From Thalassotalea atypica (lineage in GTDB: Bacteria; Pseudomonadota; Gammaproteobacteria; Enterobacterales; Alteromonadaceae), in assembly GCF_030295975.1 (NCBI RefSeq), contig NZ_AP027364.1, positions 1,798,001 through 1,862,000 of the forward strand: 64,000 bases of DNA. The letters run 5' to 3'. Made by a program: the position numbers and the translations under genes. Shown here one piece after another: positions 1 through 64,000 of this stretch (position 1 is its first letter; every line of letters starts with the position of its first letter). The notes below the pieces were generated by a model. That model had not been told where the DNA came from, searched no databases, and worked only from the letters and a program-made list of their open reading frames with translations.

Positions 1-109
1 CTAACTGCTCTTTGTCGAACCATACAGAAAGCCCAGCATTAGACAAATCTTGTGTGATTTTTTTAGCATATTCTGAATTAGAATGTGTATAACTTAAAAA
101 TATATCCAT
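1..109 (-). CDS. TIR-domain protein, integron cassette cargo (partial)
   Basis: This gene runs off the left edge; 36 codons are visible, starting at ATG 109-107 behind a GGAGT ribosome-binding site. The residues begin MDIFLSYTHSNSEYAKKI and continue to a VWFDKEQL stretch. That is the beta-A strand (DIFLSY) and the box-2-like VW-D part of a bacterial TIR domain (TIR_2 type). TIR domains cleave NAD or make cyclic ADP-ribose signals in anti-phage systems such as Thoeris and Pycsar/CBASS relatives, but also occur elsewhere. It is the first gene of a cassette whose 5' boundary is at 138/139. The catalytic glutamate and any effector or sensor domain lie outside the window, so the specific function is unknown. 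Confidence 0.75.
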   Translation of the reverse strand, partial: MDIFLSYTHSNSEYAKKITQDLSNAGLSVWFDKEQL

Positions 110-133
110 ATGACTCCAATATTGGCTAATACC

Positions 134-232
134 CCTAACGCCTCATTAAGAGGCTAAAAATAGTTGGTTAAAATAAGCGACGAAGGAGCAAAAACCAACT
201 GTTTTTTGTCCTGCTTTAATGACTTGTTATGC
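134..232 (-). repeat. attC recombination site of the HEPN-like cassette
   Basis: This is an imperfect palindrome of about 99 bp. On the plus strand it starts CCTAACG and ends GTTATGC, with an inner stem formed by TAGTTGGTT and AACCAACT. It differs from the attC at 2220-2319 at one position before the cassette-specific end. On the minus strand it follows the 216-809 gene, and the stop codon of that gene lies inside it. The base complementarity of GTTATGCTTTT with the far end of the same cassette (near 840-850) supports the assignment. Confidence 0.92.
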
Positions 233-809
233 TTTTATACCACCCAAACGCTTCTATTTTAATTCTTGCCTCTACACCTTGAATATCTATATTCATACAA
301 GCCAAAACTTCTGCCGCTGTTAACCAAATAGAAATCTTTGGGTTACTAGTCACGAAGTCGTGTCTAGTGATATGAGAGCCATTGTATTCGGCAGTTTCTA
401 CCACTCCGTGACCAGCCCATTTAACAAAAGCGCTAGCTTGATTTTTATCCATTTTGGTTAGGTAATCATTAAAGCTAAAATTTACATTTTCAATTTTGTG
501 AGCTAATTGGTTTCTCAAATTAGCTAGTTTTGTTAAAAAACCAGCCTGTTCTTTATATATAGCGTCCATTTTTTCAAGAAGTACAATTTTCCCGTTGCGT
601 GGATTAGCTTGCTCTAAGAATGCTAATTCAGTTTCAATTTCAGGTGCTCTAAAACGAATAGCTAATAAGTGAGTTGTGGCAGCTTCAAATAAAGCACTAA
701 CTTTGATAATAAATGACCAATCATCTTCTTTTAGTAAGTCTCGATAAAAGTCTTTTGGTAAATTAAGTCGTGATTCAAAATCGGAAACATCATTAAAAAT
801 ATTGCTCAC
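216..809 (-). CDS. HEPN-like protein, integron cassette cargo
   Basis: This 197-residue soluble protein starts at GTG 809 with AAGGA about ten bases upstream. It is all-alpha in character and carries LRNQLAHK, with R99 and H104 forming the R-N-x3-H version of the R-x4-6-H motif of HEPN domains. Many HEPN proteins are RNases in toxin-antitoxin or abortive-infection systems. RNxxxH also occurs in non-toxic relatives such as MltR and DUF4145-type proteins, so toxicity is inference. The last six residues (KSITSH) are encoded by attC DNA, so the cassette junction sets the C-terminus. No antitoxin gene is visible in the same cassette. Confidence 0.65.
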   Translation of the reverse strand: MSNIFNDVSDFESRLNLPKDFYRDLLKEDDWSFIIKVSALFEAATTHLLAIRFRAPEIETELAFLEQANPRNGKIVLLEKMDAIYKEQAGFLTKLANLRNQLAHKIENVNFSFNDYLTKMDKNQASAFVKWAGHGVVETAEYNGSHITRHDFVTSNPKISIWLTAAEVLACMNIDIQGVEARIKIEAFGWYKSITSH

Positions 810-844
810 TTAAACTAATTCCTTACACCAAACTTCGAGAAAAG

Positions 845-947
845 CATAACGCCCACTTAAGGGGCAAAATAGAGTTGGCTAAAATAAGTGAACGGAGTGA
901 ACAAAACAGCCAACTTTATTTTGTCCCTCTTTAAGTTCTTGTTATGT
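845..947 (-). repeat. attC recombination site of the 951-1265 cassette
   Basis: This site of about 100 bp runs on the plus strand from CATAACG to GTTATGT. The inner stem pairs AGTTGGCT with AGCCAACT. It lies directly downstream (minus strand) of the 951-1265 gene. The cassette begins near 1294 with the complement of the same GTTATGTTTTT, confirming that site and gene belong together. Confidence 0.9.
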
Positions 948-950
948 TTT

Positions 951-1265
951 TTATACTAAAACTATTGCCGACAACAAACCAGAACAAACTAACACCATTG
1001 AAAAATATAGAATTAATTTTCTAAGTTTATATTGGATAAGTTTTAATGGACGCAGGAAAAAATGACTGAACATACAACCAACGACACCAAACCAGAGTAG
1101 TGATACAAAATATGCATCGTTAGAATGGTAAATGATGGTAGCATTACGCCCCCAGAAAACAGCCTCGCCGGATAGCAGCAATAGAATAGTGTACGTGAGT
1201 AGTGATAACGGTGCTATTAAACCTAATACAGCTATTTCTACTTTTTGATATTTTGCTAAATCCAT
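951..1265 (-). CDS. small membrane protein, integron cassette cargo
   Basis: I do not recognise this 104-residue protein. It starts at ATG 1265 with a GTGGAA ribosome-binding site a few bases upstream. Three hydrophobic stretches are visible, at about residues 11-33, 52-70 and 84-103, so an inner-membrane protein with three passes is likely. It fills its cassette, with the stop codon only four bases from the attC. The gene has the same AT-rich base use as its neighbours. Cassette arrays often carry small membrane proteins of unknown role, and nothing here points to a specific function. Confidence 0.7.
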   Translation of the reverse strand: MDLAKYQKVEIAVLGLIAPLSLLTYTILLLLSGEAVFWGRNATIIYHSNDAYFVSLLWFGVVGCMFSHFFLRPLKLIQYKLRKLILYFSMVLVCSGLLSAIVLV

Positions 1266-1289
1266 TTATTCCACAACACTTGAGAAAAA

Positions 1290-1387
1290 CATAACGCCGC
1301 ATTAAGCGGCTATTTATAGTTGGCTAAAATATGTGAGGCACGAACAAAAGCCAACTGTAAATTGTCCGATTGAATGCCTTGTTAGCA
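1290..1387 (-). repeat. attC recombination site of the gene-less cassette
   Basis: This 98 bp site runs on the plus strand from CATAACG to GTTAGCA, with AGTTGGCT and AGCCAACT forming the inner stem. Its GTTAGCAGT end is matched, in complement, by the start of the cassette near 1604. Confidence 0.9.
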
Positions 1388-1604
1388 GTTTACAAATAAA
1401 CTTGAGCGGTTTACCGCTTAAACTATTTATAAGCTACTGATTAATTTAATGACTTTACCTTAATTAAAAAGAAGCGCTAAGAATAGGGCGACTTAAGATA
1501 AATGTAAAAAGATTGATTTGAACGAGGAATTGCATGATATGAAAATCCATTTTATTCGTTAAAAACTAATCCATGTTTTTACACTTAAAGATAAAGACTG
1601 CTAA
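1295..1604 (-). other. integron cassette without a convincing gene
   Basis: This 310 bp cassette lies between the attC at 1600-1700 and its own attC at 1290-1387. About 210 bp of non-attC DNA remain. On the minus strand the longest reading frame is 28 codons (ATG 1550 to stop 1464), without a good ribosome-binding site and with no recognisable product. The plus strand has nothing longer than a few codons. The cassette may carry a promoter, a small RNA or a decayed gene. GAGCGGTTTACCGCTT-like inverted bases near 1404-1420 could form a short hairpin close to the attC. Confidence 0.6.
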
Positions 1605-1700
1605 CGCCACGCTAAGCGGCGAAAAGTAGTTGGCTAAAATAGTGAACGTAGTGAACAAAAGCCAACTGTTTTTTGTCCGTTCTTGAGCGCCTTGTTAGGT
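1600..1700 (-). repeat. attC recombination site of the zinc-ribbon membrane-protein cassette
   Basis: This 101 bp site runs on the plus strand from GCTAACG to GTTAGGT, with inner stem AGTTGGCT/AGCCAACT. The stop codon of the 1695-2204 gene is inside its right end. GTTAGGTTTT is matched, in complement, at the start of the cassette near 2225. Confidence 0.9.
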
Positions 1701-2204
1701 TTTTACTAGCTCCTCACTACAATGAGGACATGATTGCATTGAAAAGCCAGCCTTTTTACTATTACTTAGTGCTAGAAATGGTAATTGCACATAACAAGCG
1801 GGGCAGCACCATATTTTACTTAGTACAAACCTTACAATGATAACTGTTGGTATTACGGTACTCCACATACCAACGGAAATGTGAACTGGCCCTAACATTA
1901 ACCCCGAGTGAAAAAATGCTTCAAGGGTTGGAACAGAGTATAAGCTCGCGAGAAATAAGAAATATACCAACACGAAAGTAGAAAGCTTCCATTTGGCTTG
2001 CCAAAAGCTTAGCTGAATTTTATTTCCATTTGGTTTATTTAGAAAGTAAGAGAAGATCAAAATACCTGTGAGCAATGCTAACGGTAGCCAACCCATTTGA
2101 TTATCACCTTCATAGGTACTTATAAGAGATATAAAAGTTAAAAGTCCAAACCACATGACCAAAGCTGTGATTATGACATTTAAAATATTTTTGAGAATCT
2201 TCAC
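1695..2204 (-). CDS. membrane protein with C-terminal CxxC pairs, integron cassette cargo
   Basis: The open frame extends to 2324, but its first 40 codons read through the neighbouring attC and cassette junction, so they are not expected to be translated. GTG 2204, preceded by AAGGAAG at five bases, is the better start and gives 169 residues. Several transmembrane stretches precede a tail with a CPAC pair and a CPHC pair, which resembles a small zinc ribbon. I do not recognise the family. The final codons and the stop lie in the attC core, so translation ends exactly at the cassette boundary. Confidence 0.65.
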   Translation of the reverse strand: MKILKNILNVIITALVMWFGLLTFISLISTYEGDNQMGWLPLALLTGILIFSYFLNKPNGNKIQLSFWQAKWKLSTFVLVYFLFLASLYSVPTLEAFFHSGLMLGPVHISVGMWSTVIPTVIIVRFVLSKIWCCPACYVQLPFLALSNSKKAGFSMQSCPHCSEELVKT

Positions 2205-2219
2205 TACTCTTCCTTGAAA

Positions 2220-2319
2220 ACCTAACGCCTCATTAAGAGGCAAAAAATAGTTGGTTAAAATAAGCGACGAAGGAGCAAAAACCAACTGTTTTTTGTCCTG
2301 CTTTAATGACTTGTTATAA
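2220..2319 (-). repeat. attC recombination site of the first cassette
   Basis: This 100 bp site runs on the plus strand from ACCTAAC to GTTATAA. From CCTAACG through CTTGTTAT it differs from the attC at 134-232 by a single base. Its GTTATAAGCCAC end (2313-2324) has an exact inverted copy at 2863-2874, which marks the other end of the same cassette at attI. Confidence 0.92.
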
Positions 2320-2844
2320 GCCACTTGCTACCAAGCTTAACGGTTTTGTAATTACTGAACTTAACCAATTAAAACCAGAGAAATTTTTAATTAACCAATA
2401 GATTAACACTATATTAATTAATAAGAATATAAAAAAGTAAACCTGAGCTACTTTGTAATTACCGCCAATTTTGAAACCGTTTTTAGGAACAAAAGTGGAG
2501 GTAAAACCAAGCAATGAATAACCCAAAGACCACAGAATAAAAAATGCAATATCCAATGTGATTTGAGCTGAGTGCGAATAAGCTAAAACGACAAAGGAGA
2601 TAGCCATGAATGCACGATATAAAGAAGGTAAATACTCAGTAGAGTACTCACCCAAATCATTGGGATCTTGGAAGTATTGTTGATCTAGTTTTTCAGAAAA
2701 TACAAAACTAGCGAGTAAGCAAAGATAGATAAATGAATGAACACCCAAACCCAGTTCGATTAAAACACCGATAACGAAAAACGCCACTAAAGCCCAGAGG
2801 TTCACTTGACGATTTTCTAATTTTAGGATTCTCGAAACGACCAT
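2314..2844 (-). CDS. multi-pass membrane protein, first integron cassette
   Basis: This 176-residue protein starts at ATG 2844. An AGGAAG sequence lies 12 bases upstream, still within the cassette if the attI crossover is at 2873/2874. Four or five hydrophobic segments are visible, around residues 14-45, 75-95, 97-118 and 133-153. I do not recognise the family. As the cassette next to attI it should be the most strongly expressed and the most recently inserted. Its stop codon is within the attC, overlapping the upstream end of the next open frame. No partner gene is visible. Confidence 0.7.
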   Translation of the reverse strand: MVVSRILKLENRQVNLWALVAFFVIGVLIELGLGVHSFIYLCLLASFVFSEKLDQQYFQDPNDLGEYSTEYLPSLYRAFMAISFVVLAYSHSAQITLDIAFFILWSLGYSLLGFTSTFVPKNGFKIGGNYKVAQVYFFIFLLINIVLIYWLIKNFSGFNWLSSVITKPLSLVASGL

Positions 2845-2859
2845 GTTAACGCAAAACTT

Positions 2860-2905
2860 CCTGTGGCTTATAACAGCTTATTAGAAGGCAAATTGCGCGC
2901 TTTCT
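2860..2905 (-). other. attI site (integron primary attachment site)
   Basis: The junction between integrase side and first cassette is placed at 2873/2874 on the minus-strand core CTGTTATAAGCC. The evidence is that GTTATAAGCCAC here is exactly complementary to the end of the first attC (2313-2324), as at every other cassette in the array. The outer limit towards intI is not defined by the sequence. A GCGCGCTTTC copy at 2895-2904 lies in the expected integrase-binding region. Confidence 0.6.
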
Positions 2906-3009
2906 ACAATTTATCTTCCTTGATTTATTAATTACTTAATAATTTAGCTTAATCAGCTTTTCTTTGCTAGTCATACAGTTAAATTGTTTTTTGTAGTGAT
3001 TCGTTGAGT

Positions 3010-3034
3010 GAAAGCGCGCAAAATGCGCGCTTTC
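3010..3034. repeat. 10-bp perfect inverted repeat upstream of intI
   Basis: GAAAGCGCGC and GCGCGCTTTC are separated by five bases. A third copy of GCGCGCTTTC is at 2895-2904, near attI. The element is much more GC-rich than its surroundings. It could be a hairpin, a terminator-like barrier between cassette promoter and intI, or a protein-binding site; neither side has a T-tract. Confidence 0.7.
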
Positions 3035-3059
3035 ATCGCGGAAAGAAGGATTTATGCTA

Positions 3060-3079
3060 AACTGTATTTATATACAGTT
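3060..3079 (+). promoter_or_regulatory. LexA (SOS) box of intI
   Basis: The sequence contains CTGT, eight A/T bases, then ACAG, flanked by A and T, matching the gammaproteobacterial LexA operator (CTGT-N8-ACAG). It ends 25 bases before the integrase start codon. SOS control of integron integrases through such a box is established for class 1 and Vibrio integrons. The conclusion for this integron is by analogy. Confidence 0.88.
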
Positions 3080-3103
3080 GTTTTTGTGAGCAGAGAAAAA
3101 TAA

Positions 3104-4066
3104 ATGAAATCACCTTATTTACGTTTTGTGGAGGAGCAAATGAGGGCGCGAAGGTATGCGAAGCGTACAATAGAAGCGTATACCTACTGGATAAAAGGTT
3201 TTATTAATTTTAATCATAAAAAGCATCCTAACGATTGTCATAACCACGAAGTTGAGGCATTTTTAAGCTTTCTAAGTAATCAGTTGAATGTGGCCCCAAG
3301 AACTCAAGCTTTAGCGTTAAATGCATTAGTGTATTTATATAAGTTTGTTGTTGGTAACCCATTAACTTTATCTTTAAGTTTTAATCGAACCAAAAATCAG
3401 CAAAAGTTACCTGTTGTACTTACAAAAATTGAAGTTGCGACATTACTAGATCAAATTAATAGTGCTTATCAACTACCCTGTAAATTAATGTATGGCAGTG
3501 GCTTACGGCTTATGGAAGTAGTAAGGCTACGTGTGCAAGATATTGATTTTGATTACCATTCTCTATGTGTTTGGCAAGGCAAAGGAGGGAAAAACAGAAG
3601 AGTAACATTGGCAAAAGATCTTGTAAGCGAATTAAAAACACAAATAGAATTAGCAAAAGTGCATTTCAATAAGGATATTTCAAAACAGGAATACGCGGGC
3701 GTATATTTGCCGTATGGATACGGAAGAAAAAACCCTACCGCTAGATTTGAATTTGGGTGGCATTACTTGTTTCCGTCTACAAGGTTAAGTGCTGATCCTG
3801 AAACTGGAGAGATCAGGCGTCATCATATTGATCACACCGTATTACGAAAATCGATTAAATCGGCAAGAATTGCCTCAGGTTTGAATAAACAGGTGACCTG
3901 TCATACTTTGCGACATTCATTTGCTACACATTTGCTTCAACGTGGTACAGATATCAGAACCATACAAGAACAGCTTGGTCATACGGACATTCGTACAACA
4001 CAGATATACACTCATGTAATAGAACAAGGAGCTAACGGTGTAAAAAGCCCCTTGGATGATTTATAA
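3104..4066 (+). CDS. intI: Integron integrase IntI (tyrosine recombinase)
   Basis: This 320-residue enzyme should recombine attI with attC sites to insert, excise and shuffle the minus-strand cassettes to its left. The core-binding SAM-like domain covers about residues 1-85 and the catalytic domain about 105-310. Catalytic residues visible are R135, H267-x-x-R270, H293 and Y302. The extra integron-specific insertion that separates IntI from XerC/D is present around residues 218-242 (HYLFPS...IRRHH). Length equals that of Vibrio-type IntI and there is no frameshift, so the gene looks functional. It is divergent from the cassettes, as usual. Regulation is likely by LexA. A weak GAG-type ribosome site precedes the ATG. 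Confidence 0.95.
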   Translation: MKSPYLRFVEEQMRARRYAKRTIEAYTYWIKGFINFNHKKHPNDCHNHEVEAFLSFLSNQLNVAPRTQALALNALVYLYKFVVGNPLTLSLSFNRTKNQQKLPVVLTKIEVATLLDQINSAYQLPCKLMYGSGLRLMEVVRLRVQDIDFDYHSLCVWQGKGGKNRRVTLAKDLVSELKTQIELAKVHFNKDISKQEYAGVYLPYGYGRKNPTARFEFGWHYLFPSTRLSADPETGEIRRHHIDHTVLRKSIKSARIASGLNKQVTCHTLRHSFATHLLQRGTDIRTIQEQLGHTDIRTTQIYTHVIEQGANGVKSPLDDL

Positions 4067-4089
4067 CGCGGTTTTACAGTGACATAAAA

Positions 4090-4113
4090 AAACGCCCAAA
4101 GTAGGGCGTTTTC
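4090..4113. terminator. Terminator between convergent intI and ybiT
   Basis: AACGCCC and GGGCGTT form a 7 bp stem around a six-base loop, with A-rich bases on the left and TTTC on the right. It can serve both strands and closes both convergent genes. Confidence 0.8.
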
Positions 4114-4137
4114 TATTAGGCTAGTTATGCGCTTAAG

Positions 4138-5724
4138 TTACTCTTGAGACGCTAAGTACTCTTCGTAAGTACCTGCAAAATCAACGTAACCGTCTTCTTT
4201 TAATTCAATAATACGGGTTGCAAGGCTTGATACAAACTCACGGTCGTGTGATACAAATACGATAGAGCCTTCAAACTGTTCTAGTGCCATGTTTAGTGAC
4301 TCAATAGATTCCATATCCAAGTGGTTGGTTGGCTCGTCCATTAATAAGATGTTTGGTTTTTGCATCATTAACTTACCAAACAACATGCGACCTTGTTCAC
4401 CACCTGATAGTACTTTAACTGACTTTTTAATGTCGTCAGCAGAGAACAATAAACGCCCTAAGTAACCACGAATGCTTTGTTCGTCGTCTTCAGCGCTACG
4501 CCATTGGCTCATCCATTCAAATACCGTCATGTCTTCTTCGAATTCATGTGCGTGATCTTGCGCGTAATAGCCGATGCTGTGGTTTTCAGACCACTTGAAG
4601 CTACCTGACGTTGGTTCGTATTCGCTCATTAACGTTCTTAAGAACGTGGTTTTACCCGCACCATTTTCACCAATTACCGCGATACGTTCGCCCACTTCAG
4701 CCATGAAGTTAATGTCTTTTAGTACGTGGTTGTCGTCAAAACTTTTGTTTAGGTGTTCTACTTCTAATACGTTACGGAATAATTGCTTTTCCTGCGTGAA
4801 ACGAATGAATGGGTTTACACGGCTTGAGGCTTTAACTTCCGCCAATTGAATTTTATCAATTTGTTTAGCGCGAGAAGTGGCTTGCTTCGCTTTTGACGCG
4901 TTCGCTGAGAAACGTGCAACAAAGGCTTGAAGCTCACCAATTTGGGCTTTTTTCTTGGCATTGTCGGCAATAAGTTGTTGGCGTGCTTGGGTTGATGCCA
5001 ACATATATTCGTCATAGTTTCCTGGGAATACACGTAATTCACCGTAGTCTAAATCGGCCATGTGTGTACACACAGAGTTTAAGAAGTGACGGTCATGCGA
5101 AATAATAATCATGGTCGATTCACGTTCGTTCAACGTGTCTTCTAACCACTGAATGGTGTGAATGTCCAAGTTGTTGGTTGGCTCATCCAGTAATAAAATG
5201 TCTGGATCAGCAAACAGTGCTTGTGCCAGCAGTACACGAAGCTTCCAACCAGGAGCCACTTCACTCATTAAGCCGTAATGCTGTTCAACGGGAATACCTA
5301 CACCCATTAATAATTCACCAGCGCGGCTTTCTGCACTGTAGCCATCCATTTCAGCGTATTCTGACTCTAAGTCACCAACGCGCATGCCATCTTCTTCGCT
5401 CATTTCTGGTAAAGCGTAAATGCGATCACGTTCTTCCTTTACCGCCCATAGTTCGGTATGGCCCATGATAACCGTGTCAACAACACTGTATTGTTCAAAG
5501 GCAAACTGGTCTTGGCGAAGTTTACCGACGCGATCATTTTGATCAAGTGAGATATTACCGCTGGTAGGGTCTAAATCGTAACCTAGAATTTTCATGAAGG
5601 TTGATTTACCACAACCATTCGCACCAATTAAACCGTATCGGTTTCCATTGCCAAACTTTTGTGAAATGTTTTCAAACAATGGCTTAGCGCCGAATTGTTG
5701 CGTGATGTTGTTTGCTATAAGCAT
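4138..5724 (-). CDS. ybiT: ABC-F family ATPase YbiT
   Basis: This soluble protein has two ABC ATPase domains in one chain and no membrane segments. ABC-F proteins bind the ribosomal E site and help stalled translation. Visible motifs are Walker A GANGCGKS and GENGAGKT, and Walker [12 protein letters not shown] and [11 protein letters not shown]. The linker between them is rich in basic residues. Sequence and length (528 residues) follow E. coli YbiT closely. ATG 5724 is chosen over ATG 5739 because it matches the family N-terminus ([12 protein letters not shown]) and has a GGTAG site eight bases upstream. A strong sigma-70 promoter lies at 5757-5785. Confidence 0.93.
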
Positions 5725-5756
5725 GTATAAATCTACCAATAAAAATAATGCGCGCG

Positions 5757-5785
5757 ATTATACAGACACTACAAGCTGAAGTCAT
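5757..5785 (-). promoter_or_regulatory. Sigma-70 promoter of ybiT
   Basis: On the minus strand a perfect -10 TATAAT (5762-5757) is 17 bases from a -35 ATGACT (5785-5780). A GC-rich discriminator, CGCGCGC, follows the -10. Such a discriminator often goes with stringent control. Confidence 0.7.
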
Positions 5786-5825
5786 GCTTGATGAAGATAA
5801 AGTAGAGCAAAATGATTAATTTTTG

Positions 5826-6380
5826 CTAATAATTCGAATGGGCTGTTACTGGCAGCAATCGGCAGGTAAAGGTTGTGCAGCCCAATGCCTTGCCATTTAA
5901 CGTAATAAAATTTGGCTCAAAGGAATAGGGGGTGAAATCTAGCTTTTTTAATACAGCGATTGAAGCGGGATTATTTTCAAGTACTTGTGCGTGTATCGTT
6001 CGAGTTGAATAAGTAGTCCTAGCGCGCTCAAGCAGTGCTTTTAGGCAGTAACTTGCATACCCTTTGTTAATGCTATGCTCTGCAACACGGTAGCCTACAC
6101 TGCAGATATGATTTTGCGTTTCAATATCTTTTAAATTGCCGCGCGCAACAATAAAACCTTGATGAATTAACACTCCTGAATAGTGGCTGCCACGTTTCAT
6201 GTTTTTTTCGGCTTGAATGATATGTTGTTCTATGCCGCTTGTGCTGTAAAAACTTGCAGGTCTTGGTGTGATCAATGACTCAAACCAAGCTTTGTTTTCT
6301 GATTCAAATTGAAGCAGTAAATCAAGGTGCTTGAGTGAGAGTGTCTCGAAGGTTAGGGTAGGTTCAGTAACTGTTGTCAT
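5826..6380 (-). CDS. GNAT-family N-acetyltransferase (RimJ/RimL type)
   Basis: This 184-residue protein resembles the RimJ/RimL/SpeG group that transfers acetyl from acetyl-CoA to amines or protein N-termini. The acetyl-CoA-binding motif A region is recognisable around residues 92-115 (VGYRVAEHSINKGYA), followed by the usual VLENNPASIAVLKKLDF motif B. The substrate cannot be told from sequence. It is the last gene of a minus-strand run behind the metallo-beta-lactamase, with short gaps (54, 70 and 40 bases), so co-transcription is possible. It is not an aminoglycoside enzyme that I can recognise. Confidence 0.8.
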   Translation of the reverse strand: MTTVTEPTLTFETLSLKHLDLLLQFESENKAWFESLITPRPASFYSTSGIEQHIIQAEKNMKRGSHYSGVLIHQGFIVARGNLKDIETQNHICSVGYRVAEHSINKGYASYCLKALLERARTTYSTRTIHAQVLENNPASIAVLKKLDFTPYSFEPNFITLNGKALGCTTFTCRLLPVTAHSNY

Positions 6381-6420
6381 GATTTGTTAACCAGTGATTA
6401 GCAGGGCAATATGACATATG

Positions 6421-6612
6421 TTACTTGGTGCGCTCTTTGATAGCTTCTTCGAGCTTTCTTAATTCAGCGTGGCATTCTTTGTTCTGTTTAGTTGAACCTT
6501 TGGTGCACGTTGCGCTGTTGTTATTGCTTAAATCAACGTCTCTTGATGTGCCATAGTAAACACACGACGACAATAATAATATACACAATATCGCGAAACT
6601 AATTCTCATCAT
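6421..6612 (-). CDS. small lipoprotein
   Basis: This 63-residue protein has a lipoprotein signal peptide: hydrophobic residues 4-15, then LLSSC with the lipid-accepting cysteine at residue 17. The mature part is short, polar and has two further cysteines (CTKGSTKQNKEC), which could form a disulfide. GGAG precedes two adjacent ATG codons, so the start is either 6612 or 6609. I do not recognise the family. It lies in the run with the metallo-beta-lactamase. Confidence 0.7.
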   Translation of the reverse strand: MMRISFAILCILLLSSCVYYGTSRDVDLSNNNSATCTKGSTKQNKECHAELRKLEEAIKERTK

Positions 6613-6682
6613 GTACTCCGTTTCATGAGTTAAATCTATCTAATTAAAGGGTAGGTTGTTGCTTGTTATTTATTATGACAGC

Positions 6683-7141
6683 TTATTTCTTACTTTTATG
6701 TCTTTGATCATCGTGATATTGCCAAAGTACATTCAGTATTTTCCATTCCCCGTTGTCATTTTTAACTAGATGCATGTAGTCAATCCATTCGTCAGCCGTT
6801 AGTTTTACTGACGCTACGCGGTTATCTATGTCGAATATTTTAATATCAATTTTTGGCTGTGCAGGGAACTTGTCACCATTTTTATTATAGTTATCCGCCA
6901 CCCACACCATAGTGTCAAAGTCGGTTTCCATGATGGTTTCCGCGCCATCTTTTGTTTGCCAATACGTTCTTTTAGCTAATTTTTTATCCAGCCCTTTTTT
7001 CATCATCTCAGGGGCTACCTTGTGCTGAGACTCAATATAATCAAGCACGGCTCTTTTAACTTTATCGGAATCGGATACCTGAACAGCAATTACGTGGCTG
7101 GACAATAGCATTGATAACAGTAGGGTAATGGTGCGATACAT
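6683..7141 (-). CDS. exported NTF2-like protein (lumazine-binding-like family)
   Basis: This 152-residue protein has an N-terminal signal peptide (residues 1-19). The rest fits the cone-shaped NTF2/SnoaL fold: N-terminal helices (VKRAVLDYIESQH), then beta strands ending in the typical WKILNVLW. This resembles the Pfam group called putative lumazine-binding (Lumazine_bd_2), whose members mostly have no known reaction. It starts 54 bases after the metallo-beta-lactamase gene on the same strand and may be cotranscribed. No catalytic residues can be assigned. Confidence 0.7.
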   Translation of the reverse strand: MYRTITLLLSMLLSSHVIAVQVSDSDKVKRAVLDYIESQHKVAPEMMKKGLDKKLAKRTYWQTKDGAETIMETDFDTMVWVADNYNKNGDKFPAQPKIDIKIFDIDNRVASVKLTADEWIDYMHLVKNDNGEWKILNVLWQYHDDQRHKSKK

Positions 7142-7195
7142 AAAGCTGTCCTTAGTTGTTTTGCGATGGTTTGCGTTGTTATTTGGCGCTATTTG

Positions 7196-7909
7196 TTAGA
7201 TTTTTTTTAACGTCATTTGCGCGGTGTGATGCAGCAATGCTTTATTGCCGACTTTACCATGTCCTGGTACTACCGTTTTGATGTTTGGATACTTGTTAAT
7301 GACATTGCTAATCGACTTTGGCCAATCAGGTATTGACGCATCACCCGTGTATCCTAAGCTTTTACTCCCCAGACTCTTAATAAAGCAACCACCAAACAGC
7401 ATATTGGATTGTGGTAGCCATACCACGATATTATCTTGTGAGTGGCCAGCGCCGGGGTAGAACACTTCAATAGAGTCGGGAACAAGCTCAAAAGTGTTTT
7501 TAGTAATAACGTGGTTTGAAGGTTCTTTTTCATTTTCACTCAGTAACGTGTTTGTTAGCTCAGTGGCATACGTTTTGATATTTAATTCGTTTAGAAGCGA
7601 CATGCCGCCGCTGGCATCTTCATGAAAATGAGTAACAACACTGGATTTCACGGTAAGGTTTTTTGACTTTATCCATTGCAGAAGTTGTTTGGTTTCAGCC
7701 ACTGTCCATGGGGTGTCAATTATGTGCGCGTTTTCTCCGTCAATAACCACCAACCCTGACGCGCCAACCAAGCCCCACGGAGCTACCTCCTTGTATGAGA
7801 TATGCTGATATACGTTGTCTGTAAGCTGCACCATTTTTAGATTAGATGCTTCACTTGCTGCCATGCTTAACCAAGAAAGTACTGACAGAAATAAAACTAT
7901 AAATTTCAT
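7196..7909 (-). CDS. Subclass B1 metallo-beta-lactamase, IMP-like
   Basis: This 237-residue enzyme is predicted to hydrolyse beta-lactams, probably including carbapenems, in the periplasm. A signal peptide covers about residues 1-18. The full B1 zinc-ligand set is present: H94, H96 and D98 (THFHED), H156 (GAGH), C175 (FGGCFIK) and H217 (PGHG). K178, the B1 substrate-binding lysine, is three residues after the cysteine. Stretches such as TYATELTN, IEVFYPG-GH, DN-VVWLP and LFGGCFIK match IMP enzymes as I remember them. It has no attC and lies 3.1 kb beyond the integrase, so it is a chromosomal gene and not a cassette. Activity and spectrum are not shown by sequence alone. Confidence 0.9.
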   Translation of the reverse strand: MKFIVLFLSVLSWLSMAASEASNLKMVQLTDNVYQHISYKEVAPWGLVGASGLVVIDGENAHIIDTPWTVAETKQLLQWIKSKNLTVKSSVVTHFHEDASGGMSLLNELNIKTYATELTNTLLSENEKEPSNHVITKNTFELVPDSIEVFYPGAGHSQDNIVVWLPQSNMLFGGCFIKSLGSKSLGYTGDASIPDWPKSISNVINKYPNIKTVVPGHGKVGNKALLHHTAQMTLKKI

Positions 7910-8383
7910 ATGTGAAACGGCTCTACTCGTTAATGATTGTTAAAAGATTGCTGGTACGTGCCAGAGGTGAAATAGATGTTAACGTTAAGTTTGTATTCAT
8001 TTTTCAAAAGATGCATTCAGTATGGGTATAAAGTAACCGAGTTATTCACTGATAAACAGTGCAATTGTTGTATACACATACACTTTTACAATTTACGTTA
8101 GTCCATTCGTTATATTTAACTTAACAACTAGTCTTAGCTAGCTTGTAACTTTGAGATGACCCATTTGCGCTGAGCTTCTAAAGTGTAGCGTGAGAACTTA
8201 CGGTGAAATGATGCCAGGATTTGAGCCGCTACCGTCAGCATTGGGTGGAAAAGCGTTCGAACGTTCAGTGGACGGTTTTATAACGGGTGAAGTACTTTTT
8301 TGTTGATGCGTAGCGTAATCAACAGTTTGTGAAACCAGCAAGCGTTAGCTCACTACAGAGCTAACGCTTTTTGATTTTTTCGA
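7910..8383. other. 474-bp intergenic region with possible small RNA or small ORF
   Basis: The left part should hold the minus-strand promoter of the beta-lactamase. The right part ends in a strong plus-strand terminator although no plus-strand gene is recognised. A 32-codon frame (ATG 8208 or 8211 to TGA 8304-8306, starting MMPGFEPLPSALGGKAF) with a GGTGA upstream is the only candidate in that direction. I do not recognise its product. A small RNA ending at 8372 or a decayed gene are alternatives. Confidence 0.4.
8340..8372 (+). terminator. Strong rho-independent terminator, plus strand
   Basis: AAGCGTTAGCTC and GAGCTAACGCTT form a perfect 12 bp stem with a six-base loop. On the plus strand it is followed by TTT-G-A-TTTTTT. 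The minus strand has no T-run, so it does not look made for ygiQ, which ends just to the right. Confidence 0.85.
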
Positions 8384-10657
8384 TTATCTTCGCTTTTTTG
8401 GCGCCTTAGGCTTACGATCGTCAAATTGATTATCTGAGAACCGTGTTAATCCTTGTTTGCCGTTACGTGACTTAGGTTTACTGTGACCACTGACACCTTC
8501 TGAACGTTTAAAACCTTGGGCATTATTTTTGCCTTTACCGCCTTTTTTATAATGCTGGTGGTTTTGTTCGCCGCGTGTTTCAGCTGGCACTAAACAGCCA
8601 GGTTTATTGCCAATGAGTTTACGAGCTAGTCCCATTTTAGTGACTGCTTCACGAATAATGGGCCAGTTAGCCGGATCATGGTAACGCAAAATAGCTTTAT
8701 GTAATCGACGCTGTCTTGTCCCTTTAGGGATTGGAACCGCTTCATTCGCTTTCTTGATGTTTTTAAGCGAATTTAGCTCGGTATGATACATAGTTGTCGC
8801 GTTGGCTAATGGCGACGGGTAAAAGTTCTGAACTTGGTCTAGCTTAAAGTCATTCTCTTTTAGCCAAAGAGCTAAATTGATCATGTCCATTTCAGTTGTG
8901 CCCGGATGTGCAGAGATGAAATACGGGATCAAGAACTGCTTTTTGCCTGCTTGTTTTGAAAACTTGTCAAACATTTGCTTAAACTCATGATAGCTGCCCA
9001 TGCCAGGCTTCATCATTTTGTTCAAAGGTCCTTCCTCGGTATGCTCTGGGGCAATTTTTAAATAGCCACCAACATGGTGAGTTGCAAGCTCCTTAACGTA
9101 CTCAGGATCTTTTACTGCTAAGTCATAACGGACACCTGACGCAATAAGAATTTTTTTAATGCCTTTAATTTTTCTTGCTTTGCGATACAAGTTAATCGTT
9201 GGTGTATGATCTGTATCTAAATGACCACAAATGGTTGGCCAAACACAAGACGGTTTACGACAGGTTGCTTCCGCTTTTTTGCTCATACAATTGAGCTTGT
9301 ACATGTTTGCCGTTGGGCCACCTAAGTCAGAAATTACACCCGTAAATCCAGGCACTTTTTCTTTGATGTCCTCAATTTCATTGAGTATGGATTCTTCTGA
9401 GCGACTTTGAATAATTCGACCTTCATGTTCTGTAATTGAACAGAAAGTACAGCCACCAAAACAACCACGCATGATATTAATTGACGTTTTTATCATGTCA
9501 TATGCTGGGATTTTAGCGTCGCCATAGGCAGGATGAGGCACACGTTTGTATGGTAATCCGAATACACCGTCCATTTCTTCTTCACTGAGCGGGTAGGCTG
9601 GCGGGTTTAACCAGATGATTCTATCACCGTGGCGTTGAACTAACGGTTTAGCAGAGCCAGGGTTTACTTCTTGGTGAAAAATACGAGACGCATGTGCGTA
9701 CAGTACTTTGTTTTCTTTAACTTGCTCAAACGTTGGCAAATTAATGTACGTTGTTTCCCAAGGTTTGCTTTTGTTTTTCCATGTTTTGTTTCGATACTCG
9801 GTCAATTCAATAGGCTGAGCTGACTTAGTCACATCTTCACTTGGGTCGACAGTAACGGCCTTATTTTGCTGGCTGTCACATTCACTAGTTTTTGTTGTGT
9901 CAGTGTAAGGGCTTAAAATTGGGTCAATTTTACCGGGCTTGTCGATTGATCTTGAATCAATGCCTTTCCAGCCAGGTAGTGCCTGCTTTGTTAAAAAAGC
10001 TGTGCCTCTAACATCGGTGATCGTTGAGATATCTTCACCGTTAGCGATACGATGGCTGACTTCAACCAACGGACGTTCGGCATTACCGTAAACCAAAATA
10101 TCAGCTTTGGCATCGAATAAAATAGAGCGTCTGACTTTTTCAGACCAGTAGTCAAAATGTGCTATTCGTCGCAACGATGCTTCAATACCACCTATAACAA
10201 CAGGTACGTCTTTGTAGGCTTCTTTACAACGTTGGGAATACACTAAAACAGCGCGATCAGGTCGTTTGCCACCTTCATTATTAGGTGTGTAGGCATCGTC
10301 ATGACGGATACGGCGTTCAGCGGTGTAGCGATTGATCATTGAGTCCATGTTGCCGGCGGTTACACCAAAATATAAATTGGGCTTACCCAGTTTCATGAAT
10401 TCATCTTTCGACTGCCAATCAGGCTGTGCGATCATGCCAACTCTGAAGCCTTGTGCTTCAAGCATTCGACCAATGATCGCCATGCCGAAACTCGGGTGGT
10501 CAACATAGGCATCGCCGGTGACTAAAATAATGTCACAACTATCCCATCCTAATTCGTCCATTTCTTGACGAGACATAGGGAAGAATGGCGCTGCGTCGTA
10601 ACACTCAGCCCAATATTTTGGATAGTCAAACAATGCTGTTTTCGGTAATGGGATCAT
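8384..10657 (-). CDS. ygiQ: YgiQ family radical SAM protein
   Basis: This 757-residue protein belongs to the YgiQ family, whose reaction is not established. It has the N-terminal YgiQ domain (about 1-350) and a radical SAM core with the iron-sulfur cysteines C399, C403 and C406 ([10 protein letters not shown]). A C-terminal extension rich in lysine, arginine, glycine and asparagine (about 690-757) looks disordered and might bind RNA. Length is near the family norm. It stands alone, with a minus-strand -10 TATAAT about 76 bases upstream. ATG 10657 matches the usual N-terminus. Confidence 0.92.
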
Positions 10658-10732
10658 CTACTCACCTTAAAATTTAACACTTCCCGAGAATTCTTAGTAT
10701 AGTTAAGCCAAACATTCGAAATCGGGCGCGCG

Positions 10733-10738
10733 ATTATA
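10733..10738 (-). promoter_or_regulatory. -10 element of ygiQ promoter
   Basis: Minus-strand TATAAT is followed by a CGCGCG discriminator, the same layout as at ybiT. No good -35 is visible at 16-18 bases. Confidence 0.5.
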
Positions 10739-10909
10739 GCAAATTTAACCCTTTAGTACGTATTTTTTTGTATTTCTTACCACTTACGCAATTAAATACT
10801 GCTAGTTGGTTACAATTATGTAACGTGTTATTCACTTTTCAGTATACTTTGTTATGCTGATACAGTGCGTACTTAAAATACTTAATGATTAATAACTTAA
10901 AATAAACAA

Positions 10910-12130
10910 ATGTATAATACCTATATTGCAAGGCAAGCCATATTAGATCGTAATGCCAAAACGATTGGCTACGAGCTACTATTCAGAGATAGCCAAAATA
11001 ACGAATTTCCTGAGATAGATCCTGATATTGCGAGTTCTAAACTCATTGTTGAAAATCACATTCATGGGGATATTCTTGCAATTAGCATGAATAAGCTCGC
11101 TTTTATTAATTTCACCGAAAAATGTTTAATTAATAAATATCCTTTGATGTTTGATCCTTCCAGTATTGTGATTGAGTTGGTAGGGCACACCACAACGTCA
11201 GAGCGCCTTCTTAAAATCACAAAATTTTATCATGAGAAAGGTTATAAGGTCGCACTAACGGAATATAACTTGGATGAACAGTGGGACGTGCTGTTCCCGT
11301 TCATTAGTCTGATTAAGGTTGATATTGAGAAAATTAACCCTAAACGTTTAAAGCAAGTGATGATGCGCACTAAAGCGCATGGCATTAAGTTGGTGGCAGA
11401 AAAGGTTGAAACTAATTTGCAGTTACAGTCGTTGGCTGAGATTGGTTTTAATTTTTATCAGGGTTTTTTCTATCATCGACCTGAAATGATTGAAGGAAAA
11501 ACTTTAGCACCATTTAAGACGCAAATGCTGAATTTGATGAGTGAAACCTTTAAGACACCATTGAACTTTGAAGCGATTGCCGAAATTATCAGCCACGACG
11601 TAAATTTAAGTATTGGCTTGTTAAAAATGGTTAATAACGTGGCAACTGGCACACAGGTTGAATTAACTTCCATAAAGCAAGCTGCAACCTATTTAGGTGA
11701 AGAAAAACTAAAACAGTTTGTTTCTATTTTAGCGTTGTCAAAATTGTCGTCAGAGCAAACAGAAGAAGCCGCTAAACAAGCCTTGATTATTGGTAAACTC
11801 ATGCATGAAATAGCTCGAAAAAGCAGCTTTAAAGATGTGCTTGAGTATGCGTTCATAACGGGGCTATTAAGCTCAATTGAAGCAATACTTAAAATGCCCT
11901 TAAACGAAATTTTGGCAACCATGCCTGTAGCGCAGCCCATTAAAGAGGCACTTTTACATGGTACTGGAAAATTAGGTATTTTCCTCTCATTAATTCAAAA
12001 CTATGTAAACGGCGATGATGAAACCATTAACGAAAAGCTTCAGTCTAATAATTTAGAAGGTGGACAAGTTCATTCGGCATTTGTAGATGCTTGTCGTTGG
12101 TGTAGTGATATAAATGGATCATTTTCATAA
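10910..12130 (+). CDS. EAL-HDOD signalling protein (degenerate EAL)
   Basis: This 406-residue cytoplasmic protein has an N-terminal EAL-like domain (about 1-200) and a C-terminal HDOD domain (about 200-390), the YuxH/CdgJ architecture. In place of the catalytic EALLR it has ELLFR, and the later E-G-V-E-T motif reads EKVET, so c-di-GMP hydrolysis is unlikely. Proteins of this type act as regulators; Vibrio CdgJ affects motility. No clear ribosome-binding site is seen before ATG 10910. It is a single-gene unit. A 9 bp inverted repeat at 12147-12181 follows it but lacks a T-tract. Confidence 0.85.
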   Translation: MYNTYIARQAILDRNAKTIGYELLFRDSQNNEFPEIDPDIASSKLIVENHIHGDILAISMNKLAFINFTEKCLINKYPLMFDPSSIVIELVGHTTTSERLLKITKFYHEKGYKVALTEYNLDEQWDVLFPFISLIKVDIEKINPKRLKQVMMRTKAHGIKLVAEKVETNLQLQSLAEIGFNFYQGFFYHRPEMIEGKTLAPFKTQMLNLMSETFKTPLNFEAIAEIISHDVNLSIGLLKMVNNVATGTQVELTSIKQAATYLGEEKLKQFVSILALSKLSSEQTEEAAKQALIIGKLMHEIARKSSFKDVLEYAFITGLLSSIEAILKMPLNEILATMPVAQPIKEALLHGTGKLGIFLSLIQNYVNGDDETINEKLQSNNLEGGQVHSAFVDACRWCSDINGSFS

Positions 12131-12286
12131 GCAATGAGTTTGTTGTCACGCTGTTTTTATCTTTAAATGGTTAACAGCGTGTAATTGGTCGACTGCTAAT
12201 TGCTTCTGGTCGTAAAACGCCGCATTTTTTTTGAGATGCCTTTAGAATAATATTAATTGTATAAACGTGAATATTAATAAAGGCTT

Positions 12287-14755
12287 ATGAAAACACTACT
12301 GATCCCCCTAGCGATAACGCTGTCATTAAGTGCTTGCGCATCAAATATGGCAAGTGCCCCCAGTTCATCTCCTGAAATTGTTGATGGTGAAGCTCAAACG
12401 GTACTCGCAAATAACACCGAAGTTTCCAACAACACTGAAATTACTTTAGAGAAAATTATGTCAGATCCTGATTGGATCGCACGCTCTCCAAAAGATTGGT
12501 ATTGGGGGGACGACAGTAAAACCATTTATTATAAGCAAAAAAGAGTAGGCAGCCCCGTTTATGACTTATTTTCAACTGCGGCTACCACACAAACTGCTTC
12601 AGAAAGAGTCAAACTTGCGCAGCTACATGTTAAAGCTGACACAAGTTCACAGCTGAATAATGCTGGTACTCATGCCGTTTATATTTATGAAGGTAATGTT
12701 TTCCTTAAAGAGCTTGCGACTCAAGCCACGCTTCAATTGACGTATACGTCGGCTATTGAAAAAACTCCAGTATTTCTAGTCAATGGTAATGTCGCTTATC
12801 GAGTTAAGAATAAGTTTTTTGAGCATGATTTAGCAACGAGCCGTGTGCGAGAACTTGCTAGCTTGGTGATGAGTGCGGATAATACGGAAAGCCAGAGTAC
12901 ACGCAGTTATATTGCCAAAGAACAACACGTTCTAATTGATTATGTTGCTCTACAACAGCGTAATAAAGCATTAAAAAATGAGCAAAAAGAGCGAATAAAA
13001 TCGCGAAACTCGACCATAACGCAAACTGAGTTTTACCTAGGTGCAGGCAATAGAGTTGTGCATGCCAGCCTATCTCCCCGCGGCGATAAAATGATTGTCA
13101 GTGTTGCGAGTAGCAAGTCTAGTCGTAGTCAAACAGACATTATGCCTAACTATATTTCAGATGATGGCAATATTCACGCAAAACGAGTCAGAGCGAGGGT
13201 TGCGGATAATCGTAAATATCAAGAATCTCTGTTTCTTCTTGATTTAAAGTCAGGTCAAAAATTTCCGCTCTCGTATCAGCAACTTCCTGGTTTTGACGAA
13301 GATGTTTTAGCTGACGTTCGCAAAGAAAATTATGCCCGTGAAGGAAAGAGCTACCAAGTTAAAAATACCCCGCGTAATATTCATGTGATGCGTGCCAGAA
13401 ATCCAATTCAGTGGCGTGAAGACGGACAGCAAGTTGCCATTTTGCTTGAAGCGTGGGACAACAAAGATCGCTGGTTAACGTCTGTAAATTTATTCGAGAA
13501 TAAACTGGTATCACAGCACAGGTTACATGACGATGCTTGGGTGAATAATCGGTTTAATGAATTTGGTTGGCTGGGTAATACCAATCATTTGTTTTATTTA
13601 TCGGAAGAGTCAGGTTATTCACAGCTTTATACCAAATCCTTAGTGGGTAAGGCCAAAAAAGTTACATCGGGCGAGTATGAAATCAGTGATGTCATACTGT
13701 CAAAAGATGCGAGTCAATTTTTCTTTAAAGCCAACATGAAGCATCCCGGTATTTATGAAGTATATTCAGTCAATGTTGATGGCGAGCAATTTACGGCATT
13801 AACCGATTTGGATGGCATGGTTGATTTTAAATTAAGCCCAGACGAGTCAACACTTTTACTAGAGTACTCATCGCTCACCATGCCGCCAGAGCTTTATGTT
13901 CAGCGAGCTCAAGCAGGGCAAACGCCAACACGACTGACTTTTACGGTGTCAGATGAGTTTTTGGCAATGCCGTGGACTGCTCCTAATGTGGTGCCTGTAC
14001 CTTCAAGCCATCAAGAGTTACCCGTGTATTCTCGTGTTTATTTACCTAAAGAACATAAAAAGGACGGAGAGAAATATCGCGCGGTTATGTTTAACCACGG
14101 CGCGGGTTATTTACAAAACTCTCATTTAGGTTGGTCGGGTTATTTTAGAGAATTTATGTTCCATAACATGCTCGCCCAACAAGGGTACGTGGTTATTGAC
14201 ATGGACTATCGCGCGTCTAAAGGTTATGGCAGAGACTGGCGCACGGCAATATATCGTCATATGGGTGAGCCGGAAGTGCAAGATATGCTTGATGGCGTGC
14301 AATGGTTAGTCAATGAAGCAAATGTAGATGAAAATCGTATTGGTACTTACGGTGGCTCTTACGGCGGTTTTTTGACCCTGATGGCATTATTTAAAGAACC
14401 TGAGGTTTTTCAATCAGGCTCTGCACTACGTTTAGTTTCAGACTGGGCGTATTACAATCACGGATATACCTCTAACATATTGAATACGCCTGAGGATGAT
14501 AAAATAGCTTATGAACGCAGCTCTCCTATTTATTTTGCGGAAGGATTGAATAAACCATTATTAATCAACGCACCTATGGTTGATGACAATGTATTTTTCC
14601 AAGATACAGTGCGTTTAGTACAACGTTTGATTGAGCTTGAAAAGCAAAATTTTGAAACGGCAATTTACCCAGTTGAACCACACGGTTTTGTACAGCCGAG
14701 TTCTTGGTTAGATGAATATCGAAGAATTTATAAGTTGTTTGAAACAAACTTGTAA
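12287..14755 (+). CDS. S9 family prolyl oligopeptidase-like peptidase, lipoprotein
   Basis: This 822-residue protein has a lipoprotein signal (LSLSAC, cysteine at residue 17), then a beta-propeller region of the DPP-IV N-terminal type (about 90-560). The alpha/beta-hydrolase peptidase domain is at about 590-822. The catalytic triad is visible as S691 (GGSYGG), D766 (MVDDN) and H799 (EPHGF). It should cleave peptides, probably after proline or related residues, at the membrane surface. A terminator at 14800-14827 closes the gene. The exact S9 subfamily (S9B or S9C) cannot be decided by eye. Confidence 0.88.
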   Translation: MKTLLIPLAITLSLSACASNMASAPSSSPEIVDGEAQTVLANNTEVSNNTEITLEKIMSDPDWIARSPKDWYWGDDSKTIYYKQKRVGSPVYDLFSTAATTQTASERVKLAQLHVKADTSSQLNNAGTHAVYIYEGNVFLKELATQATLQLTYTSAIEKTPVFLVNGNVAYRVKNKFFEHDLATSRVRELASLVMSADNTESQSTRSYIAKEQHVLIDYVALQQRNKALKNEQKERIKSRNSTITQTEFYLGAGNRVVHASLSPRGDKMIVSVASSKSSRSQTDIMPNYISDDGNIHAKRVRARVADNRKYQESLFLLDLKSGQKFPLSYQQLPGFDEDVLADVRKENYAREGKSYQVKNTPRNIHVMRARNPIQWREDGQQVAILLEAWDNKDRWLTSVNLFENKLVSQHRLHDDAWVNNRFNEFGWLGNTNHLFYLSEESGYSQLYTKSLVGKAKKVTSGEYEISDVILSKDASQFFFKANMKHPGIYEVYSVNVDGEQFTALTDLDGMVDFKLSPDESTLLLEYSSLTMPPELYVQRAQAGQTPTRLTFTVSDEFLAMPWTAPNVVPVPSSHQELPVYSRVYLPKEHKKDGEKYRAVMFNHGAGYLQNSHLGWSGYFREFMFHNMLAQQGYVVIDMDYRASKGYGRDWRTAIYRHMGEPEVQDMLDGVQWLVNEANVDENRIGTYGGSYGGFLTLMALFKEPEVFQSGSALRLVSDWAYYNHGYTSNILNTPEDDKIAYERSSPIYFAEGLNKPLLINAPMVDDNVFFQDTVRLVQRLIELEKQNFETAIYPVEPHGFVQPSSWLDEYRRIYKLFETNL

Positions 14756-14799
14756 TTTAAAAATTGAAATTCAATTGTGAATTTATCATTCGAAATTTA

Positions 14800-14827
14800 A
14801 AAGGCAATATAACTATTGCCTTTTTTT
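14800..14827 (+). terminator. Terminator of the S9 peptidase gene
   Basis: AAAGGCAATA and TATTGCCTTT form a 10 bp stem with loop TAAC, followed by a T-run. Confidence 0.9.
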
Positions 14828-14920
14828 ATGGTATAAATACTCTAAACAGATGCGCTAGCCTTTGGGTTTTGTGTATATATTCAACGCATAAAATATTGCT
14901 TTTTTCACCAATTAACTCCA

Positions 14921-15304
14921 GTGGATAAAATGAATAGACCTTGGTCATTATCGAACATTGTTAACCATCTTTATAGTGTCTTTGCTATAGGAGGGAGCTT
15001 AGCTGTGGGGTATGGTATTAATATGATTGTCACGTTAATACCGCCAAGTCTCATTGGCATGATTGTATTGGCAACAGGGCTTAAGCTTAATTGGATCGAT
15101 GCTGAAAAGCTGAAAGCAACTATTGCTTGGATAATAAAGCACATGGGTGTTTGTTTTGTACCTGCCGGCGTGGGGGTGATGGAGCATTTTAATCTGTTAA
15201 AACACGATGGTCCTGTTATGTTGTTACTGGCGATCAGCTCCACTTTATTGCTGATGTTTATTGTTGGCTGGCTTTATCAGCGACACACATTGAAAGGTCA
15301 GTGA
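14921..15304 (+). CDS. lrgA: CidA/LrgA family membrane protein
   Basis: This 127-residue inner-membrane protein has four hydrophobic segments and the family signature around IPPSLIGMIVLATGLKLNWI and FVPAGVGVM. LrgA/CidA proteins are holin-like partners of LrgB; roles in autolysis control and pyruvate uptake have been described in other bacteria. The frame opens at GTG 14921, but ATG 14930 (three codons later) is equally possible. One base separates its TGA from the lrgB ATG at 15306, so the two are an operon and probably translationally coupled. Confidence 0.85.
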   Translation: MDKMNRPWSLSNIVNHLYSVFAIGGSLAVGYGINMIVTLIPPSLIGMIVLATGLKLNWIDAEKLKATIAWIIKHMGVCFVPAGVGVMEHFNLLKHDGPVMLLLAISSTLLLMFIVGWLYQRHTLKGQ

Positions 15305-15305
15305 T

Positions 15306-16007
15306 ATGGTATTTATCGGGCAGTTTATTTTCTATTGTATGATGACCATTGTGATCTATCAGGCATTTGTTTTTGTGCAAAAAAAACTGGGTAAGATTTG
15401 GCTAAACCCAATGATGTTGAGCATGCTTGTGATTATCCCACTTTTAATCGCCAATGAAATATCGTTTAAGCAATATTATCAGCACACTCAAATATTTAGC
15501 CATTTGTTAGAACCGGCTATTGTCGCATTAGGCTTCCCGCTGTATCAGCAATTACAAACGATAAAATCGAATGCTAAAGTTATTATTCAAACACTTTGTT
15601 TAGCTATTTCAATAATGCTGATAGTAAATGTTACCTTAGCAGTGTTAATTTTAAATACACAAGAAGTTGCGGTTTCATTAGCGCTGAAGTCGGTCACTAC
15701 ACCGATAGGACTTGAACTAACCGAAGATATTGGTGGTATCGCTGCTATTACGGCTGTTGGCATCATCATAGCAGGCATTGTTGGTGGTGTGTTTGGGTTG
15801 CGCTTTCTTCATCTAACTGGAATTCATTGCCCTAAGGCACAAGGCTTGGCAATAGGGTGTGCCAGTCATGCATTAGGCACAGCAACTATCACCCCGGTAA
15901 GTAGTAATCACGGTGCATATTCATCTTTAGCGCTAATTTTATCAGCAGTGATAACGGCCATCGCTAGCCCTCTCCTAATTCCCATTATTTTAAATTTATT
16001 GGCCTAA
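15306..16007 (+). CDS. lrgB: LrgB/CidB family membrane protein
   Basis: This 233-residue protein has about six to eight transmembrane segments. The typical LrgB stretch is present: LKSVTTPIGLELTEDIGG followed by GVFGLRFLHLTGI and AQGLAIGCASHALGTA. It works with LrgA in the inner membrane. It is directly downstream of lrgA. It converges on the gene at 16027, with only 19 bases between, and no terminator is visible there. Confidence 0.9.
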   Translation: MVFIGQFIFYCMMTIVIYQAFVFVQKKLGKIWLNPMMLSMLVIIPLLIANEISFKQYYQHTQIFSHLLEPAIVALGFPLYQQLQTIKSNAKVIIQTLCLAISIMLIVNVTLAVLILNTQEVAVSLALKSVTTPIGLELTEDIGGIAAITAVGIIIAGIVGGVFGLRFLHLTGIHCPKAQGLAIGCASHALGTATITPVSSNHGAYSSLALILSAVITAIASPLLIPIILNLLA

Positions 16008-16026
16008 GTTAGAGTGGGGGTATTTG

Positions 16027-16776
16027 CTATTGCCACTGTTCTATTATGGCTTGATGCTGACCTTTAGATTTGATTGTGGTAATTGCTTGATTTAGTTGAT
16101 TGACGATCTCTTTTGGCGTTGACAAGCTACAGGCCAAATAAAAATTTAGCGGTTTGTCATTTAAATTCAGGTAAGGCGTGAAAATACTCGGGTCAATATT
16201 GTCGTGTAAAGCACGATATTTAACCGTCATGATATCCGCAAAAATCAAATCAATGGCTTTTCTCTCAGCCAACAACCTCAGCAAAGAGCTTGAATTATTG
16301 ACAATATACAGGTTTTCGCCTTCTTTAAAGCCTTTCTCTATAAGCAGTTGATGGGTGACATCATCACGAATAACAGCGATTTTATACTGTTTAGCTTGCT
16401 CAAGTGTGCTGATCTCAATGCCACTGTTGTCACGTAAACCAATCAATGTTGAGTCAGTGGTCGCAATGGCTTGCGTCCATTGAAATAGGTTTTCTCTTTC
16501 GGGTGTTCTAGCTATTGAATAAATACAACTATTTTTGTTATTGATCGCCATATGATAGGCCCTTGTCCATGGATAAATTTTGATTGAATAATCAATATTT
16601 GTATGGGACAAAGCGCTTCTTATCACTTCAGTGGCAAAGCCTTTCACTTTTCCATCAACGGTCATTTGATACGGAGGAAGGTGTTCCGTCAGAATATGTA
16701 AAGTAGGAGGGGACGCTTGTGCAACCAATGAATATATTGCTGCTATTAACGAAACTATACTGCGAATTAACATCAT
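16027..16776 (-). CDS. periplasmic substrate-binding protein (SBP_bac_3), copy 1
   Basis: This protein of about 249 residues has a signal peptide and the amino-acid-type solute-binding fold: EHLPPYQ, KVKGFATEVI near the start, and CIYSIARTPERE. An upstream TTG (16809) would add 11 residues, but ATG 16776 has AAGAG seven bases before it and gives a normal signal peptide. It is a paralogue of the gene at 16891-17673; shared blocks include YPWTRAY-like, SIAR-PERE, VIRDD-TH-LL and NLYIVNN. No permease or ATPase gene is nearby, so it may be an orphan binding protein or work with a distant transporter or sensor. Confidence 0.82.
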   Translation of the reverse strand: MMLIRSIVSLIAAIYSLVAQASPPTLHILTEHLPPYQMTVDGKVKGFATEVIRSALSHTNIDYSIKIYPWTRAYHMAINNKNSCIYSIARTPERENLFQWTQAIATTDSTLIGLRDNSGIEISTLEQAKQYKIAVIRDDVTHQLLIEKGFKEGENLYIVNNSSSLLRLLAERKAIDLIFADIMTVKYRALHDNIDPSIFTPYLNLNDKPLNFYLACSLSTPKEIVNQLNQAITTIKSKGQHQAIIEQWQ

Positions 16777-16890
16777 TACTATGCTCTTTTTGTTCCATCT
16801 AAATAGCAAAATGAAAGTGTAATAGGTTATTGTTTAGGGTGTTGTTTAAAGGTTTTATTTTTCTTCGATTTTTAATAAAAAACCACGTTG

Positions 16891-17673
16891 TTATTGCACA
16901 TATGCATCACCTACATCATCGTGCCATTTGTTGTTAATTTGTTCAAGTGTTCCATCTTTTTTAATCGCCGAAAATCCGTGTTTAAGACGTTCCAAAATTA
17001 TCGATTGAGTAGATAAATTGCAGGCTAAATGAAAGTTTAGTGATGTGTTTTCGATGACCACTAACGACTCAAACTCACTCATAGCGATACCTGCATTTTT
17101 CGCCCGATATCTTATGGTTACATCGTCAGCAACAATAAGGTCTATTTCTGGTTTTGTGTAAACCAATTTTAGTAATGATTCGGTGTTGTTGACGATATAG
17201 AGGTTCTTTTTTTCTTCAAACCCATATTTTAGTAGTAAAAGGTGGGTAGCATCATCACGTATAACTGCGACATTGTAGTTTTTAGCATCGTCCAGAGTTT
17301 TTATGTTTAACCGACTTTTTCTCAAGCCATATATCACTGTGTTGGTCTCGGCGAGCCGTGCAACCCAGTGAAACATAGTTTCACGTTCAGGAATGCGTGC
17401 AATAGAGAATATACATACATCTTGCTTGTTCTTAGTTAAATTATAACTGCGTGCCCAAGGGTATACATCAAGCTTGTAAGGCAATTTACTTTTCGCCATT
17501 GCTGCGGTGATCAAGTCGAAAGAATAACCATCCAGCTCTTGGTTTTGGTTGCGATATTGTAGTGGAGGTAAGTTTTCAGTGACTAATGTCACTAAGGGAA
17601 ATTCTTCAGCTATAGCAACAGCGTTAAAAGAAAGTAATGTCATCAAGACCGATAATATAATTCTAAATGGCAA
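16891..17673 (-). CDS. periplasmic substrate-binding protein (SBP_bac_3), copy 2
   Basis: This 260-residue protein has a signal peptide (about 1-22) and the same two-lobed solute-binding fold as its neighbour. Conserved points shared with it include the LPPLQY/LPPYQ region, YPWARSY, CIFSIARIPERE and NLYIVNN. The start is TTG 17673: GGAG lies eight bases upstream and no ATG is near. The two genes are 114 bases apart on the same strand and probably arose by tandem duplication. The ligand is unknown; a basic or polar amino acid would be usual for the family. Confidence 0.82.
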   Translation of the reverse strand: MPFRIILSVLMTLLSFNAVAIAEEFPLVTLVTENLPPLQYRNQNQELDGYSFDLITAAMAKSKLPYKLDVYPWARSYNLTKNKQDVCIFSIARIPERETMFHWVARLAETNTVIYGLRKSRLNIKTLDDAKNYNVAVIRDDATHLLLLKYGFEEKKNLYIVNNTESLLKLVYTKPEIDLIVADDVTIRYRAKNAGIAMSEFESLVVIENTSLNFHLACNLSTQSIILERLKHGFSAIKKDGTLEQINNKWHDDVGDAYVQ

Positions 17674-17781
17674 TTTCGTTACTCCTACTAGGCTGTAGTA
17701 GATATTATCGTCAATTGCAGTTTGATGCCATACTCTCTGTTTATTGGCACTGTTTATTGCTTTTGGTGCAATTGAAATGGT

Positions 17782-18345
17782 TTAATTTTCAGTTTGTACT
17801 GTATTGTAGAATTTTTGAATGATGAAAAAGCTTAAACCACCTATTGCGCCATACAGATGTGCATCTACTGCAACATTAGCTTCTATCATTTGTGCGATAC
17901 TTTCACTGGCGCCATAAACTTGTTCATGAATTAATTTTATCACTACACCGATGAGCAATAGATACCCCGTTTTTTCATGGGCATAAATATCTTTTAACGT
18001 TCCCCATAAAAAGATCCCGTGCAACACACCGGACAATCCAACGTAGTAGTTTAATGAAGAAAACAATAATAAACCTACGCCAGTACAAAGAGCGCAAGTT
18101 AAAAATAGCAATATAAACGTTTTAGCGCGATAGAAATGACCGTGCATTGTCCACAGCAAGATAACGGCAAAGCAATTGAGTAGCAAATGCGTTAAGTTTG
18201 TATGATAGAAATGACTGGTTAACAGCCGCCATAACTGAAAATCATTCAATGCATCTCGGTTAAACTCGAACCAATGTACGCCAGCGGCACCAAAATAGGC
18301 CCCAAATGCTAAAGCTAAAACCAATAACGGAGACTTGTGTTGCAT
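17782..18345 (-). CDS. rrtA: Rhombosortase (rhomboid-family protease)
   Basis: This 187-residue inner-membrane serine protease has about six transmembrane segments. Rhomboid features are visible: HTNLTHLLLN, catalytic S105 in GLSGVLHG, and H163 in DAHLYGAIGG. Size and motif spacing fit rhombosortases, which cut the GlyGly-CTERM tail of exported proteins. No protein in this window ends with a recognisable GlyGly-CTERM tail, so its substrates must be elsewhere. It is divergent from the DTW-domain gene at 18454. Confidence 0.85.
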   Translation of the reverse strand: MQHKSPLLVLALAFGAYFGAAGVHWFEFNRDALNDFQLWRLLTSHFYHTNLTHLLLNCFAVILLWTMHGHFYRAKTFILLFLTCALCTGVGLLLFSSLNYYVGLSGVLHGIFLWGTLKDIYAHEKTGYLLLIGVVIKLIHEQVYGASESIAQMIEANVAVDAHLYGAIGGLSFFIIQKFYNTVQTEN

Positions 18346-18453
18346 AAAACCGTTAATAAATTTTTTTGAGATGTGTAAAATAGCGATATCTTCAGGTGTA
18401 TAGATTTAGGACGCAGTTTATTTTTAATTCAACGTTAAATAAAGAGTTTATTT

Positions 18454-19065
18454 GTGGCTCGTAATGTTTGTTCCCACTGTTCGCGACCAAGCTCGGCTTG
18501 TATATGTTCATTTATTGCGGCGATAGATAACGATATACGGGTGGTTGTGCTTCAACACCCTAAAGAAGTCAACCACACGAAAGGCAGTTTACCGTTACTT
18601 GAAAAATCCTTGTCCAAGTGTCAGGTTATCATTGGTGAGTCATTTGATGACAATGAGGAGTTTTTGAGTATCCTTAATGCCTATCCATCATCCACTTTTG
18701 TGCTGTATCCGAGTGAAGACGCCTCGCAGATACATGAAAATTTCGGTGTGTCTCAACCTATTGATATTAAGTGCTTAATTTTACTTGATGCCACATGGAA
18801 AAAAGCATACAAAATATATCAGTTGTCTAATAAACTTAAAAACCTACCGCACCTGAAGTTGCCTGATGGGTTTTCGAGCTTGTATGAAATCAGGAAGACC
18901 AAAAAGTCTAACGCATTATCAACCCTTGAAGCCTGTTGTCATGGGTTAAGTTTGCTGGAAAATCAGCCAGAAAAATACTGCTCGCTGCTAAATAACTTCG
19001 TGCAATTTAATCAATTTCAGTTATCGTTTAGACCATCAAATGATAATGACTCATCATCGAAATAA
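18454..19065 (+). CDS. tapT: DTW-domain tRNA aminocarboxypropyltransferase (TapT/TuaA-like)
   Basis: This 203-residue protein has an N-terminal zinc site CSHCSRPSSACIC and a DTW-type motif, here LLDATWKKA (about residues 112-120). E. coli YfiP (TapT) uses SAM to add an acp group to uridine 47 of tRNA. Start is GTG 18454; no in-frame ATG is near. It ends nine bases before ggt with an AGGAAGG site between, so the two may be cotranscribed. Subfamily assignment to TapT rather than another DTW protein is inference. Confidence 0.8.
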   Translation: MARNVCSHCSRPSSACICSFIAAIDNDIRVVVLQHPKEVNHTKGSLPLLEKSLSKCQVIIGESFDDNEEFLSILNAYPSSTFVLYPSEDASQIHENFGVSQPIDIKCLILLDATWKKAYKIYQLSNKLKNLPHLKLPDGFSSLYEIRKTKKSNALSTLEACCHGLSLLENQPEKYCSLLNNFVQFNQFQLSFRPSNDNDSSSK

Positions 19066-19074
19066 AGGAAGGTC

Positions 19075-20862
19075 ATGCTAAGTATATTAAAGCAAGGTGT
19101 CATCGTAGTTTCACTTATGGCGGTCGCGCCACTTTCATTGGCCTTGCCAACAAATTCAGCGCAAGAAAATAACAAAAAAAACAGTATTGTTAGAGAAACC
19201 AGAGAACCAGAAGCGGCAACAGGTTTTAACCGCAAGCAAGTAGTTACGGGTGAAGAATACATGGTGGCAGCGGCCAATCCATACGCCAGTGCCGCGGGTT
19301 TTAATATGCTCCAACAAGGTGGCAGTGCAATTGACGCCGCGATTGCTGTGCAACTGGTATTAACGCTGGTTGAGCCTCAATCTTCTGGTATTGGTGGTGG
19401 CGCTTTTATTCTGCATTGGAATGAAAAAAAGCAGTTACTGGAAACCTTTGATGGCCGAGAGACTGCACCCAAGGCCGCTACCTCAGAGATGTTTTTAGAT
19501 GATAATAAAAAACCTGTGCGCTGGATTGACGCTGTTGTGGGGGGGCGTTCAGTTGGTGTACCGGGCGTGTTGCATGCCTTTAAAACGGTGCATGATAAAT
19601 ACGGTAAATTGCCATGGGCAGTGCTGTTTGAAGATGCCATCAAGTTGGCGGATCAAGGCTTTATTGTATCTCCACGTTTAGAAAAACTTGTTGGGATGAA
19701 ATTTAACCCCGGCATTAGCCAGCTACCGACAATAGCAAATTACTTTTTTCCCAATGGACAGGCAATTAAAGCTGGCGAAAAGCTAGTTAATAAAGATCTT
19801 GCTAGAGTGTATCGCAGTATAGCTACCGATGGGGTTGACGCTTTTTACAAAGGTTGGATAGCGAAAGATATTGTCAATGCCGTACAAAATGCCTCAATTG
19901 AACCAGGTAAATTATCGCTTGAAGATATGGCTAACTACCACACACGTCAACGTGATCCAGTTTGTGGTCCTTATAAAAAGTATAATGTTTGTGGCATGGC
20001 GCCGCCTAGCTCTGGTGGCGTTGCTGTTGTACAAATGTTGGCGCAGCTTGAACGATTCAATATAGGACAGTACGGGCCAAGCGACCTTGAAACAGTTCAT
20101 TTATTTACCCAAAGCTCACGTTTAGCTTTTGCTGATCGTAACCGTTATATTGCAGACAGTGACTTTGTTACCGTGCCTACCGATGGCTTGCTTAGTTCAA
20201 GTTATCTAAATCAAAGATCGCAGCTTATTAATCTCAAAACCGACATGGGCAAAGCGCAAGCTGGTCAAGTAGGGCAGATTGCATATGCGGATGACAATGC
20301 TTTTGAACTTCCGTCAACCAGTCATATTTCTATTGTTGATAGTGAAGGAAATGCTATCTCGATGACCACGAGTGTTGAAATGGCGTTTGGCTCTGCCGTT
20401 ATGGTTAATGGCTTCATTCTAAATAATCAATTGACTGATTTTTCTTTAGCACCAAAACGAAATGGTCACGATGTGGCTAATCGTGTTGAACCATTTAAAC
20501 GTCCAAGAAGTTCAATGGCGCCGATGATGGTTTTTAATGACGATGGTAGTCTTAAATTGGTCGTTGGATCTCCGGGCGGCTCAAGGATTATTAATTATGT
20601 GGCGCAAACTATGTTGGCAGTGCTTGATCATAATTTGAATCCGCAGCAGGCGATTAACTTACCTAAAGTGACTAATCGAAACAATGTTACAACATTGGAA
20701 AAAGGCACGTCGATTACGGGGTTAAAATCAGCACTTGAAGCTAAAGGGCATCAAGTGATAATTAGGGATCTAAACAGTGGTGTACATGCGATTGAAATAG
20801 AAAATGGCATGTTATTCGGCGGCGCAGATCCACGAAGAGAAGGGCAAGTGCTAGCTAAGTAA
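19075..20862 (+). CDS. ggt: Gamma-glutamyltransferase
   Basis: This 595-residue exported enzyme splits glutathione and other gamma-glutamyl compounds. A signal peptide covers about residues 1-23. The precursor self-cleaves before the catalytic threonine, here T415 in PSTSHIS, giving a large and a small subunit. The conserved GGSAIDAA, SGIGGGAF and GSPGGSRI blocks are present. Length is normal for the family. AGGAAGG precedes ATG 19075, and a terminator follows at 20885. Confidence 0.95.
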   Translation: MLSILKQGVIVVSLMAVAPLSLALPTNSAQENNKKNSIVRETREPEAATGFNRKQVVTGEEYMVAAANPYASAAGFNMLQQGGSAIDAAIAVQLVLTLVEPQSSGIGGGAFILHWNEKKQLLETFDGRETAPKAATSEMFLDDNKKPVRWIDAVVGGRSVGVPGVLHAFKTVHDKYGKLPWAVLFEDAIKLADQGFIVSPRLEKLVGMKFNPGISQLPTIANYFFPNGQAIKAGEKLVNKDLARVYRSIATDGVDAFYKGWIAKDIVNAVQNASIEPGKLSLEDMANYHTRQRDPVCGPYKKYNVCGMAPPSSGGVAVVQMLAQLERFNIGQYGPSDLETVHLFTQSSRLAFADRNRYIADSDFVTVPTDGLLSSSYLNQRSQLINLKTDMGKAQAGQVGQIAYADDNAFELPSTSHISIVDSEGNAISMTTSVEMAFGSAVMVNGFILNNQLTDFSLAPKRNGHDVANRVEPFKRPRSSMAPMMVFNDDGSLKLVVGSPGGSRIINYVAQTMLAVLDHNLNPQQAINLPKVTNRNNVTTLEKGTSITGLKSALEAKGHQVIIRDLNSGVHAIEIENGMLFGGADPRREGQVLAK

Positions 20863-20884
20863 TCAGGCTTGTTTTTCATTCACA

Positions 20885-20920
20885 AAAAAGGAACTTATTA
20901 GCGTAAGCTCCTTTTTTTTA
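20885..20920 (+). terminator. Terminator of ggt
   Basis: AAAAAGGAacTTA and TAAGctCCTTTTT form an imperfect stem around TTAGCG, followed by a run of T. Confidence 0.8.
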
Positions 20921-20934
20921 GGTAGTCAAATAAA

Positions 20935-22014
20935 TCACTGCTGCAAAGGTTGCCTCTGGCCCGCCTTGGTTATTCTGTACATTTGTCTGTTATCAATGAG
21001 TAATAGTTCACCGTATTTACCTTTTTTGATGCTCGAGTCAATGGCGATGACTTTTCCTTGGAATCGAGTTTCTATTTGAGCAAACGAGGTATGTCCAACA
21101 ATAATGTGGTCGATGTCAAAATGCTTGAGCAATAAGTCTATTTCCTGCTCGTTTGCACCATTATCTTTAAAGTATCCGCGATACCAAATAGGTCCATTGG
21201 TCTCGTGCAACTGTTTAGCCCAGCCACTTCTAGGGGTTGCAAGCTCGCGTTTAACTAATGATTGCTTAAACACGTTGTTGATGTCTTCTAATGAACGAGC
21301 TTCCTTTGCAAGATTGGGATGAAATCCTCCGTGTGCAAACAACATGTCGTTAATTTTCACGAGCACGGGCTTATTTCTAAGCCATTGTCCGAGTACGGTA
21401 TTGGGAGTAAATAATTGCTCAAAAGGACGGTTCAGTAACTCACTGACTTTTTGATATTTTGGATGCAAATAACGTAAATCACCGTTGAGTACCATGACTT
21501 CATGATTGCCCAGTAATAAATGTACTTTGCCTCCCGCCAGCTCTGCTTGTTTTTCTAAGTGGTAAACAAACCACAGTAATTCCGTTACTTTATCGCCGCG
21601 ATCAAAAATATCTCCAGTAATTACAAAATGTCCGTTGCCAAAGGCCCAGTTATTATTTTGATCAATAATATTACTGTTACGTAAAATATCTAAGGTCAGT
21701 TGGTACTGCCCATGAAAGTCGCTCATGGCTGCGACGCTAAAATCGCCTGAATAGCTGATGTTGTTTTGCATTAATGAGTGGACATTAACGCTTGGCAGTG
21801 AACAGTGCTTTGAGGTTATTGATTCATTGACTGAAAAAGGCTGAGTGTATCGTTTGTTTTTGCACAACCAGTGGGCAACATATTGCGTTTGCTGAATGTC
21901 GATATAGGGACCATCATCAACGAGTAACTGAAAGTCACCTTCTGCCTTAATAGTTAATTGCAGTGACAAAATGACAACAGCAATGACCACTTTTGGCCAT
22001 GTAATTAGATTCAT
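20935..22014 (-). CDS. Calcineurin-like metallophosphoesterase, exported
   Basis: This 359-residue protein has a signal peptide (about 1-24). The metal-binding motifs of PPP-type phosphatases are visible: DFHGQ, GDIFDRGD, LLGNHE, and later AHGGFH and VGHT. This set resembles the Shewanella-like (SLP/ApaH-related) phosphatases. Substrate is unknown; export suggests action on periplasmic or surface phosphoesters or phosphopeptides. It stands between ggt (convergent) and the TonB receptor gene on the same strand, 127 bases away. Confidence 0.85.
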   Translation of the reverse strand: MNLITWPKVVIAVVILSLQLTIKAEGDFQLLVDDGPYIDIQQTQYVAHWLCKNKRYTQPFSVNESITSKHCSLPSVNVHSLMQNNISYSGDFSVAAMSDFHGQYQLTLDILRNSNIIDQNNNWAFGNGHFVITGDIFDRGDKVTELLWFVYHLEKQAELAGGKVHLLLGNHEVMVLNGDLRYLHPKYQKVSELLNRPFEQLFTPNTVLGQWLRNKPVLVKINDMLFAHGGFHPNLAKEARSLEDINNVFKQSLVKRELATPRSGWAKQLHETNGPIWYRGYFKDNGANEQEIDLLLKHFDIDHIIVGHTSFAQIETRFQGKVIAIDSSIKKGKYGELLLIDNRQMYRITKAGQRQPLQQ

Positions 22015-22141
22015 AGATTACCTCTAAAATGCTCACGTCCTTGTGAGAAACAACTAATACAAGCATGCTAAAAAATAGTGAAAAAAGCATCTATTAATTT
22101 GTGTAAAAGGGCACGTCCTTATGCCTAAGTATCAACTTGGT

Positions 22142-25100
22142 TTAGAACTTGACTTCAGTACCTACATAAACAAAACGGCCTACACCACCGCCATATTTAC
22201 TGTCATAGTTACCTATACCTTTTTCAGCTACGTTCCCTGTTCTAGGCACAAATTTGTCTTGATCAAAGACGTTATTGACACCACCGAAGAATCGGATTTC
22301 GCTGTCGTTCCAATCCATAGAGTAGGATGCGGAAACGTTATGCTTGATGTAAGAGCCGTAGTATAAGTAATTTGGTGTTTCAGGATCGCTAACACAACTC
22401 GCTTTTCCTGCGGCGCAGCGTGCGGCATTGTCGGCAAACATTTCTTTGTGCTCGGCAACGCGCTCATGGCTGTCAACAATTTCACTCTTGTATTTTGTAC
22501 TCCACCTCACGCGCCACGCGTCCGTCGACCATACGATTGATGCTGAGGCAGTATCTTCAAATGTGCCACCGTCAAGCTCACCGTTATAATCTAAGGTTTC
22601 TTCTCCGTCGTTGCCTGTATACGTTTTGGTGTGTTCAATTACGTGAGTCATGTCCGCTTTGAAGGCTAAGTTACCGTAATCACCAAGATCGTGACTGTAA
22701 GCGATGGCAATATCGTAACCACTTGTCGCAAGCTCACCAACGTTGTATAGACGTTGCATGATTTCAATAATTTGACCTTCATCATCACGCGTGATCACTT
22801 CACAGAACTCATTTCCTGCGCCCCAAGGGCTTGAAGAGTTATAACATTGATTGATAATTTCTGGATTATCAATTTCTTCAATAGCGCCTTCTACGGTAAT
22901 GTCGTAATAATCAATTGCTATTTGTAAGCCATCAATAAAACTCGGTGCCATGGTAATACCGAAGGTGTAAGTATCACCGGTTTCTTCTTTTAACTGATCA
23001 TTACCTGCATTAGGTCCGTATCCGTTATTCTCATCCTCGAAAACAAAATTACCGTCAGCATTTATTAACGCAGCAATCGTCGGCTCGAGGCGACAGTTAT
23101 CATGTCCTTCTGCAGTCGATGTTGCGCTTACACCCGCACAAATATCATTGAACGAGTCATAGTCGCCACGTGGTGGCGATAATAGCTCGGTAATATTTGG
23201 AGCTCTTTGAGCTCGCGCGTAGTTTGCACGAAACATATAACCTTCGACAGGTTGCCAGATCAGGCCTATTTTATAACTTTCCATGATATCAATATTTTCG
23301 TGGCTGTAATCCGCTAAGCGCAAAGACGCTTCTGCAACAAGAGATTTTGCCATTGGCGCGTCTACAAGTAGTGGAAAGGCAAATTCTGCAAACACTTCTT
23401 TTACGTCGATCTCACCTTTGAATGCCGGTACTAAATTAAAGGTTATTCCACCGTATTGTTGTTCATCGCTGACTGATAAATTTTGTTTATCTTTGCGGTA
23501 TTCGGCACCGAATACGGCGGCTACAGGTCCTGCAGGCATGGTAAATAGATCGCCAGCGATATAACCGAGCACATTGATTTGTTCAATCTCAGTATTGATG
23601 GTTGGATTTGAACGAATATAGCCTGCCATGTCATCGGTGATCGAGCCTTGGCCAAACAAGTTGATAGGAACACAGCCATCGGCACGCGCTTCTGCATCGG
23701 CACATTGTATCGTTGTTCCGTCTGCGGCATATTCTGCGTTTAATGCCTGCTTTAACTTAAGCACATTGATTTCATTTTTACGGGTTTGGTCTTGGGTAAA
23801 TTTTCCGTAACCTACTGATAAATCCCAGTCCCACTCATCGTCAAACAAAGTACCTTGCAAGCCGGCCCATGTTCGGATGGTTTCCCGCTCGTTATCGGTT
23901 ATCACATTACCCACTTCACCCATGCGTCTATCCCACTTAATATCACTGGATGTTGCTGCCAAAATTTCTGCAGGAACAAATGGATTCTCAATCGGAATTT
24001 TACTGCTCTTAACGCGGCTGGTTTCCCCCGTCACAGGGTCAATGACCAAGACAACTGTGCCTTCATATTCATCTTCTGGAGATTTTATGTTTTCAGATTG
24101 GTTATTTGAATATTGAATTTGAAAACTTGCATCAAGGTTATCTGCCAATTCGTAGTTTACTTTAAATGCTGTAGACAGCGAATCTTCAGGTACACGTAAT
24201 TTATCCCATTGTCTGGAGTTAATCCCGTAACGCTCTTCGTGCCAATCATCTCTTAATGTTTGACCGTCATACCAAAAACCAGAGTCTGGTTTAGTACTAC
24301 TGGTTTCAACAAATACACCACCTAAGGTTCCGTCTGAACGATATCGCCAGTCATCGGTGGTGATATCTCGAACACATTGGTCGCCACTCATGGTGCCATT
24401 GGTATTGCACATCAGCTCGTCGTCATAATCGAAATCAGTTTCTAATAAGGCTCGATCGCGATCGTTAAAAGCAATTTCTTTTTGCTCATCATATGTGCTA
24501 CTGAAATAGAAATAGCCTCTGCCATCATCAAATTCTGAGCCATAGTTTAGATCCAACGTGAATTCCTCGCCGCCGCCATTGGTGGTTTCCCCGCCGCGAA
24601 CTTTAAATTCAAACCCTTCTTTATCTTGCTGCGTGATGATGTTTACAACACCGGCAATGGCATCAGAGCCATAAGTTGCAGATGCGCCGCCACTGATCAC
24701 CTCGACTTTTTTAACCATACCTGACGGTATCGTTGATAAACTGACGTAATTACCGCTATAGCTGTTTGATACAACACGGCGACCATCAATTAACGTTAAT
24801 GTGCGATCTGCGCCTAAGTTACGTAAATTAATTGTTGATAAGCCAGTTGCAGACACCGCTGATTGGCTGTTGGTATTACTGGTATACTCAGACAGGGCGG
24901 GGATCTCTTCAACAAGTACAGCAGCCAAAGAACCTAAACCAGCATCTTCAATAGCTTCGTTGTTTACGGTTACCAGTGGTGTTGCGACACTGAAACTGTC
25001 TCGGCGTAGGCGTGAGCCGGTAATAATAATTTTTTCAGTTTCGTCCTTTTCCACAGACGGCTCTACATTACTTTGATTAGTGTTAATTTCTTTTTCTATG

Positions 25101-25177
25101 GCGGCATTAGCCCATGACTGAGTACTAAATAGACTTGAAGTACTCAGTATTGCCAACGTGATTAAATTCTTATTCAT
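22142..25177 (-). CDS. TonB-dependent outer-membrane receptor
   Basis: This 1011-residue protein has a signal peptide (about 1-24), then a plug domain (about 45-180; SLAAVLVEEIPALSEY, LRNLGADRTLTLIDGRRVV and VEVISGGASATYGSDAIAGVVNIIT). A long 22-strand-type barrel follows and ends in aromatic F as usual. It has acidic extracellular loops with paired cysteines. The type is the one often called TonB receptor for oligosaccharides or peptides, but substrate cannot be read from sequence. It is divergent from a membrane-bound winged-helix regulator (25493), which may control it. Confidence 0.92.
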   Translation of the reverse strand: MNKNLITLAILSTSSLFSTQSWANAAIEKEINTNQSNVEPSVEKDETEKIIITGSRLRRDSFSVATPLVTVNNEAIEDAGLGSLAAVLVEEIPALSEYTSNTNSQSAVSATGLSTINLRNLGADRTLTLIDGRRVVSNSYSGNYVSLSTIPSGMVKKVEVISGGASATYGSDAIAGVVNIITQQDKEGFEFKVRGGETTNGGGEEFTLDLNYGSEFDDGRGYFYFSSTYDEQKEIAFNDRDRALLETDFDYDDELMCNTNGTMSGDQCVRDITTDDWRYRSDGTLGGVFVETSSTKPDSGFWYDGQTLRDDWHEERYGINSRQWDKLRVPEDSLSTAFKVNYELADNLDASFQIQYSNNQSENIKSPEDEYEGTVVLVIDPVTGETSRVKSSKIPIENPFVPAEILAATSSDIKWDRRMGEVGNVITDNERETIRTWAGLQGTLFDDEWDWDLSVGYGKFTQDQTRKNEINVLKLKQALNAEYAADGTTIQCADAEARADGCVPINLFGQGSITDDMAGYIRSNPTINTEIEQINVLGYIAGDLFTMPAGPVAAVFGAEYRKDKQNLSVSDEQQYGGITFNLVPAFKGEIDVKEVFAEFAFPLLVDAPMAKSLVAEASLRLADYSHENIDIMESYKIGLIWQPVEGYMFRANYARAQRAPNITELLSPPRGDYDSFNDICAGVSATSTAEGHDNCRLEPTIAALINADGNFVFEDENNGYGPNAGNDQLKEETGDTYTFGITMAPSFIDGLQIAIDYYDITVEGAIEEIDNPEIINQCYNSSSPWGAGNEFCEVITRDDEGQIIEIMQRLYNVGELATSGYDIAIAYSHDLGDYGNLAFKADMTHVIEHTKTYTGNDGEETLDYNGELDGGTFEDTASASIVWSTDAWRVRWSTKYKSEIVDSHERVAEHKEMFADNAARCAAGKASCVSDPETPNYLYYGSYIKHNVSASYSMDWNDSEIRFFGGVNNVFDQDKFVPRTGNVAEKGIGNYDSKYGGGVGRFVYVGTEVKF

Positions 25178-25492
25178 CTTTTCTCCCTTTTGACTTTATC
25201 CGTTTTGCCATTAGCTTTTGTGTTTGTTGGCAAAACCAAGAACATCACTGATGATGTCTCTCAAGGGTTTTCTAAATAATCTGAAGGTCAACTACAATCT
25301 GCTGTGTCTCGTTTAAACATCTATTTAATGTCTATTCCTTTATTATCAAATTGTTATGTGATTATCATTTGTTTGTTTTAATTAAGAATAGCTGTATGAG
25401 GCACGTTTTATTTTTTCTGAAATTCATTAACAAATCGTCAATTAGTAGTTAATATAAATGATATTTTATAAAACGTTGGGCATTACGGTTAG
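25178..25492. other. 315-bp divergent promoter region
   Basis: This AT-rich stretch lies between the divergent receptor and regulator genes and should contain both promoters. I see no terminator, RNA gene, reading frame or clear operator palindrome in it. Confidence 0.5.
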
Positions 25493-27631
25493 ATGGAAAT
25501 CCACCAATCATTTTCTATTGGTAAAAACCATATTTTGATGGATGAAGCCGCGATTCAAATTGACCAGCAAGACAAACAATCGGTTCAACCCAAATTCCTT
25601 GAGGTACTTGCGTACTTAGCCAAAGAATATCCTCGCGTTATCCCTCGAGATGAATTGATCAAGCACATATGGAATGAAAATGAATATGTTGGGGAAAAAG
25701 CATTAACCAACGCCATTTGGCACTTGCGTCAAAAGCTAGCGTGTGAAGTTGAGCAAGAAGAGGTGATAGAAACCATAAGAAAGGTGGGTTATCGCTTGTT
25801 AATTGCCCCTACATGGCACCAGCAATGTACTTCACATTTCCAGTCGGAAACTGATAATACAAATTCAACCTCTGTTTGGTTGGGCCTTTACCCCAAAATT
25901 ATTACGTTATTTTTTATCAGCTGTATTGTTATTATTTTGTGGCAACAGTTTAAGACAGAGCCAACACAAGCACCATTTAAACGTGCAGCTCAAGTAACTA
26001 CTAAGCCGGGAACTGAAATGTTTCCTTCTATCTCTGCTGATGGGCGTTGGTTAGCTTACCAATGGTCACCAAATCAAGGAGACAGTAATTTATACCTCAA
26101 AGATACTGCTCAACCAAATTTAGACGCAAGACAGCTTACGTTTGATAGCGCGAAAGAGGGGCATTCGGTGTGGAATAGCACAGGTGATGTTTTGTTTTTT
26201 GCCAGAAAGGACGGTACTAAAAATAGTTGTAAAGTAGTGAGCCTGCAAGTGAATACGAATCAGGAGACCATTTTAGCAAATTGTCCTATCGCGGGAGGAT
26301 ATTATTATATTGATATTACCTCGGATGATTCGATGTTGGCGTTCCATGGGAATGATGACCAAGCAGATGACAGCGGCATTTACTTTCTTGATTTAACTAA
26401 GGAAAACAGTGAACCGGTAAGGTTTTCCTGTCGCTCCAATTGTGGTTACAAAGATAGAGATTTTGCGTTTTCTCCCGATGGGCAATTTATTGCGGTGACG
26501 AGGCGTGTAAGCCGCTTCAATGAAAATATATTCTTGGTCAATATAGAGTCCAAAGCGGCTGAGCAATTGACGTTTGGCGAAGAAGATATTGTTGGACTGG
26601 ATTGGTTAGCAGACCAGCAACACTTGGTATACGCTACTCAACGAGCAGACGTTAGAAATGGTTATGTCGTCAATATTGACGATAAAGTTGTGAGTGAACT
26701 ACATATTGAAGGCTTTAGCTACCCAAGTGTTGCGACTCAAACAAATAGCGTGTTGTTTCATCAGCGCAAAGAAAATTATTTGATTGCAACCTATCCATTG
26801 GCAACAGATATCGCAAGTATGCCGGTCCCTTTGATGCAATCAGCATTTAGTCATGTTTATCCCGATTATTCTGCTATCAATAAAAAGATTGTTTATGTGT
26901 CTAATGAAACAGGGTTTTATGAACTGTGGTCGGCGAGTGTAGACGGCAGTAATCCTAAGCAACTAACCAATTTAAAACGTACTATTCGTTACCCTAAATG
27001 GTCTCACCAGGGAGACAAGGTGGCGTTTTTGGCTCCGTCAATCAATGAAAATGATGAAAAACTGTTCGTGCTTGATGTTGCAACTGGGAGGGTAGAACAA
27101 GTTCCTTCATCATTTGAAAAGTTTAATCGACCGACTTGGTCACTCGATGATCAGTCTTTGATTAGTGCGGTTTATCAGAAAGATCACGTTGACTTGTATC
27201 AAATTGAGATCGAAACGGGTAATTTTCAACGGGTAACTTTTGACAGCGCGCGCTATGGCATAGTGACATCAGACGGTGAATTGCTTTATACGAAGCTTGA
27301 AAATGGGCTTTGGCGTAAGGAAATTGCAAGTAAACAAAGCGGAATTATGGCTATTCCAGCTACAAAATTTAATACTATTTACGGCTGGAGGTATTTCGAT
27401 AGCCAAGTGTTTTATAGCTATAAAAAAGCCGGCAGTTATCATTTGAATAAATACGACTTGTTCAATCAAAATGTCACACAACTATTAAAATTACCAAAGC
27501 GAAGCTTTTCCTCCAGTAGTGGTATGAGCGTGATGGTGGAAAATAATGCATTGTTATTTAACATGAGTGCCTACCCTCAAGCGGACATCAAGATAATTGA
27601 AAACCTCAAAGTCAGTGAGTTAGTTCATTAG
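25493..27631 (+). CDS. ToxR/CadC-like transmembrane regulator with TolB-type propeller
   Basis: This 712-residue protein has an N-terminal OmpR/PhoB-type winged helix (about 10-105; RDELIKHIWNENEYVGEKALTNAIWHLRQKL and IRKVGYRLL). One transmembrane segment follows (about 132-150), then a periplasmic beta-propeller of TolB/PD40 repeats (about 170-700; repeated FPSISADGRWLAY-like and YPKWSHQGDKVAF-like units). This layout lets a periplasmic signal act on DNA without phosphorylation. It is divergent from the TonB receptor, a likely target. A terminator at 27649 follows. Confidence 0.88.
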   Translation: MEIHQSFSIGKNHILMDEAAIQIDQQDKQSVQPKFLEVLAYLAKEYPRVIPRDELIKHIWNENEYVGEKALTNAIWHLRQKLACEVEQEEVIETIRKVGYRLLIAPTWHQQCTSHFQSETDNTNSTSVWLGLYPKIITLFFISCIVIILWQQFKTEPTQAPFKRAAQVTTKPGTEMFPSISADGRWLAYQWSPNQGDSNLYLKDTAQPNLDARQLTFDSAKEGHSVWNSTGDVLFFARKDGTKNSCKVVSLQVNTNQETILANCPIAGGYYYIDITSDDSMLAFHGNDDQADDSGIYFLDLTKENSEPVRFSCRSNCGYKDRDFAFSPDGQFIAVTRRVSRFNENIFLVNIESKAAEQLTFGEEDIVGLDWLADQQHLVYATQRADVRNGYVVNIDDKVVSELHIEGFSYPSVATQTNSVLFHQRKENYLIATYPLATDIASMPVPLMQSAFSHVYPDYSAINKKIVYVSNETGFYELWSASVDGSNPKQLTNLKRTIRYPKWSHQGDKVAFLAPSINENDEKLFVLDVATGRVEQVPSSFEKFNRPTWSLDDQSLISAVYQKDHVDLYQIEIETGNFQRVTFDSARYGIVTSDGELLYTKLENGLWRKEIASKQSGIMAIPATKFNTIYGWRYFDSQVFYSYKKAGSYHLNKYDLFNQNVTQLLKLPKRSFSSSSGMSVMVENNALLFNMSAYPQADIKIIENLKVSELVH

Positions 27632-27648
27632 ACTGAGGTAACTCATAA

Positions 27649-27676
27649 AAATAAAGCGGCTAATGCCGCTTTATTT
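27649..27676. terminator. Bidirectional terminator
   Basis: AAATAAAGCGGC and GCCGCTTTATTT form a perfect 12 bp stem with loop TAAT between two convergent genes. Confidence 0.9.
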
Positions 27677-28103
27677 AGAAAGGGTCTTTGAGTATTTTAT
27701 CGATTACCCAGCTTCCATCAACTTGAATTAATCGTATCCGTTTAACATTTTTCATTTTATCTTCTTGATAAATTCCGTCGAAGTACAATGTGATGTTTGC
27801 ATTGTCTTTAAATTGCTCTCTGACTTTTACACCACTGTCATCAGGGGTAATGTTGACGCTATCATAAGACATATTGAATAAGTGCCTCGCTACCGCATTG
27901 GGAGACTTATAGTGCAAAATAATGCGTGCAAGTTTTGGGCTGCATACTGAAGCTGCCTTTTTAACATCTTTTTCGTTATATAGAGCATTGAAAAATGCCA
28001 CTGCGACCAATTCAGGGTTATCGATTTCTGCGATATCTTCTTCTTGTGAGCATGCAGTAAGCAAAATGAGTGAGACAAGGGCAATAGTTTTGAAAAGTTT
28101 CAT
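27675..28103 (-). CDS. lipoprotein with NTF2/DUF4878-like domain
   Basis: This 142-residue protein has a lipoprotein signal ending LLTACSQ (cysteine at residue 18). The rest has the pattern of NTF2-like DUF4878 proteins: an N-terminal helix (VAVAFFNALYNEKDVKKAA) and a final WVIDKI strand. Function is unknown. It converges on the regulator gene and shares the terminator with it. The family call is by pattern only. Confidence 0.65.
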   Translation of the reverse strand: MKLFKTIALVSLILLTACSQEEDIAEIDNPELVAVAFFNALYNEKDVKKAASVCSPKLARIILHYKSPNAVARHLFNMSYDSVNITPDDSGVKVREQFKDNANITLYFDGIYQEDKMKNVKRIRLIQVDGSWVIDKILKDPF

Positions 28104-28200
28104 ATTGTTTGAATGATCATAAATCCATTTTAACTTGATTTTATGCCTATCTATTTCAAATTACTAGCCAATTTCTATTCACCATTAAATTTTGCCCATT

Positions 28201-28223
28201 AAAAAAGGCGCAAAAAGCGCCTT
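28201..28223 (-). terminator. Terminator of cysK
   Basis: On the minus strand AAGGCGC and GCGCCTT form a 7 bp stem with a five-base loop, followed by a T-run. Confidence 0.85.
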
Positions 28224-28259
28224 ATACCACAGAGGTACCAAGTTTCATGAAAATGAAAT

Positions 28260-29228
28260 TTACTGTACTAGTTCTTTATCGCTAAAACTTTCGCTAAATA
28301 ATGGACTAGTCAAGTAGCGCTCAGCCGAACTAGGTAAGATAACGACTATATTCTTGTCTGCATTTTCTGGTTTCTCTGCAATGCGTTTAGCGGCAACAAC
28401 CGCAGCGCCTGAAGAAATACCCGCTAGAATGCCTTCTTCTTGCATTAATCGGTGTGCCATTGCCATGGCATCTTCATTAGACACCTGTTCAACAGCGTCA
28501 ACCATTTCAATATCTAGGTTGCCAGGAATAAAACCTGCCCCAATGCCTTGAATTTTGTGTGGTCCTGGCTGAATTTCGCTTCCCGCCATTGTTTGTGAAA
28601 TGACTGGTGAATCAACTGGCTCTACCGCCACAGAAGTAATTTTCTTACCTTCTTTTAGCTTAATGTAACGGCTAATACCGGTAATTGTACCGCCCGTACC
28701 TACGCCGGCTACCAGCACATCGATTTTACCGTCAGTGTCTTTCCAAATCTCTGGTCCCGTAGTTTCCTCGTGGATTTTAGGGTTTGCAGGATTATCAAAT
28801 TGTCCTAAAAGTACATATTTGTTTGGCTCAGAGTCACGAATTTCCTGCGCTTTATCAATTGCGCCTTTCATGCCCTTTGCCCCTTCGGTCAAAACCAAAT
28901 TAGCACCCAGTGCTGAAAGCAGTTTGCGACGCTCTAAGCTCATGGTGTTTGGCATGGTTAAAGTGATTGGGTAACCGCGCGCCGCAGCAACAAATGCTAG
29001 TGCGATTCCAGTATTACCACTTGTAGGCTCGATAATTTCCTTACCTTCACCTAATAATCCTTTTTCTTCTGCATCCCATACCATGCTGGCACCAATTCGG
29101 CATTTTACGCTAGCACTTGGGTTTCTTGACTCTATTTTGGCATATACATTACCACCAGTAACGCGGTTGAGTTTTACCAGTGGAGTTTGACCAATTGAGG
29201 TCGAGTTATCTTGAAATATTGATGACAT
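28260..29228 (-). CDS. cysK: Cysteine synthase A
   Basis: This 322-residue PLP enzyme makes cysteine from O-acetylserine and sulfide. K42 in SASVKCRIG is the PLP lysine, TSGNTGIA is the substrate loop, and GTGGTITG binds the PLP phosphate. Length and motifs fit CysK rather than CysM. It is a single gene between two terminators or promoters, with its own minus-strand terminator. The start ATG 29228 gives the family N-terminus, [17 protein letters not shown]. Confidence 0.95.
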
Positions 29229-29393
29229 AATTTTTTCCTATCAACACACCAAGTTCTAAACTACTTGGCATTGATTAAATATACCCGTTAAGATTAACTA
29301 CTTATACGATAAAAAGAAGTGACATTTAGTTATAACATATATATATAACTGGAATAATTTAATGTCTGTTTTATAAATTATAGTGGAAAATTC

Positions 29394-30239
29394 ATGTCTT
29401 CATTTAAGGGTACATCAGATTACATTGCATCAAAAGAACTACAGTTGGCCGTCAACGCAGCCATTAGCTTAGAGCGACCTTTGTTAATTAAAGGTGAGCC
29501 AGGCACGGGTAAAACGATGCTAGCGGAAGAATTGGCCGCAAGTTTAGGTACAGAGTTGATCAGCTGGCACATTAAGTCGACAACAAAAGCGCAGCAGGGG
29601 CTATACGAATATGACGCAGTTTCACGTCTGCGAGATAGTCAGTTAGGTGATGAAAAAGTTAAGGATATTGGCAATTATATTGTTAAAGGTAAATTATGGA
29701 CGGCATTTGCTGCCGATAAGCGCCCAGTATTATTGATTGATGAAATAGATAAAGCAGACATCGAATTCCCTAATGATTTGCTTTTAGAGTTAGATAAAAT
29801 GGAGTTTTTTGTCTATGAAACGCAAGAGCGTGTGGTAGCAGCCCAACGTCCTATTGTAATCATTACTTCAAATAATGAAAAAGAGCTACCTGACGCCTTT
29901 TTACGACGCTGTTTCTTCCACTACATTAACTTTCCTGATAAAGATGAAATGCAGTCAATTGTTGATGTGCATTTTCCAAACATCAAGAAAGAACTGCTTG
30001 ATGAAGCGTTAGCACTGTTTTTTGATTTACGAGAAATTCCGGGTTTAAAGAAAAAGCCATCAACGTCAGAGCTCATTGATTGGTTAAAACTGTTACTTGC
30101 TGAAGATATAGATCCGAAAGTGTTACATGAAACGAAACAAGCACGAGTCATCCCACCATTGCATGGTGCTTTATTGAAAAATGAGCAAGACGTACATTTA
30201 TTTGAAAAGCTTGCGTTTATGCAGCGTTCAGGCAGATAA
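29394..30239 (+). CDS. MoxR-family AAA+ ATPase
   Basis: This 281-residue ATPase has Walker A GEPGTGKT (about 36-43), Walker B LLIDEIDKAD (about 117-126) and the sensor region ITSNNEKELPDAFLRRC. MoxR proteins are chaperone-like and usually act with a VWA-domain partner encoded next door to mature or insert cofactors in a protein complex. Here the partner gene starts nine bases downstream. The target is unknown; the pair resembles CoxD/CoxE-type pairs, but no oxidoreductase gene is nearby. Confidence 0.88.
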   Translation: MSSFKGTSDYIASKELQLAVNAAISLERPLLIKGEPGTGKTMLAEELAASLGTELISWHIKSTTKAQQGLYEYDAVSRLRDSQLGDEKVKDIGNYIVKGKLWTAFAADKRPVLLIDEIDKADIEFPNDLLLELDKMEFFVYETQERVVAAQRPIVIITSNNEKELPDAFLRRCFFHYINFPDKDEMQSIVDVHFPNIKKELLDEALALFFDLREIPGLKKKPSTSELIDWLKLLLAEDIDPKVLHETKQARVIPPLHGALLKNEQDVHLFEKLAFMQRSGR

Positions 30240-30248
30240 GCAAAGACT

Positions 30249-31421
30249 ATGCTAATTGGATTTTTCTTAAAAGTTCGCGAATATAAAGTGCCCTGCACAA
30301 TTCGTGAATTACTCGATTTGATCAGAGCATTAAAGCATCATGTAGTGTTTGCCAATATTGATGAGTTTTATGCGGTAAGTCGCGCGATCTTGGTTAAAGA
30401 TGAAAGTCATTTTGATAAATTTGATCGTGCTTTTGCTGATTACTTTAGGGGCGTGGAATCACTTGATTTAGATTTGAGCCAAATTCCTGAAGACTGGCTG
30501 AGAAAGCAGCTAGAGAAAAGCTTAACGGCTGAGGAAAAAGCACAGATTGAAGCCTTGGGCGGATTAGAAAAAATTATGGAGACTTTAGCTGAAAGGCTGA
30601 AGGAACAGGAAAAAAGGCATCAAGGCGGCAATAAGTGGATAGGAACAGGAGGTACTTCACCTTTTGGTGCGTATGGCTATAACCCAGAAGGTGTGCGTAT
30701 AGGTCAAAAAGAATCCAGACAACGTAAAGCGGTTAAAGTGTGGGACAAGCGCGAATATCGTAACCTTGATAGCCAAGTGGAAATTGGTACGCGAAATATC
30801 AAAGTTGCGTTAAGAAAACTGCGGCAGTTTGCACGCACAGGGGCAGGTGAAGAGCTGGATCTAGATGATACTATTGCAGCAACAGCACGCAATGCTGGGT
30901 ATCTTGACATTAAAATGAAGCCCGAACGACATAATGCCATTAAGGTATTAATGTTTTTTGATATTGGTGGTTCAATGGATGACCATATCAAAGTGTGTGA
31001 GCAGTTGTTTTCAGCCGTTCATACGGAATTCAAGCACTTAGAGTTTTTCTATTTTCACAATTGTGTGTATGAAAGTGTCTGGAAGAATAATGAACGTCGT
31101 CAAAGTCAAAAGCTAGACATCTATGACGTATTGCATACCTATGGTCGTGACTATAAAGTAATTTTTGTTGGTGACGCGACCATGGGGCCGTATGAAATTA
31201 CTTATCCAGGTGGAAGTGTTGAACACTGGAATGAAGAGCCCGGTAATATATGGATGGAACGTATTTTAGGACATTTTGACAAATGCATTTGGCTCAATCC
31301 GCAAGAGTTTGTGCATTGGAATTATTATGCTTCGATCAACATTATGCGCCAAGTGGTGGGGGACAAAATGTACCCTTTGACGTTAAGTGGATTAAGTGAC
31401 GGTATCAAAGAATTGTTATAG
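30249..31421 (+). CDS. VWA-domain protein, CoxE-like
   Basis: This 390-residue protein has an N-terminal helical region, a Gly/Lys-rich linker around 125-160, and a von Willebrand A domain from about 230. The metal-binding MIDAS motif reads DIGGS, so the first serine of D-x-S-x-S is replaced by glycine; that may be normal for this branch. It should be the partner of the MoxR ATPase just upstream, with which it forms an operon. Confidence 0.82.
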   Translation: MLIGFFLKVREYKVPCTIRELLDLIRALKHHVVFANIDEFYAVSRAILVKDESHFDKFDRAFADYFRGVESLDLDLSQIPEDWLRKQLEKSLTAEEKAQIEALGGLEKIMETLAERLKEQEKRHQGGNKWIGTGGTSPFGAYGYNPEGVRIGQKESRQRKAVKVWDKREYRNLDSQVEIGTRNIKVALRKLRQFARTGAGEELDLDDTIAATARNAGYLDIKMKPERHNAIKVLMFFDIGGSMDDHIKVCEQLFSAVHTEFKHLEFFYFHNCVYESVWKNNERRQSQKLDIYDVLHTYGRDYKVIFVGDATMGPYEITYPGGSVEHWNEEPGNIWMERILGHFDKCIWLNPQEFVHWNYYASINIMRQVVGDKMYPLTLSGLSDGIKELL

Positions 31422-31516
31422 TAAACTTCATTGAACCTTGAAAATGAGCTGGAAGTTACGTTGGTAACGCTATTATTGAATCATCACGATTAAAATTGAA
31501 ATAACGAATAAATATT

Positions 31517-32800
31517 ATGGATAACCATTTAGCCCCTACATCCGATCAAAAAGCGTCAGGAGAAGCGCAGTCTTCACATCTGTTGTCGCGAGAAGAAACC
31601 CGTGAAATATTAACTCCATTTGCCTTTGAAATAGATAAGTCGTTGTTTGGTTTTCCTCTAGCATCACCTTATAAAAGAGGCTTTGCACTGCTTGTTGATT
31701 TATTGGCTATTGCGATACTCAGTGGCGCACCTGGCGAGTTATTGGCGATAGTCTTAGCTATCACTTTTTTTCGATTGGGGAGTCGTAAAAGAGCCCAAGC
31801 GATGGGGAAAGTCAAAGGCAGTAAAAGGCGAGTTGTGGCCCGTTTTATTGGCGCCTTTATTGTGTTTATTATGTTAGTTGATTTTTTACCCTCTATGTTT
31901 AACAACGATATTTTCAATGGCTCGTCGACGGAAAGTCCTGGAATCAATGGTGTTTTAGGCAGTGAGGACGGCATTGCTATTGCGCCAAGCGAACTGGGCT
32001 TGGCTTCGACCATTATTCTAAGTAAAACTGTTATCGAATTGACGCAATCGATGAGCGAGAGTGACTGTCAGGACACGGATTGTTGGCAGAGGAAAATTAC
32101 CCCAACACTTACACAACAACCTTTTATCTCAGTAGAATTGACACCTGAATTTGCTGAAAATGCAATCAAAGAAATTGTTGATGAAACGGAGTTACCACAA
32201 GAGCAGCAAACCAAATTGGCTAGCTATCTTATCAATCGTTATCAAGAGGCAAGAGCTGAAGTCTTAACAACATCGGGGAATTTATCAAGGGGTACAAAGG
32301 CATTAGAAAAAGATGGTATTGCTCAAATCAATAGTAAAATATCAGAAAGCAAAACTCCGAAAAACAAGGAAGGTTATAACGAAGGCAAAGCTTATTTTAA
32401 CAAAGTGCCTCCTACAGATGAGCAAGAATCAACAAAAAGTGACAAACCAATTTATTCGATAATGGAATACGTGAAAGGAATAATAGAAGATTTGGGCTTG
32501 GGTTTTGGTTGGGCAGCATTTTATTTTACCGTACTAACGTCGATTTGGAAGGGACAGACACTTGGTAAAAAAATGTTTTCTATCAAAGTTTTACAATTGG
32601 ATGGGACGCCATTATCACTGTGGGACTCTTTTGGGCGATATGGTGGTTATGGGGCTGGTATTGCTACAGGGCTATTGGGCTTTGCTCAGATATTTTGGGA
32701 TCCAAATCGTCAAGCGATCCACGACAAAATATCAGCAACTGTTGTGGTTGATGCCGTCTCAACAACAGGCATGAATTATACTAACAATGATGAAAGCTAA
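31517..32800 (+). CDS. RDD-family membrane protein
   Basis: This 427-residue protein has an RDD-type N-terminal membrane region (from about 53; SPYKRGFALLVDLLAIAIL) and a second RDD-like half near the C-terminus (WKGQTLGKKMFSIKVLQLDG and DPNRQAIHDKIS). A large periplasmic or cytoplasmic insert of about 160 residues lies between. RDD proteins are poorly understood; some affect ion transport. It is 95 bases after the VWA gene on the same strand, so a shared role with MoxR-VWA is possible but not shown. Confidence 0.78.
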   Translation: MDNHLAPTSDQKASGEAQSSHLLSREETREILTPFAFEIDKSLFGFPLASPYKRGFALLVDLLAIAILSGAPGELLAIVLAITFFRLGSRKRAQAMGKVKGSKRRVVARFIGAFIVFIMLVDFLPSMFNNDIFNGSSTESPGINGVLGSEDGIAIAPSELGLASTIILSKTVIELTQSMSESDCQDTDCWQRKITPTLTQQPFISVELTPEFAENAIKEIVDETELPQEQQTKLASYLINRYQEARAEVLTTSGNLSRGTKALEKDGIAQINSKISESKTPKNKEGYNEGKAYFNKVPPTDEQESTKSDKPIYSIMEYVKGIIEDLGLGFGWAAFYFTVLTSIWKGQTLGKKMFSIKVLQLDGTPLSLWDSFGRYGGYGAGIATGLLGFAQIFWDPNRQAIHDKISATVVVDAVSTTGMNYTNNDES

Positions 32801-32822
32801 ACTTAGTTTGATAGAGAGAACA

Positions 32823-33353
32823 ATGATGAACAGTTATCTCAAGATAATCATGGCAACATTATTACTTTGTAGCCAAACCGTATTTTCGCAAAGCACAAAA
32901 TTTGCTAAAGAAATCAGTTTATTCTCTGCATATGTAGGTACATGGAAAGCTGAATTTGAAGTTGCTCAAGGCCAACCAAGTGTCGTTGATATATCGAAAT
33001 GGGAAAGGGCGTTAAACGGAAAAGCACTCCGGACATTGCACTCCATCAATGATGGTGAATATGGTGGCGAGTCATTAATTTTCTTTGATAAAACTAAACA
33101 GAAAATCGTATTTTACTATTTCACTACCGCAGAGTTTTTTACTCAAGGCGTTATTGAAGTTATCGATGATAAATCTTTTGCTGCCTATGAAGATGTCACC
33201 GGCAACAGTGATGGTATTACGAAAGTTAAATCAATTTCGACTTTACAAAAAGATAAGATGAACGTGTCCACTTCTTACTTAAAAAATGGGCAATGGACGA
33301 CACCTGAGCAGCGTGTATATCGCAGAACTAGTGCCAAGGTAGTATTTAAATAG
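32823..33353 (+). CDS. exported protein of unknown function (DUF1579-like)
   Basis: ATG 32823 (or 32826) is preferred over ATG 32787: it removes an overlap with the RDD gene, has AGAGAGA upstream and starts a proper signal peptide (MMNSYLKIIMATLLLCSQTVFSQ region). The mature part is about 150 residues, rich in beta strands, with YVGTWKAEFEV near the start and repeated aromatic strands, like the lipocalin-like DUF1579 group. No catalytic residues are visible. Confidence 0.6.
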   Translation: MMNSYLKIIMATLLLCSQTVFSQSTKFAKEISLFSAYVGTWKAEFEVAQGQPSVVDISKWERALNGKALRTLHSINDGEYGGESLIFFDKTKQKIVFYYFTTAEFFTQGVIEVIDDKSFAAYEDVTGNSDGITKVKSISTLQKDKMNVSTSYLKNGQWTTPEQRVYRRTSAKVVFK

Positions 33354-33420
33354 CCTTAGTCAATGACATAGAGCTTAATGTTTTAATTAACCGCCATCAA
33401 TGTAGATAAATTAATTGCTA

Positions 33421-34593
33421 TTAGGCGGAAGAGTTTTCATTAAAGGTGCAAGTATTGTTTCGCCCGCCTTTTTTCGCTTGATAAAGGGCTTTATCCGCTT
33501 GTTTTATGCCTAAATCGAGATCCGAGAAGTGTTCATGTGAAGAAATGCCAAAACTAGCAGTCATGCAAATTTCATGACCTTGAAAATCAAAATTAATGTT
33601 TGCTATTGCTGAGCGCATACGCTCAGCTAAATTTTGTGCCCCTTTAGAGTCTGTTTGAGGTAGCAAAATGATAAACTCCTCACCTCCGTAGCGTGCGAGT
33701 ATGTCTGAATCACGACATAACGTCTGTAATGCGTTTGCGCACTCGATAAGTAGTTGATCACCACATTGATGACCATACGTATCATTAATCTTTTTAAAGT
33801 GGTCCAGATCACACATGACGATGGTAAATGGAAAGTGATGTCTGTTTGCTGACTTCATTGTGACATCTTGTAACTGCAGAAAGTGCCGACGATTGAATAA
33901 CCCCGTTAAACTGTCCGTTATTGAATTTTGATAATGCCGTTCGGTCTCATCTGCAAGGAGCAAAGTTTGAATAGCCCCCATCATTGCCATTATTGCAATA
34001 AGACTGATGGCCCAGATGGCAAGAAATGCCTCTTCAATTGAAAAATAGGGAATACATGCTGCATTAATCGCTAGGACTAGCAGTGTTGCTTTAATAATAA
34101 TAGCGGTAACTTTTTCGCCGTAATGATGATGCTTACGGGCGGATTGATTCACTTGAGGCAAACATATGGCAAGCACTACAGCATAGTTGAAAGTGTAAAA
34201 ATATGCGCGGACGATAAAATCGTTGTAACCGTTAATAGCGAAAAATGTCTGGGTGCCTGTATAAATAATAATGTGCGCAACAATAAAAGGATATTGATAT
34301 AAATGCCGTGCTTTGCTTATGCGCCATTTAAACCCCAAGTAAAGGCTATAAACGCCGATAAATAGGAATAAGTTGGTGGTAAAGACTGAAAATGATACCG
34401 GAAGCCAATGTCTAAGGTTAAAACAAAGAGAGGCGAGTGACCAAAAAATAAAAAAGCAGGAAAAGTAACTAATTGAGTGTGTTAAATCAGGTTGCTTTCG
34501 TGCAGGGTTAAATTGAAAAAGCGCTGCGGCAATTAGGCACAGCGCCGTCACAATTATCACATGGCTTGTTTGCAATAAAGAAATAGAATCCAA
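33421..34593 (-). CDS. Membrane diguanylate cyclase (GGDEF)
   Basis: This 390-residue protein has about six or seven transmembrane segments (residues 10-210) and a GGDEF domain (about 222-385). The active site is GGEEF at 303-307, and the inhibitory site RxxD (R294-D297) is present five residues before it. It should make c-di-GMP from two GTP, with product feedback. The membrane region does not match a named sensor that I recognise. It stands alone, tail to tail with the 32823 gene. Confidence 0.9.
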   Translation of the reverse strand: MDSISLLQTSHVIIVTALCLIAAALFQFNPARKQPDLTHSISYFSCFFIFWSLASLCFNLRHWLPVSFSVFTTNLFLFIGVYSLYLGFKWRISKARHLYQYPFIVAHIIIYTGTQTFFAINGYNDFIVRAYFYTFNYAVVLAICLPQVNQSARKHHHYGEKVTAIIIKATLLVLAINAACIPYFSIEEAFLAIWAISLIAIMAMMGAIQTLLLADETERHYQNSITDSLTGLFNRRHFLQLQDVTMKSANRHHFPFTIVMCDLDHFKKINDTYGHQCGDQLLIECANALQTLCRDSDILARYGGEEFIILLPQTDSKGAQNLAERMRSAIANINFDFQGHEICMTASFGISSHEHFSDLDLGIKQADKALYQAKKGGRNNTCTFNENSSA

Positions 34594-34685
34594 ATGTACG
34601 TACGTTTTCAGCTATCCATTAACATAAGTATAGTCATGTTTAATGGTTAATCAGTATCAATGGTAACTATATTTAAGACAGAATA

Positions 34686-36995
34686 TTATGGTTGCCACGC
34701 GTAACTAAATTTTGCAAAAAATGTTCGTTTCTCTCGTTCTAAATCAACTAGATAATCGTCTTGATAACTACTATCTGAGTAGCCTAAATAAAGTGCTGTT
34801 TGCGGGTTAAGTTTGTAGGCATATATCAACTGAGTTTCCAGAACTTTCTCTTGCTCCGTGTAAAAACCGTTCGGGTTATTATGTGGATTCCTGTCAACAT
34901 CGCTATATACCATGCCCAGTTTCAGGTAGCTATAAACATCAAAGTGATAGGTAAACCGTAAATCTGTTAGGTTAGCCAAGTAAACTCTCGCGTTATCAGC
35001 GTCTAGCTCACTGATGGTGTGGTAAATGTCGAGCTCAATATGATTGGTGATGTTCCATGTTGCATTAGCTGTTACTTTGTAATAATCGCCTAAGCGGTTA
35101 TTGTCATAATCGATTTTATCACCAAGGGTCGCGTCAAGAGAAAAGAACGTCCTATTAGTCGGTCTGAATTTCGAATACAGGTTAAATTGATGCTCGGTAA
35201 ATCGCTCAGTATTATCGTCAATAGCAAGAGTTGTTGAATCACTTCTTAGTCCAACACGCTCAGCAACCATGTAGGTGAGATCAAATAATGATAGCAATGG
35301 TCCATCAAACACTAACTTACTCGATATTTCCTTGGCAATGAATTCGCCGTTGTCATTATGCTGTATGTTCCAGTGACCGCTAATGGCCATATCTTGCCAA
35401 AATCCTGAATAGTCGTCATTATAAAAACGACGCTTTATTGAACCACTGTCTTTGGTGTAATCGCTTTTTGGGATAAAGCCTAGGTCTGCTTTAAAGTTCT
35501 CACCAAATGACTCGTGACTAGCGGTGAATTGCCAATACTCAGTATCGCGAATGTAATTTATATTAAAGGCATTATCCGTGAATTCATCCTTCTTGTTACT
35601 ACGTATCACTTGCTCGTTAAGTTGACAGTCTGTTGAACAAAATTGTTCAAACAAATCGTCAGGGTATTGTGTCTCGCTCACTAACCATTGTGCGGTGATG
35701 AGATCTGAAGTGCTAAAACGATAGCTACTATCCACACCAAATACATAGTTATGATAATCATCGGCAGTTCTCAAGGTTGATATAGCGCCGACAGTAAGTT
35801 CATCGGTTGCGTCATAGCGATATCTCAATGCGCTGGAATGGCTTTGTGCATCAATGGACGCCACTCTAGAGCTAAGATTTCCCGAGAGAATAAAATTTGT
35901 CTGATTATCATGAGAGATAAACACACCATAATTGTGTTGCCCTTGAGAGCCTGTAACTTTTGCACCATAGTCAGGATCGGCGATATTTCGGGTATACACT
36001 AAATCTAATGGTGACGAAAAGTACTCAGAATTCTCAATAAAAAAAGGGCGCTTTTCATCATAAAATAATGAAAATGTTTCATTAATATCGAGTTGACCGG
36101 CGTCCGACTCTACCGTTGAAAAATCTGGATTAATAGTAACATTAAGCAATGAGCTTGGCGTTATTCCCCAACGTAAATCTAAACTGGCCTGATAATCTTC
36201 GTTGCTATGCCAGTCGTCTTGGCTGTCATATATGTCTCGACGCTGCTCGTTTGATAAAACCAGCGCAGGAGTCAAGGTAATATTTTTGCCTATTTCGGCT
36301 TCTTTAAAGCCGCTACCAGCGGGGTATTGACACACCCAACAGTTGTTATCTCGATCTAATGGGACATGTGATAATCTAAGGCCTATATCTCGAGGAAATG
36401 AACGCATTAATTCAAATGGCCAGGTTTTGATGTCACTACTTTGCTCAAAGTTTAAAATACTAAAGGGAATGGCAATTTCAACTTGATAGCCTTTTTCAGT
36501 GATTTTGCCATATGAATGCCAAATGCCATCCCACAAGTCATTAGGCTCTTGATTTATTTCATCATAAATTTCATCGTTTTGTACACCTAAGGCATTGACG
36601 AAAAAATTATAACTGTTGCGGCGTTTATTTAGCGTATCGATACGCAAGCCTACTAAGTCGTCAAACCATTTAGTGTCTCTATCACCTAACGCAGCCTGAA
36701 TGAGTTCAGGGTTAGGATCTCTTGCATCAAATGCAACATAGATAAATTTTCCATTTTCGATGATTTTTGCCATCGTCTTAACGGGAGCGGGGCTGTTATC
36801 GTAAGGACTATTAACAATGTCTAGGCTGATATCCAGCGCATCTTGCCATAATGCTTCGTCAAACTCACCATCAATCTCAATAGATTGATCCGTATGAGGT
36901 ATATTTAATACAGGCTTCGACTGTGCGATTGCTGGCAAGCAAGGCAACGACAATAAAAAACCGTACACGCATGCTAGACTGCTTTTCCTTAGCAT
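34686..36995 (-). CDS. DUF5916 outer-membrane protein with CBM9-like domain, copy A
   Basis: This 769-residue protein has a signal peptide (about 1-24), an N-terminal CBM9-like sugar-binding fold (about 30-220; IDGEFDEALWQDALDI, FIYVAFDARDPNPELIQA) and a large C-terminal beta-barrel-like region (DUF5916) ending in an aromatic strand (FSYAWQP). The region DFSTVESDAGQLDINETFSLFYDEKRPFFIENSEYF, seen in shorter pieces, is the family hallmark. Two cysteine pairs are present (CWVC, CSTDC). Function is unknown; a surface role with polysaccharides is suggested only by the domain. It is a paralogue of the next gene. Confidence 0.82.
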   Translation of the reverse strand: MLRKSSLACVYGFLLSLPCLPAIAQSKPVLNIPHTDQSIEIDGEFDEALWQDALDISLDIVNSPYDNSPAPVKTMAKIIENGKFIYVAFDARDPNPELIQAALGDRDTKWFDDLVGLRIDTLNKRRNSYNFFVNALGVQNDEIYDEINQEPNDLWDGIWHSYGKITEKGYQVEIAIPFSILNFEQSSDIKTWPFELMRSFPRDIGLRLSHVPLDRDNNCWVCQYPAGSGFKEAEIGKNITLTPALVLSNEQRRDIYDSQDDWHSNEDYQASLDLRWGITPSSLLNVTINPDFSTVESDAGQLDINETFSLFYDEKRPFFIENSEYFSSPLDLVYTRNIADPDYGAKVTGSQGQHNYGVFISHDNQTNFILSGNLSSRVASIDAQSHSSALRYRYDATDELTVGAISTLRTADDYHNYVFGVDSSYRFSTSDLITAQWLVSETQYPDDLFEQFCSTDCQLNEQVIRSNKKDEFTDNAFNINYIRDTEYWQFTASHESFGENFKADLGFIPKSDYTKDSGSIKRRFYNDDYSGFWQDMAISGHWNIQHNDNGEFIAKEISSKLVFDGPLLSLFDLTYMVAERVGLRSDSTTLAIDDNTERFTEHQFNLYSKFRPTNRTFFSLDATLGDKIDYDNNRLGDYYKVTANATWNITNHIELDIYHTISELDADNARVYLANLTDLRFTYHFDVYSYLKLGMVYSDVDRNPHNNPNGFYTEQEKVLETQLIYAYKLNPQTALYLGYSDSSYQDDYLVDLEREKRTFFAKFSYAWQP

Positions 36996-37176
36996 TAGGG
37001 CGATTCTCCAAAAATATTAGTATTGTTATAAATTTATTAAGGACTTCCTTGAGTGTGAAATTGTGCCAAATTTAGCCAGTAAATACAATTAAAGCTTAAA
37101 AATTATAATGATAGCTAAAACAGGACTGTTTGAAACATATTCAACCCGCCTATGTTGAAACTGGATTTAATTAGTA

Positions 37177-39561
37177 CTATTTCTGCCATGCATAACTGAA
37201 TTTCATAAAGACTTTGCGGAAGTCTTGTTCTAAATCACTGAATTTGCCTTCAGTATCTCGGTGCTCAGAGTACCCGGCGTAAAAGACGGTTTGCGGGTTA
37301 ATTTTATAGGCATACAGCAACTCACTTGATACATCTCTTGAATGAGCGGTAATATCTTCAGGCAAACTTAATGGATAGTTGTTCGGATTTCTGGAAGTAT
37401 TGTTGTATATCAAACTGATTCGTATAAAGCTTTGAACGTTAAACTGGTAAGTAGCTCTAAAGTCCGTTAATCGGGCAATAAAAACATTGTCGTTGTCTGC
37501 ATCTAGCGCTTTAAAAGTATGTTTGACTTTCAATTCCAGGTGCTCGTTTACATTCCAGTTAAATGTGGGGCGGAATAACTTCTTGGTACCTAAACGGTGG
37601 TTTGAGAAGTCAATATCATCCCCATATTCAAGCTTAGTATTCAAATAAATACCTGCAATCGGCTTTATTTCAGAGAACAAACTCCATTCACTTTCACTAA
37701 ATAATGTGGTGTTATCATCAATGGCCAAGCTGCTTTGATCTCTGCGGCTACCGACTTTATCTCGGTTACTGTATTGCACTCTAATTCGTGAACCTAATTG
37801 AGCAAATACATTGGCCACAATATCGAGTTCTTTCTCGATCAACTCGCCATCGTCATTGTGGGCAATGTCCCAATCTGAATAAACCCTCGCTTCGTTCCAC
37901 CATTTATTAGGCTCTGCGTACCATTTACGCTCGAGTGCAACAACAAACTTTTCTTGATCTACTCGTGAGATAAAGCCTAAATCACCTCTAAAATCAGCAT
38001 TTTGCTTCTGGTAGGTTGCTCGATAATGCCAATTTCGAGAGTCGTGATAGTAGCCTGCTTTAAACGCATTACCGCTAAAATCGCCGTCTTTTTGTGTGCG
38101 CAAAACTAGCTCGTTAACATCGCAATTTTCAATGCTGCATGGCTCTGTTTCGGATAATTTGCAGTCGCCAACATCATCAGCATCACAAAATTGCTCGTAC
38201 AAATCTTCGGGGTATTCCGTATTAGAGTACAATTGTTGCGCTTTGATAACGTCAGATTGACTCAGCCTAATACGGGCATCTATACCGTGTACAATGTTGT
38301 GATAATCGTCAGCACTGCGTAGTGTTGATATCCAACCCAAGGTAATATCTTTATTGAAGTTATTTCTATACCTGAATGCAGCAGCTGTTGACTCACTATC
38401 GATTTCAGCAATACTTGCTCGGCGGTTGCCAGGAATAAGTATATTGGTAGAGTCGTCATCCGTTAGAAACAGGCCAAATGAATGATTTTTGTGTCTTCCC
38501 GTCAGTTTAGCGCCGTAATTGGGTGCGTTGATATTTCGCGTATAAACTAAGTTGTAGTTGGTATCAAAGTAGTCGGCATTATCAAGAAAAAAGGGCCTTT
38601 TTTCTTGCAGAAATAATGCGAAATTGTTGTTAATGTTCAGTTGAGCATTGTCAGTTTCGACGGTTGAGAAATCAGGGTTTAGTGTCGCATTGAGTAGAAT
38701 ATCAGGTGTAATACCCCAGCGTACATCGAGGCTTGGTTCAATGTCATCTTCAGTCTGCCATTTGTTGTCATCATCGCGTTCTTCACTTTGAGCCACAACA
38801 AGCGACGGGGTAACGGTTAGGTTATTACCTTGTTTAGCGCCTGAAAAACCATCTGCCGGCATCATTTGGCAAATTTCGCAACGATTGCCTCGTTCGAGTC
38901 GAATGTTCGAAATACGAAATCGCTGATCTCGCGGATAGAAGCGAACCAGCTCAATGCCCCATCGTTGTTCATGTAAGCCTTCATTAAAGTTAAGCATACG
39001 TAATGGTAGTGCCATTTCAACAATGTAGCCGTCTTCGACTATTTCACCTTTACTTTCCCAAATGCCATCCCAAGAATCGCTTTCTCTTTGGGTAACTTCA
39101 TTTTCAATACCATCGATTTGCACGCCAAGTGGGTTAACCATAAAGCGATAAGCGCTACGTTGATCGTTGTAGGTATCGAGTTTAATACCTACTAAATCGT
39201 CTCCCCATGATCTATCTCGGTCTTTAAAATATGCTCTAATTTGGCTAGGGTCAGGATCTTTGGCAATGAAGGCTAAGTAAAAGGTACCCCCATCTTCCAT
39301 CAATAACGCTTGTGTGGAAATAGGGCTAGGTAAATTATCATAAGGGCGAGTTACGTTATTCACCTCAACTTTTGTAGCCTGTTGCCATTGCGGTTCATTC
39401 AGCTTTGCATCGATAACTATCTGACCACTAATATGAGGTATATCAATTGTCTTTGTGTCGATATTGTCTTTGGCAGTTACGAAAAACGAGCTCACCCAGA
39501 TACTCAAGCCAAGTACACAAGTATTGATTAGTGAGTTATTCGTTTTTTCTGAAAAGGACAT
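37177..39561 (-). CDS. DUF5916 outer-membrane protein with CBM9-like domain, copy B
   Basis: This 794-residue protein has the same layout as copy A: signal peptide (about 1-30), CBM9-like domain (IDAKLNEPQWQQATKVEV, FYLAFIAKDPDPSQIRA) and a barrel-like DUF5916 region ending FSYAWQK. It has extra cysteines in a loop near 470 (CDADDVGDC, CSIENC), which copy A lacks in part. The two are 181 bases apart on the same strand and clearly arose by tandem duplication. Copy B lies upstream. Confidence 0.82.
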   Translation of the reverse strand: MSFSEKTNNSLINTCVLGLSIWVSSFFVTAKDNIDTKTIDIPHISGQIVIDAKLNEPQWQQATKVEVNNVTRPYDNLPSPISTQALLMEDGGTFYLAFIAKDPDPSQIRAYFKDRDRSWGDDLVGIKLDTYNDQRSAYRFMVNPLGVQIDGIENEVTQRESDSWDGIWESKGEIVEDGYIVEMALPLRMLNFNEGLHEQRWGIELVRFYPRDQRFRISNIRLERGNRCEICQMMPADGFSGAKQGNNLTVTPSLVVAQSEERDDDNKWQTEDDIEPSLDVRWGITPDILLNATLNPDFSTVETDNAQLNINNNFALFLQEKRPFFLDNADYFDTNYNLVYTRNINAPNYGAKLTGRHKNHSFGLFLTDDDSTNILIPGNRRASIAEIDSESTAAAFRYRNNFNKDITLGWISTLRSADDYHNIVHGIDARIRLSQSDVIKAQQLYSNTEYPEDLYEQFCDADDVGDCKLSETEPCSIENCDVNELVLRTQKDGDFSGNAFKAGYYHDSRNWHYRATYQKQNADFRGDLGFISRVDQEKFVVALERKWYAEPNKWWNEARVYSDWDIAHNDDGELIEKELDIVANVFAQLGSRIRVQYSNRDKVGSRRDQSSLAIDDNTTLFSESEWSLFSEIKPIAGIYLNTKLEYGDDIDFSNHRLGTKKLFRPTFNWNVNEHLELKVKHTFKALDADNDNVFIARLTDFRATYQFNVQSFIRISLIYNNTSRNPNNYPLSLPEDITAHSRDVSSELLYAYKINPQTVFYAGYSEHRDTEGKFSDLEQDFRKVFMKFSYAWQK

Positions 39562-39806
39562 ACGACTTCCATTGTTTTTATATTTAGTGACAAAAATTTA
39601 CATTTAGTTTTGTCAAAGTGGCATAGACAGTCAAAGTATTTACGACCAAAAGCCATTACTTTGAGACAAGCTGTACAAGCATATTTTGTGTGAAGTTTTC
39701 TTGTTAATAGGTGGTTAACTAGTTTAACAATTGTTGGTAATTCATTTTGTCTAGTTTAAAAAAAATAACTTAGGCATAATATTGATAACTTTCTAATTAT
39801 AGTCAT

Positions 39807-40532
39807 GTGAATATGCCTTTTTCTTTATTAGACATTATTGCAATCGCCTTTTTTGTCATTGTTTGGATGGGTTATACTTCATTTGCCCGAAAAAAAGCGA
39901 AAACCACTAACTGCATTGCTCGTTGTCTTCATCAGCATCGAATTCATTGGATGTATGAGTTAATTACTCGCGATATTCGAGTAGGTGAGGCTGCTCTACT
40001 GGCCAACTTGGAGCGCAATATTGCGTTTTTTGCCTCAACAACCTTACTGGTTTTAGCTGGTGTATTGACCTTGTTTGCTCAAGTTGAACAACTTGAAGAA
40101 GTGATTGGCTCGCTCCCATTTGCTGAGCAACCTAATCATTTTGCTATTCAACTAAAGCTCAGCTTACTTGCCTTTATATTTATTTTGGCTTTCTTTCAAT
40201 TGACGTGGTCGATGCGACAATATGGTTTTTTGAATGTCATGATTGGCGCGGCCCCCATTGATCCTTCAGGCAAGAATGTGAACTTACAAAAATACGCAAA
40301 ACAAATGGCGATTGTGCAAGATCAAGCGGCACATTCTTATAACTATGGGCTGCGTTCATTTTATTTTTCACTTGCTGTTATCGGTTGGTTTTTTCACCCA
40401 TTGATGTTTGTGGTAGCAACCCTCGTGGTGGTGTTTACGTTATATCAGCGTGAATTTACATCAAAGGCAGTACGCGCTATCACTGCCGGTCAGGATATTT
40501 TGACCAAGGAAAGAGAAGCAAGGTTAAAATAA
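39807..40532 (+). CDS. DUF599 family membrane protein
   Basis: This 241-residue protein has four transmembrane segments (about 8-25, 72-90, 110-130, 188-215) and the DUF599 pattern: WMGYTSFARKKA early, then RDIRVGEAALLANLERNIAFFAST. Function of the family is unknown. GTG 39807 and ATG 39813 are both possible starts. The next gene starts four bases after its stop, so the two form an operon. Confidence 0.82.
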   Translation: MNMPFSLLDIIAIAFFVIVWMGYTSFARKKAKTTNCIARCLHQHRIHWMYELITRDIRVGEAALLANLERNIAFFASTTLLVLAGVLTLFAQVEQLEEVIGSLPFAEQPNHFAIQLKLSLLAFIFILAFFQLTWSMRQYGFLNVMIGAAPIDPSGKNVNLQKYAKQMAIVQDQAAHSYNYGLRSFYFSLAVIGWFFHPLMFVVATLVVVFTLYQREFTSKAVRAITAGQDILTKEREARLK

Positions 40533-40536
40533 ATCC

Positions 40537-41025
40537 ATGCCAGAGCAGTACCGACATTTATTACCTTCAGATTTTGACCGCTACGACTGCGTAAAGATAT
40601 CTAAGGTATTCTATTTTACGTTAATTTACCTATTACGAGCTTATATTGCTTGGGTTATGTCGGTAAGTAATATGCAGGATAGAGTAGGAGTTATAGAGTT
40701 CTTATACCCGGATCCGCAGTTATTTTATCTAAATTTACTGTCAGGGATGCTAGGAATTTTCTTGTTGTTTCTTCTTAGCATGAGAAGACCAGAAGCACCT
40801 CGTTGGGTTCTTTGGTTTTGGCCTAAGTCCAGAGAGGTTATTGTGGTTGCATTGTGCTTTGATTTATTAGTAAGCGCATATGGCTACATAACGCTAGCCT
40901 TGTTTTCGGCTGAGTATCTAGCTATTCAAGCGACAGTTACCTTATTAATTATTACATTTTGTTATCGCAGTAAAAGGCTATCATTAAATCTTGCTGAGTT
41001 CCCAATAGCGATCCCCGAAAAATAA
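40537..41025 (+). CDS. DUF2919-like membrane protein
   Basis: This 162-residue protein has about four transmembrane segments and ends RLSLNLAEFP, which resembles the DUF2919 family of gammaproteobacteria. Function is unknown. It follows the DUF599 gene at four bases. A possible weak terminator is at 41026-41059. Confidence 0.65.
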   Translation: MPEQYRHLLPSDFDRYDCVKISKVFYFTLIYLLRAYIAWVMSVSNMQDRVGVIEFLYPDPQLFYLNLLSGMLGIFLLFLLSMRRPEAPRWVLWFWPKSREVIVVALCFDLLVSAYGYITLALFSAEYLAIQATVTLLIITFCYRSKRLSLNLAEFPIAIPEK

Positions 41026-41059
41026 CTTTACCGATAAGTTATGCCCCTAATCGGTAAAG
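41026..41059. terminator. possible terminator between convergent genes
   Basis: CTTTACCGAT and ATCGGTAAAG form a 10 bp stem with a 14-base loop; only a short T-rich stretch follows on the plus strand. Confidence 0.4.
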
Positions 41060-41084
41060 GTTTCCTCTTCGCACATGTTACTTG

Positions 41085-41957
41085 TTACTTGATTAGCGCT
41101 TGTGCCGGATACAATGGGAGTTTTAAGTATCTTCGCTGATTCGATTCTGCTTCTGGCAAATCTCCAGCATTGATGTTGAGCTGTAATGATGGATAAATAA
41201 GGCGTGGAACAGACAGACCAGCGTCTCGTTGTTCACGTTTCTCAATATATTCCGTTTCTGTAATTTGATGGCTAATTTGAATGTTGTATAACTTTTGTTC
41301 TTCAACCGTACATTGGTATCTTAATTCACGACCTTTTGGCTGGTAATCATGACACATGTATAACTTTATATGATCTCCAAGGGCATAAATTTTCTGAATG
41401 GATTGGTATAGAAGGGCTGCAGAGCCCCCTGGAAAGTCACACCTTGCAGAGCCGGAGTCAGGCATAAATAAGGTATCACCAATAAAGGCATGTTCACCTA
41501 TAACATAGGTGATGCTATCGGGTGTATGTCCTGGCGTTGACATTACATTAATCGTTAACTTGCCTACATCTAGCGTATCGTTGTCTTTTAACAGAAAATC
41601 AAATTGACAGCCATTGTCAGCAAACTCCTCAAAATTGAATAACGACTTAAACTCTGTTTGAATTTTTATGATTTGTTCACTGCAAGCGATTTTACAGTTA
41701 AAGTGTTTTCGTAAATATGAAGCACCGGTAACGTGATCTGCGTGGGCATGGGTTTCTAAGCTATAGACGACTTTAAGATTATGCTGCTTAATGTAACTAA
41801 GCATTTGTTGTGCGGAGTCACAGCCAATCTCGCCGGATGATATATCAAAATCTAGCACGGGATCGATAATGACACAGGCTTGGGTTTCGGGGCAGCTTAC
41901 TACGTAAGTTAGGGTAAATGTGGCGGGATGGAAAAAATGTTGAATAACAGGCTGCAT
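41085..41957 (-). CDS. MBL-fold hydrolase, persulfide dioxygenase-like
   Basis: This 290-residue cytoplasmic protein has the metal motif THAHADH (H70, H72, D74, H75), then TPGHTPDS, FIGDTLF and MCHDY. The order and the GDTLFMPDSGSARCDFPGG region are those of ETHE1/Blh-type enzymes, which oxidise glutathione persulfide with iron. It is unrelated in role to the beta-lactamase at 7196. No rhodanese or BigR-like regulator is adjacent. Confidence 0.82.
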   Translation of the reverse strand: MQPVIQHFFHPATFTLTYVVSCPETQACVIIDPVLDFDISSGEIGCDSAQQMLSYIKQHNLKVVYSLETHAHADHVTGASYLRKHFNCKIACSEQIIKIQTEFKSLFNFEEFADNGCQFDFLLKDNDTLDVGKLTINVMSTPGHTPDSITYVIGEHAFIGDTLFMPDSGSARCDFPGGSAALLYQSIQKIYALGDHIKLYMCHDYQPKGRELRYQCTVEEQKLYNIQISHQITETEYIEKREQRDAGLSVPRLIYPSLQLNINAGDLPEAESNQRRYLKLPLYPAQALIK

Positions 41958-42051
41958 GTTTTTTTATGTCATTTAGTAATAATGACCTACATTTTCATTA
42001 TATATGACTAGGAGTCAAATGTTTTCAGCCTGTTTTCCTAAATATTAACCT

Positions 42052-42519
42052 TTAGTTAGCTTCGTAGCCTTTATCTTCTAACAGCTTTTTATCCATTGCT
42101 GCTTCTCTAGCAAGATCATCACAACGCTCATTCTCAGGGTGCCCAGAGTGACCTTTAACCCATTTCCAGGTGACTAGGTGTCTTTTGTTTTCTTCATAAA
42201 GTTGCTTCCACAAATCAACATTTTTAACGGGCTTTTTATTTGCGGTTTTCCAATTATTCTTGAGCCAATTTTCTATCCATTTTGTTATGCCTTGCCTTAC
42301 GTATTGGCTATCAGTGGTGATTGTTACTTTGCAAGGCTCTTTCAAAGAAGCCAAAGCTTTAATCGGGGCCAATAACTCCATTCGGTTATTTGTTGTGAGC
42401 TTATAACCTTGAGCGAGCTCTTTGGTATGCTCTTTGTACTTCAACACAGCACCGTATCCACCGGGTCCAGGGTTACCCAGACAAGACCCATCGGTATAAA
42501 TCATGACTTCTTTTTGCAT
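42052..42519 (-). CDS. rnhA: Ribonuclease HI
   Basis: This 155-residue enzyme cuts RNA in RNA-DNA hybrids. The catalytic residues are visible as D10 (YTDGS), E48 (NNRMELL), D70 (TTDSQY) and the final D in CDDLAREAA. The basic handle with W-rich helices ([20 protein letters not shown]) is present. It is divergent from dnaQ, as in E. coli. Confidence 0.95.
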
Positions 42520-42632
42520 TAATGTATTGCCCTAATTAATTTGTCATTATAAAAAACGTAAGGATTTAAACCTAGTTACTCGACATGGTCTAAATTTATG
42601 TGTAACTTTTCCATTATCCTACGATTTTTCTT

Positions 42633-42638
42633 TATAAT
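42633..42638 (+). promoter_or_regulatory. -10 element of dnaQ promoter
   Basis: TATAAT lies 37 bases before the dnaQ start; no good -35 is visible. Confidence 0.45.
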
Positions 42639-42674
42639 GCCACTATTATCTCAAGTCGGCAGCAAGGTTTTAGA

Positions 42675-43400
42675 TTGACTACCAATAATACAAAAGATGA
42701 ACGATTAATTATTCTTGATACAGAAACAACGGGTATTAACCCACGAGAAGGGCACCGTATTGTTGAAATTGGTTGTGTTGAGATGGTTAACCGTCAACTA
42801 ACTGGCCGCACTTATCATGCTTATATCAACCCGCTGTTCCAAATGGAGCAAGAAGTAATTAATGTTCACGGGTTAACCAATGAATTTCTGGCGGATAAAC
42901 CGTTATTTGGACAAGTAGCAAAAGAATTTATTGAATTCATTCAAGGCGCAGAACTTGTAATCCATAATGCTAAGTTTGATGTTGGCTTTATGGATCATGA
43001 GTTTGCAATGGCAAGACAAAACCTGCCAATGACCGCTGACATATGTACGGTTACCGATACGCTTAAAGTATCTAAAGATGAATTTGGCTCACCTAAAACA
43101 CTCGACTTTTTAGCAAAGCATTATCGAGTTAGTGGTTTGGTAGATCGTACTTATCACGGAGCTTTGATTGATGCGCAGTTACTTGCGTATGTTTATATTG
43201 AAATGACCCGTAAACAGGCGACATTCAATTTAAATGCAGGTAATGGTGATGAGTCAGGCGATGCAAATGCGGTACGTCGGATAAATAGTGACCGAGAACC
43301 TCTAAAGATTATCCATGCCTCTGCCGATGAAATATTAGCCCATCAAGAAAGGTTGGCTATTGTTGAACAAAAAGGAGGAGTGCCACTTTGGCGAAAATAA
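42675..43400 (+). CDS. dnaQ: DNA polymerase III epsilon subunit (proofreading exonuclease)
   Basis: This 241-residue 3'-5' exonuclease corrects errors in replication. The three exo motifs are visible: DTETTG (D15, E17), HNAKFDVGF and YHGALIDAQLLA. The C-terminal part binds the polymerase alpha subunit. The start is TTG 42675, with AAGG nine bases upstream; no ATG lies near, and this start gives the family N-terminal length. It is divergent from rnhA and overlaps the next gene. Confidence 0.95.
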   Translation: MTTNNTKDERLIILDTETTGINPREGHRIVEIGCVEMVNRQLTGRTYHAYINPLFQMEQEVINVHGLTNEFLADKPLFGQVAKEFIEFIQGAELVIHNAKFDVGFMDHEFAMARQNLPMTADICTVTDTLKVSKDEFGSPKTLDFLAKHYRVSGLVDRTYHGALIDAQLLAYVYIEMTRKQATFNLNAGNGDESGDANAVRRINSDREPLKIIHASADEILAHQERLAIVEQKGGVPLWRK

Positions 43401-44734
43401 TGTCGCTGTTCTCTATGAAGCGGTTAGTGATGGCTACAAGCCTAATAATGGCACCCCTCGGTATTGCCCAGGAGAATGTGCTGCCAAGAGCTATGCCTGA
43501 AGAAGTGCGTTCAGAAATAGAGTATGCACGAGATAGCAATGTCGCTAATCAAATCCCTTATTTCGACAATCGATTTAAGATTGACGCTAATATAGATGAA
43601 ATTACATTATTGTTTTATCGCAAATTAGGCACACCACCGATTATTCTCGTGCGCCCCGATGGCAGTAAACTTAAGATTGGTAGCTTGCCAAAAGATAAAG
43701 TGTCTTGGTACGACGACCGTACTTTTGACATGGTAAAGATTAAAAAACCAATGCCTGGACCTTGGCAAGCTATTGGAGCGATAGAACCTAACAGCCGTAT
43801 TATGGTAATTTCAGAAGTCAGGATTGAAGTCGAGCCTTTACCTGAAGTTTTACTAGCCGGAGAGACATTAAAAGTTACCGGCCAATTGTTCAACGGCGAA
43901 GATGCCATAGATGCACCAGCTTTTCGTGGTGTCGTTAATTTAGATGTCGATTTTTTTAGTACTAATAATACCGCCTTCGATAATTTTGGTGCAAAGCCTA
44001 TTAAGCTGACAACCTTTCGCGATGACGGATATGATCTGGATGAATATCGTGGCGATTCGATTTTTACTGGGGAATTCACGCTAGATTTTGCACCTGGAGA
44101 GTGGATCCCTACCTATTACGTCAAGCTACCGATGGCAAAGCGTGAATTAAAGCAAAAGCCAGTCATTATTCGACATAACCCTATCACAATTGAGGCGAAT
44201 ATCAGTGAGAACCCGAAAAAAAATCACCATGCGGTTTTTAATATTGCCAATGAGTTTGTCGATCCTGACAGTGTAATTTTTCAAGGCAAGGTGACTTACC
44301 CGGACAAGCAAGAAATTCCCTTCTCTATTATGGAAGGGAGTGGATTAACACGTGAACATGAAATAGAAAATACTGAAGGTGGTATTTTTAGGGTGAGGGT
44401 TGGTGCTTATGGGAAAACCGTCAATGGGCGAGAATTTAGGTTAGTGGTGCCTGAATTTACCTTTAACGTTGAAGATCGTTTCACCCCGCTTTATATTGAA
44501 TCTGCAATTGACGGCTCAGAATCGATGCTATCTACAGAAGAGGGTAACCAGCCCTTGCTGCCGAAACTTTCTAAAGAGGAAGAGTTGGAAATACTGTTAG
44601 AACAACAAGCTATCGAGCAAGCAGAGGAAGACAAACAAACCTATATAGCGATTGGTATTGCAAATGGTGTGATTATTTTTGTCTTCATTATTGGTTTTGG
44701 CTTTTATCGCTGGCGAATCAAAAAGAAAAGCTAA
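43388..44734 (+). CDS. TIGR03503-type membrane-anchored exported protein
   Basis: This 448-residue protein has a signal sequence (about 1-27), a beta-rich periplasmic region and one C-terminal transmembrane segment (about 423-442) with a basic tail (RWRIKKKS). It fits the TIGR03503 family, found in marine gammaproteobacteria, of unknown role. The start is TTG 43388: AAAGGAGGAG lies at ideal distance within the end of dnaQ. ATG 43400 overlaps the dnaQ stop but is 22 bases from that site. Co-expression with dnaQ is likely. Confidence 0.72.
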   Translation: MAKIMSLFSMKRLVMATSLIMAPLGIAQENVLPRAMPEEVRSEIEYARDSNVANQIPYFDNRFKIDANIDEITLLFYRKLGTPPIILVRPDGSKLKIGSLPKDKVSWYDDRTFDMVKIKKPMPGPWQAIGAIEPNSRIMVISEVRIEVEPLPEVLLAGETLKVTGQLFNGEDAIDAPAFRGVVNLDVDFFSTNNTAFDNFGAKPIKLTTFRDDGYDLDEYRGDSIFTGEFTLDFAPGEWIPTYYVKLPMAKRELKQKPVIIRHNPITIEANISENPKKNHHAVFNIANEFVDPDSVIFQGKVTYPDKQEIPFSIMEGSGLTREHEIENTEGGIFRVRVGAYGKTVNGREFRLVVPEFTFNVEDRFTPLYIESAIDGSESMLSTEEGNQPLLPKLSKEEELEILLEQQAIEQAEEDKQTYIAIGIANGVIIFVFIIGFGFYRWRIKKKS

Positions 44735-44826
44735 TCGGTATTTATCAAATTAGCAGCAATTTCTGTTGTTTATCGCATCGCTTTGTACAGCATTTGCGCA
44801 GTCGAAAAAGAATATTAAAAAAGGGG

Positions 44827-44855
44827 TTGACGGAAAGATATCATCCCCGTATCAT
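44827..44855 (+). promoter_or_regulatory. Promoter of the tRNA-Asp array
   Basis: TTGACG and TATCAT are separated by 17 bases, with a CCCC-rich discriminator after the -10, typical of stringently controlled stable-RNA promoters. The first tRNA starts about 50 bases downstream. Confidence 0.75.
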
Positions 44856-44904
44856 CCCCACCGAATTCAACGACATACTGTTGATTTGAAGCGTTTTGCG
44901 ATGC

Positions 44905-44981
44905 GGAGTGGTAGTTCAGTTGGTTAGAATACCGGCCTGTCACGCCGGGGGTCGCGGGTTCGAGTCCCGTCCACTCCGCCA
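44905..44981 (+). tRNA. tRNA-Asp (GTC), copy 1
   Basis: This is a 77-base tRNA with encoded CCA, acceptor stem GGAGTGG/CCACTCC and anticodon GTC in CCTGTCACG. It is identical to the next three copies. Confidence 0.97.
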
Positions 44982-45008
44982 AGCGAAAAGTTTCATGTGT
45001 ATCTCTGC

Positions 45009-45085
45009 GGAGTGGTAGTTCAGTTGGTTAGAATACCGGCCTGTCACGCCGGGGGTCGCGGGTTCGAGTCCCGTCCACTCCGCCA
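45009..45085 (+). tRNA. tRNA-Asp (GTC), copy 2
   Basis: Identical 77-base copy, 27 bases after copy 1, CCA encoded. Confidence 0.97.
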
Positions 45086-45131
45086 CGATATACACAAGAT
45101 ATAATAAAGAAGTTAGCATCGCTAATACTGC

Positions 45132-45208
45132 GGAGTGGTAGTTCAGTTGGTTAGAATACCGGCCTGTCACGCCGGGGGTCGCGGGTTCGAGTCCCGTCCA
45201 CTCCGCCA
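45132..45208 (+). tRNA. tRNA-Asp (GTC), copy 3
   Basis: Identical 77-base copy, 46 bases after copy 2, CCA encoded. Confidence 0.97.
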
Positions 45209-45249
45209 CTTATTATATCAATCAATTCAGTCGTCGAAGAGTATAGCGC

Positions 45250-45326
45250 GGAGTGGTAGTTCAGTTGGTTAGAATACCGGCCTGTCACGCCGGGGGTCGC
45301 GGGTTCGAGTCCCGTCCACTCCGCCA
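45250..45326 (+). tRNA. tRNA-Asp (GTC), copy 4
   Basis: Identical 77-base copy, 41 bases after copy 3, CCA encoded. No clear terminator follows. Confidence 0.97.
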
Positions 45327-45568
45327 ATTTACTTTTCAGATTTATTACTTCCTCTTTTAAATACCTGCTATTTCTCCTGAGCTTTTTATTTCAGTCAATG
45401 CTAGTTAACTTGAATCTATTCGACTGATAATCAAAGTCTTATCTACTGGTAATATTAAATTACTGATCTACAGTTGAATATACCGTTAGTGTAGATTCAA
45501 TAACTCTTGACATAACTCTGTTTCATTTTGAACTACCTACCGAAAAATTTTGTAGGGAGTGTTACAGG

Positions 45569-48500
45569 GTGATCCGCAAACTGTTACCACGGGTAATGCG
45601 AGTAGTTATCACGTGTTTATTGGTTATTTATCCTGCCTTAAGTGGCAGTACTCCACTTAAAAGCGTAGAACTTGACTTGTATTGGCAGCATCAATTCACT
45701 TTCGCTGGGTTTTATGCCGCAAAGGAGAAAGGTTTCTATCGTGCTGCTGGTCTTGATGTTAAGTTTAATGAGGCAAGTGGTACCAATGGCCTATTGAAAC
45801 GGGTGCTTTCAGGAAAATCTCAGTTTGGTGTTTATGGCAGTGAACTAGTTGAACATTTTCATAAAGGCGCAGATATTCGGCTGCTTGCTAACTTCTTTAA
45901 GCAATCTCCTTTGGTACTCATCACTCAACCTAACATTGACAACTTAAAGCAATTAGAAGGAAAGAGTGTTGCTGTAATGCTAGAGTCTGCGCTGAAGGAC
46001 GGCAATATCGGAGTAATGCTAAGACGGCACCAAGTCGATATTTCTTCTATCAATATTGTTCATTCAAACAATGTTATTGAACGATTTAGCCAAGGCGAAC
46101 TTACAGCCTTTATTGCCCATTCGACAAATGAACCATTTTATCTTGAGCGGGATAAACTTAAGTACAAGCTGTTTAGCCCCAACCAATACGGAATAGTCAC
46201 TAATAACCTCAATTTGTTTACGTCCTTAGCATTTGAACGCGAGAATCATCAGCTTGTAAATGACTTTGTCGAAGCAAGTATTAAAGGCTGGCAATATGCG
46301 TTAACTCATGGTGATGAAATGATTGGGATTATTATGGATAAATATAATACCCAGCATAAGTCGGAACAGGCGCTTCGGTATGAATATCATGCAGTCAAAG
46401 CACAATTTTTGGCTAATATGTATCCTGTCGGTCAAATTGATTCCGCACAATTGAAGTCGATGTCTGAGATGATGATGTCAACAGGCAGCATTGAGCGACT
46501 TAGGCCATTAAAGCAATACATTTTTCAAAATGGACATGCAGTTACAAAAGCCGATAAAGCGGGTGATAAACACTTTTTAGCCATACTTAGTGAAAAAGAA
46601 CGCCAGTTCCTCCTTGATAAAGCCTCTATTACAGTCCAACACGAAGACAGCTACCCACCTTTTCACTATATAGATAATAGTAAACCAACAGGGTTACTCG
46701 TGGAATATTTAGCATTAATCTCTGAGCTACTAGGTGTTGAAGTTGAATACGTGGTTGGCTATAGGTGGTTGGAATATTTAGAGAAATTAAAAAATAAAGA
46801 AATTGATATGATGGCTAATGTTGTCAAAACAAAAGAACGAGACAAGCATTTTCTTTTCACTTCTCCGTTTATACAAACATTCTCTTCCATTGTTTCTCAT
46901 GATTCGCAAAAGTTAAGTTCGTTGGAGCAACTATCGTTTAAAAAGGTTGGTATTTTTAAAGGCTATTTTTTAGAAAAATATTTGAAGTCTTACTATCCGG
47001 ACATTCAATTTGTCTATATTGCCGAGCAACTTGACGCATTATTTCGTGTTTCTAACGGGCAACTGGACGCGTTTATCGGTGATCTTCCTTCGAGTAATTA
47101 TTTAATTAAAAAAACGTTACTAACCAACCTAAATACCTCGGTTATTGCAAACACTACCCACTTACCTGAAAACCACAGTAGCTTGGCCACCCATAAAGAT
47201 AACATCATATTACATAGTATTTTAGACAAAGCGGTTAACTATATCCCCGAGTACAAAATGCTGTCTTTACAAAGTAAATGGTTCAATTTCAATGACAACC
47301 AAACGGTAAAAACCTTAACGTTAAGTGACGCTGAAAACATTTTTATCACCGAACATCCAGAAATAACGTTAGGAGTTACTGGTGAGCAATTTCCTCTGTT
47401 ATATGCAACGACATCTGGCGAATATAAAGGAGCTACCAAAGATTTATTGGATGAGATAACTAGATTGACCGGCCTCCGCTTTACGTTTGAATCATACGAT
47501 ATATCTACATTGGAAAAGGTCGTTAACGCTAAAGTGATTGATGGCTTTGCCATATCACTAGCAACTCACGCTAGAGCGAGTTATTTGAATTTCACCGACT
47601 CCTATTTAAAACAACGCCTAGCTGTTTATGTGAAAGATGGTAATCCTCATCAGATTTATACCAAAGAGGATTTGTTGAATAAAAAGGTTGTTGTCTCTAG
47701 ATCGACGCCAGCGCTGATTAAATACATTGAAACTTTCCCTAATAGCGAAGTTATTTATGTTGATACTTTAGAAGAAGTCATTATCACACTTGCTTCTGAT
47801 AGAGCTGATTATACATTGTACTCAGAATCTCTCTCTAGTCTTGCGTCACGTGAAGGGATTGATTACATCGACGTAGCCTTTTTGACGGAGCTTTCCGCCG
47901 CTTTGGTATTTTCTTTAAGAAAAGATTGGCCAGAGCTTACTTCTATAGTGAATAAAGCACTAGATGTGATACCCAATAGTAAAAAAATTTCACTGTTCAG
48001 CCGTTGGTTCGGTGGTAGCAACAGCACTCAATTGCACACGCCTGATATTGAATTTCCAGCAGAACTCGCCACATATCTAAAATCCAAAGATGAGCTTACT
48101 TACTGTATTGTACCTGCAAGAAAGCAAATATTCTTTGTTGATGATGAAGGTCATTATAAGGGGTTTTCTGCCGATTTAATCACCCTATTAACTAACAAAA
48201 TCGGCATTTCCTTTCGTCCAATAATAGCTAAAACATGGGCAAACTCTTTAGTACTCCTAAGAGAGGGAAAATGTGACTTAACACCAATAATTGTAAAAAC
48301 GCCGAGTAGAGAGGAGTTTTTGGACTTTACATCGACCTATGGTCGAGAATATGCGGTATTAGTTACTCTTGAAGATACTGGGTTTGAGCCAGGTTTGAGT
48401 ACTATGAAACAAAAGACCGTAGGGGTAGAAGCTTCCCATGCCTTTCAAGAACTCATTTCATTGAACAACCCAGAATTGAATATTCAAAGTGTTATCAATA

Positions 48501-51500
48501 TAGAAGAAGGGTTGAAACAAGTAAAAAGTGGTGAAATTTTTGGGTTAGTTGCTTCTCCTGAGGCGATCAATGCTTTGTCGCGTCAAGACATAATGAAAGG
48601 CTTAAAAATTTCGGGTAGTTTTGACTTTGAAGTGGAATATGCCGTTGGTGTAAGTAAACAAGCCAGTCCTTTGGCCAATGTTATTCAACTAGCTTTAGAT
48701 AGTATTCCTCCAGAAGAAATTGATACCTTGGCCAATAAATGGTTTGTGGTGAACCATGAACAAGAAATTGACTATCAATTAGTGATAAAAATTGTTGTAG
48801 TTTTTGTTTTTCTATTATGTGCCGTCTTGTATTGGAATCGTAAGCTAAGACATTTAAATGAGGAGTTAATTGTTGCTAGAGAACAAGCTGAACAAACTAA
48901 TAAAGAATTGGAATTCGTTCAGTATGCTGTTGATAATGCAGGGGATATGGCATTCTGGATTGATGCTAGCGATGCCAAAATTTGTTATGCCAATGAAGCG
49001 GCGTGTCATTCACTTGGGTATAGCAGGGAAGTACTCGAACAACTTGATGTGTTCGCGTTTAATCCTGATTTAACGTCCGAAGAATGGCAATCATTTCTTA
49101 ATATATTAAAAGACGGCACACCAACGGAGTTAAGGGTTAAACATCGAACCAATGATGGAAGAGAATATGATGCGGAGGTTACCTCAAGGTACATAAAACA
49201 TTGTGGTGAAGAGCGCATTATTTCTTTCGCACGAGACATCAGTTCACGCGTTAAAGCAGAGCATGCCTTACAAGAGGCAAGAACAATCGCTGAAGAAGCA
49301 AGCATTGCAAAGAGCTCATTTCTCGCCAACATGAGCCATGAAATTAGGACGCCGATGAATGCAATTATTGGTATGTCACACTTAACTTTAGAAACAGAGC
49401 TCAATTTGGATCAAAACCGTTTCGTTAGGAACATTGAAAGCTCAGCAAAGTCTTTATTAAATATTATCAATGACATACTTGATTTCTCAAAAATTGAAGC
49501 AGGGAAACTTAACTTAGAAAAAATTGAATTTGATTTAGTTGAAATCGTAGATGAAGTGATTTCGATGATGGAGTACCACGCTACGCTAAAAAATCTCGAA
49601 ATATTTTCTTCTTATGAGGCGACGGTTGGTCGATTTTTCATCGGTGATCCTTTGCGTATTTCTCAAGTTTTGACGAATTTGATCAGTAACGCGATCAAAT
49701 TTACTGAGCAAGGGGAAATCGTCATTGCGGTAAAACGCGTAGACAACGACAAGCTGAGTTTTGCTGTTAAGGACACTGGCATTGGCATGAGCACCGAACA
49801 AGCAGGTAAGTTGTTTCAATCATTTTCGCAAGCGGACGACAGCACAACAAGACGTTATGGGGGGACGGGGCTTGGCTTAGCGATATCAAAACAATTAGTG
49901 GAGCTTATGGGAGGTCATATCCATGTTGAGTCGCAAATTGGTGCGGGAAGTGTGTTTTATTTTGAAATTGAGTTGGCAAGAGCAATAGATAACCTGACTG
50001 AAGCTAAGTTTGCAGAAAAACAGGTGTTAATTGTTGATGATGATGAGACGAGCCAAATAATATTAGTGAGCCAACTCGAAGAGTTTAGTTTAAATGTTGA
50101 TGTAGCGTGCAGTGGTGAAGAAGCATTGAAGTTATTGGAACAAAACACTCAAACATATGATGTTGTATTGATGGACTGGAACATGCCAGAGCTTGACGGT
50201 ATAGAGACAACATTGAGGTTAAATCAGTTGTATAACGCAGATAACATGCTTATTGATAAGCAACCACCCGTTGTCATTATGGTCAGTGTACATCGTCAAG
50301 AATACATCATTAGATCTGCTAAAACTGCCGGTATCGATGTATTTCTTCAAAAGCCGGTCGACCCCTCCACCTTATTTGATGTGTTAGTTAAAGTATTAAT
50401 GAAGCAGCAAAAAAATATTAAAAGGCCTACAAGCAGTCAAGAGCTGGTGCAAAATCTGAAAATCCAACTCACTTGCCTCGCTGGGAATCGAATATTGCTG
50501 GTTGAAGACAATCATGTCAATCAAGAAATTTTAATTGGTTTACTCAAAGGCAGTGGGATTGAAATAGATGTGGCAAATAATGGGGAAGAGGCATTAGATA
50601 TGTTTTCCGTAGACAAATATGCTTTAGTTTTTATGGATCTGCAGATGCCGGTGATGGACGGCATTGAAGCGACAAAAGAGATCCGTAAACTAGATCAGGT
50701 GATACCGATAGTGGCGCTATCGGCCAATGTTATGCCGGAGCAAATTAAACAAACTAAAAGCGTAGGTATGAATGCACACCTTGGTAAACCGATTGATGTA
50801 GAAAAACTCTATCAAGCGTTACTTAGTTATATGCGTCCAATCGGAGAAAAGGGTATAGGTACAAATGCAAAAACTGTTTCCCAAAAAGTGCCACTGAATT
50901 TAGCGAGCAATGAATACAATAGCACCTTAAATAAGACTGAAGTTGATCGGAACGACCTATCTGATCTAAAACTTGTCGATACCACGTTGGGCAAGAATAA
51001 CTTTTACGGAAATGCACAACTATATTTCAAAGTGCTTAGTAATTTTGCCGACAACTATAAAGAACTAGACTTTCAGTCGTTAAAGCGTGAAGAAAAAGAG
51101 CGAACCTTACATACAGTTAAAGGGTTAAGCGGCAATATTGGTGCTAAAACACTTTATCAAATTAGCCAGCAAGCTGAGCATGATATGTCGAAGGCAAATA
51201 CTCAACGTTTCGTTGAGGTGCTAAATGAGGTGATTGTTGAAATTGGTAAAACAGTATCAACGACAGATCTTACAACCATTGAAACTGAAAAACCGAGAAT
51301 ATCTGCACGAGTTAAAGAAGATCTTTTTGCACAATTGCATGAAGCAGCAAAAAGTAAAAGACCTAAACAATGCTCTCCGATAATTGAGGAAATTGAACAA
51401 TATAGCCTAAATAGAGGCGAACAGACGGCCTTTATGCAAGTCAAGACTTTAATTGGGCAGTATCAATTTAAAGAGGCTATTATTTTATTAACTGCGCTGG

Positions 51501-51508
51501 AGTCGTAG
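45569..51508 (+). CDS. Giant hybrid histidine kinase with four periplasmic binding modules
   Basis: This 1979-residue sensor kinase has, in order: signal anchor (about 8-26); an NMT1/THI5-like binding domain (about 33-320; YWQHQFTFAGFYAAKEKGFY); three SBP_bac_3 domains (about 353-574, 598-813, 843-1058), each ending in a similar KWF/RWF motif; transmembrane segment 1070-1088; PAS (about 1117-1228); HisKA with H1257 (SHEIRTP); HATPase (N1374, DTGIGM, GGTGLGL); receiver 1 with D1536; receiver 2 with D1690; and HPt with H1848 (LHTVKGLSG). All phosphorelay residues are intact. Start is GTG 45569 behind TAGGGAG. A REC-GGDEF protein follows after 28 bases and is the likely output. Ligands are unknown; NMT1 domains bind pyrimidine-like or other small molecules. 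Confidence 0.92.
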   Translation: MIRKLLPRVMRVVITCLLVIYPALSGSTPLKSVELDLYWQHQFTFAGFYAAKEKGFYRAAGLDVKFNEASGTNGLLKRVLSGKSQFGVYGSELVEHFHKGADIRLLANFFKQSPLVLITQPNIDNLKQLEGKSVAVMLESALKDGNIGVMLRRHQVDISSINIVHSNNVIERFSQGELTAFIAHSTNEPFYLERDKLKYKLFSPNQYGIVTNNLNLFTSLAFERENHQLVNDFVEASIKGWQYALTHGDEMIGIIMDKYNTQHKSEQALRYEYHAVKAQFLANMYPVGQIDSAQLKSMSEMMMSTGSIERLRPLKQYIFQNGHAVTKADKAGDKHFLAILSEKERQFLLDKASITVQHEDSYPPFHYIDNSKPTGLLVEYLALISELLGVEVEYVVGYRWLEYLEKLKNKEIDMMANVVKTKERDKHFLFTSPFIQTFSSIVSHDSQKLSSLEQLSFKKVGIFKGYFLEKYLKSYYPDIQFVYIAEQLDALFRVSNGQLDAFIGDLPSSNYLIKKTLLTNLNTSVIANTTHLPENHSSLATHKDNIILHSILDKAVNYIPEYKMLSLQSKWFNFNDNQTVKTLTLSDAENIFITEHPEITLGVTGEQFPLLYATTSGEYKGATKDLLDEITRLTGLRFTFESYDISTLEKVVNAKVIDGFAISLATHARASYLNFTDSYLKQRLAVYVKDGNPHQIYTKEDLLNKKVVVSRSTPALIKYIETFPNSEVIYVDTLEEVIITLASDRADYTLYSESLSSLASREGIDYIDVAFLTELSAALVFSLRKDWPELTSIVNKALDVIPNSKKISLFSRWFGGSNSTQLHTPDIEFPAELATYLKSKDELTYCIVPARKQIFFVDDEGHYKGFSADLITLLTNKIGISFRPIIAKTWANSLVLLREGKCDLTPIIVKTPSREEFLDFTSTYGREYAVLVTLEDTGFEPGLSTMKQKTVGVEASHAFQELISLNNPELNIQSVINIEEGLKQVKSGEIFGLVASPEAINALSRQDIMKGLKISGSFDFEVEYAVGVSKQASPLANVIQLALDSIPPEEIDTLANKWFVVNHEQEIDYQLVIKIVVVFVFLLCAVLYWNRKLRHLNEELIVAREQAEQTNKELEFVQYAVDNAGDMAFWIDASDAKICYANEAACHSLGYSREVLEQLDVFAFNPDLTSEEWQSFLNILKDGTPTELRVKHRTNDGREYDAEVTSRYIKHCGEERIISFARDISSRVKAEHALQEARTIAEEASIAKSSFLANMSHEIRTPMNAIIGMSHLTLETELNLDQNRFVRNIESSAKSLLNIINDILDFSKIEAGKLNLEKIEFDLVEIVDEVISMMEYHATLKNLEIFSSYEATVGRFFIGDPLRISQVLTNLISNAIKFTEQGEIVIAVKRVDNDKLSFAVKDTGIGMSTEQAGKLFQSFSQADDSTTRRYGGTGLGLAISKQLVELMGGHIHVESQIGAGSVFYFEIELARAIDNLTEAKFAEKQVLIVDDDETSQIILVSQLEEFSLNVDVACSGEEALKLLEQNTQTYDVVLMDWNMPELDGIETTLRLNQLYNADNMLIDKQPPVVIMVSVHRQEYIIRSAKTAGIDVFLQKPVDPSTLFDVLVKVLMKQQKNIKRPTSSQELVQNLKIQLTCLAGNRILLVEDNHVNQEILIGLLKGSGIEIDVANNGEEALDMFSVDKYALVFMDLQMPVMDGIEATKEIRKLDQVIPIVALSANVMPEQIKQTKSVGMNAHLGKPIDVEKLYQALLSYMRPIGEKGIGTNAKTVSQKVPLNLASNEYNSTLNKTEVDRNDLSDLKLVDTTLGKNNFYGNAQLYFKVLSNFADNYKELDFQSLKREEKERTLHTVKGLSGNIGAKTLYQISQQAEHDMSKANTQRFVEVLNEVIVEIGKTVSTTDLTTIETEKPRISARVKEDLFAQLHEAAKSKRPKQCSPIIEEIEQYSLNRGEQTAFMQVKTLIGQYQFKEAIILLTALES

Positions 51509-51536
51509 CATACCTTTTAAGAAAAGGAATTATCCA

Positions 51537-52418
51537 ATGGAGAACACATCGCAAACAATCCTAGTGGTGGATGATACCAGTAGCAATATTGATATTCTGG
51601 TAGAGTTACTCGATGGCTATGATGTGCTTGTTGCTTTAGATGGTGAAACCGCTATTGAATTAGCAATAGAGGAGGACATTGACCTTATCTTGCTTGATAT
51701 AGTAATGCCAGAGCTTGATGGCTATCAAACCTGCCTAAAATTAAAAGAAATCGAATCGTCAAAAGATGTGCCTATTATTTTTATCACAGGAAAAAATGAC
51801 GAAGACTCCATTGAAAAAGCCTATGATTTTGGCGGAATAGACTACGTAACAAAGCCGTTCAAGCCGAAAGAGTTACTGGCACGCGTTAAAGCACAACTTA
51901 AAATAAGATGCCTTATTGAACACCTAGAACATTTATCATCATTCGATGTGATGACAGGTATTTTCAATCGCAGAAAATTCTTCGAGCAAGCGCAAGAAGG
52001 ATTTGACAAAAAACCAAATAAATCATGTGCGATGATGCTAGATATCGATAAATTCAAGGACATTAATGATAGCTACGGTCATCCTTTTGGCGATCGCGTG
52101 ATTCAAAAAGTGGCAGAGATAATGTCAACTAATGTGCCTGACGGCGCGATTTTAGGAAGATTAGGAGGAGAAGAGTTTGCGATTGTTTCTTATAACTTAT
52201 CATGGGAGGACAATTGTTCCTTAGTGGAAACGATAAGAAAATTGATAGCTAAGGCAACTGTAAAACATGAATCAGGAAAAAAAATTCAATTTACCGTTAG
52301 TGCTGGTTTGGCAATGTACAAGCCAGCATTGAATAGTCTAGATGCACTTTTAAAACAGGCAGATGACGCCCTGTATCAGGCAAAAGAGGCGGGTCGAAAC
52401 CAATCCATATTCACTTAA
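51537..52418 (+). CDS. Response regulator with GGDEF output (diguanylate cyclase)
   Basis: This 293-residue protein has a receiver domain (about 6-122; D12, D13, phospho-acceptor D54, K106) and a GGDEF domain (about 132-291) with active-site GGEEF at 210-214. No RxxD inhibitory site is present at the usual position. It should make c-di-GMP when phosphorylated. It starts 28 bases after the hybrid kinase with AAGGAAT upstream, so it is probably its cognate output, receiving phosphate through the HPt domain. Confidence 0.92.
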   Translation: MENTSQTILVVDDTSSNIDILVELLDGYDVLVALDGETAIELAIEEDIDLILLDIVMPELDGYQTCLKLKEIESSKDVPIIFITGKNDEDSIEKAYDFGGIDYVTKPFKPKELLARVKAQLKIRCLIEHLEHLSSFDVMTGIFNRRKFFEQAQEGFDKKPNKSCAMMLDIDKFKDINDSYGHPFGDRVIQKVAEIMSTNVPDGAILGRLGGEEFAIVSYNLSWEDNCSLVETIRKLIAKATVKHESGKKIQFTVSAGLAMYKPALNSLDALLKQADDALYQAKEAGRNQSIFT

Positions 52419-52532
52419 ACAATACGCTTGAACTAACTATACAAATGAAGATTATTGTACAGTCTAATGAAAGTGAATATGATACTCCTCATAAACTGTG
52501 TAAACAACTGACTTATATAAGAAAAATAATTT

Positions 52533-53057
52533 ATGAAAAATACGGATACAGTTGCTTGGTATAAGATCCCCGAGATGATCGTGGCGCTATCTGCCTTGTT
52601 AATCAGTATTGTTATGACAATAGTTGCTATATATTCAGCACACATTGATCGATCATATGCAAGAGCGTCTATGTGACCACGATTGGAGATTTTCAGAAGC
52701 CACAGCGCTAATAAATTTGAATACGGCGTAACAAACAGTGGTAATGGACCTGCCTTAGTTAAATTTGCTGTTGTCAAAAATAACGAAAAGGCCATTCAAT
52801 ACTGGCACGATATCCCAAATTTAGAGAATTTCACACAATCTTATATTAGCAACCGGACTATATCATCACAACGTACTGTTACACCGATACTTCATAGAGG
52901 AGACAATGCAGATACTTATCTGGCCGCCGATCAACTGGTTAGTATTGAACTATGATATTGCTCTATTTAAGATGAATGTAGGCTTGTTGATCGCCTAAAT
53001 CAAGCTAAAACCGTTGAAAGCTGTCAAGTCAATGAGCAGAAGGTGTTTTTGCAATAG
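52533..53057 (+). pseudogene. membrane-anchored protein gene with three in-frame stops
   Basis: One plus-strand frame runs from ATG 52533 to TAG 53055-53057 (174 codons plus stop) but is broken by TGA 52674, TGA 52953 and TAA 52968. The N-terminal part has a transmembrane segment (about residues 16-36) and then HIDRSYARASM before the first stop. The next part reads PRLEIFRSHSANKFEYGV and TNSGNGPALVKFAVV. After the later stops it continues DECRLVDRLNQAKTVESC. The reading stays protein-like in one frame, so this is a recently decayed gene with point mutations. The first TGA fits a lost tryptophan (WPRLEI) and TAA a lost tyrosine (CSIYDEC). Product function is unknown. Confidence 0.8.
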
Positions 53058-53235
53058 CCTTATTACGAGATGTGGGCATTGTAATTTACCTTCACTCTGT
53101 TGCTTTCTTTAGTGTGATTGTCTTATTTTTTTGGTTTTTCAGCGTGTGTCGTTATGGTGGCGGGTGTTTTTCGTCACCGACAATAAACAAATTAATGGAT
53201 GATTTGCTTAAATGGAAAAGGAAAAGGGGAAGAAG

Positions 53236-53652
53236 ATGATTGTTAAAAAGCTTAGAGCGAGAAATAACTGGTCTCAAGAACAGCTTGCGCAAATTACGGG
53301 TTTGAGTCTAAGAACCATTCAGCGTGTCGAAGCTGGGAACAAAGCATCCATCGAAACGTTAAAGTCACTAGCCTCTGTTTTTGAAGTGGATATTTCAAAA
53401 TTAACGGAGGTGGTTATTTTGATAGACAAAGAGAGCCAACAATGGAAGTCAGAGCCATGGTGGATAAAGTTCTCTTTGCTAGGAATTAAAAAACGTTCTT
53501 ATATGATAAAAATAGAATACTTAATGATTGCAATAGGTTGTATTTCATTGACCTTATTTGATGGAATGGAAATGACAGCAATAGTCGCTTTTTTTGGTGC
53601 CTATACAAATGCTAAATTGTTAGCCTATGTTGACAATAGACGCTTGTGGTAA
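53236..53652 (+). CDS. XRE-type HTH protein with C-terminal membrane segments
   Basis: The frame opens at ATG 53212, but ATG 53236 has AGGGGA at good distance and gives MIVKKLRARNNWSQEQLA, the usual N-terminus; it encodes 138 residues. A Cro/CI-type helix-turn-helix covers about residues 1-58 (SQEQLAQITGLSLRTIQRVE). Two hydrophobic segments follow near 95-110 and 112-130. It may be a membrane-bound regulator. The target is unknown; neighbours are a pseudogene and an acyltransferase. Confidence 0.8.
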   Translation: MIVKKLRARNNWSQEQLAQITGLSLRTIQRVEAGNKASIETLKSLASVFEVDISKLTEVVILIDKESQQWKSEPWWIKFSLLGIKKRSYMIKIEYLMIAIGCISLTLFDGMEMTAIVAFFGAYTNAKLLAYVDNRRLW

Positions 53653-53690
53653 ACCCCTTGTCGCAGTGGTGAAGGCGTTAAATTTTCGCC

Positions 53691-54587
53691 TTAATATTTG
53701 GCTTTTAAATCCAAAATAAGTTGATCTTTCTTTAACCAAAGTTGATTGAGCCAACCTTGGAAGTTTGCTTTAAAATCCCTATCTTGAAAATAATCACCAA
53801 TGACTTGCTCACTGACATCCAGTTGTTCTACGTGAACAACGACCTTTGTTAACTTTCCAGTAAGCATATCTTTCATGACATGCCCATCATTATCTGGGTA
53901 TAAAATAGTAATATTTAAAATTTTATCAAACTGTTCACCTAATGTAGCTAAGGTAAATGCAATACCGCCAGCTTTAGGTGATAACAACGCACGGAAAGGA
54001 CTTTGTTGTTGTTGATGCTTTTCAGGGGTTATTCTTGTTCCCTCAACAAAGTTAATGATAGTGGTAGGTTGTTCTCTAAAGTTTTGGCAAGACTTTCTAG
54101 TTGTCTCTATGTCTTGACCTTTTAGATGAGGGTTTTTGGCCAAAAACTCACTGCTATAACGTTTCATAAAAGGCATGTCCAACGCCCAGCAGGCCATACC
54201 AACAAAGGGTACTTTTTTTAAGCTATCTTTAAGAAAAAATTTAGGCTCAGAAATTCTATCGCGTGCAAAACACGTCAGTACAAATATATCTAACCAACTT
54301 TGGTGATTTGCAATGAGTAAGTACCATGAATTTTTATCGAGCTGCTCCGCGCCAATGATTTGCCATTGTACTTTGTTAAACAGTCTTACAACGAGCAAGT
54401 TGAGAAGCGGCCATAAACGGTAGGCCGCATGCATTGGCTTATATAGCAACTGATGCCAAGCTTTTATTGGAACAAGTAATTTTAAGATCCCCCCCATGAA
54501 CACGAGCGAGCCACACAGTGTTACATTAATACAAAACAAAATAAAAGCCAGTGGCATCGTGATGAAACTGGGTAAAAAGGACAACAT
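53691..54587 (-). CDS. 1-acyl-glycerol-3-phosphate acyltransferase-like protein (YihG type)
   Basis: This 298-residue inner-membrane protein has an N-terminal hydrophobic region (about 10-35) and the PlsC acyltransferase motif H-x4-D as NHQSWLD (about 93-99), with later FVEGTR and the basic C-terminus. It resembles E. coli YihG, a secondary lysophosphatidic acid acyltransferase. It is the only gene on its strand up to fadE, 259 bases away. Confidence 0.85.
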   Translation of the reverse strand: MLSFLPSFITMPLAFILFCINVTLCGSLVFMGGILKLLVPIKAWHQLLYKPMHAAYRLWPLLNLLVVRLFNKVQWQIIGAEQLDKNSWYLLIANHQSWLDIFVLTCFARDRISEPKFFLKDSLKKVPFVGMACWALDMPFMKRYSSEFLAKNPHLKGQDIETTRKSCQNFREQPTTIINFVEGTRITPEKHQQQQSPFRALLSPKAGGIAFTLATLGEQFDKILNITILYPDNDGHVMKDMLTGKLTKVVVHVEQLDVSEQVIGDYFQDRDFKANFQGWLNQLWLKKDQLILDLKAKY

Positions 54588-54802
54588 CTAAAAGCAGAAC
54601 CTCAATAATTTAGCGAACAATAAAATTTGCGAAGTTGTATTTTAAAGACTTTTGCTAAAAGGTGTACTGTTATGTTTGTCACACATGTACGCTGAATTAA
54701 TTTGCATTATCTATAAAAAGTTAATAAATCAGTGGTTTATGTGTTTTGTGTTGTCTCAGTAAGGCTAAGTGCTGTGGCTTTAATCAATCTGGGTATGGAC
54801 AT

Positions 54803-54832
54803 AAAAAAACCTGCAATAGCAGGTTTTTTTTG
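54803..54832. terminator. Terminator of fadE
   Basis: AACCTGC and GCAGGTT form a stem with loop AATA, flanked by A-run and T-run, so it can work on both strands. Confidence 0.88.
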
Positions 54833-54846
54833 TCTTAGTTTACAAC

Positions 54847-57309
54847 TTACGCTGCGTGTTCTTGACTTTGCTTGACTTGCTCAAGTAATGATTTATTTGC
54901 TGCTAAATCGGCGGGTTCAAAATCATCTACATCAATAGCGGCTTTCCTTCCTAGCTCAGCTCTTCGCAACAAACTTGCTTCATCTTCAGTGATCACATTG
55001 GCGTCTAAACCAATATCTGCAATCTCATTCAATCTAAAGAACGGTAGCTTTTCACCTACTGCTTGACAAACCTTGTCAAAAATTGGCTCTACCGCAATGA
55101 TATCATCTAACGTTTGCTCTAATTGACCTACAATATTACCTTCTTCACGTGCTAAGTATTGTCCTTGCCCGATGCGGTTACGCGTTTCACTCGGAGTTTG
55201 TAAGATGCGCGCCACTTTATGGTCTGTTTTATCAGAAGGTTTAGTTAGCCATTTACCAAACGGCATGACGATAGCACGCAAGGTAAATCCAACAAGTTTG
55301 TTAGGGAAGTTGGTGATCAGCTCATCAATTGCTTGTTGGACTTTATATAAACAATCTTCTACGGCCCACTGCACAAGAGGAAAATCAGCCGTTTGACGAC
55401 CTTCATCATTAAAGCGCTTTAACGTTGCTGAAGCTAAGTACAAATAGCTTAATACATCACCCAAACGCGCTGAAATACGCTCTTTTCGTTTTAAATCACC
55501 ACCTAAAGATAGCATTGCAATGTCTGATAACATGGCAAGGTTAGTACTAAAGCGAGTCATCAATTGATAATAACGCTTAGTCCTATCTTGATATGGTGCA
55601 TTTACTGCGCGGGCACCAGTTAATGACATCCAAAGGCTGCGTAAGATGTTGCTGGTAGCAAATCCAATATGACCGAATAGAGCATGGTCAAAGTCATTTA
55701 ATGCTTGCTCGAAATTGCTGTTTCCAGCGGCTTCAAGCTCCGCTAATACGTAAGGGTGACATCGAATTGCCCCTTGACCGTATATAATCATACTACGAGT
55801 AAGGATGTTTGCACCTTCAACGGTGATTGCAACGGGGGCACCTTGATAGCCTCGAGCCAGATAGTTATTAGGCCCCATACAAATGCCTTTACCGCCGTGA
55901 ATATCCATTGAATCACTAACACAGTCTCGCATTTTCTCCGTTAAATGATATTTAGCAATAGCAGATATTACAGAAGGTTTTTCGCCTAAATCAATGGCAC
56001 CAGTAGACAAAGTCGTGACCGCATCCATTAAGTAGGCATTTCCCCCTATTCGCGCTAAGGCTTCTTCAATGCCTTCCATTTTACCAATAGGGAGTTTGAA
56101 TTGACGGCGAATACGGCTGTATGCGCCTGTTGCCATTGCAACAGATTTAACACCTCCAGCACTGGTCGAAGGTAAAGTGATAGCACGTCCGACCGACAAA
56201 CACTCTACTAGCATACGCCAGCCTTGACCGGCCATTTCAGGACCACCAATAATATAATCAAGCGGTACAAAAATGTCTTTACCTTGCGTTGGTCCATTTT
56301 GGAACGTGACATTTAGTGGGAAGTGACGTCGACCTACTTTAACCCCTTCTATATCTGTTGGGATCAAAGCACAAGTAATGCCTAAGTCTTTTTCATCACC
56401 TAATAATCCGTCTGGATCTTGCAGTTTAAACGCTAAACCAAGCACAGTGGCCACGGGAGCCAAAGTGATGTATCGTTTGTCCCATGTTAGGCGCATACCT
56501 AACACTTCTTTGCCTTCAAACTCGCCTTTACAGACAACACCGAAGTCAGGAATAGCTCCTGCATCTGAGCCCGCTTCAGGGTTAGTTAATGCAAAACATG
56601 GAATTTCATCACCAACAACTAAACGTGGCAAATAGTAGTCTTGTTGCTCTTTTGTACCGTAGTGCTGTAGTAGCTCACCAGGGCCCAAAGAGTTAGGCAC
56701 ACCAACGGTACTTGCCAATGTGCTGCCAGCAGTCGTTAACTTTTGTAAAACACGAGACTGGGCATACGCAGAGAACTCTAAACCACCATATTGCTTTTTG
56801 ATGATCATCGCGAAGAACTTGTTATCTTTTAAAAACTGCCAAATCTCGGGAGCAAGATCGGCACGTTCATGGGTGGTGTCCCATTCATCGTGCATGCGAC
56901 AAACTTCTTCAACTGGTCCGTCCAAAAAGGCTTGTTCTTCTGCACTTAATCGTGGTTTAGGAAAGTTATGTAGTTTTTTCCAATCAGGATTTCCGCGAAA
57001 TAAATCAGCATCAAACCATGTCGTACCTGCATCAATAGCTTCTTTTTCGGTACGTGACATTTCTGGCATTATACCTTTGAACATTTTAAGCAAAGGTTTA
57101 CTGACGTGTTCCTTTCTAAAGCTTGTCACATTTAATGGCGCGGCGATTAATGCAAATATTATCCATCCAGCGATAGATACCAATTGAAACACTGAGCCAA
57201 TGACCATTAGAATAGTAAAACATGCAGTGTATGTAGAAAGTGAAGCTCTATGATAAGCCATGAACCAGCTGAGAGTAACAGCGCTGGCAACCCAAATTAA
57301 CATTTCCAT
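54847..57309 (-). CDS. fadE: Acyl-CoA dehydrogenase FadE
   Basis: This 820-residue FAD enzyme does the first step of fatty-acid beta-oxidation. It has an N-terminal membrane segment (about 5-55), the acyl-CoA dehydrogenase core (about 120-520; [27 protein letters not shown]) and a C-terminal DUF1974-type region. Length matches E. coli FadE (814). A FadR-like operator is just upstream at 57344, and yafJ is divergent, an arrangement similar to E. coli. Confidence 0.95.
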
Positions 57310-57343
57310 AATTGTCCTTTTGTATTCACGGTCACAAACCTAT

Positions 57344-57361
57344 GAGGTCAGACCACTAGTT
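57344..57361 (-). promoter_or_regulatory. putative FadR operator of fadE
   Basis: AGGTCAGACCA contains the core GGTC-N-GACC of the FadR consensus (TGGTCNGACCA) with one mismatch at the first base. It lies 35-52 bases before the fadE start. FadR repression of fadE is established in E. coli; here it is inferred. Confidence 0.55.
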
Positions 57362-57468
57362 AAGGATAGATTAATGTGTTGAAGTAACATTTTCAAACAC
57401 TTTTTAAGCAAGAGCATAATTGTTGTCATTTAATTAATTGTAGTAAATAACCTGTAAGGACGTAGTAA

Positions 57469-58248
57469 ATGTGTGAATTGCTCGCGATGAGTGCCAATGT
57501 ACCGACTGATATTTGTTTTAGTTTTAGTGGCTTAATGCAAAGGGGGGGGAATACAGGCCCTCATAAAGATGGCTGGGGTATTACTTTTTATGAAGGTAAG
57601 GGGTGTAGAAGTTTTAAAGATCCGATCCCAAGTGCTGAATCTAAAATTGCCACCTTTGTTACCGAATACCCGATCAAAAGTGAAGTTGTAATTTGCCATA
57701 TCCGCCAAGCCAACTCCGGCAACGTTTGCCTTGAAAATACCCATCCATTTACTCGTCAAATGTGGGGAAAAAACTGGACCTATGCGCATAATGGGCAACT
57801 TGAAGGATTTAAACAGGCATTACCTGTTTCCGTGCATATTCCCGTAGGAACGACTGATAGTGAACATGCCTTTTGCTGGTTGCTTGATCAATTGCATTTT
57901 AAGTTTGGTAGTCAAGAGCCACCTACACAGGCACTATTTGAATTTGTCGCGCTTCAAGCCAGCAAGATTAATACATTGGGGGTATTTAATTTATTACTCA
58001 CTGATGGCGATTACTTGTTTGCCTATTGCTCAAATAACTTGCATTGGATCACTCGAAAAGCACCGTTTGGTGAAGCGAGTTTAATTGACGCCGAAGTTGT
58101 AGTTGATTTTAAAGAAGTGACCACTAGCAATGATATTGTCACTGTTGTTGCAACACAACCATTAACTGACAATGAACAATGGCATAAAATGTCTCCTTCA
58201 GCTTGGCACTTGTTTAAACAAGGCCAGTCAATTGCTGCGAGTCGCTAA
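57469..58248 (+). CDS. yafJ: Class II glutamine amidotransferase YafJ
   Basis: This 259-residue protein starts MCELLAMSAN, so C2 becomes the N-terminal nucleophile after removal of Met. Typical motifs are GWGITFY, CHIRQAN and FAHNG-like YAHNGQL. Such proteins resemble the glutaminase domain of amidotransferases, but the YafJ reaction is not known. It is divergent from fadE. ATG 57469 is fixed by the required Cys2. Confidence 0.92.
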   Translation: MCELLAMSANVPTDICFSFSGLMQRGGNTGPHKDGWGITFYEGKGCRSFKDPIPSAESKIATFVTEYPIKSEVVICHIRQANSGNVCLENTHPFTRQMWGKNWTYAHNGQLEGFKQALPVSVHIPVGTTDSEHAFCWLLDQLHFKFGSQEPPTQALFEFVALQASKINTLGVFNLLLTDGDYLFAYCSNNLHWITRKAPFGEASLIDAEVVVDFKEVTTSNDIVTVVATQPLTDNEQWHKMSPSAWHLFKQGQSIAASR

Positions 58249-58411
58249 ATATTATGCCTGCATTGATAGGATTGACCTGTAAGGTTACGAATTTGTATAC
58301 GCTTTGTAACTAAGCGGTAATGACTGTCAATAGTATGAGCTAGATCAAGGAAATGACAGCGAAAACACCCTATAAAACCTGATTCGTTAATTTGTAGTTA
58401 CGAGTGTAATA

Positions 58412-59920
58412 ATGTCAGTTAAACAATTAATTTATGTGACCAGCAAAAGTGGTCAGTATATTTATGTCAATGATAACTTTTGCCAACTTCTTGGGTACTC
58501 TGAACAAGAGTTGCTGACATTAGATAGCCGCCAAGTAACTCACCCAGATATGCCTGAAGTAGCGATCAAAGAGCTCTCGGCAACCTTAAACAAAGGTTTT
58601 TCGTGGCAGGGCGTTTTAAGAGTTACAGGTAAAAACGGAGATGATATTTGGTTAGATGTGTTTATCACACCCCAATATAATCATGGCGAAGTAATAGGGT
58701 ATCAAAATATATGTCGCGTTGCAGAGCCTAAACTGTCTGCAAACGCCAAGCGGATATATGATGGTATTAACCAAAATAATAAACTAAGCACTTTCGAACT
58801 GAGTAAAAACCACAAATTTGCTGCCTTAGTGCTGCTCACTGTGATTTCTCAGGCGTTTATTTTCCTTCATTTGGGTTTGACTACCTCAATGCTTGTGGCA
58901 TTTGGTGCGTTAGCGCCAATTGTGATTTTTTGGCATGACATTATTCCTACAGCGCGCAAAGCGCAAAATATGCAAACTGTCTATGACTCCATTTCACGCC
59001 AAGTTTATTTTGGTCGAGGTACCGCCAGTGTATTCAATTTTAATTTCTCACTGATTAAAACAAAATTGCGAGCAGTTTTAGAGCGTACAATTGATGCAGC
59101 CAAACCCATTTCCGGCGTAATGGATAATGTAACGGCGGGTATTGGGGAAACTCGAGATAACCTAAACCATCAGAAAGAGCAGTTAACTGAACTCTCCTTA
59201 GCGATGGAACAAATGAGCGCATCAACGACAGAAATAGCTGACAATACAGTATCTGCGGCAAATGATTTGGACAGTACGTTTAGTCAATGTGAAGATGCAC
59301 AACAAGATATTTTTAACACAACAGATAAAATTCGTGCCCTCGCAAAGGAAGTTGAATCAGCTTCTGCGTCTGCGGAAGTCTTAACCAACTCAGCCCGCGG
59401 CGTTGGCGATTTAATGAATGACATTCAATCCATTGCTGATCAAACCAATCTATTAGCATTGAATGCGGCAATTGAAGCTGCGCGCGCAGGGGAGCATGGG
59501 CGCGGCTTCTCAGTGGTTGCAGAAGAAGTGAGAAATCTATCATCACGCACTCAAGACTCAGCAGTAGAAATACACGAGCGTTTGTCAGCGATGCTTGCGA
59601 TTATTGATGAGTGGGTCAAACTCATGGCTAAAAACCGTGACGACGCTGAATTTTGTTTGCAAACGGCTGAGCTTTCTAATAATAAAATTGAACGAGTGGT
59701 TGACAGTGTACAAAGGGTAGCTGGTGCAGCAAACCATATCGCCACAGCGTCAGAGCAACAAAAAGTACTCTCGAGTGAAATAAACACTCATATTAATGAA
59801 GTGCGGCTAGCATTAGACACGACTTGGTCGCAAACTGAAGATGTAGCAAGTGAAATGTCCGAATTACAACGCAGCGTCGATGAAATTGCTAATGTGGCGA
59901 GTACATTCATTCCTAAATAG
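58412..59920 (+). CDS. Aer-like methyl-accepting chemotaxis protein
   Basis: This 502-residue receptor has an N-terminal cytoplasmic PAS domain (about 5-110; YIYVNDNFCQLLGYSEQELL), two membrane stretches (about 148-190) and a C-terminal MCP signalling domain (about 230-500). The hairpin tip DQTNLLALNAAIEAARAGEHG is complete. The layout is that of Aer, which senses redox through FAD; whether this PAS binds FAD cannot be seen. It is transcribed alone and closed by a strong terminator. Confidence 0.92.
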   Translation: MSVKQLIYVTSKSGQYIYVNDNFCQLLGYSEQELLTLDSRQVTHPDMPEVAIKELSATLNKGFSWQGVLRVTGKNGDDIWLDVFITPQYNHGEVIGYQNICRVAEPKLSANAKRIYDGINQNNKLSTFELSKNHKFAALVLLTVISQAFIFLHLGLTTSMLVAFGALAPIVIFWHDIIPTARKAQNMQTVYDSISRQVYFGRGTASVFNFNFSLIKTKLRAVLERTIDAAKPISGVMDNVTAGIGETRDNLNHQKEQLTELSLAMEQMSASTTEIADNTVSAANDLDSTFSQCEDAQQDIFNTTDKIRALAKEVESASASAEVLTNSARGVGDLMNDIQSIADQTNLLALNAAIEAARAGEHGRGFSVVAEEVRNLSSRTQDSAVEIHERLSAMLAIIDEWVKLMAKNRDDAEFCLQTAELSNNKIERVVDSVQRVAGAANHIATASEQQKVLSSEINTHINEVRLALDTTWSQTEDVASEMSELQRSVDEIANVASTFIPK

Positions 59921-59932
59921 CAGAATCCCCCA

Positions 59933-59974
59933 TTAACAATAAAAAAGAGCCTGTTGGCTCTTTTTTATTGTTAA
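59933..59974. terminator. Strong bidirectional terminator
   Basis: A perfect 19 bp stem with loop TGTT, with A-rich left and T-rich right arms, separates two convergent genes. Confidence 0.95.
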
Positions 59975-60002
59975 TATTTTAGCTGCTGAGTACTTATTTT
60001 TG

Positions 60003-60734
60003 TTAAAGGTATCTAAGCGCTTTTAGTTGCGCCTCAAACTGCTCTGCGCCACCTTTTGTTTGATAAACCTTAACCATTAAGTAATTTAGCTCTGGGGCAA
60101 ACCAAGCATAGGTAACTCTTTTTTTATCAACGACTTCACGTTTAAGGCGAATAGTTTTAATTAAACCGTAAGGCAGCATTAGTTCTTCTTCACCATCGTA
60201 TTCATAAACATAATTCTTAATTGAGCCAGACGTGCTGATCACCGGATAAACAAAGTGGTCTTGTGTTGGGTCCTTCAGCATATTAAGGCGATGCTGAAAA
60301 TGATAACTCAACTTGTCTTGAATATTTTCTGGGAAGTCGACGGAGATGTTGGTTTTCGTTTTTACATTCGTGGCCTTATCTTCGGTGATATCATAAGTCC
60401 ATTCATAGGCTTTATCACGCCCAGTTCCTTTACGTTTATAAACGTAATGCGTTGGTACAACGTTGTTGTTTTGCCAATCAATGATTGAGGTTTCAGAGCG
60501 CTCGTCGGAAAAAATTAACCATTCAATATCAGTGTGATAGCTATATTGAATTAAACCATTGTCGAGAATTTCGAGTTTGCGTGTACCTTCGCCTACTTTG
60601 TCATGTTTATGTAGAACATTGTAGGTTGCTTCAAAAGGTTTAATGAGAAGAGAGGGAGGTTCATTATTTTGCGCTAATACTGAATGACTTTGTATGAAAT
60701 ACACCAAAACAAGAGATGTGAATTTCTTTAGCAT
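60003..60734 (-). CDS. DUF3108 exported protein
   Basis: This 243-residue protein has a signal peptide (about 1-21) and the DUF3108 pattern: FEATYNVLHKHDKVGEGTR near the start, and the late YAWFAPELNYLMVKV. It is beta-rich and probably periplasmic; function is unknown. It follows purN on the same strand at 18 bases, a common pairing in marine gammaproteobacteria. Confidence 0.88.
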   Translation of the reverse strand: MLKKFTSLVLVYFIQSHSVLAQNNEPPSLLIKPFEATYNVLHKHDKVGEGTRKLEILDNGLIQYSYHTDIEWLIFSDERSETSIIDWQNNNVVPTHYVYKRKGTGRDKAYEWTYDITEDKATNVKTKTNISVDFPENIQDKLSYHFQHRLNMLKDPTQDHFVYPVISTSGSIKNYVYEYDGEEELMLPYGLIKTIRLKREVVDKKRVTYAWFAPELNYLMVKVYQTKGGAEQFEAQLKALRYL

Positions 60735-60752
60735 TAAACCTTCCTCTTTTAT

Positions 60753-61394
60753 TTATTCGCTAGCATAACCTGATGTTGGTAAAACTTGCTTATCTAATAC
60801 TGCATTATCTTGTTGCATGGTTAATCGCTGTTCGCAAAACCATTTAACAACCAGTGGGTAAATACGATGTTCCTGCTCATGAACACGCTGTGCTAAATCA
60901 TCTGCATCGTCTTCATCAAATACGGGTACTTTTGCTTGCAAAATTACCGGGCCACCATCGAGCTCTTCCGTAACAAAGTGAACACTGACGCCATGCTCAC
61001 TGTCGCCAGCATCGATTGCACGTTGATGGGTGTTCAATCCTTGATACTTAGGCAACAAAGAAGGATGAATGTTCAATAATTTTCCAGAAAAACTTTGGAC
61101 AAACGCTGGTGTAAGAATACGCATGAAACCAGCAAGGACAATTAAGTCAGGCTTAAGGATGGAAATTTGATCCATAAGCGCAATGTCATAAGCCTCACGA
61201 GAGTCGTACTCTTTGTGAGATAACGCTATGGCAGGGATGTTGTCGTTCTGAGCTCGAGTAAGACCATAAGCGTCAACTTTGTTGGAAATAACACCGACAA
61301 CCTCTCCAGGAAAGTCAGCAGATTTGCAGGCATCAATGATAGCCTGCAAATTTGTGCCGCTGCCCGAAATCAATACTACAATTCGGCTTGGCAT
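60753..61394 (-). CDS. purN: Phosphoribosylglycinamide formyltransferase PurN
   Basis: This 213-residue enzyme transfers formyl from 10-formyl-THF to GAR in purine synthesis. GSGTNLQAIIDAC binds phosphate; the catalytic N-x-H and D are in LLNIHPSLLPKYQG and the later VHFVTEELDGGPVI. It follows purM after four bases and is translated from the same message. Confidence 0.95.
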   Translation of the reverse strand: MPSRIVVLISGSGTNLQAIIDACKSADFPGEVVGVISNKVDAYGLTRAQNDNIPAIALSHKEYDSREAYDIALMDQISILKPDLIVLAGFMRILTPAFVQSFSGKLLNIHPSLLPKYQGLNTHQRAIDAGDSEHGVSVHFVTEELDGGPVILQAKVPVFDEDDADDLAQRVHEQEHRIYPLVVKWFCEQRLTMQQDNAVLDKQVLPTSGYASE

Positions 61395-61398
61395 TTAC

Positions 61399-62457
61399 TT
61401 ATTCCTTGGTGATGATAACTTGTTCGGCGTCAGCAGCTTTATCTTTGATTTCACCGATATGCCATGCATTTTCACCTTGCGCGGTTAAAACAGCTAAACT
61501 CTGTTCAACTTTATCACTTGGTACAACGATGATCATACCCACACCACAGTTAAATGTACGATACATTTCATGTGTTGTGATATTGCCTTTTTCTTGTAAC
61601 CAGTTAAAAATTTGTGGCCATTCCCAACTACCTTCATTAATTACTGCTTGAGCACTTTCAGGCAATACGCGAGGAATGTTTTCCCAGAAACCACCACCGG
61701 TAATATGAGAAAGCGCATGAACATCTACATCTTTAAGTAGTTCAAGCACTGACTTTACGTATATATTTGTTGGTTCAAGTAAATGATCGCCAATCGATTT
61801 ACCGTTCAATAATTCATTAGTATCAGTATTGTTAACTTCTAACACTTTACGAATTAATGAATAGCCATTTGAGTGAGGACCTGACGAGCCAAGTGCAATA
61901 AGCTGATCGCCTGCTTTAACTTTGGTGCCATCGATAAGTCGAGATTTTTCAGCAACACCTACACAAAAACCGGCGATATCATAATCACCTTTGTGGTACA
62001 TGCCTGGCATTTCAGCGGTTTCACCACCAACCAAAGCACATGCAGAGCGTACACAACCTTCAGCAATACCGGCAACAACAGATGATGCTACCTCAACGTC
62101 TAGCTTAGCAGTCGCGTAATAATCAAGGAAGAATAATGGCTCGGCACCTTGTACTATTAGGTCATTAACACACATAGCAACTAAGTCGATGCCCACAGTG
62201 TCGTGTTTTTCTAAATCAATCGCTAAACGTAATTTTGTACCGACACCATCGGTGCCAGCAACTAATACGGGTTCTTTGTAACCGGTTGGTAATTGGCATA
62301 CAGAGCCAAAACCACCAAGGCCACCCATGACTTCAGGACGGGTAGTACGTTTTACTGCCCCTTTAATGTTTTCTACAAGATCATTACCAGCATCAATGTC
62401 TACACCGGCGTCTTTATAGCTAAGGGACTGTTTTTGTTCGCTCACTTGAAACCTCAA
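61399..62457 (-). CDS. purM: Phosphoribosylformylglycinamidine cyclo-ligase PurM
   Basis: This 352-residue enzyme makes AIR from FGAM with ATP. The signature [12 protein letters not shown] and [12 protein letters not shown] is complete, as is the [13 protein letters not shown] block. It is first in the purM-purN-DUF3108 run and divergent from DUF2066. A promoter lies at 62486-62513; no PurR box is seen. Confidence 0.96.
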
Positions 62458-62485
62458 AACTAACTGTGGGATTTTGAAAAGGCAT

Positions 62486-62513
62486 ATTCTACCAGCGCGC
62501 GGGCTAGGTTAAA
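62486..62513 (-). promoter_or_regulatory. Putative promoter of purMN
   Basis: Minus-strand TTTAAC (62513-62508) and TAGAAT (62491-62486) are separated by 16 bases. Confidence 0.45.
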
Positions 62514-62577
62514 ATCTTTATCAGAAATTATTTTTATCCGATGAAAAATGTTGTTTTGTTATGGTAAGATCGAGGTT

Positions 62578-63771
62578 ATGAAATTGATTCAATTAGACAA
62601 AACAGTGAAGTTACTTACTTTTTTCCTCGGTTTTATCATATGTAGCCCGACTTTTGCTGTAGAAGTTAATGACTTATATCAGTCTGAGGTCCTCGTCACT
62701 AGCCAGTCTAAAACTGATCGTGTTGCCGCATTAAAAAAAGCGATGCGCGCTGTTGTCCTTAAAGTAGGGGGGCAAGAGAGTGTATTACTAAATCCTAGCG
62801 TTAAAACGGCAATTAACCGTTACAATAATTATATTACGCAGTTTCATTATGATCGAAAACTAAAACCAAACAAAACGACCGGCCGCGCTCAAACAGCGCT
62901 GTACTTAGTGGCTGCTTTTAATGAAGATAAAATTAATCAACTGTTTCAACAAGCTAAATTACCTATTTGGGGCCGGTTAAGGCCGCAAATACTGGTTTGG
63001 TTAATAGAAGAAGACGGTTTTAATCGAGATGTCTTGTCAGAAGGTGCTGAATCGAGCATGCCCGAGCAAATATTATCTTTTTCTAAAGTACGAGGCCTGC
63101 CGCTAACATTGCCCTTAATGGATTTGGATGATGCATTAACGTTAAGTGTTAGTGATCTTTGGGGACGATTTTCCGAGCCCACCAAGCAAATGTCATCACG
63201 TTATATGAGTGACGCCATACTTATTATTCGCTCTTCAAATAGTAGTTTGCTAGATAATACTGATGACCAGTTTGATGGAGGTGGTAACGAAGAAAAAATG
63301 ATAGAAGAAAACTGCACTGTTGTTTTGTGTGAACAACCAGTAAAAGTCGCCCCACAATATGTTATGGATTGGAGCCTAGTTTCACAAAATCAACTGTTCA
63401 GTGAAAGCTATCAAGGTGAAGATAAAAATGTGCTTTTAGCTCAAGTATTGTCAGATGTTTCAAACAATATTTATCAGCGCTATGCGCTAAGTACAGGGCT
63501 AAACAATGAGTACGTTATAGACGTTGCTAATATTGCAGGTTTGTCAGACTATGTCGCGGTAATGAGATTTCTAAATGATCTATCTTCGGTGGAAGCGGCA
63601 ACGTTGGTCGAAGTTAGTGGTGATAATCGCCGAATTAAACTTAAATTACTAGGCTCTAGACAAGTGTTATTAGCGTCACTTGAACTAAATAATCAATTAA
63701 AACAATATATTGATCCATTGAACGTGCCGAGTATTGATGATATTCCAGTGTTTTACTGGGAGAGAAAGTAA
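62578..63771 (+). CDS. DUF2066 exported protein
   Basis: ATG 62578 is preferred over ATG 62548 because it starts a normal signal peptide (about 1-28 from there); it gives 397 residues. The DUF2066 pattern is visible: SQSKTDRVAALKKAMRAV, LKVGGQESVL, and the later PILVWLIEE-like stretch. Function is unknown. Its stop TAA overlaps the hda start by one base, so the two are coupled, as in other marine gammaproteobacteria. Confidence 0.85.
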   Translation: MKLIQLDKTVKLLTFFLGFIICSPTFAVEVNDLYQSEVLVTSQSKTDRVAALKKAMRAVVLKVGGQESVLLNPSVKTAINRYNNYITQFHYDRKLKPNKTTGRAQTALYLVAAFNEDKINQLFQQAKLPIWGRLRPQILVWLIEEDGFNRDVLSEGAESSMPEQILSFSKVRGLPLTLPLMDLDDALTLSVSDLWGRFSEPTKQMSSRYMSDAILIIRSSNSSLLDNTDDQFDGGGNEEKMIEENCTVVLCEQPVKVAPQYVMDWSLVSQNQLFSESYQGEDKNVLLAQVLSDVSNNIYQRYALSTGLNNEYVIDVANIAGLSDYVAVMRFLNDLSSVEAATLVEVSGDNRRIKLKLLGSRQVLLASLELNNQLKQYIDPLNVPSIDDIPVFYWERK

Positions 63772-64000
63772 TGCAGGACAAGCAACTTGCGCTAGCAGTA
63801 CAGTTACATGATGAAGAAACATTTACGAGTTATCACGGTGACACAAATAACAATGCGGTTGTCGATCTCCAGCGTTTTATCGACCGTGATTTAGGGGATG
63901 TAAATAGCCTTTACCTTTTTGGTAACAGCAGTGTTGGTAAATCTCATTTACTTAATGCCGCAGCAACTTATGCAAACGAAAAGGGACTGACGGCGCTCTG
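63771..64000 (+). CDS. hda: DnaA regulatory inactivator Hda (partial)
   Basis: The first 76 codons are visible; the gene runs off the right edge. The N-terminus has the sliding-clamp-binding motif QLALAVQL (residues 5-12), and Walker A reads GNSSVGKSH. Hda with the loaded clamp stimulates ATP hydrolysis by DnaA and so prevents re-initiation. It overlaps DUF2066 (TAATG). Confidence 0.93.
   Translation, partial: MQDKQLALAVQLHDEETFTSYHGDTNNNAVVDLQRFIDRDLGDVNSLYLFGNSSVGKSHLLNAAATYANEKGLTAL

Follow-up and report, generated by a model that had tools for sequence, protein, structure and literature searches.

How does a metallo-beta-lactamase gene come to lie on the chromosome of Thalassotalea atypica a short distance from an integron integrase, and does its presence there bear on the origin of the mobile carbapenemase genes? 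The window, by which we mean the whole 64,000-nucleotide stretch of DNA that was analysed (features in Table 1), lies within a single contig of 4,386,062 bp, the chromosome of this species, whose genus belongs to the Colwelliaceae by the NCBI classification; the chromosomal location given by a first-pass annotation of the stretch is therefore correct. The explanation that best fits the locus as a whole, to which we assign a probability of roughly 0.6, is that the gene encodes a subclass B1 enzyme of the VMB branch, that it was acquired horizontally within an insert, and that it would descend from a lineage of integron cassettes, its attC having since been lost.

Table 1. Features of the window, with positions counted from its first letter
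Feature	Position	Strand	Basis or remark
attC	133..232	minus	model R1, 106.1 bits
attC	844..947	minus	model R1, 92.4 bits
attC	1289..1387	minus	model R1, 101.1 bits
attC	1599..1700	minus	model R1, 93.7 bits
attC nearest intI	2220..2319	minus	model R1, 110.8 bits
Integron integrase intI	3104..4066	plus	TIGR02249, 445.9 bits; adjoins ABC-F; conserved in congeners
ABC-F ATPase gene, left flank of insert	4138..5739	minus	88.7-89.9% protein identity in congeners
Insert between ABC-F and ygiQ	5766..8408		missing from five congeners (blastn/tblastn of the window against G001, G002, G003, G005, G006)
GNAT acetyltransferase	5826..6380	minus	PF13302, E 1.6e-13
Small lipoprotein-like ORF, about 63 aa	6421..6612	minus	LSSC lipobox, by eye
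Secreted lumazine-binding-like/SnoaL-like protein	6683..7141	minus	PF12893, E 3e-7; 55 bp downstream of bla
TCTAACAA over bla stop codon, possible attC relic	7193..7200	minus	first attC bases (R'' box end) of relatives, GGCCTCTAACAAG
Subclass B1 metallo-beta-lactamase gene (bla), VMB branch	7196..7909	minus	237 aa, signal peptide; NF033088.2, zinc ligands, tree
TAGAG, possible cassette-edge relic	7921..7925	minus	16 nt upstream of ATG; relatives' 5' edge GTTAGAGGCC, same spacing
C-terminal fragment of SDR (short-chain dehydrogenase) gene in the bla–ygiQ interval, pseudogene relic	8184..8314	plus	
YgiQ radical SAM gene, right flank of insert	8384..10657	minus	TIGR03904, 865.5 bits; 84-86% in congeners

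The Beta-Lactamase and Its Predicted Activity

The bla gene is intact and begins with ATG, and the N-terminal stretch of its protein resembles a signal peptide. The curated NCBIfam model of subclass B1, NF033088.2, matches the protein at 261.9 bits (cut-off 200 bits, E 4e-78), a match far beyond chance. The ligands H94, H96, D98, H156, C175 and H217 are invariant in an alignment of 16 B1 sequences, and K178 is kept in the window protein, so that both the subclass and the complete set of ligands had been read correctly by the first-pass annotation. The best family score was that of the VMB model NF038184, at 343.1 bits; because this falls short of the curated cut-off of 500 bits, the protein is to be regarded as a relative on the VMB branch and not as a VMB allele. 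Among solved structures VMB-1 (6jv4) came top at 319 bits, with IMP-1 at about 198, and the motif LGYTGD of the window protein has the Tyr of VMB-1 in place of the Asn of IMP (LGNLGD).

VMB-1 is also the nearest named enzyme, with 62.6% protein identity over 97% of the length (61–63% in other comparisons), and the other plasmid enzymes follow at 54.8% (VAM-1), 49% (DIM-1), 45% (TMB-1 and GIM-1), 43–44% (IMP-1), 37.6% (NDM-1) and 35.6% (VIM-1). The long stretches resembling IMP that were noticed at first reading are thus real, but they amount to a weaker match than that to VMB-1. VMB-1 is a shrimp-Vibrio enzyme, carried in the integron of the IncC plasmid pVb1796 of Vibrio alginolyticus, and it shares with the window protein a clade, all of the zinc ligands and the Tyr in LGYTGDA; it differs in that its gene is a cassette, with its attC intact, of a conjugative plasmid, whereas the window gene lies on the chromosome, lacks an attC and encodes a protein that scores under the VMB cut-off.

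Judged from its sequence, the product is predicted to be a secreted metallo-beta-lactamase of subclass B1, a di-zinc enzyme on the VMB branch. Environmental B1 enzymes generally have no established natural role, and a B1-descended metallo-hydrolase with another physiological role and little beta-lactamase activity could be imagined here. We consider this improbable, as the six ligands and Lys178 are all retained, the gene is intact, and the nearest named enzyme, VMB-1, has been described as a carbapenemase (PMC10311504, PMC9604146). Given its identity to VMB-1, the window enzyme most likely shares the ability of VMB-1 to hydrolyse carbapenems and other beta-lactams. A consensus scan found no sigma-70 promoter immediately 5' of bla. 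As an enzyme it is an ordinary one, and its interest lies in its genomic context.

Placement among B1 Enzymes and the Question of IMP

In a maximum-likelihood tree of 102 proteins, the sister of the window gene is a gene from a Colwellia MAG (L045/L078; support 94/79). Together they fall in a clade of 19 rows that includes VMB-1 and VAM-1 (95/85), and this in turn lies within a VMB clade of 44 rows (100/97) that contains none of IMP, DIM, GIM, TMB and BIM. IMP groups instead with BIM-1 and with genes of Arenimonas, Cellvibrio, Kangiellaceae, Shewanella and Arenicella (100/95). Since the deep branches between the large clades have weak support, we make no claim as to their relative age.

The first-pass annotation had called the gene IMP-like and a possible relative of the ancestor of the mobile IMP genes, and the score of the DIM/SIM/IMP model, which at 273.8 bits is just below its cut-off of 288, might be cited in favour of such a kinship. 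The VMB model is, however, the best-scoring exception model, the IMP family model NF012147 reaches 227.2 of the 460 bits required, and the phylogeny that had been proposed as a check places the gene outside the IMP branch: a tree constrained to unite it with IMP, BIM-1 and the Arenimonas gene is worse by 105 log units, and the AU test rejects it (p = 4.25e-5). Nearer kin of IMP are moreover available in Arenimonas, Cellvibrio and Arenicella, and a close relationship to the IMP ancestor is, in our judgement, hardly credible. What IMP-1 shares with the window protein is subclass B1.2 and the degree of identity given above, and it differs in its clade and in the type of its attC.

Two of the IMP relatives merit description in their own right. 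The gene at 1434–2132 of L153, a MAG of Arenimonas sp. GDDSR-1, is the nearest relative of IMP in the tree, IMP alleles aside, with 75.7% DNA identity to IMP-1 over 664 bp, and no cassette edges were seen at it. An uncultured Arenicella MAG (L125) has intI at 266–1231, attC at 3985 and 6525, and a bla gene at 7986–8744 that is akin to IMP rather than to the window gene; it lies beyond the attC array, 6.7 kb from intI, with a GTTAGAG edge just 5' of its start. From this locus it appears that chromosomal integrons may hold kin of IMP as well.

B1 genes of this kind (E <= 1e-30) were found in 61 of 397 genomes of the family and in 21 of its 52 genera, a patchy distribution. A named species-level genome collection yielded 511 relatives, the best of them in Colwellia MAGs at 62–65%, and a search of viral contigs found none; the window enzyme is one further member of a large known group. 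One related gene (L037:8613-9146, in genome G010) is broken, its frame being lost past residue 183 with stops in the remainder. AMM-1, encoded on the chromosome of Alteromonas mangrovi, is like the window protein a chromosomal B1.2 enzyme of marine Alteromonadales; its expression in E. coli yields an active enzyme, and no mobile elements were reported beside its gene (PMC12238668); it is only 36.6% identical to VMB-1.

An Acquired Insert between ABC-F and ygiQ

The junction between the ABC-F and ygiQ genes measures 2.6 kb in the window and 0.15–0.4 kb in five congeners. Of six congeners, five have no bla gene, and the sixth (G004) has its copy at a different locus. The order intI, ABC-F, ygiQ is kept in G001, G002, G005 and G006, and ABC-F and ygiQ are present in G003 too, where a contig end truncates intI. 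Because the gene is missing where the junction is empty, bla is part of acquired DNA, an insert of about 2.3 kb. This does not agree with the description of the gene as intrinsic in the first-pass annotation. A gene inherited vertically in the genus and lost from most congeners would fit the presence of a B1 gene (61%) in one of them, Thalassotalea algicola. That copy has different neighbours, the window gene groups with the Colwellia MAG and not with a congener, and a single gain is simpler than several losses each leaving the same short junction, all of which makes vertical inheritance quite improbable.

The contents of the insert are mixed. The lumazine-binding-like protein has its best match in another family (72%), with orthologues in congeners at 61–67% and at other loci, and other genomes have intact SDR genes to whose 3' end the SDR fragment is 73–78% identical in DNA. 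From the mixed content and the closer relationship of the lumazine-binding-like gene to another family it follows that the region is acquired DNA, probably assembled in more than one step. There is no second copy of the insert in the genome itself, and no convincing direct repeats were found at its borders. A repeated 115-bp match between bla and ygiQ was considered as the remnant of an insertion sequence and rejected once inspection of the matching loci identified it as an SDR gene's 3' end.

The Sedentary Integron beside the Insert

The intI gene is identified well above the cut-off of its model (265 bits for TIGR02249) and ends at 4066, so that the 3 kb separating bla from an integrase in the first-pass annotation is confirmed at 3.1 kb. 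Divergent from it, on the minus strand, cassette genes with five attC occupy 216–2844, and the array extends upstream past the window to a total of about 35 attC in 22.7 kb (upstream sites in L180 and L193). At the corresponding site the congeners, too, have arrays, and their attC are of this type. This is a sedentary chromosomal integron, with intI and some 35 similar attC, and like those of other marine Gammaproteobacteria it has an integrase divergent from attC of one type; it differs from them in that the bla gene lies outside the array, with intI between the two.

The array begins with a cassette that occurs twice, at 2314–2844 of the window and at L180:17374-17923, both encoding the same 176-aa protein. 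Just upstream of the window, a cassette at L180:18014-19134 encodes a protein of 246 aa that by eye resembles a TIR-domain protein with a membrane anchor and possibly has a part in defence. Elsewhere in the window, four tandem tRNA-Asp (gtc) genes lie at 44905–45326.

Relatives That Are Cassettes

The loci of the relatives were searched with a covariance model derived from 32 attC of the genus; as a model based on one genus would miss more divergent attC, the counts that follow are lower bounds. Thirteen chromosomal rows of the tree, every one of them within the VMB clade, have a same-strand attC immediately next to bla, at one end of the gene or at both, and an attC also directly adjoins plasmid VMB-1. 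The cassette relatives of the window gene are found in Colwelliaceae and Alteromonadaceae. In the Colwelliaceae MAG GY13CL, whose genome has 59 attC, bla is embedded midway along a long array; in Thalassomonas RHCl1 it has attC on both sides, on a contig other than that of intI and with few attC nearby; and in Glaciecola KUL10 the attC of the bla cassette is one of only two that this model finds in the genome. Thus bla cassettes occur both in arrays and at scattered places. The nearness of an integron, which had been thought suggestive, is so with respect to VMB-1 and its cassette relatives, but not with respect to IMP. Within the clade there are at least five changes of cassette state, which leave the ancestral state at the branch of the window gene uncertain.

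Is the Window Gene a Former Cassette?

With filters off, no attC was detected in 5700–8450 (best score 8.2 bits, E 2.9), which bears out the earlier statement that the gene is not itself a cassette, and nhmmer found no attC half-site in the insert. There are, nonetheless, two short matches to the cassette edges of the relatives. In these the 3' edge, GGCCTCTAACAAG, spans or nears the stop codon, and the 5' edge, GTTAGAGGCC, places TAGAG 15–17 nt before ATG in most; the window gene has TCTAACAA at its stop codon and TAGAGCC at the spacing seen in cassette relatives. When 708 ORFs from non-array DNA were taken as controls, none had TCTAACAA at the stop and none had TAGAG at exactly the place that it has in the window (five had it within -19..-9), and the joint alignment score of both edges was reached by one. 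Singly each edge is weak, the 5' edge falling in the 2.5% tail and the other in the 1.0% tail, and 65 of the 708 controls score as high in a 36-nt half-attC alignment past the stop, which makes this match unremarkable. In view of the weak single edges, the negative half-attC test and a motif chosen after looking, the gene is probably, and only probably, a decayed former cassette.

It could also be that a plain chromosomal B1 gene was acquired horizontally and was never a cassette in this lineage, in which case the proximity of the integron would be coincidence and the edge matches chance. The failure of both the covariance model and nhmmer to find an attC would then be expected, as would the lack of cassette edges at the tree sister in the Colwellia MAG; the 5' relic is weak on its own, and the lipoprotein-like ORF, the GNAT gene and the SDR fragment, none of which has an attC, would argue that the insert was made by some other recombination. 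We regard this as somewhat unlikely, given how rarely the controls match both edges jointly and given that the window gene sits inside a clade with 13 other chromosomal cassette rows.

Under the preferred reading, that of descent from a cassette, the gene would have been acquired horizontally in the insert beside the host's sedentary integron, having probably arrived as a cassette placed outside the array or as a descendant of one. The route there may have been an attG-type insertion or the transfer of an already decayed copy, with the attC of the window gene lost afterwards in either event. Cassettes are known to insert at attG sites of the non-classical kind (Loot et al. 2024, as cited in PMC11023631 and PMC12901181). 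To the eye, L082, L083, L088 and VAM-1 have the look of intermediate stages of decay. VAM-1, also from V. alginolyticus and in the same clade as the window gene, likewise has no attC and differs in being plasmid-borne beside ISCR1. On its plasmid, pC704 (L044:3938-4714), GTTCAGAGG upstream and CTTCTGACAA near the end of the gene resemble decayed cassette edges.

The Source of the Plasmid VMB-1 Cassette

Two chromosomal cassettes closely match the plasmid VMB-1 cassette (L043:4971-5809): that of Alteromonadaceae bacterium Bs31, with 95.0% DNA identity along 839 bp, and that of Glaciecola KUL10, with 92.6%. The alignment with Bs31 begins at GTTAGAG and ends at GGCGTTA, that is, at the two recombination points. 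The attC of the VMB-1 cassette scores 81.6 bits with the Thalassotalea-type attC model, and every other attC in the resistance-integron loci tested, which were those around IMP-1, DIM-1, GIM-1, TMB-1, BIM-1, VIM-1 and VAM-1 together with the other cassettes beside VMB-1, scores at most 38.3 bits; that of IMP-1 is of another type (14.9 bits with model R1). We take this as strong evidence that the VMB-1 cassette comes from an integron of marine Alteromonadales, or that both derive from a very recent common source, the direction from chromosome to plasmid being suggested by the diversity on the chromosomal side. The integrase beside VMB-1 (L043:3661-4629) recurs at 99.9–100% identity on plasmids from Marinobacter sp. 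SBY-1 and from several Providencia, from which it is apparent that the mobile integron platform of VMB-1 travels widely.

A marine or gammaproteobacterial origin of the B1.2 enzymes has been proposed before (PMC5637372, PMC12238668), Shewanella and other Proteobacteria have been named in general terms as sources of mobile metallo-carbapenemases (PMC5637372), and a marine source has been inferred from attC for many beta-lactamase cassettes (PMC8352920). The attC models in that last study assigned resistance cassettes only to Xanthomonadales, Spirochaetes and Vibrionales, and none to Alteromonadales (PMC8352920). What the present analysis adds is that a named mobile carbapenemase cassette is linked to chromosomal cassettes of Alteromonadales.

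On balance, it seems probable that the VMB branch has its native home in the chromosomal integrons of Colwelliaceae and marine Alteromonadaceae, where its genes are held, exchanged and shed as cassettes, that plasmid VMB-1 was taken from there together with its attC, and that the window gene, itself once such a cassette, came to rest outside the array and has lost its attC. On the question of where the mobile metallo-carbapenemases come from, there are now for VMB-1 near-identical chromosomal cassettes in named marine isolates, with an identity that ends at the recombination points, so that the source of this cassette is directly testable. The locus in Thalassotalea atypica, for its part, may show a cassette gene in the course of turning into an ordinary chromosomal one.
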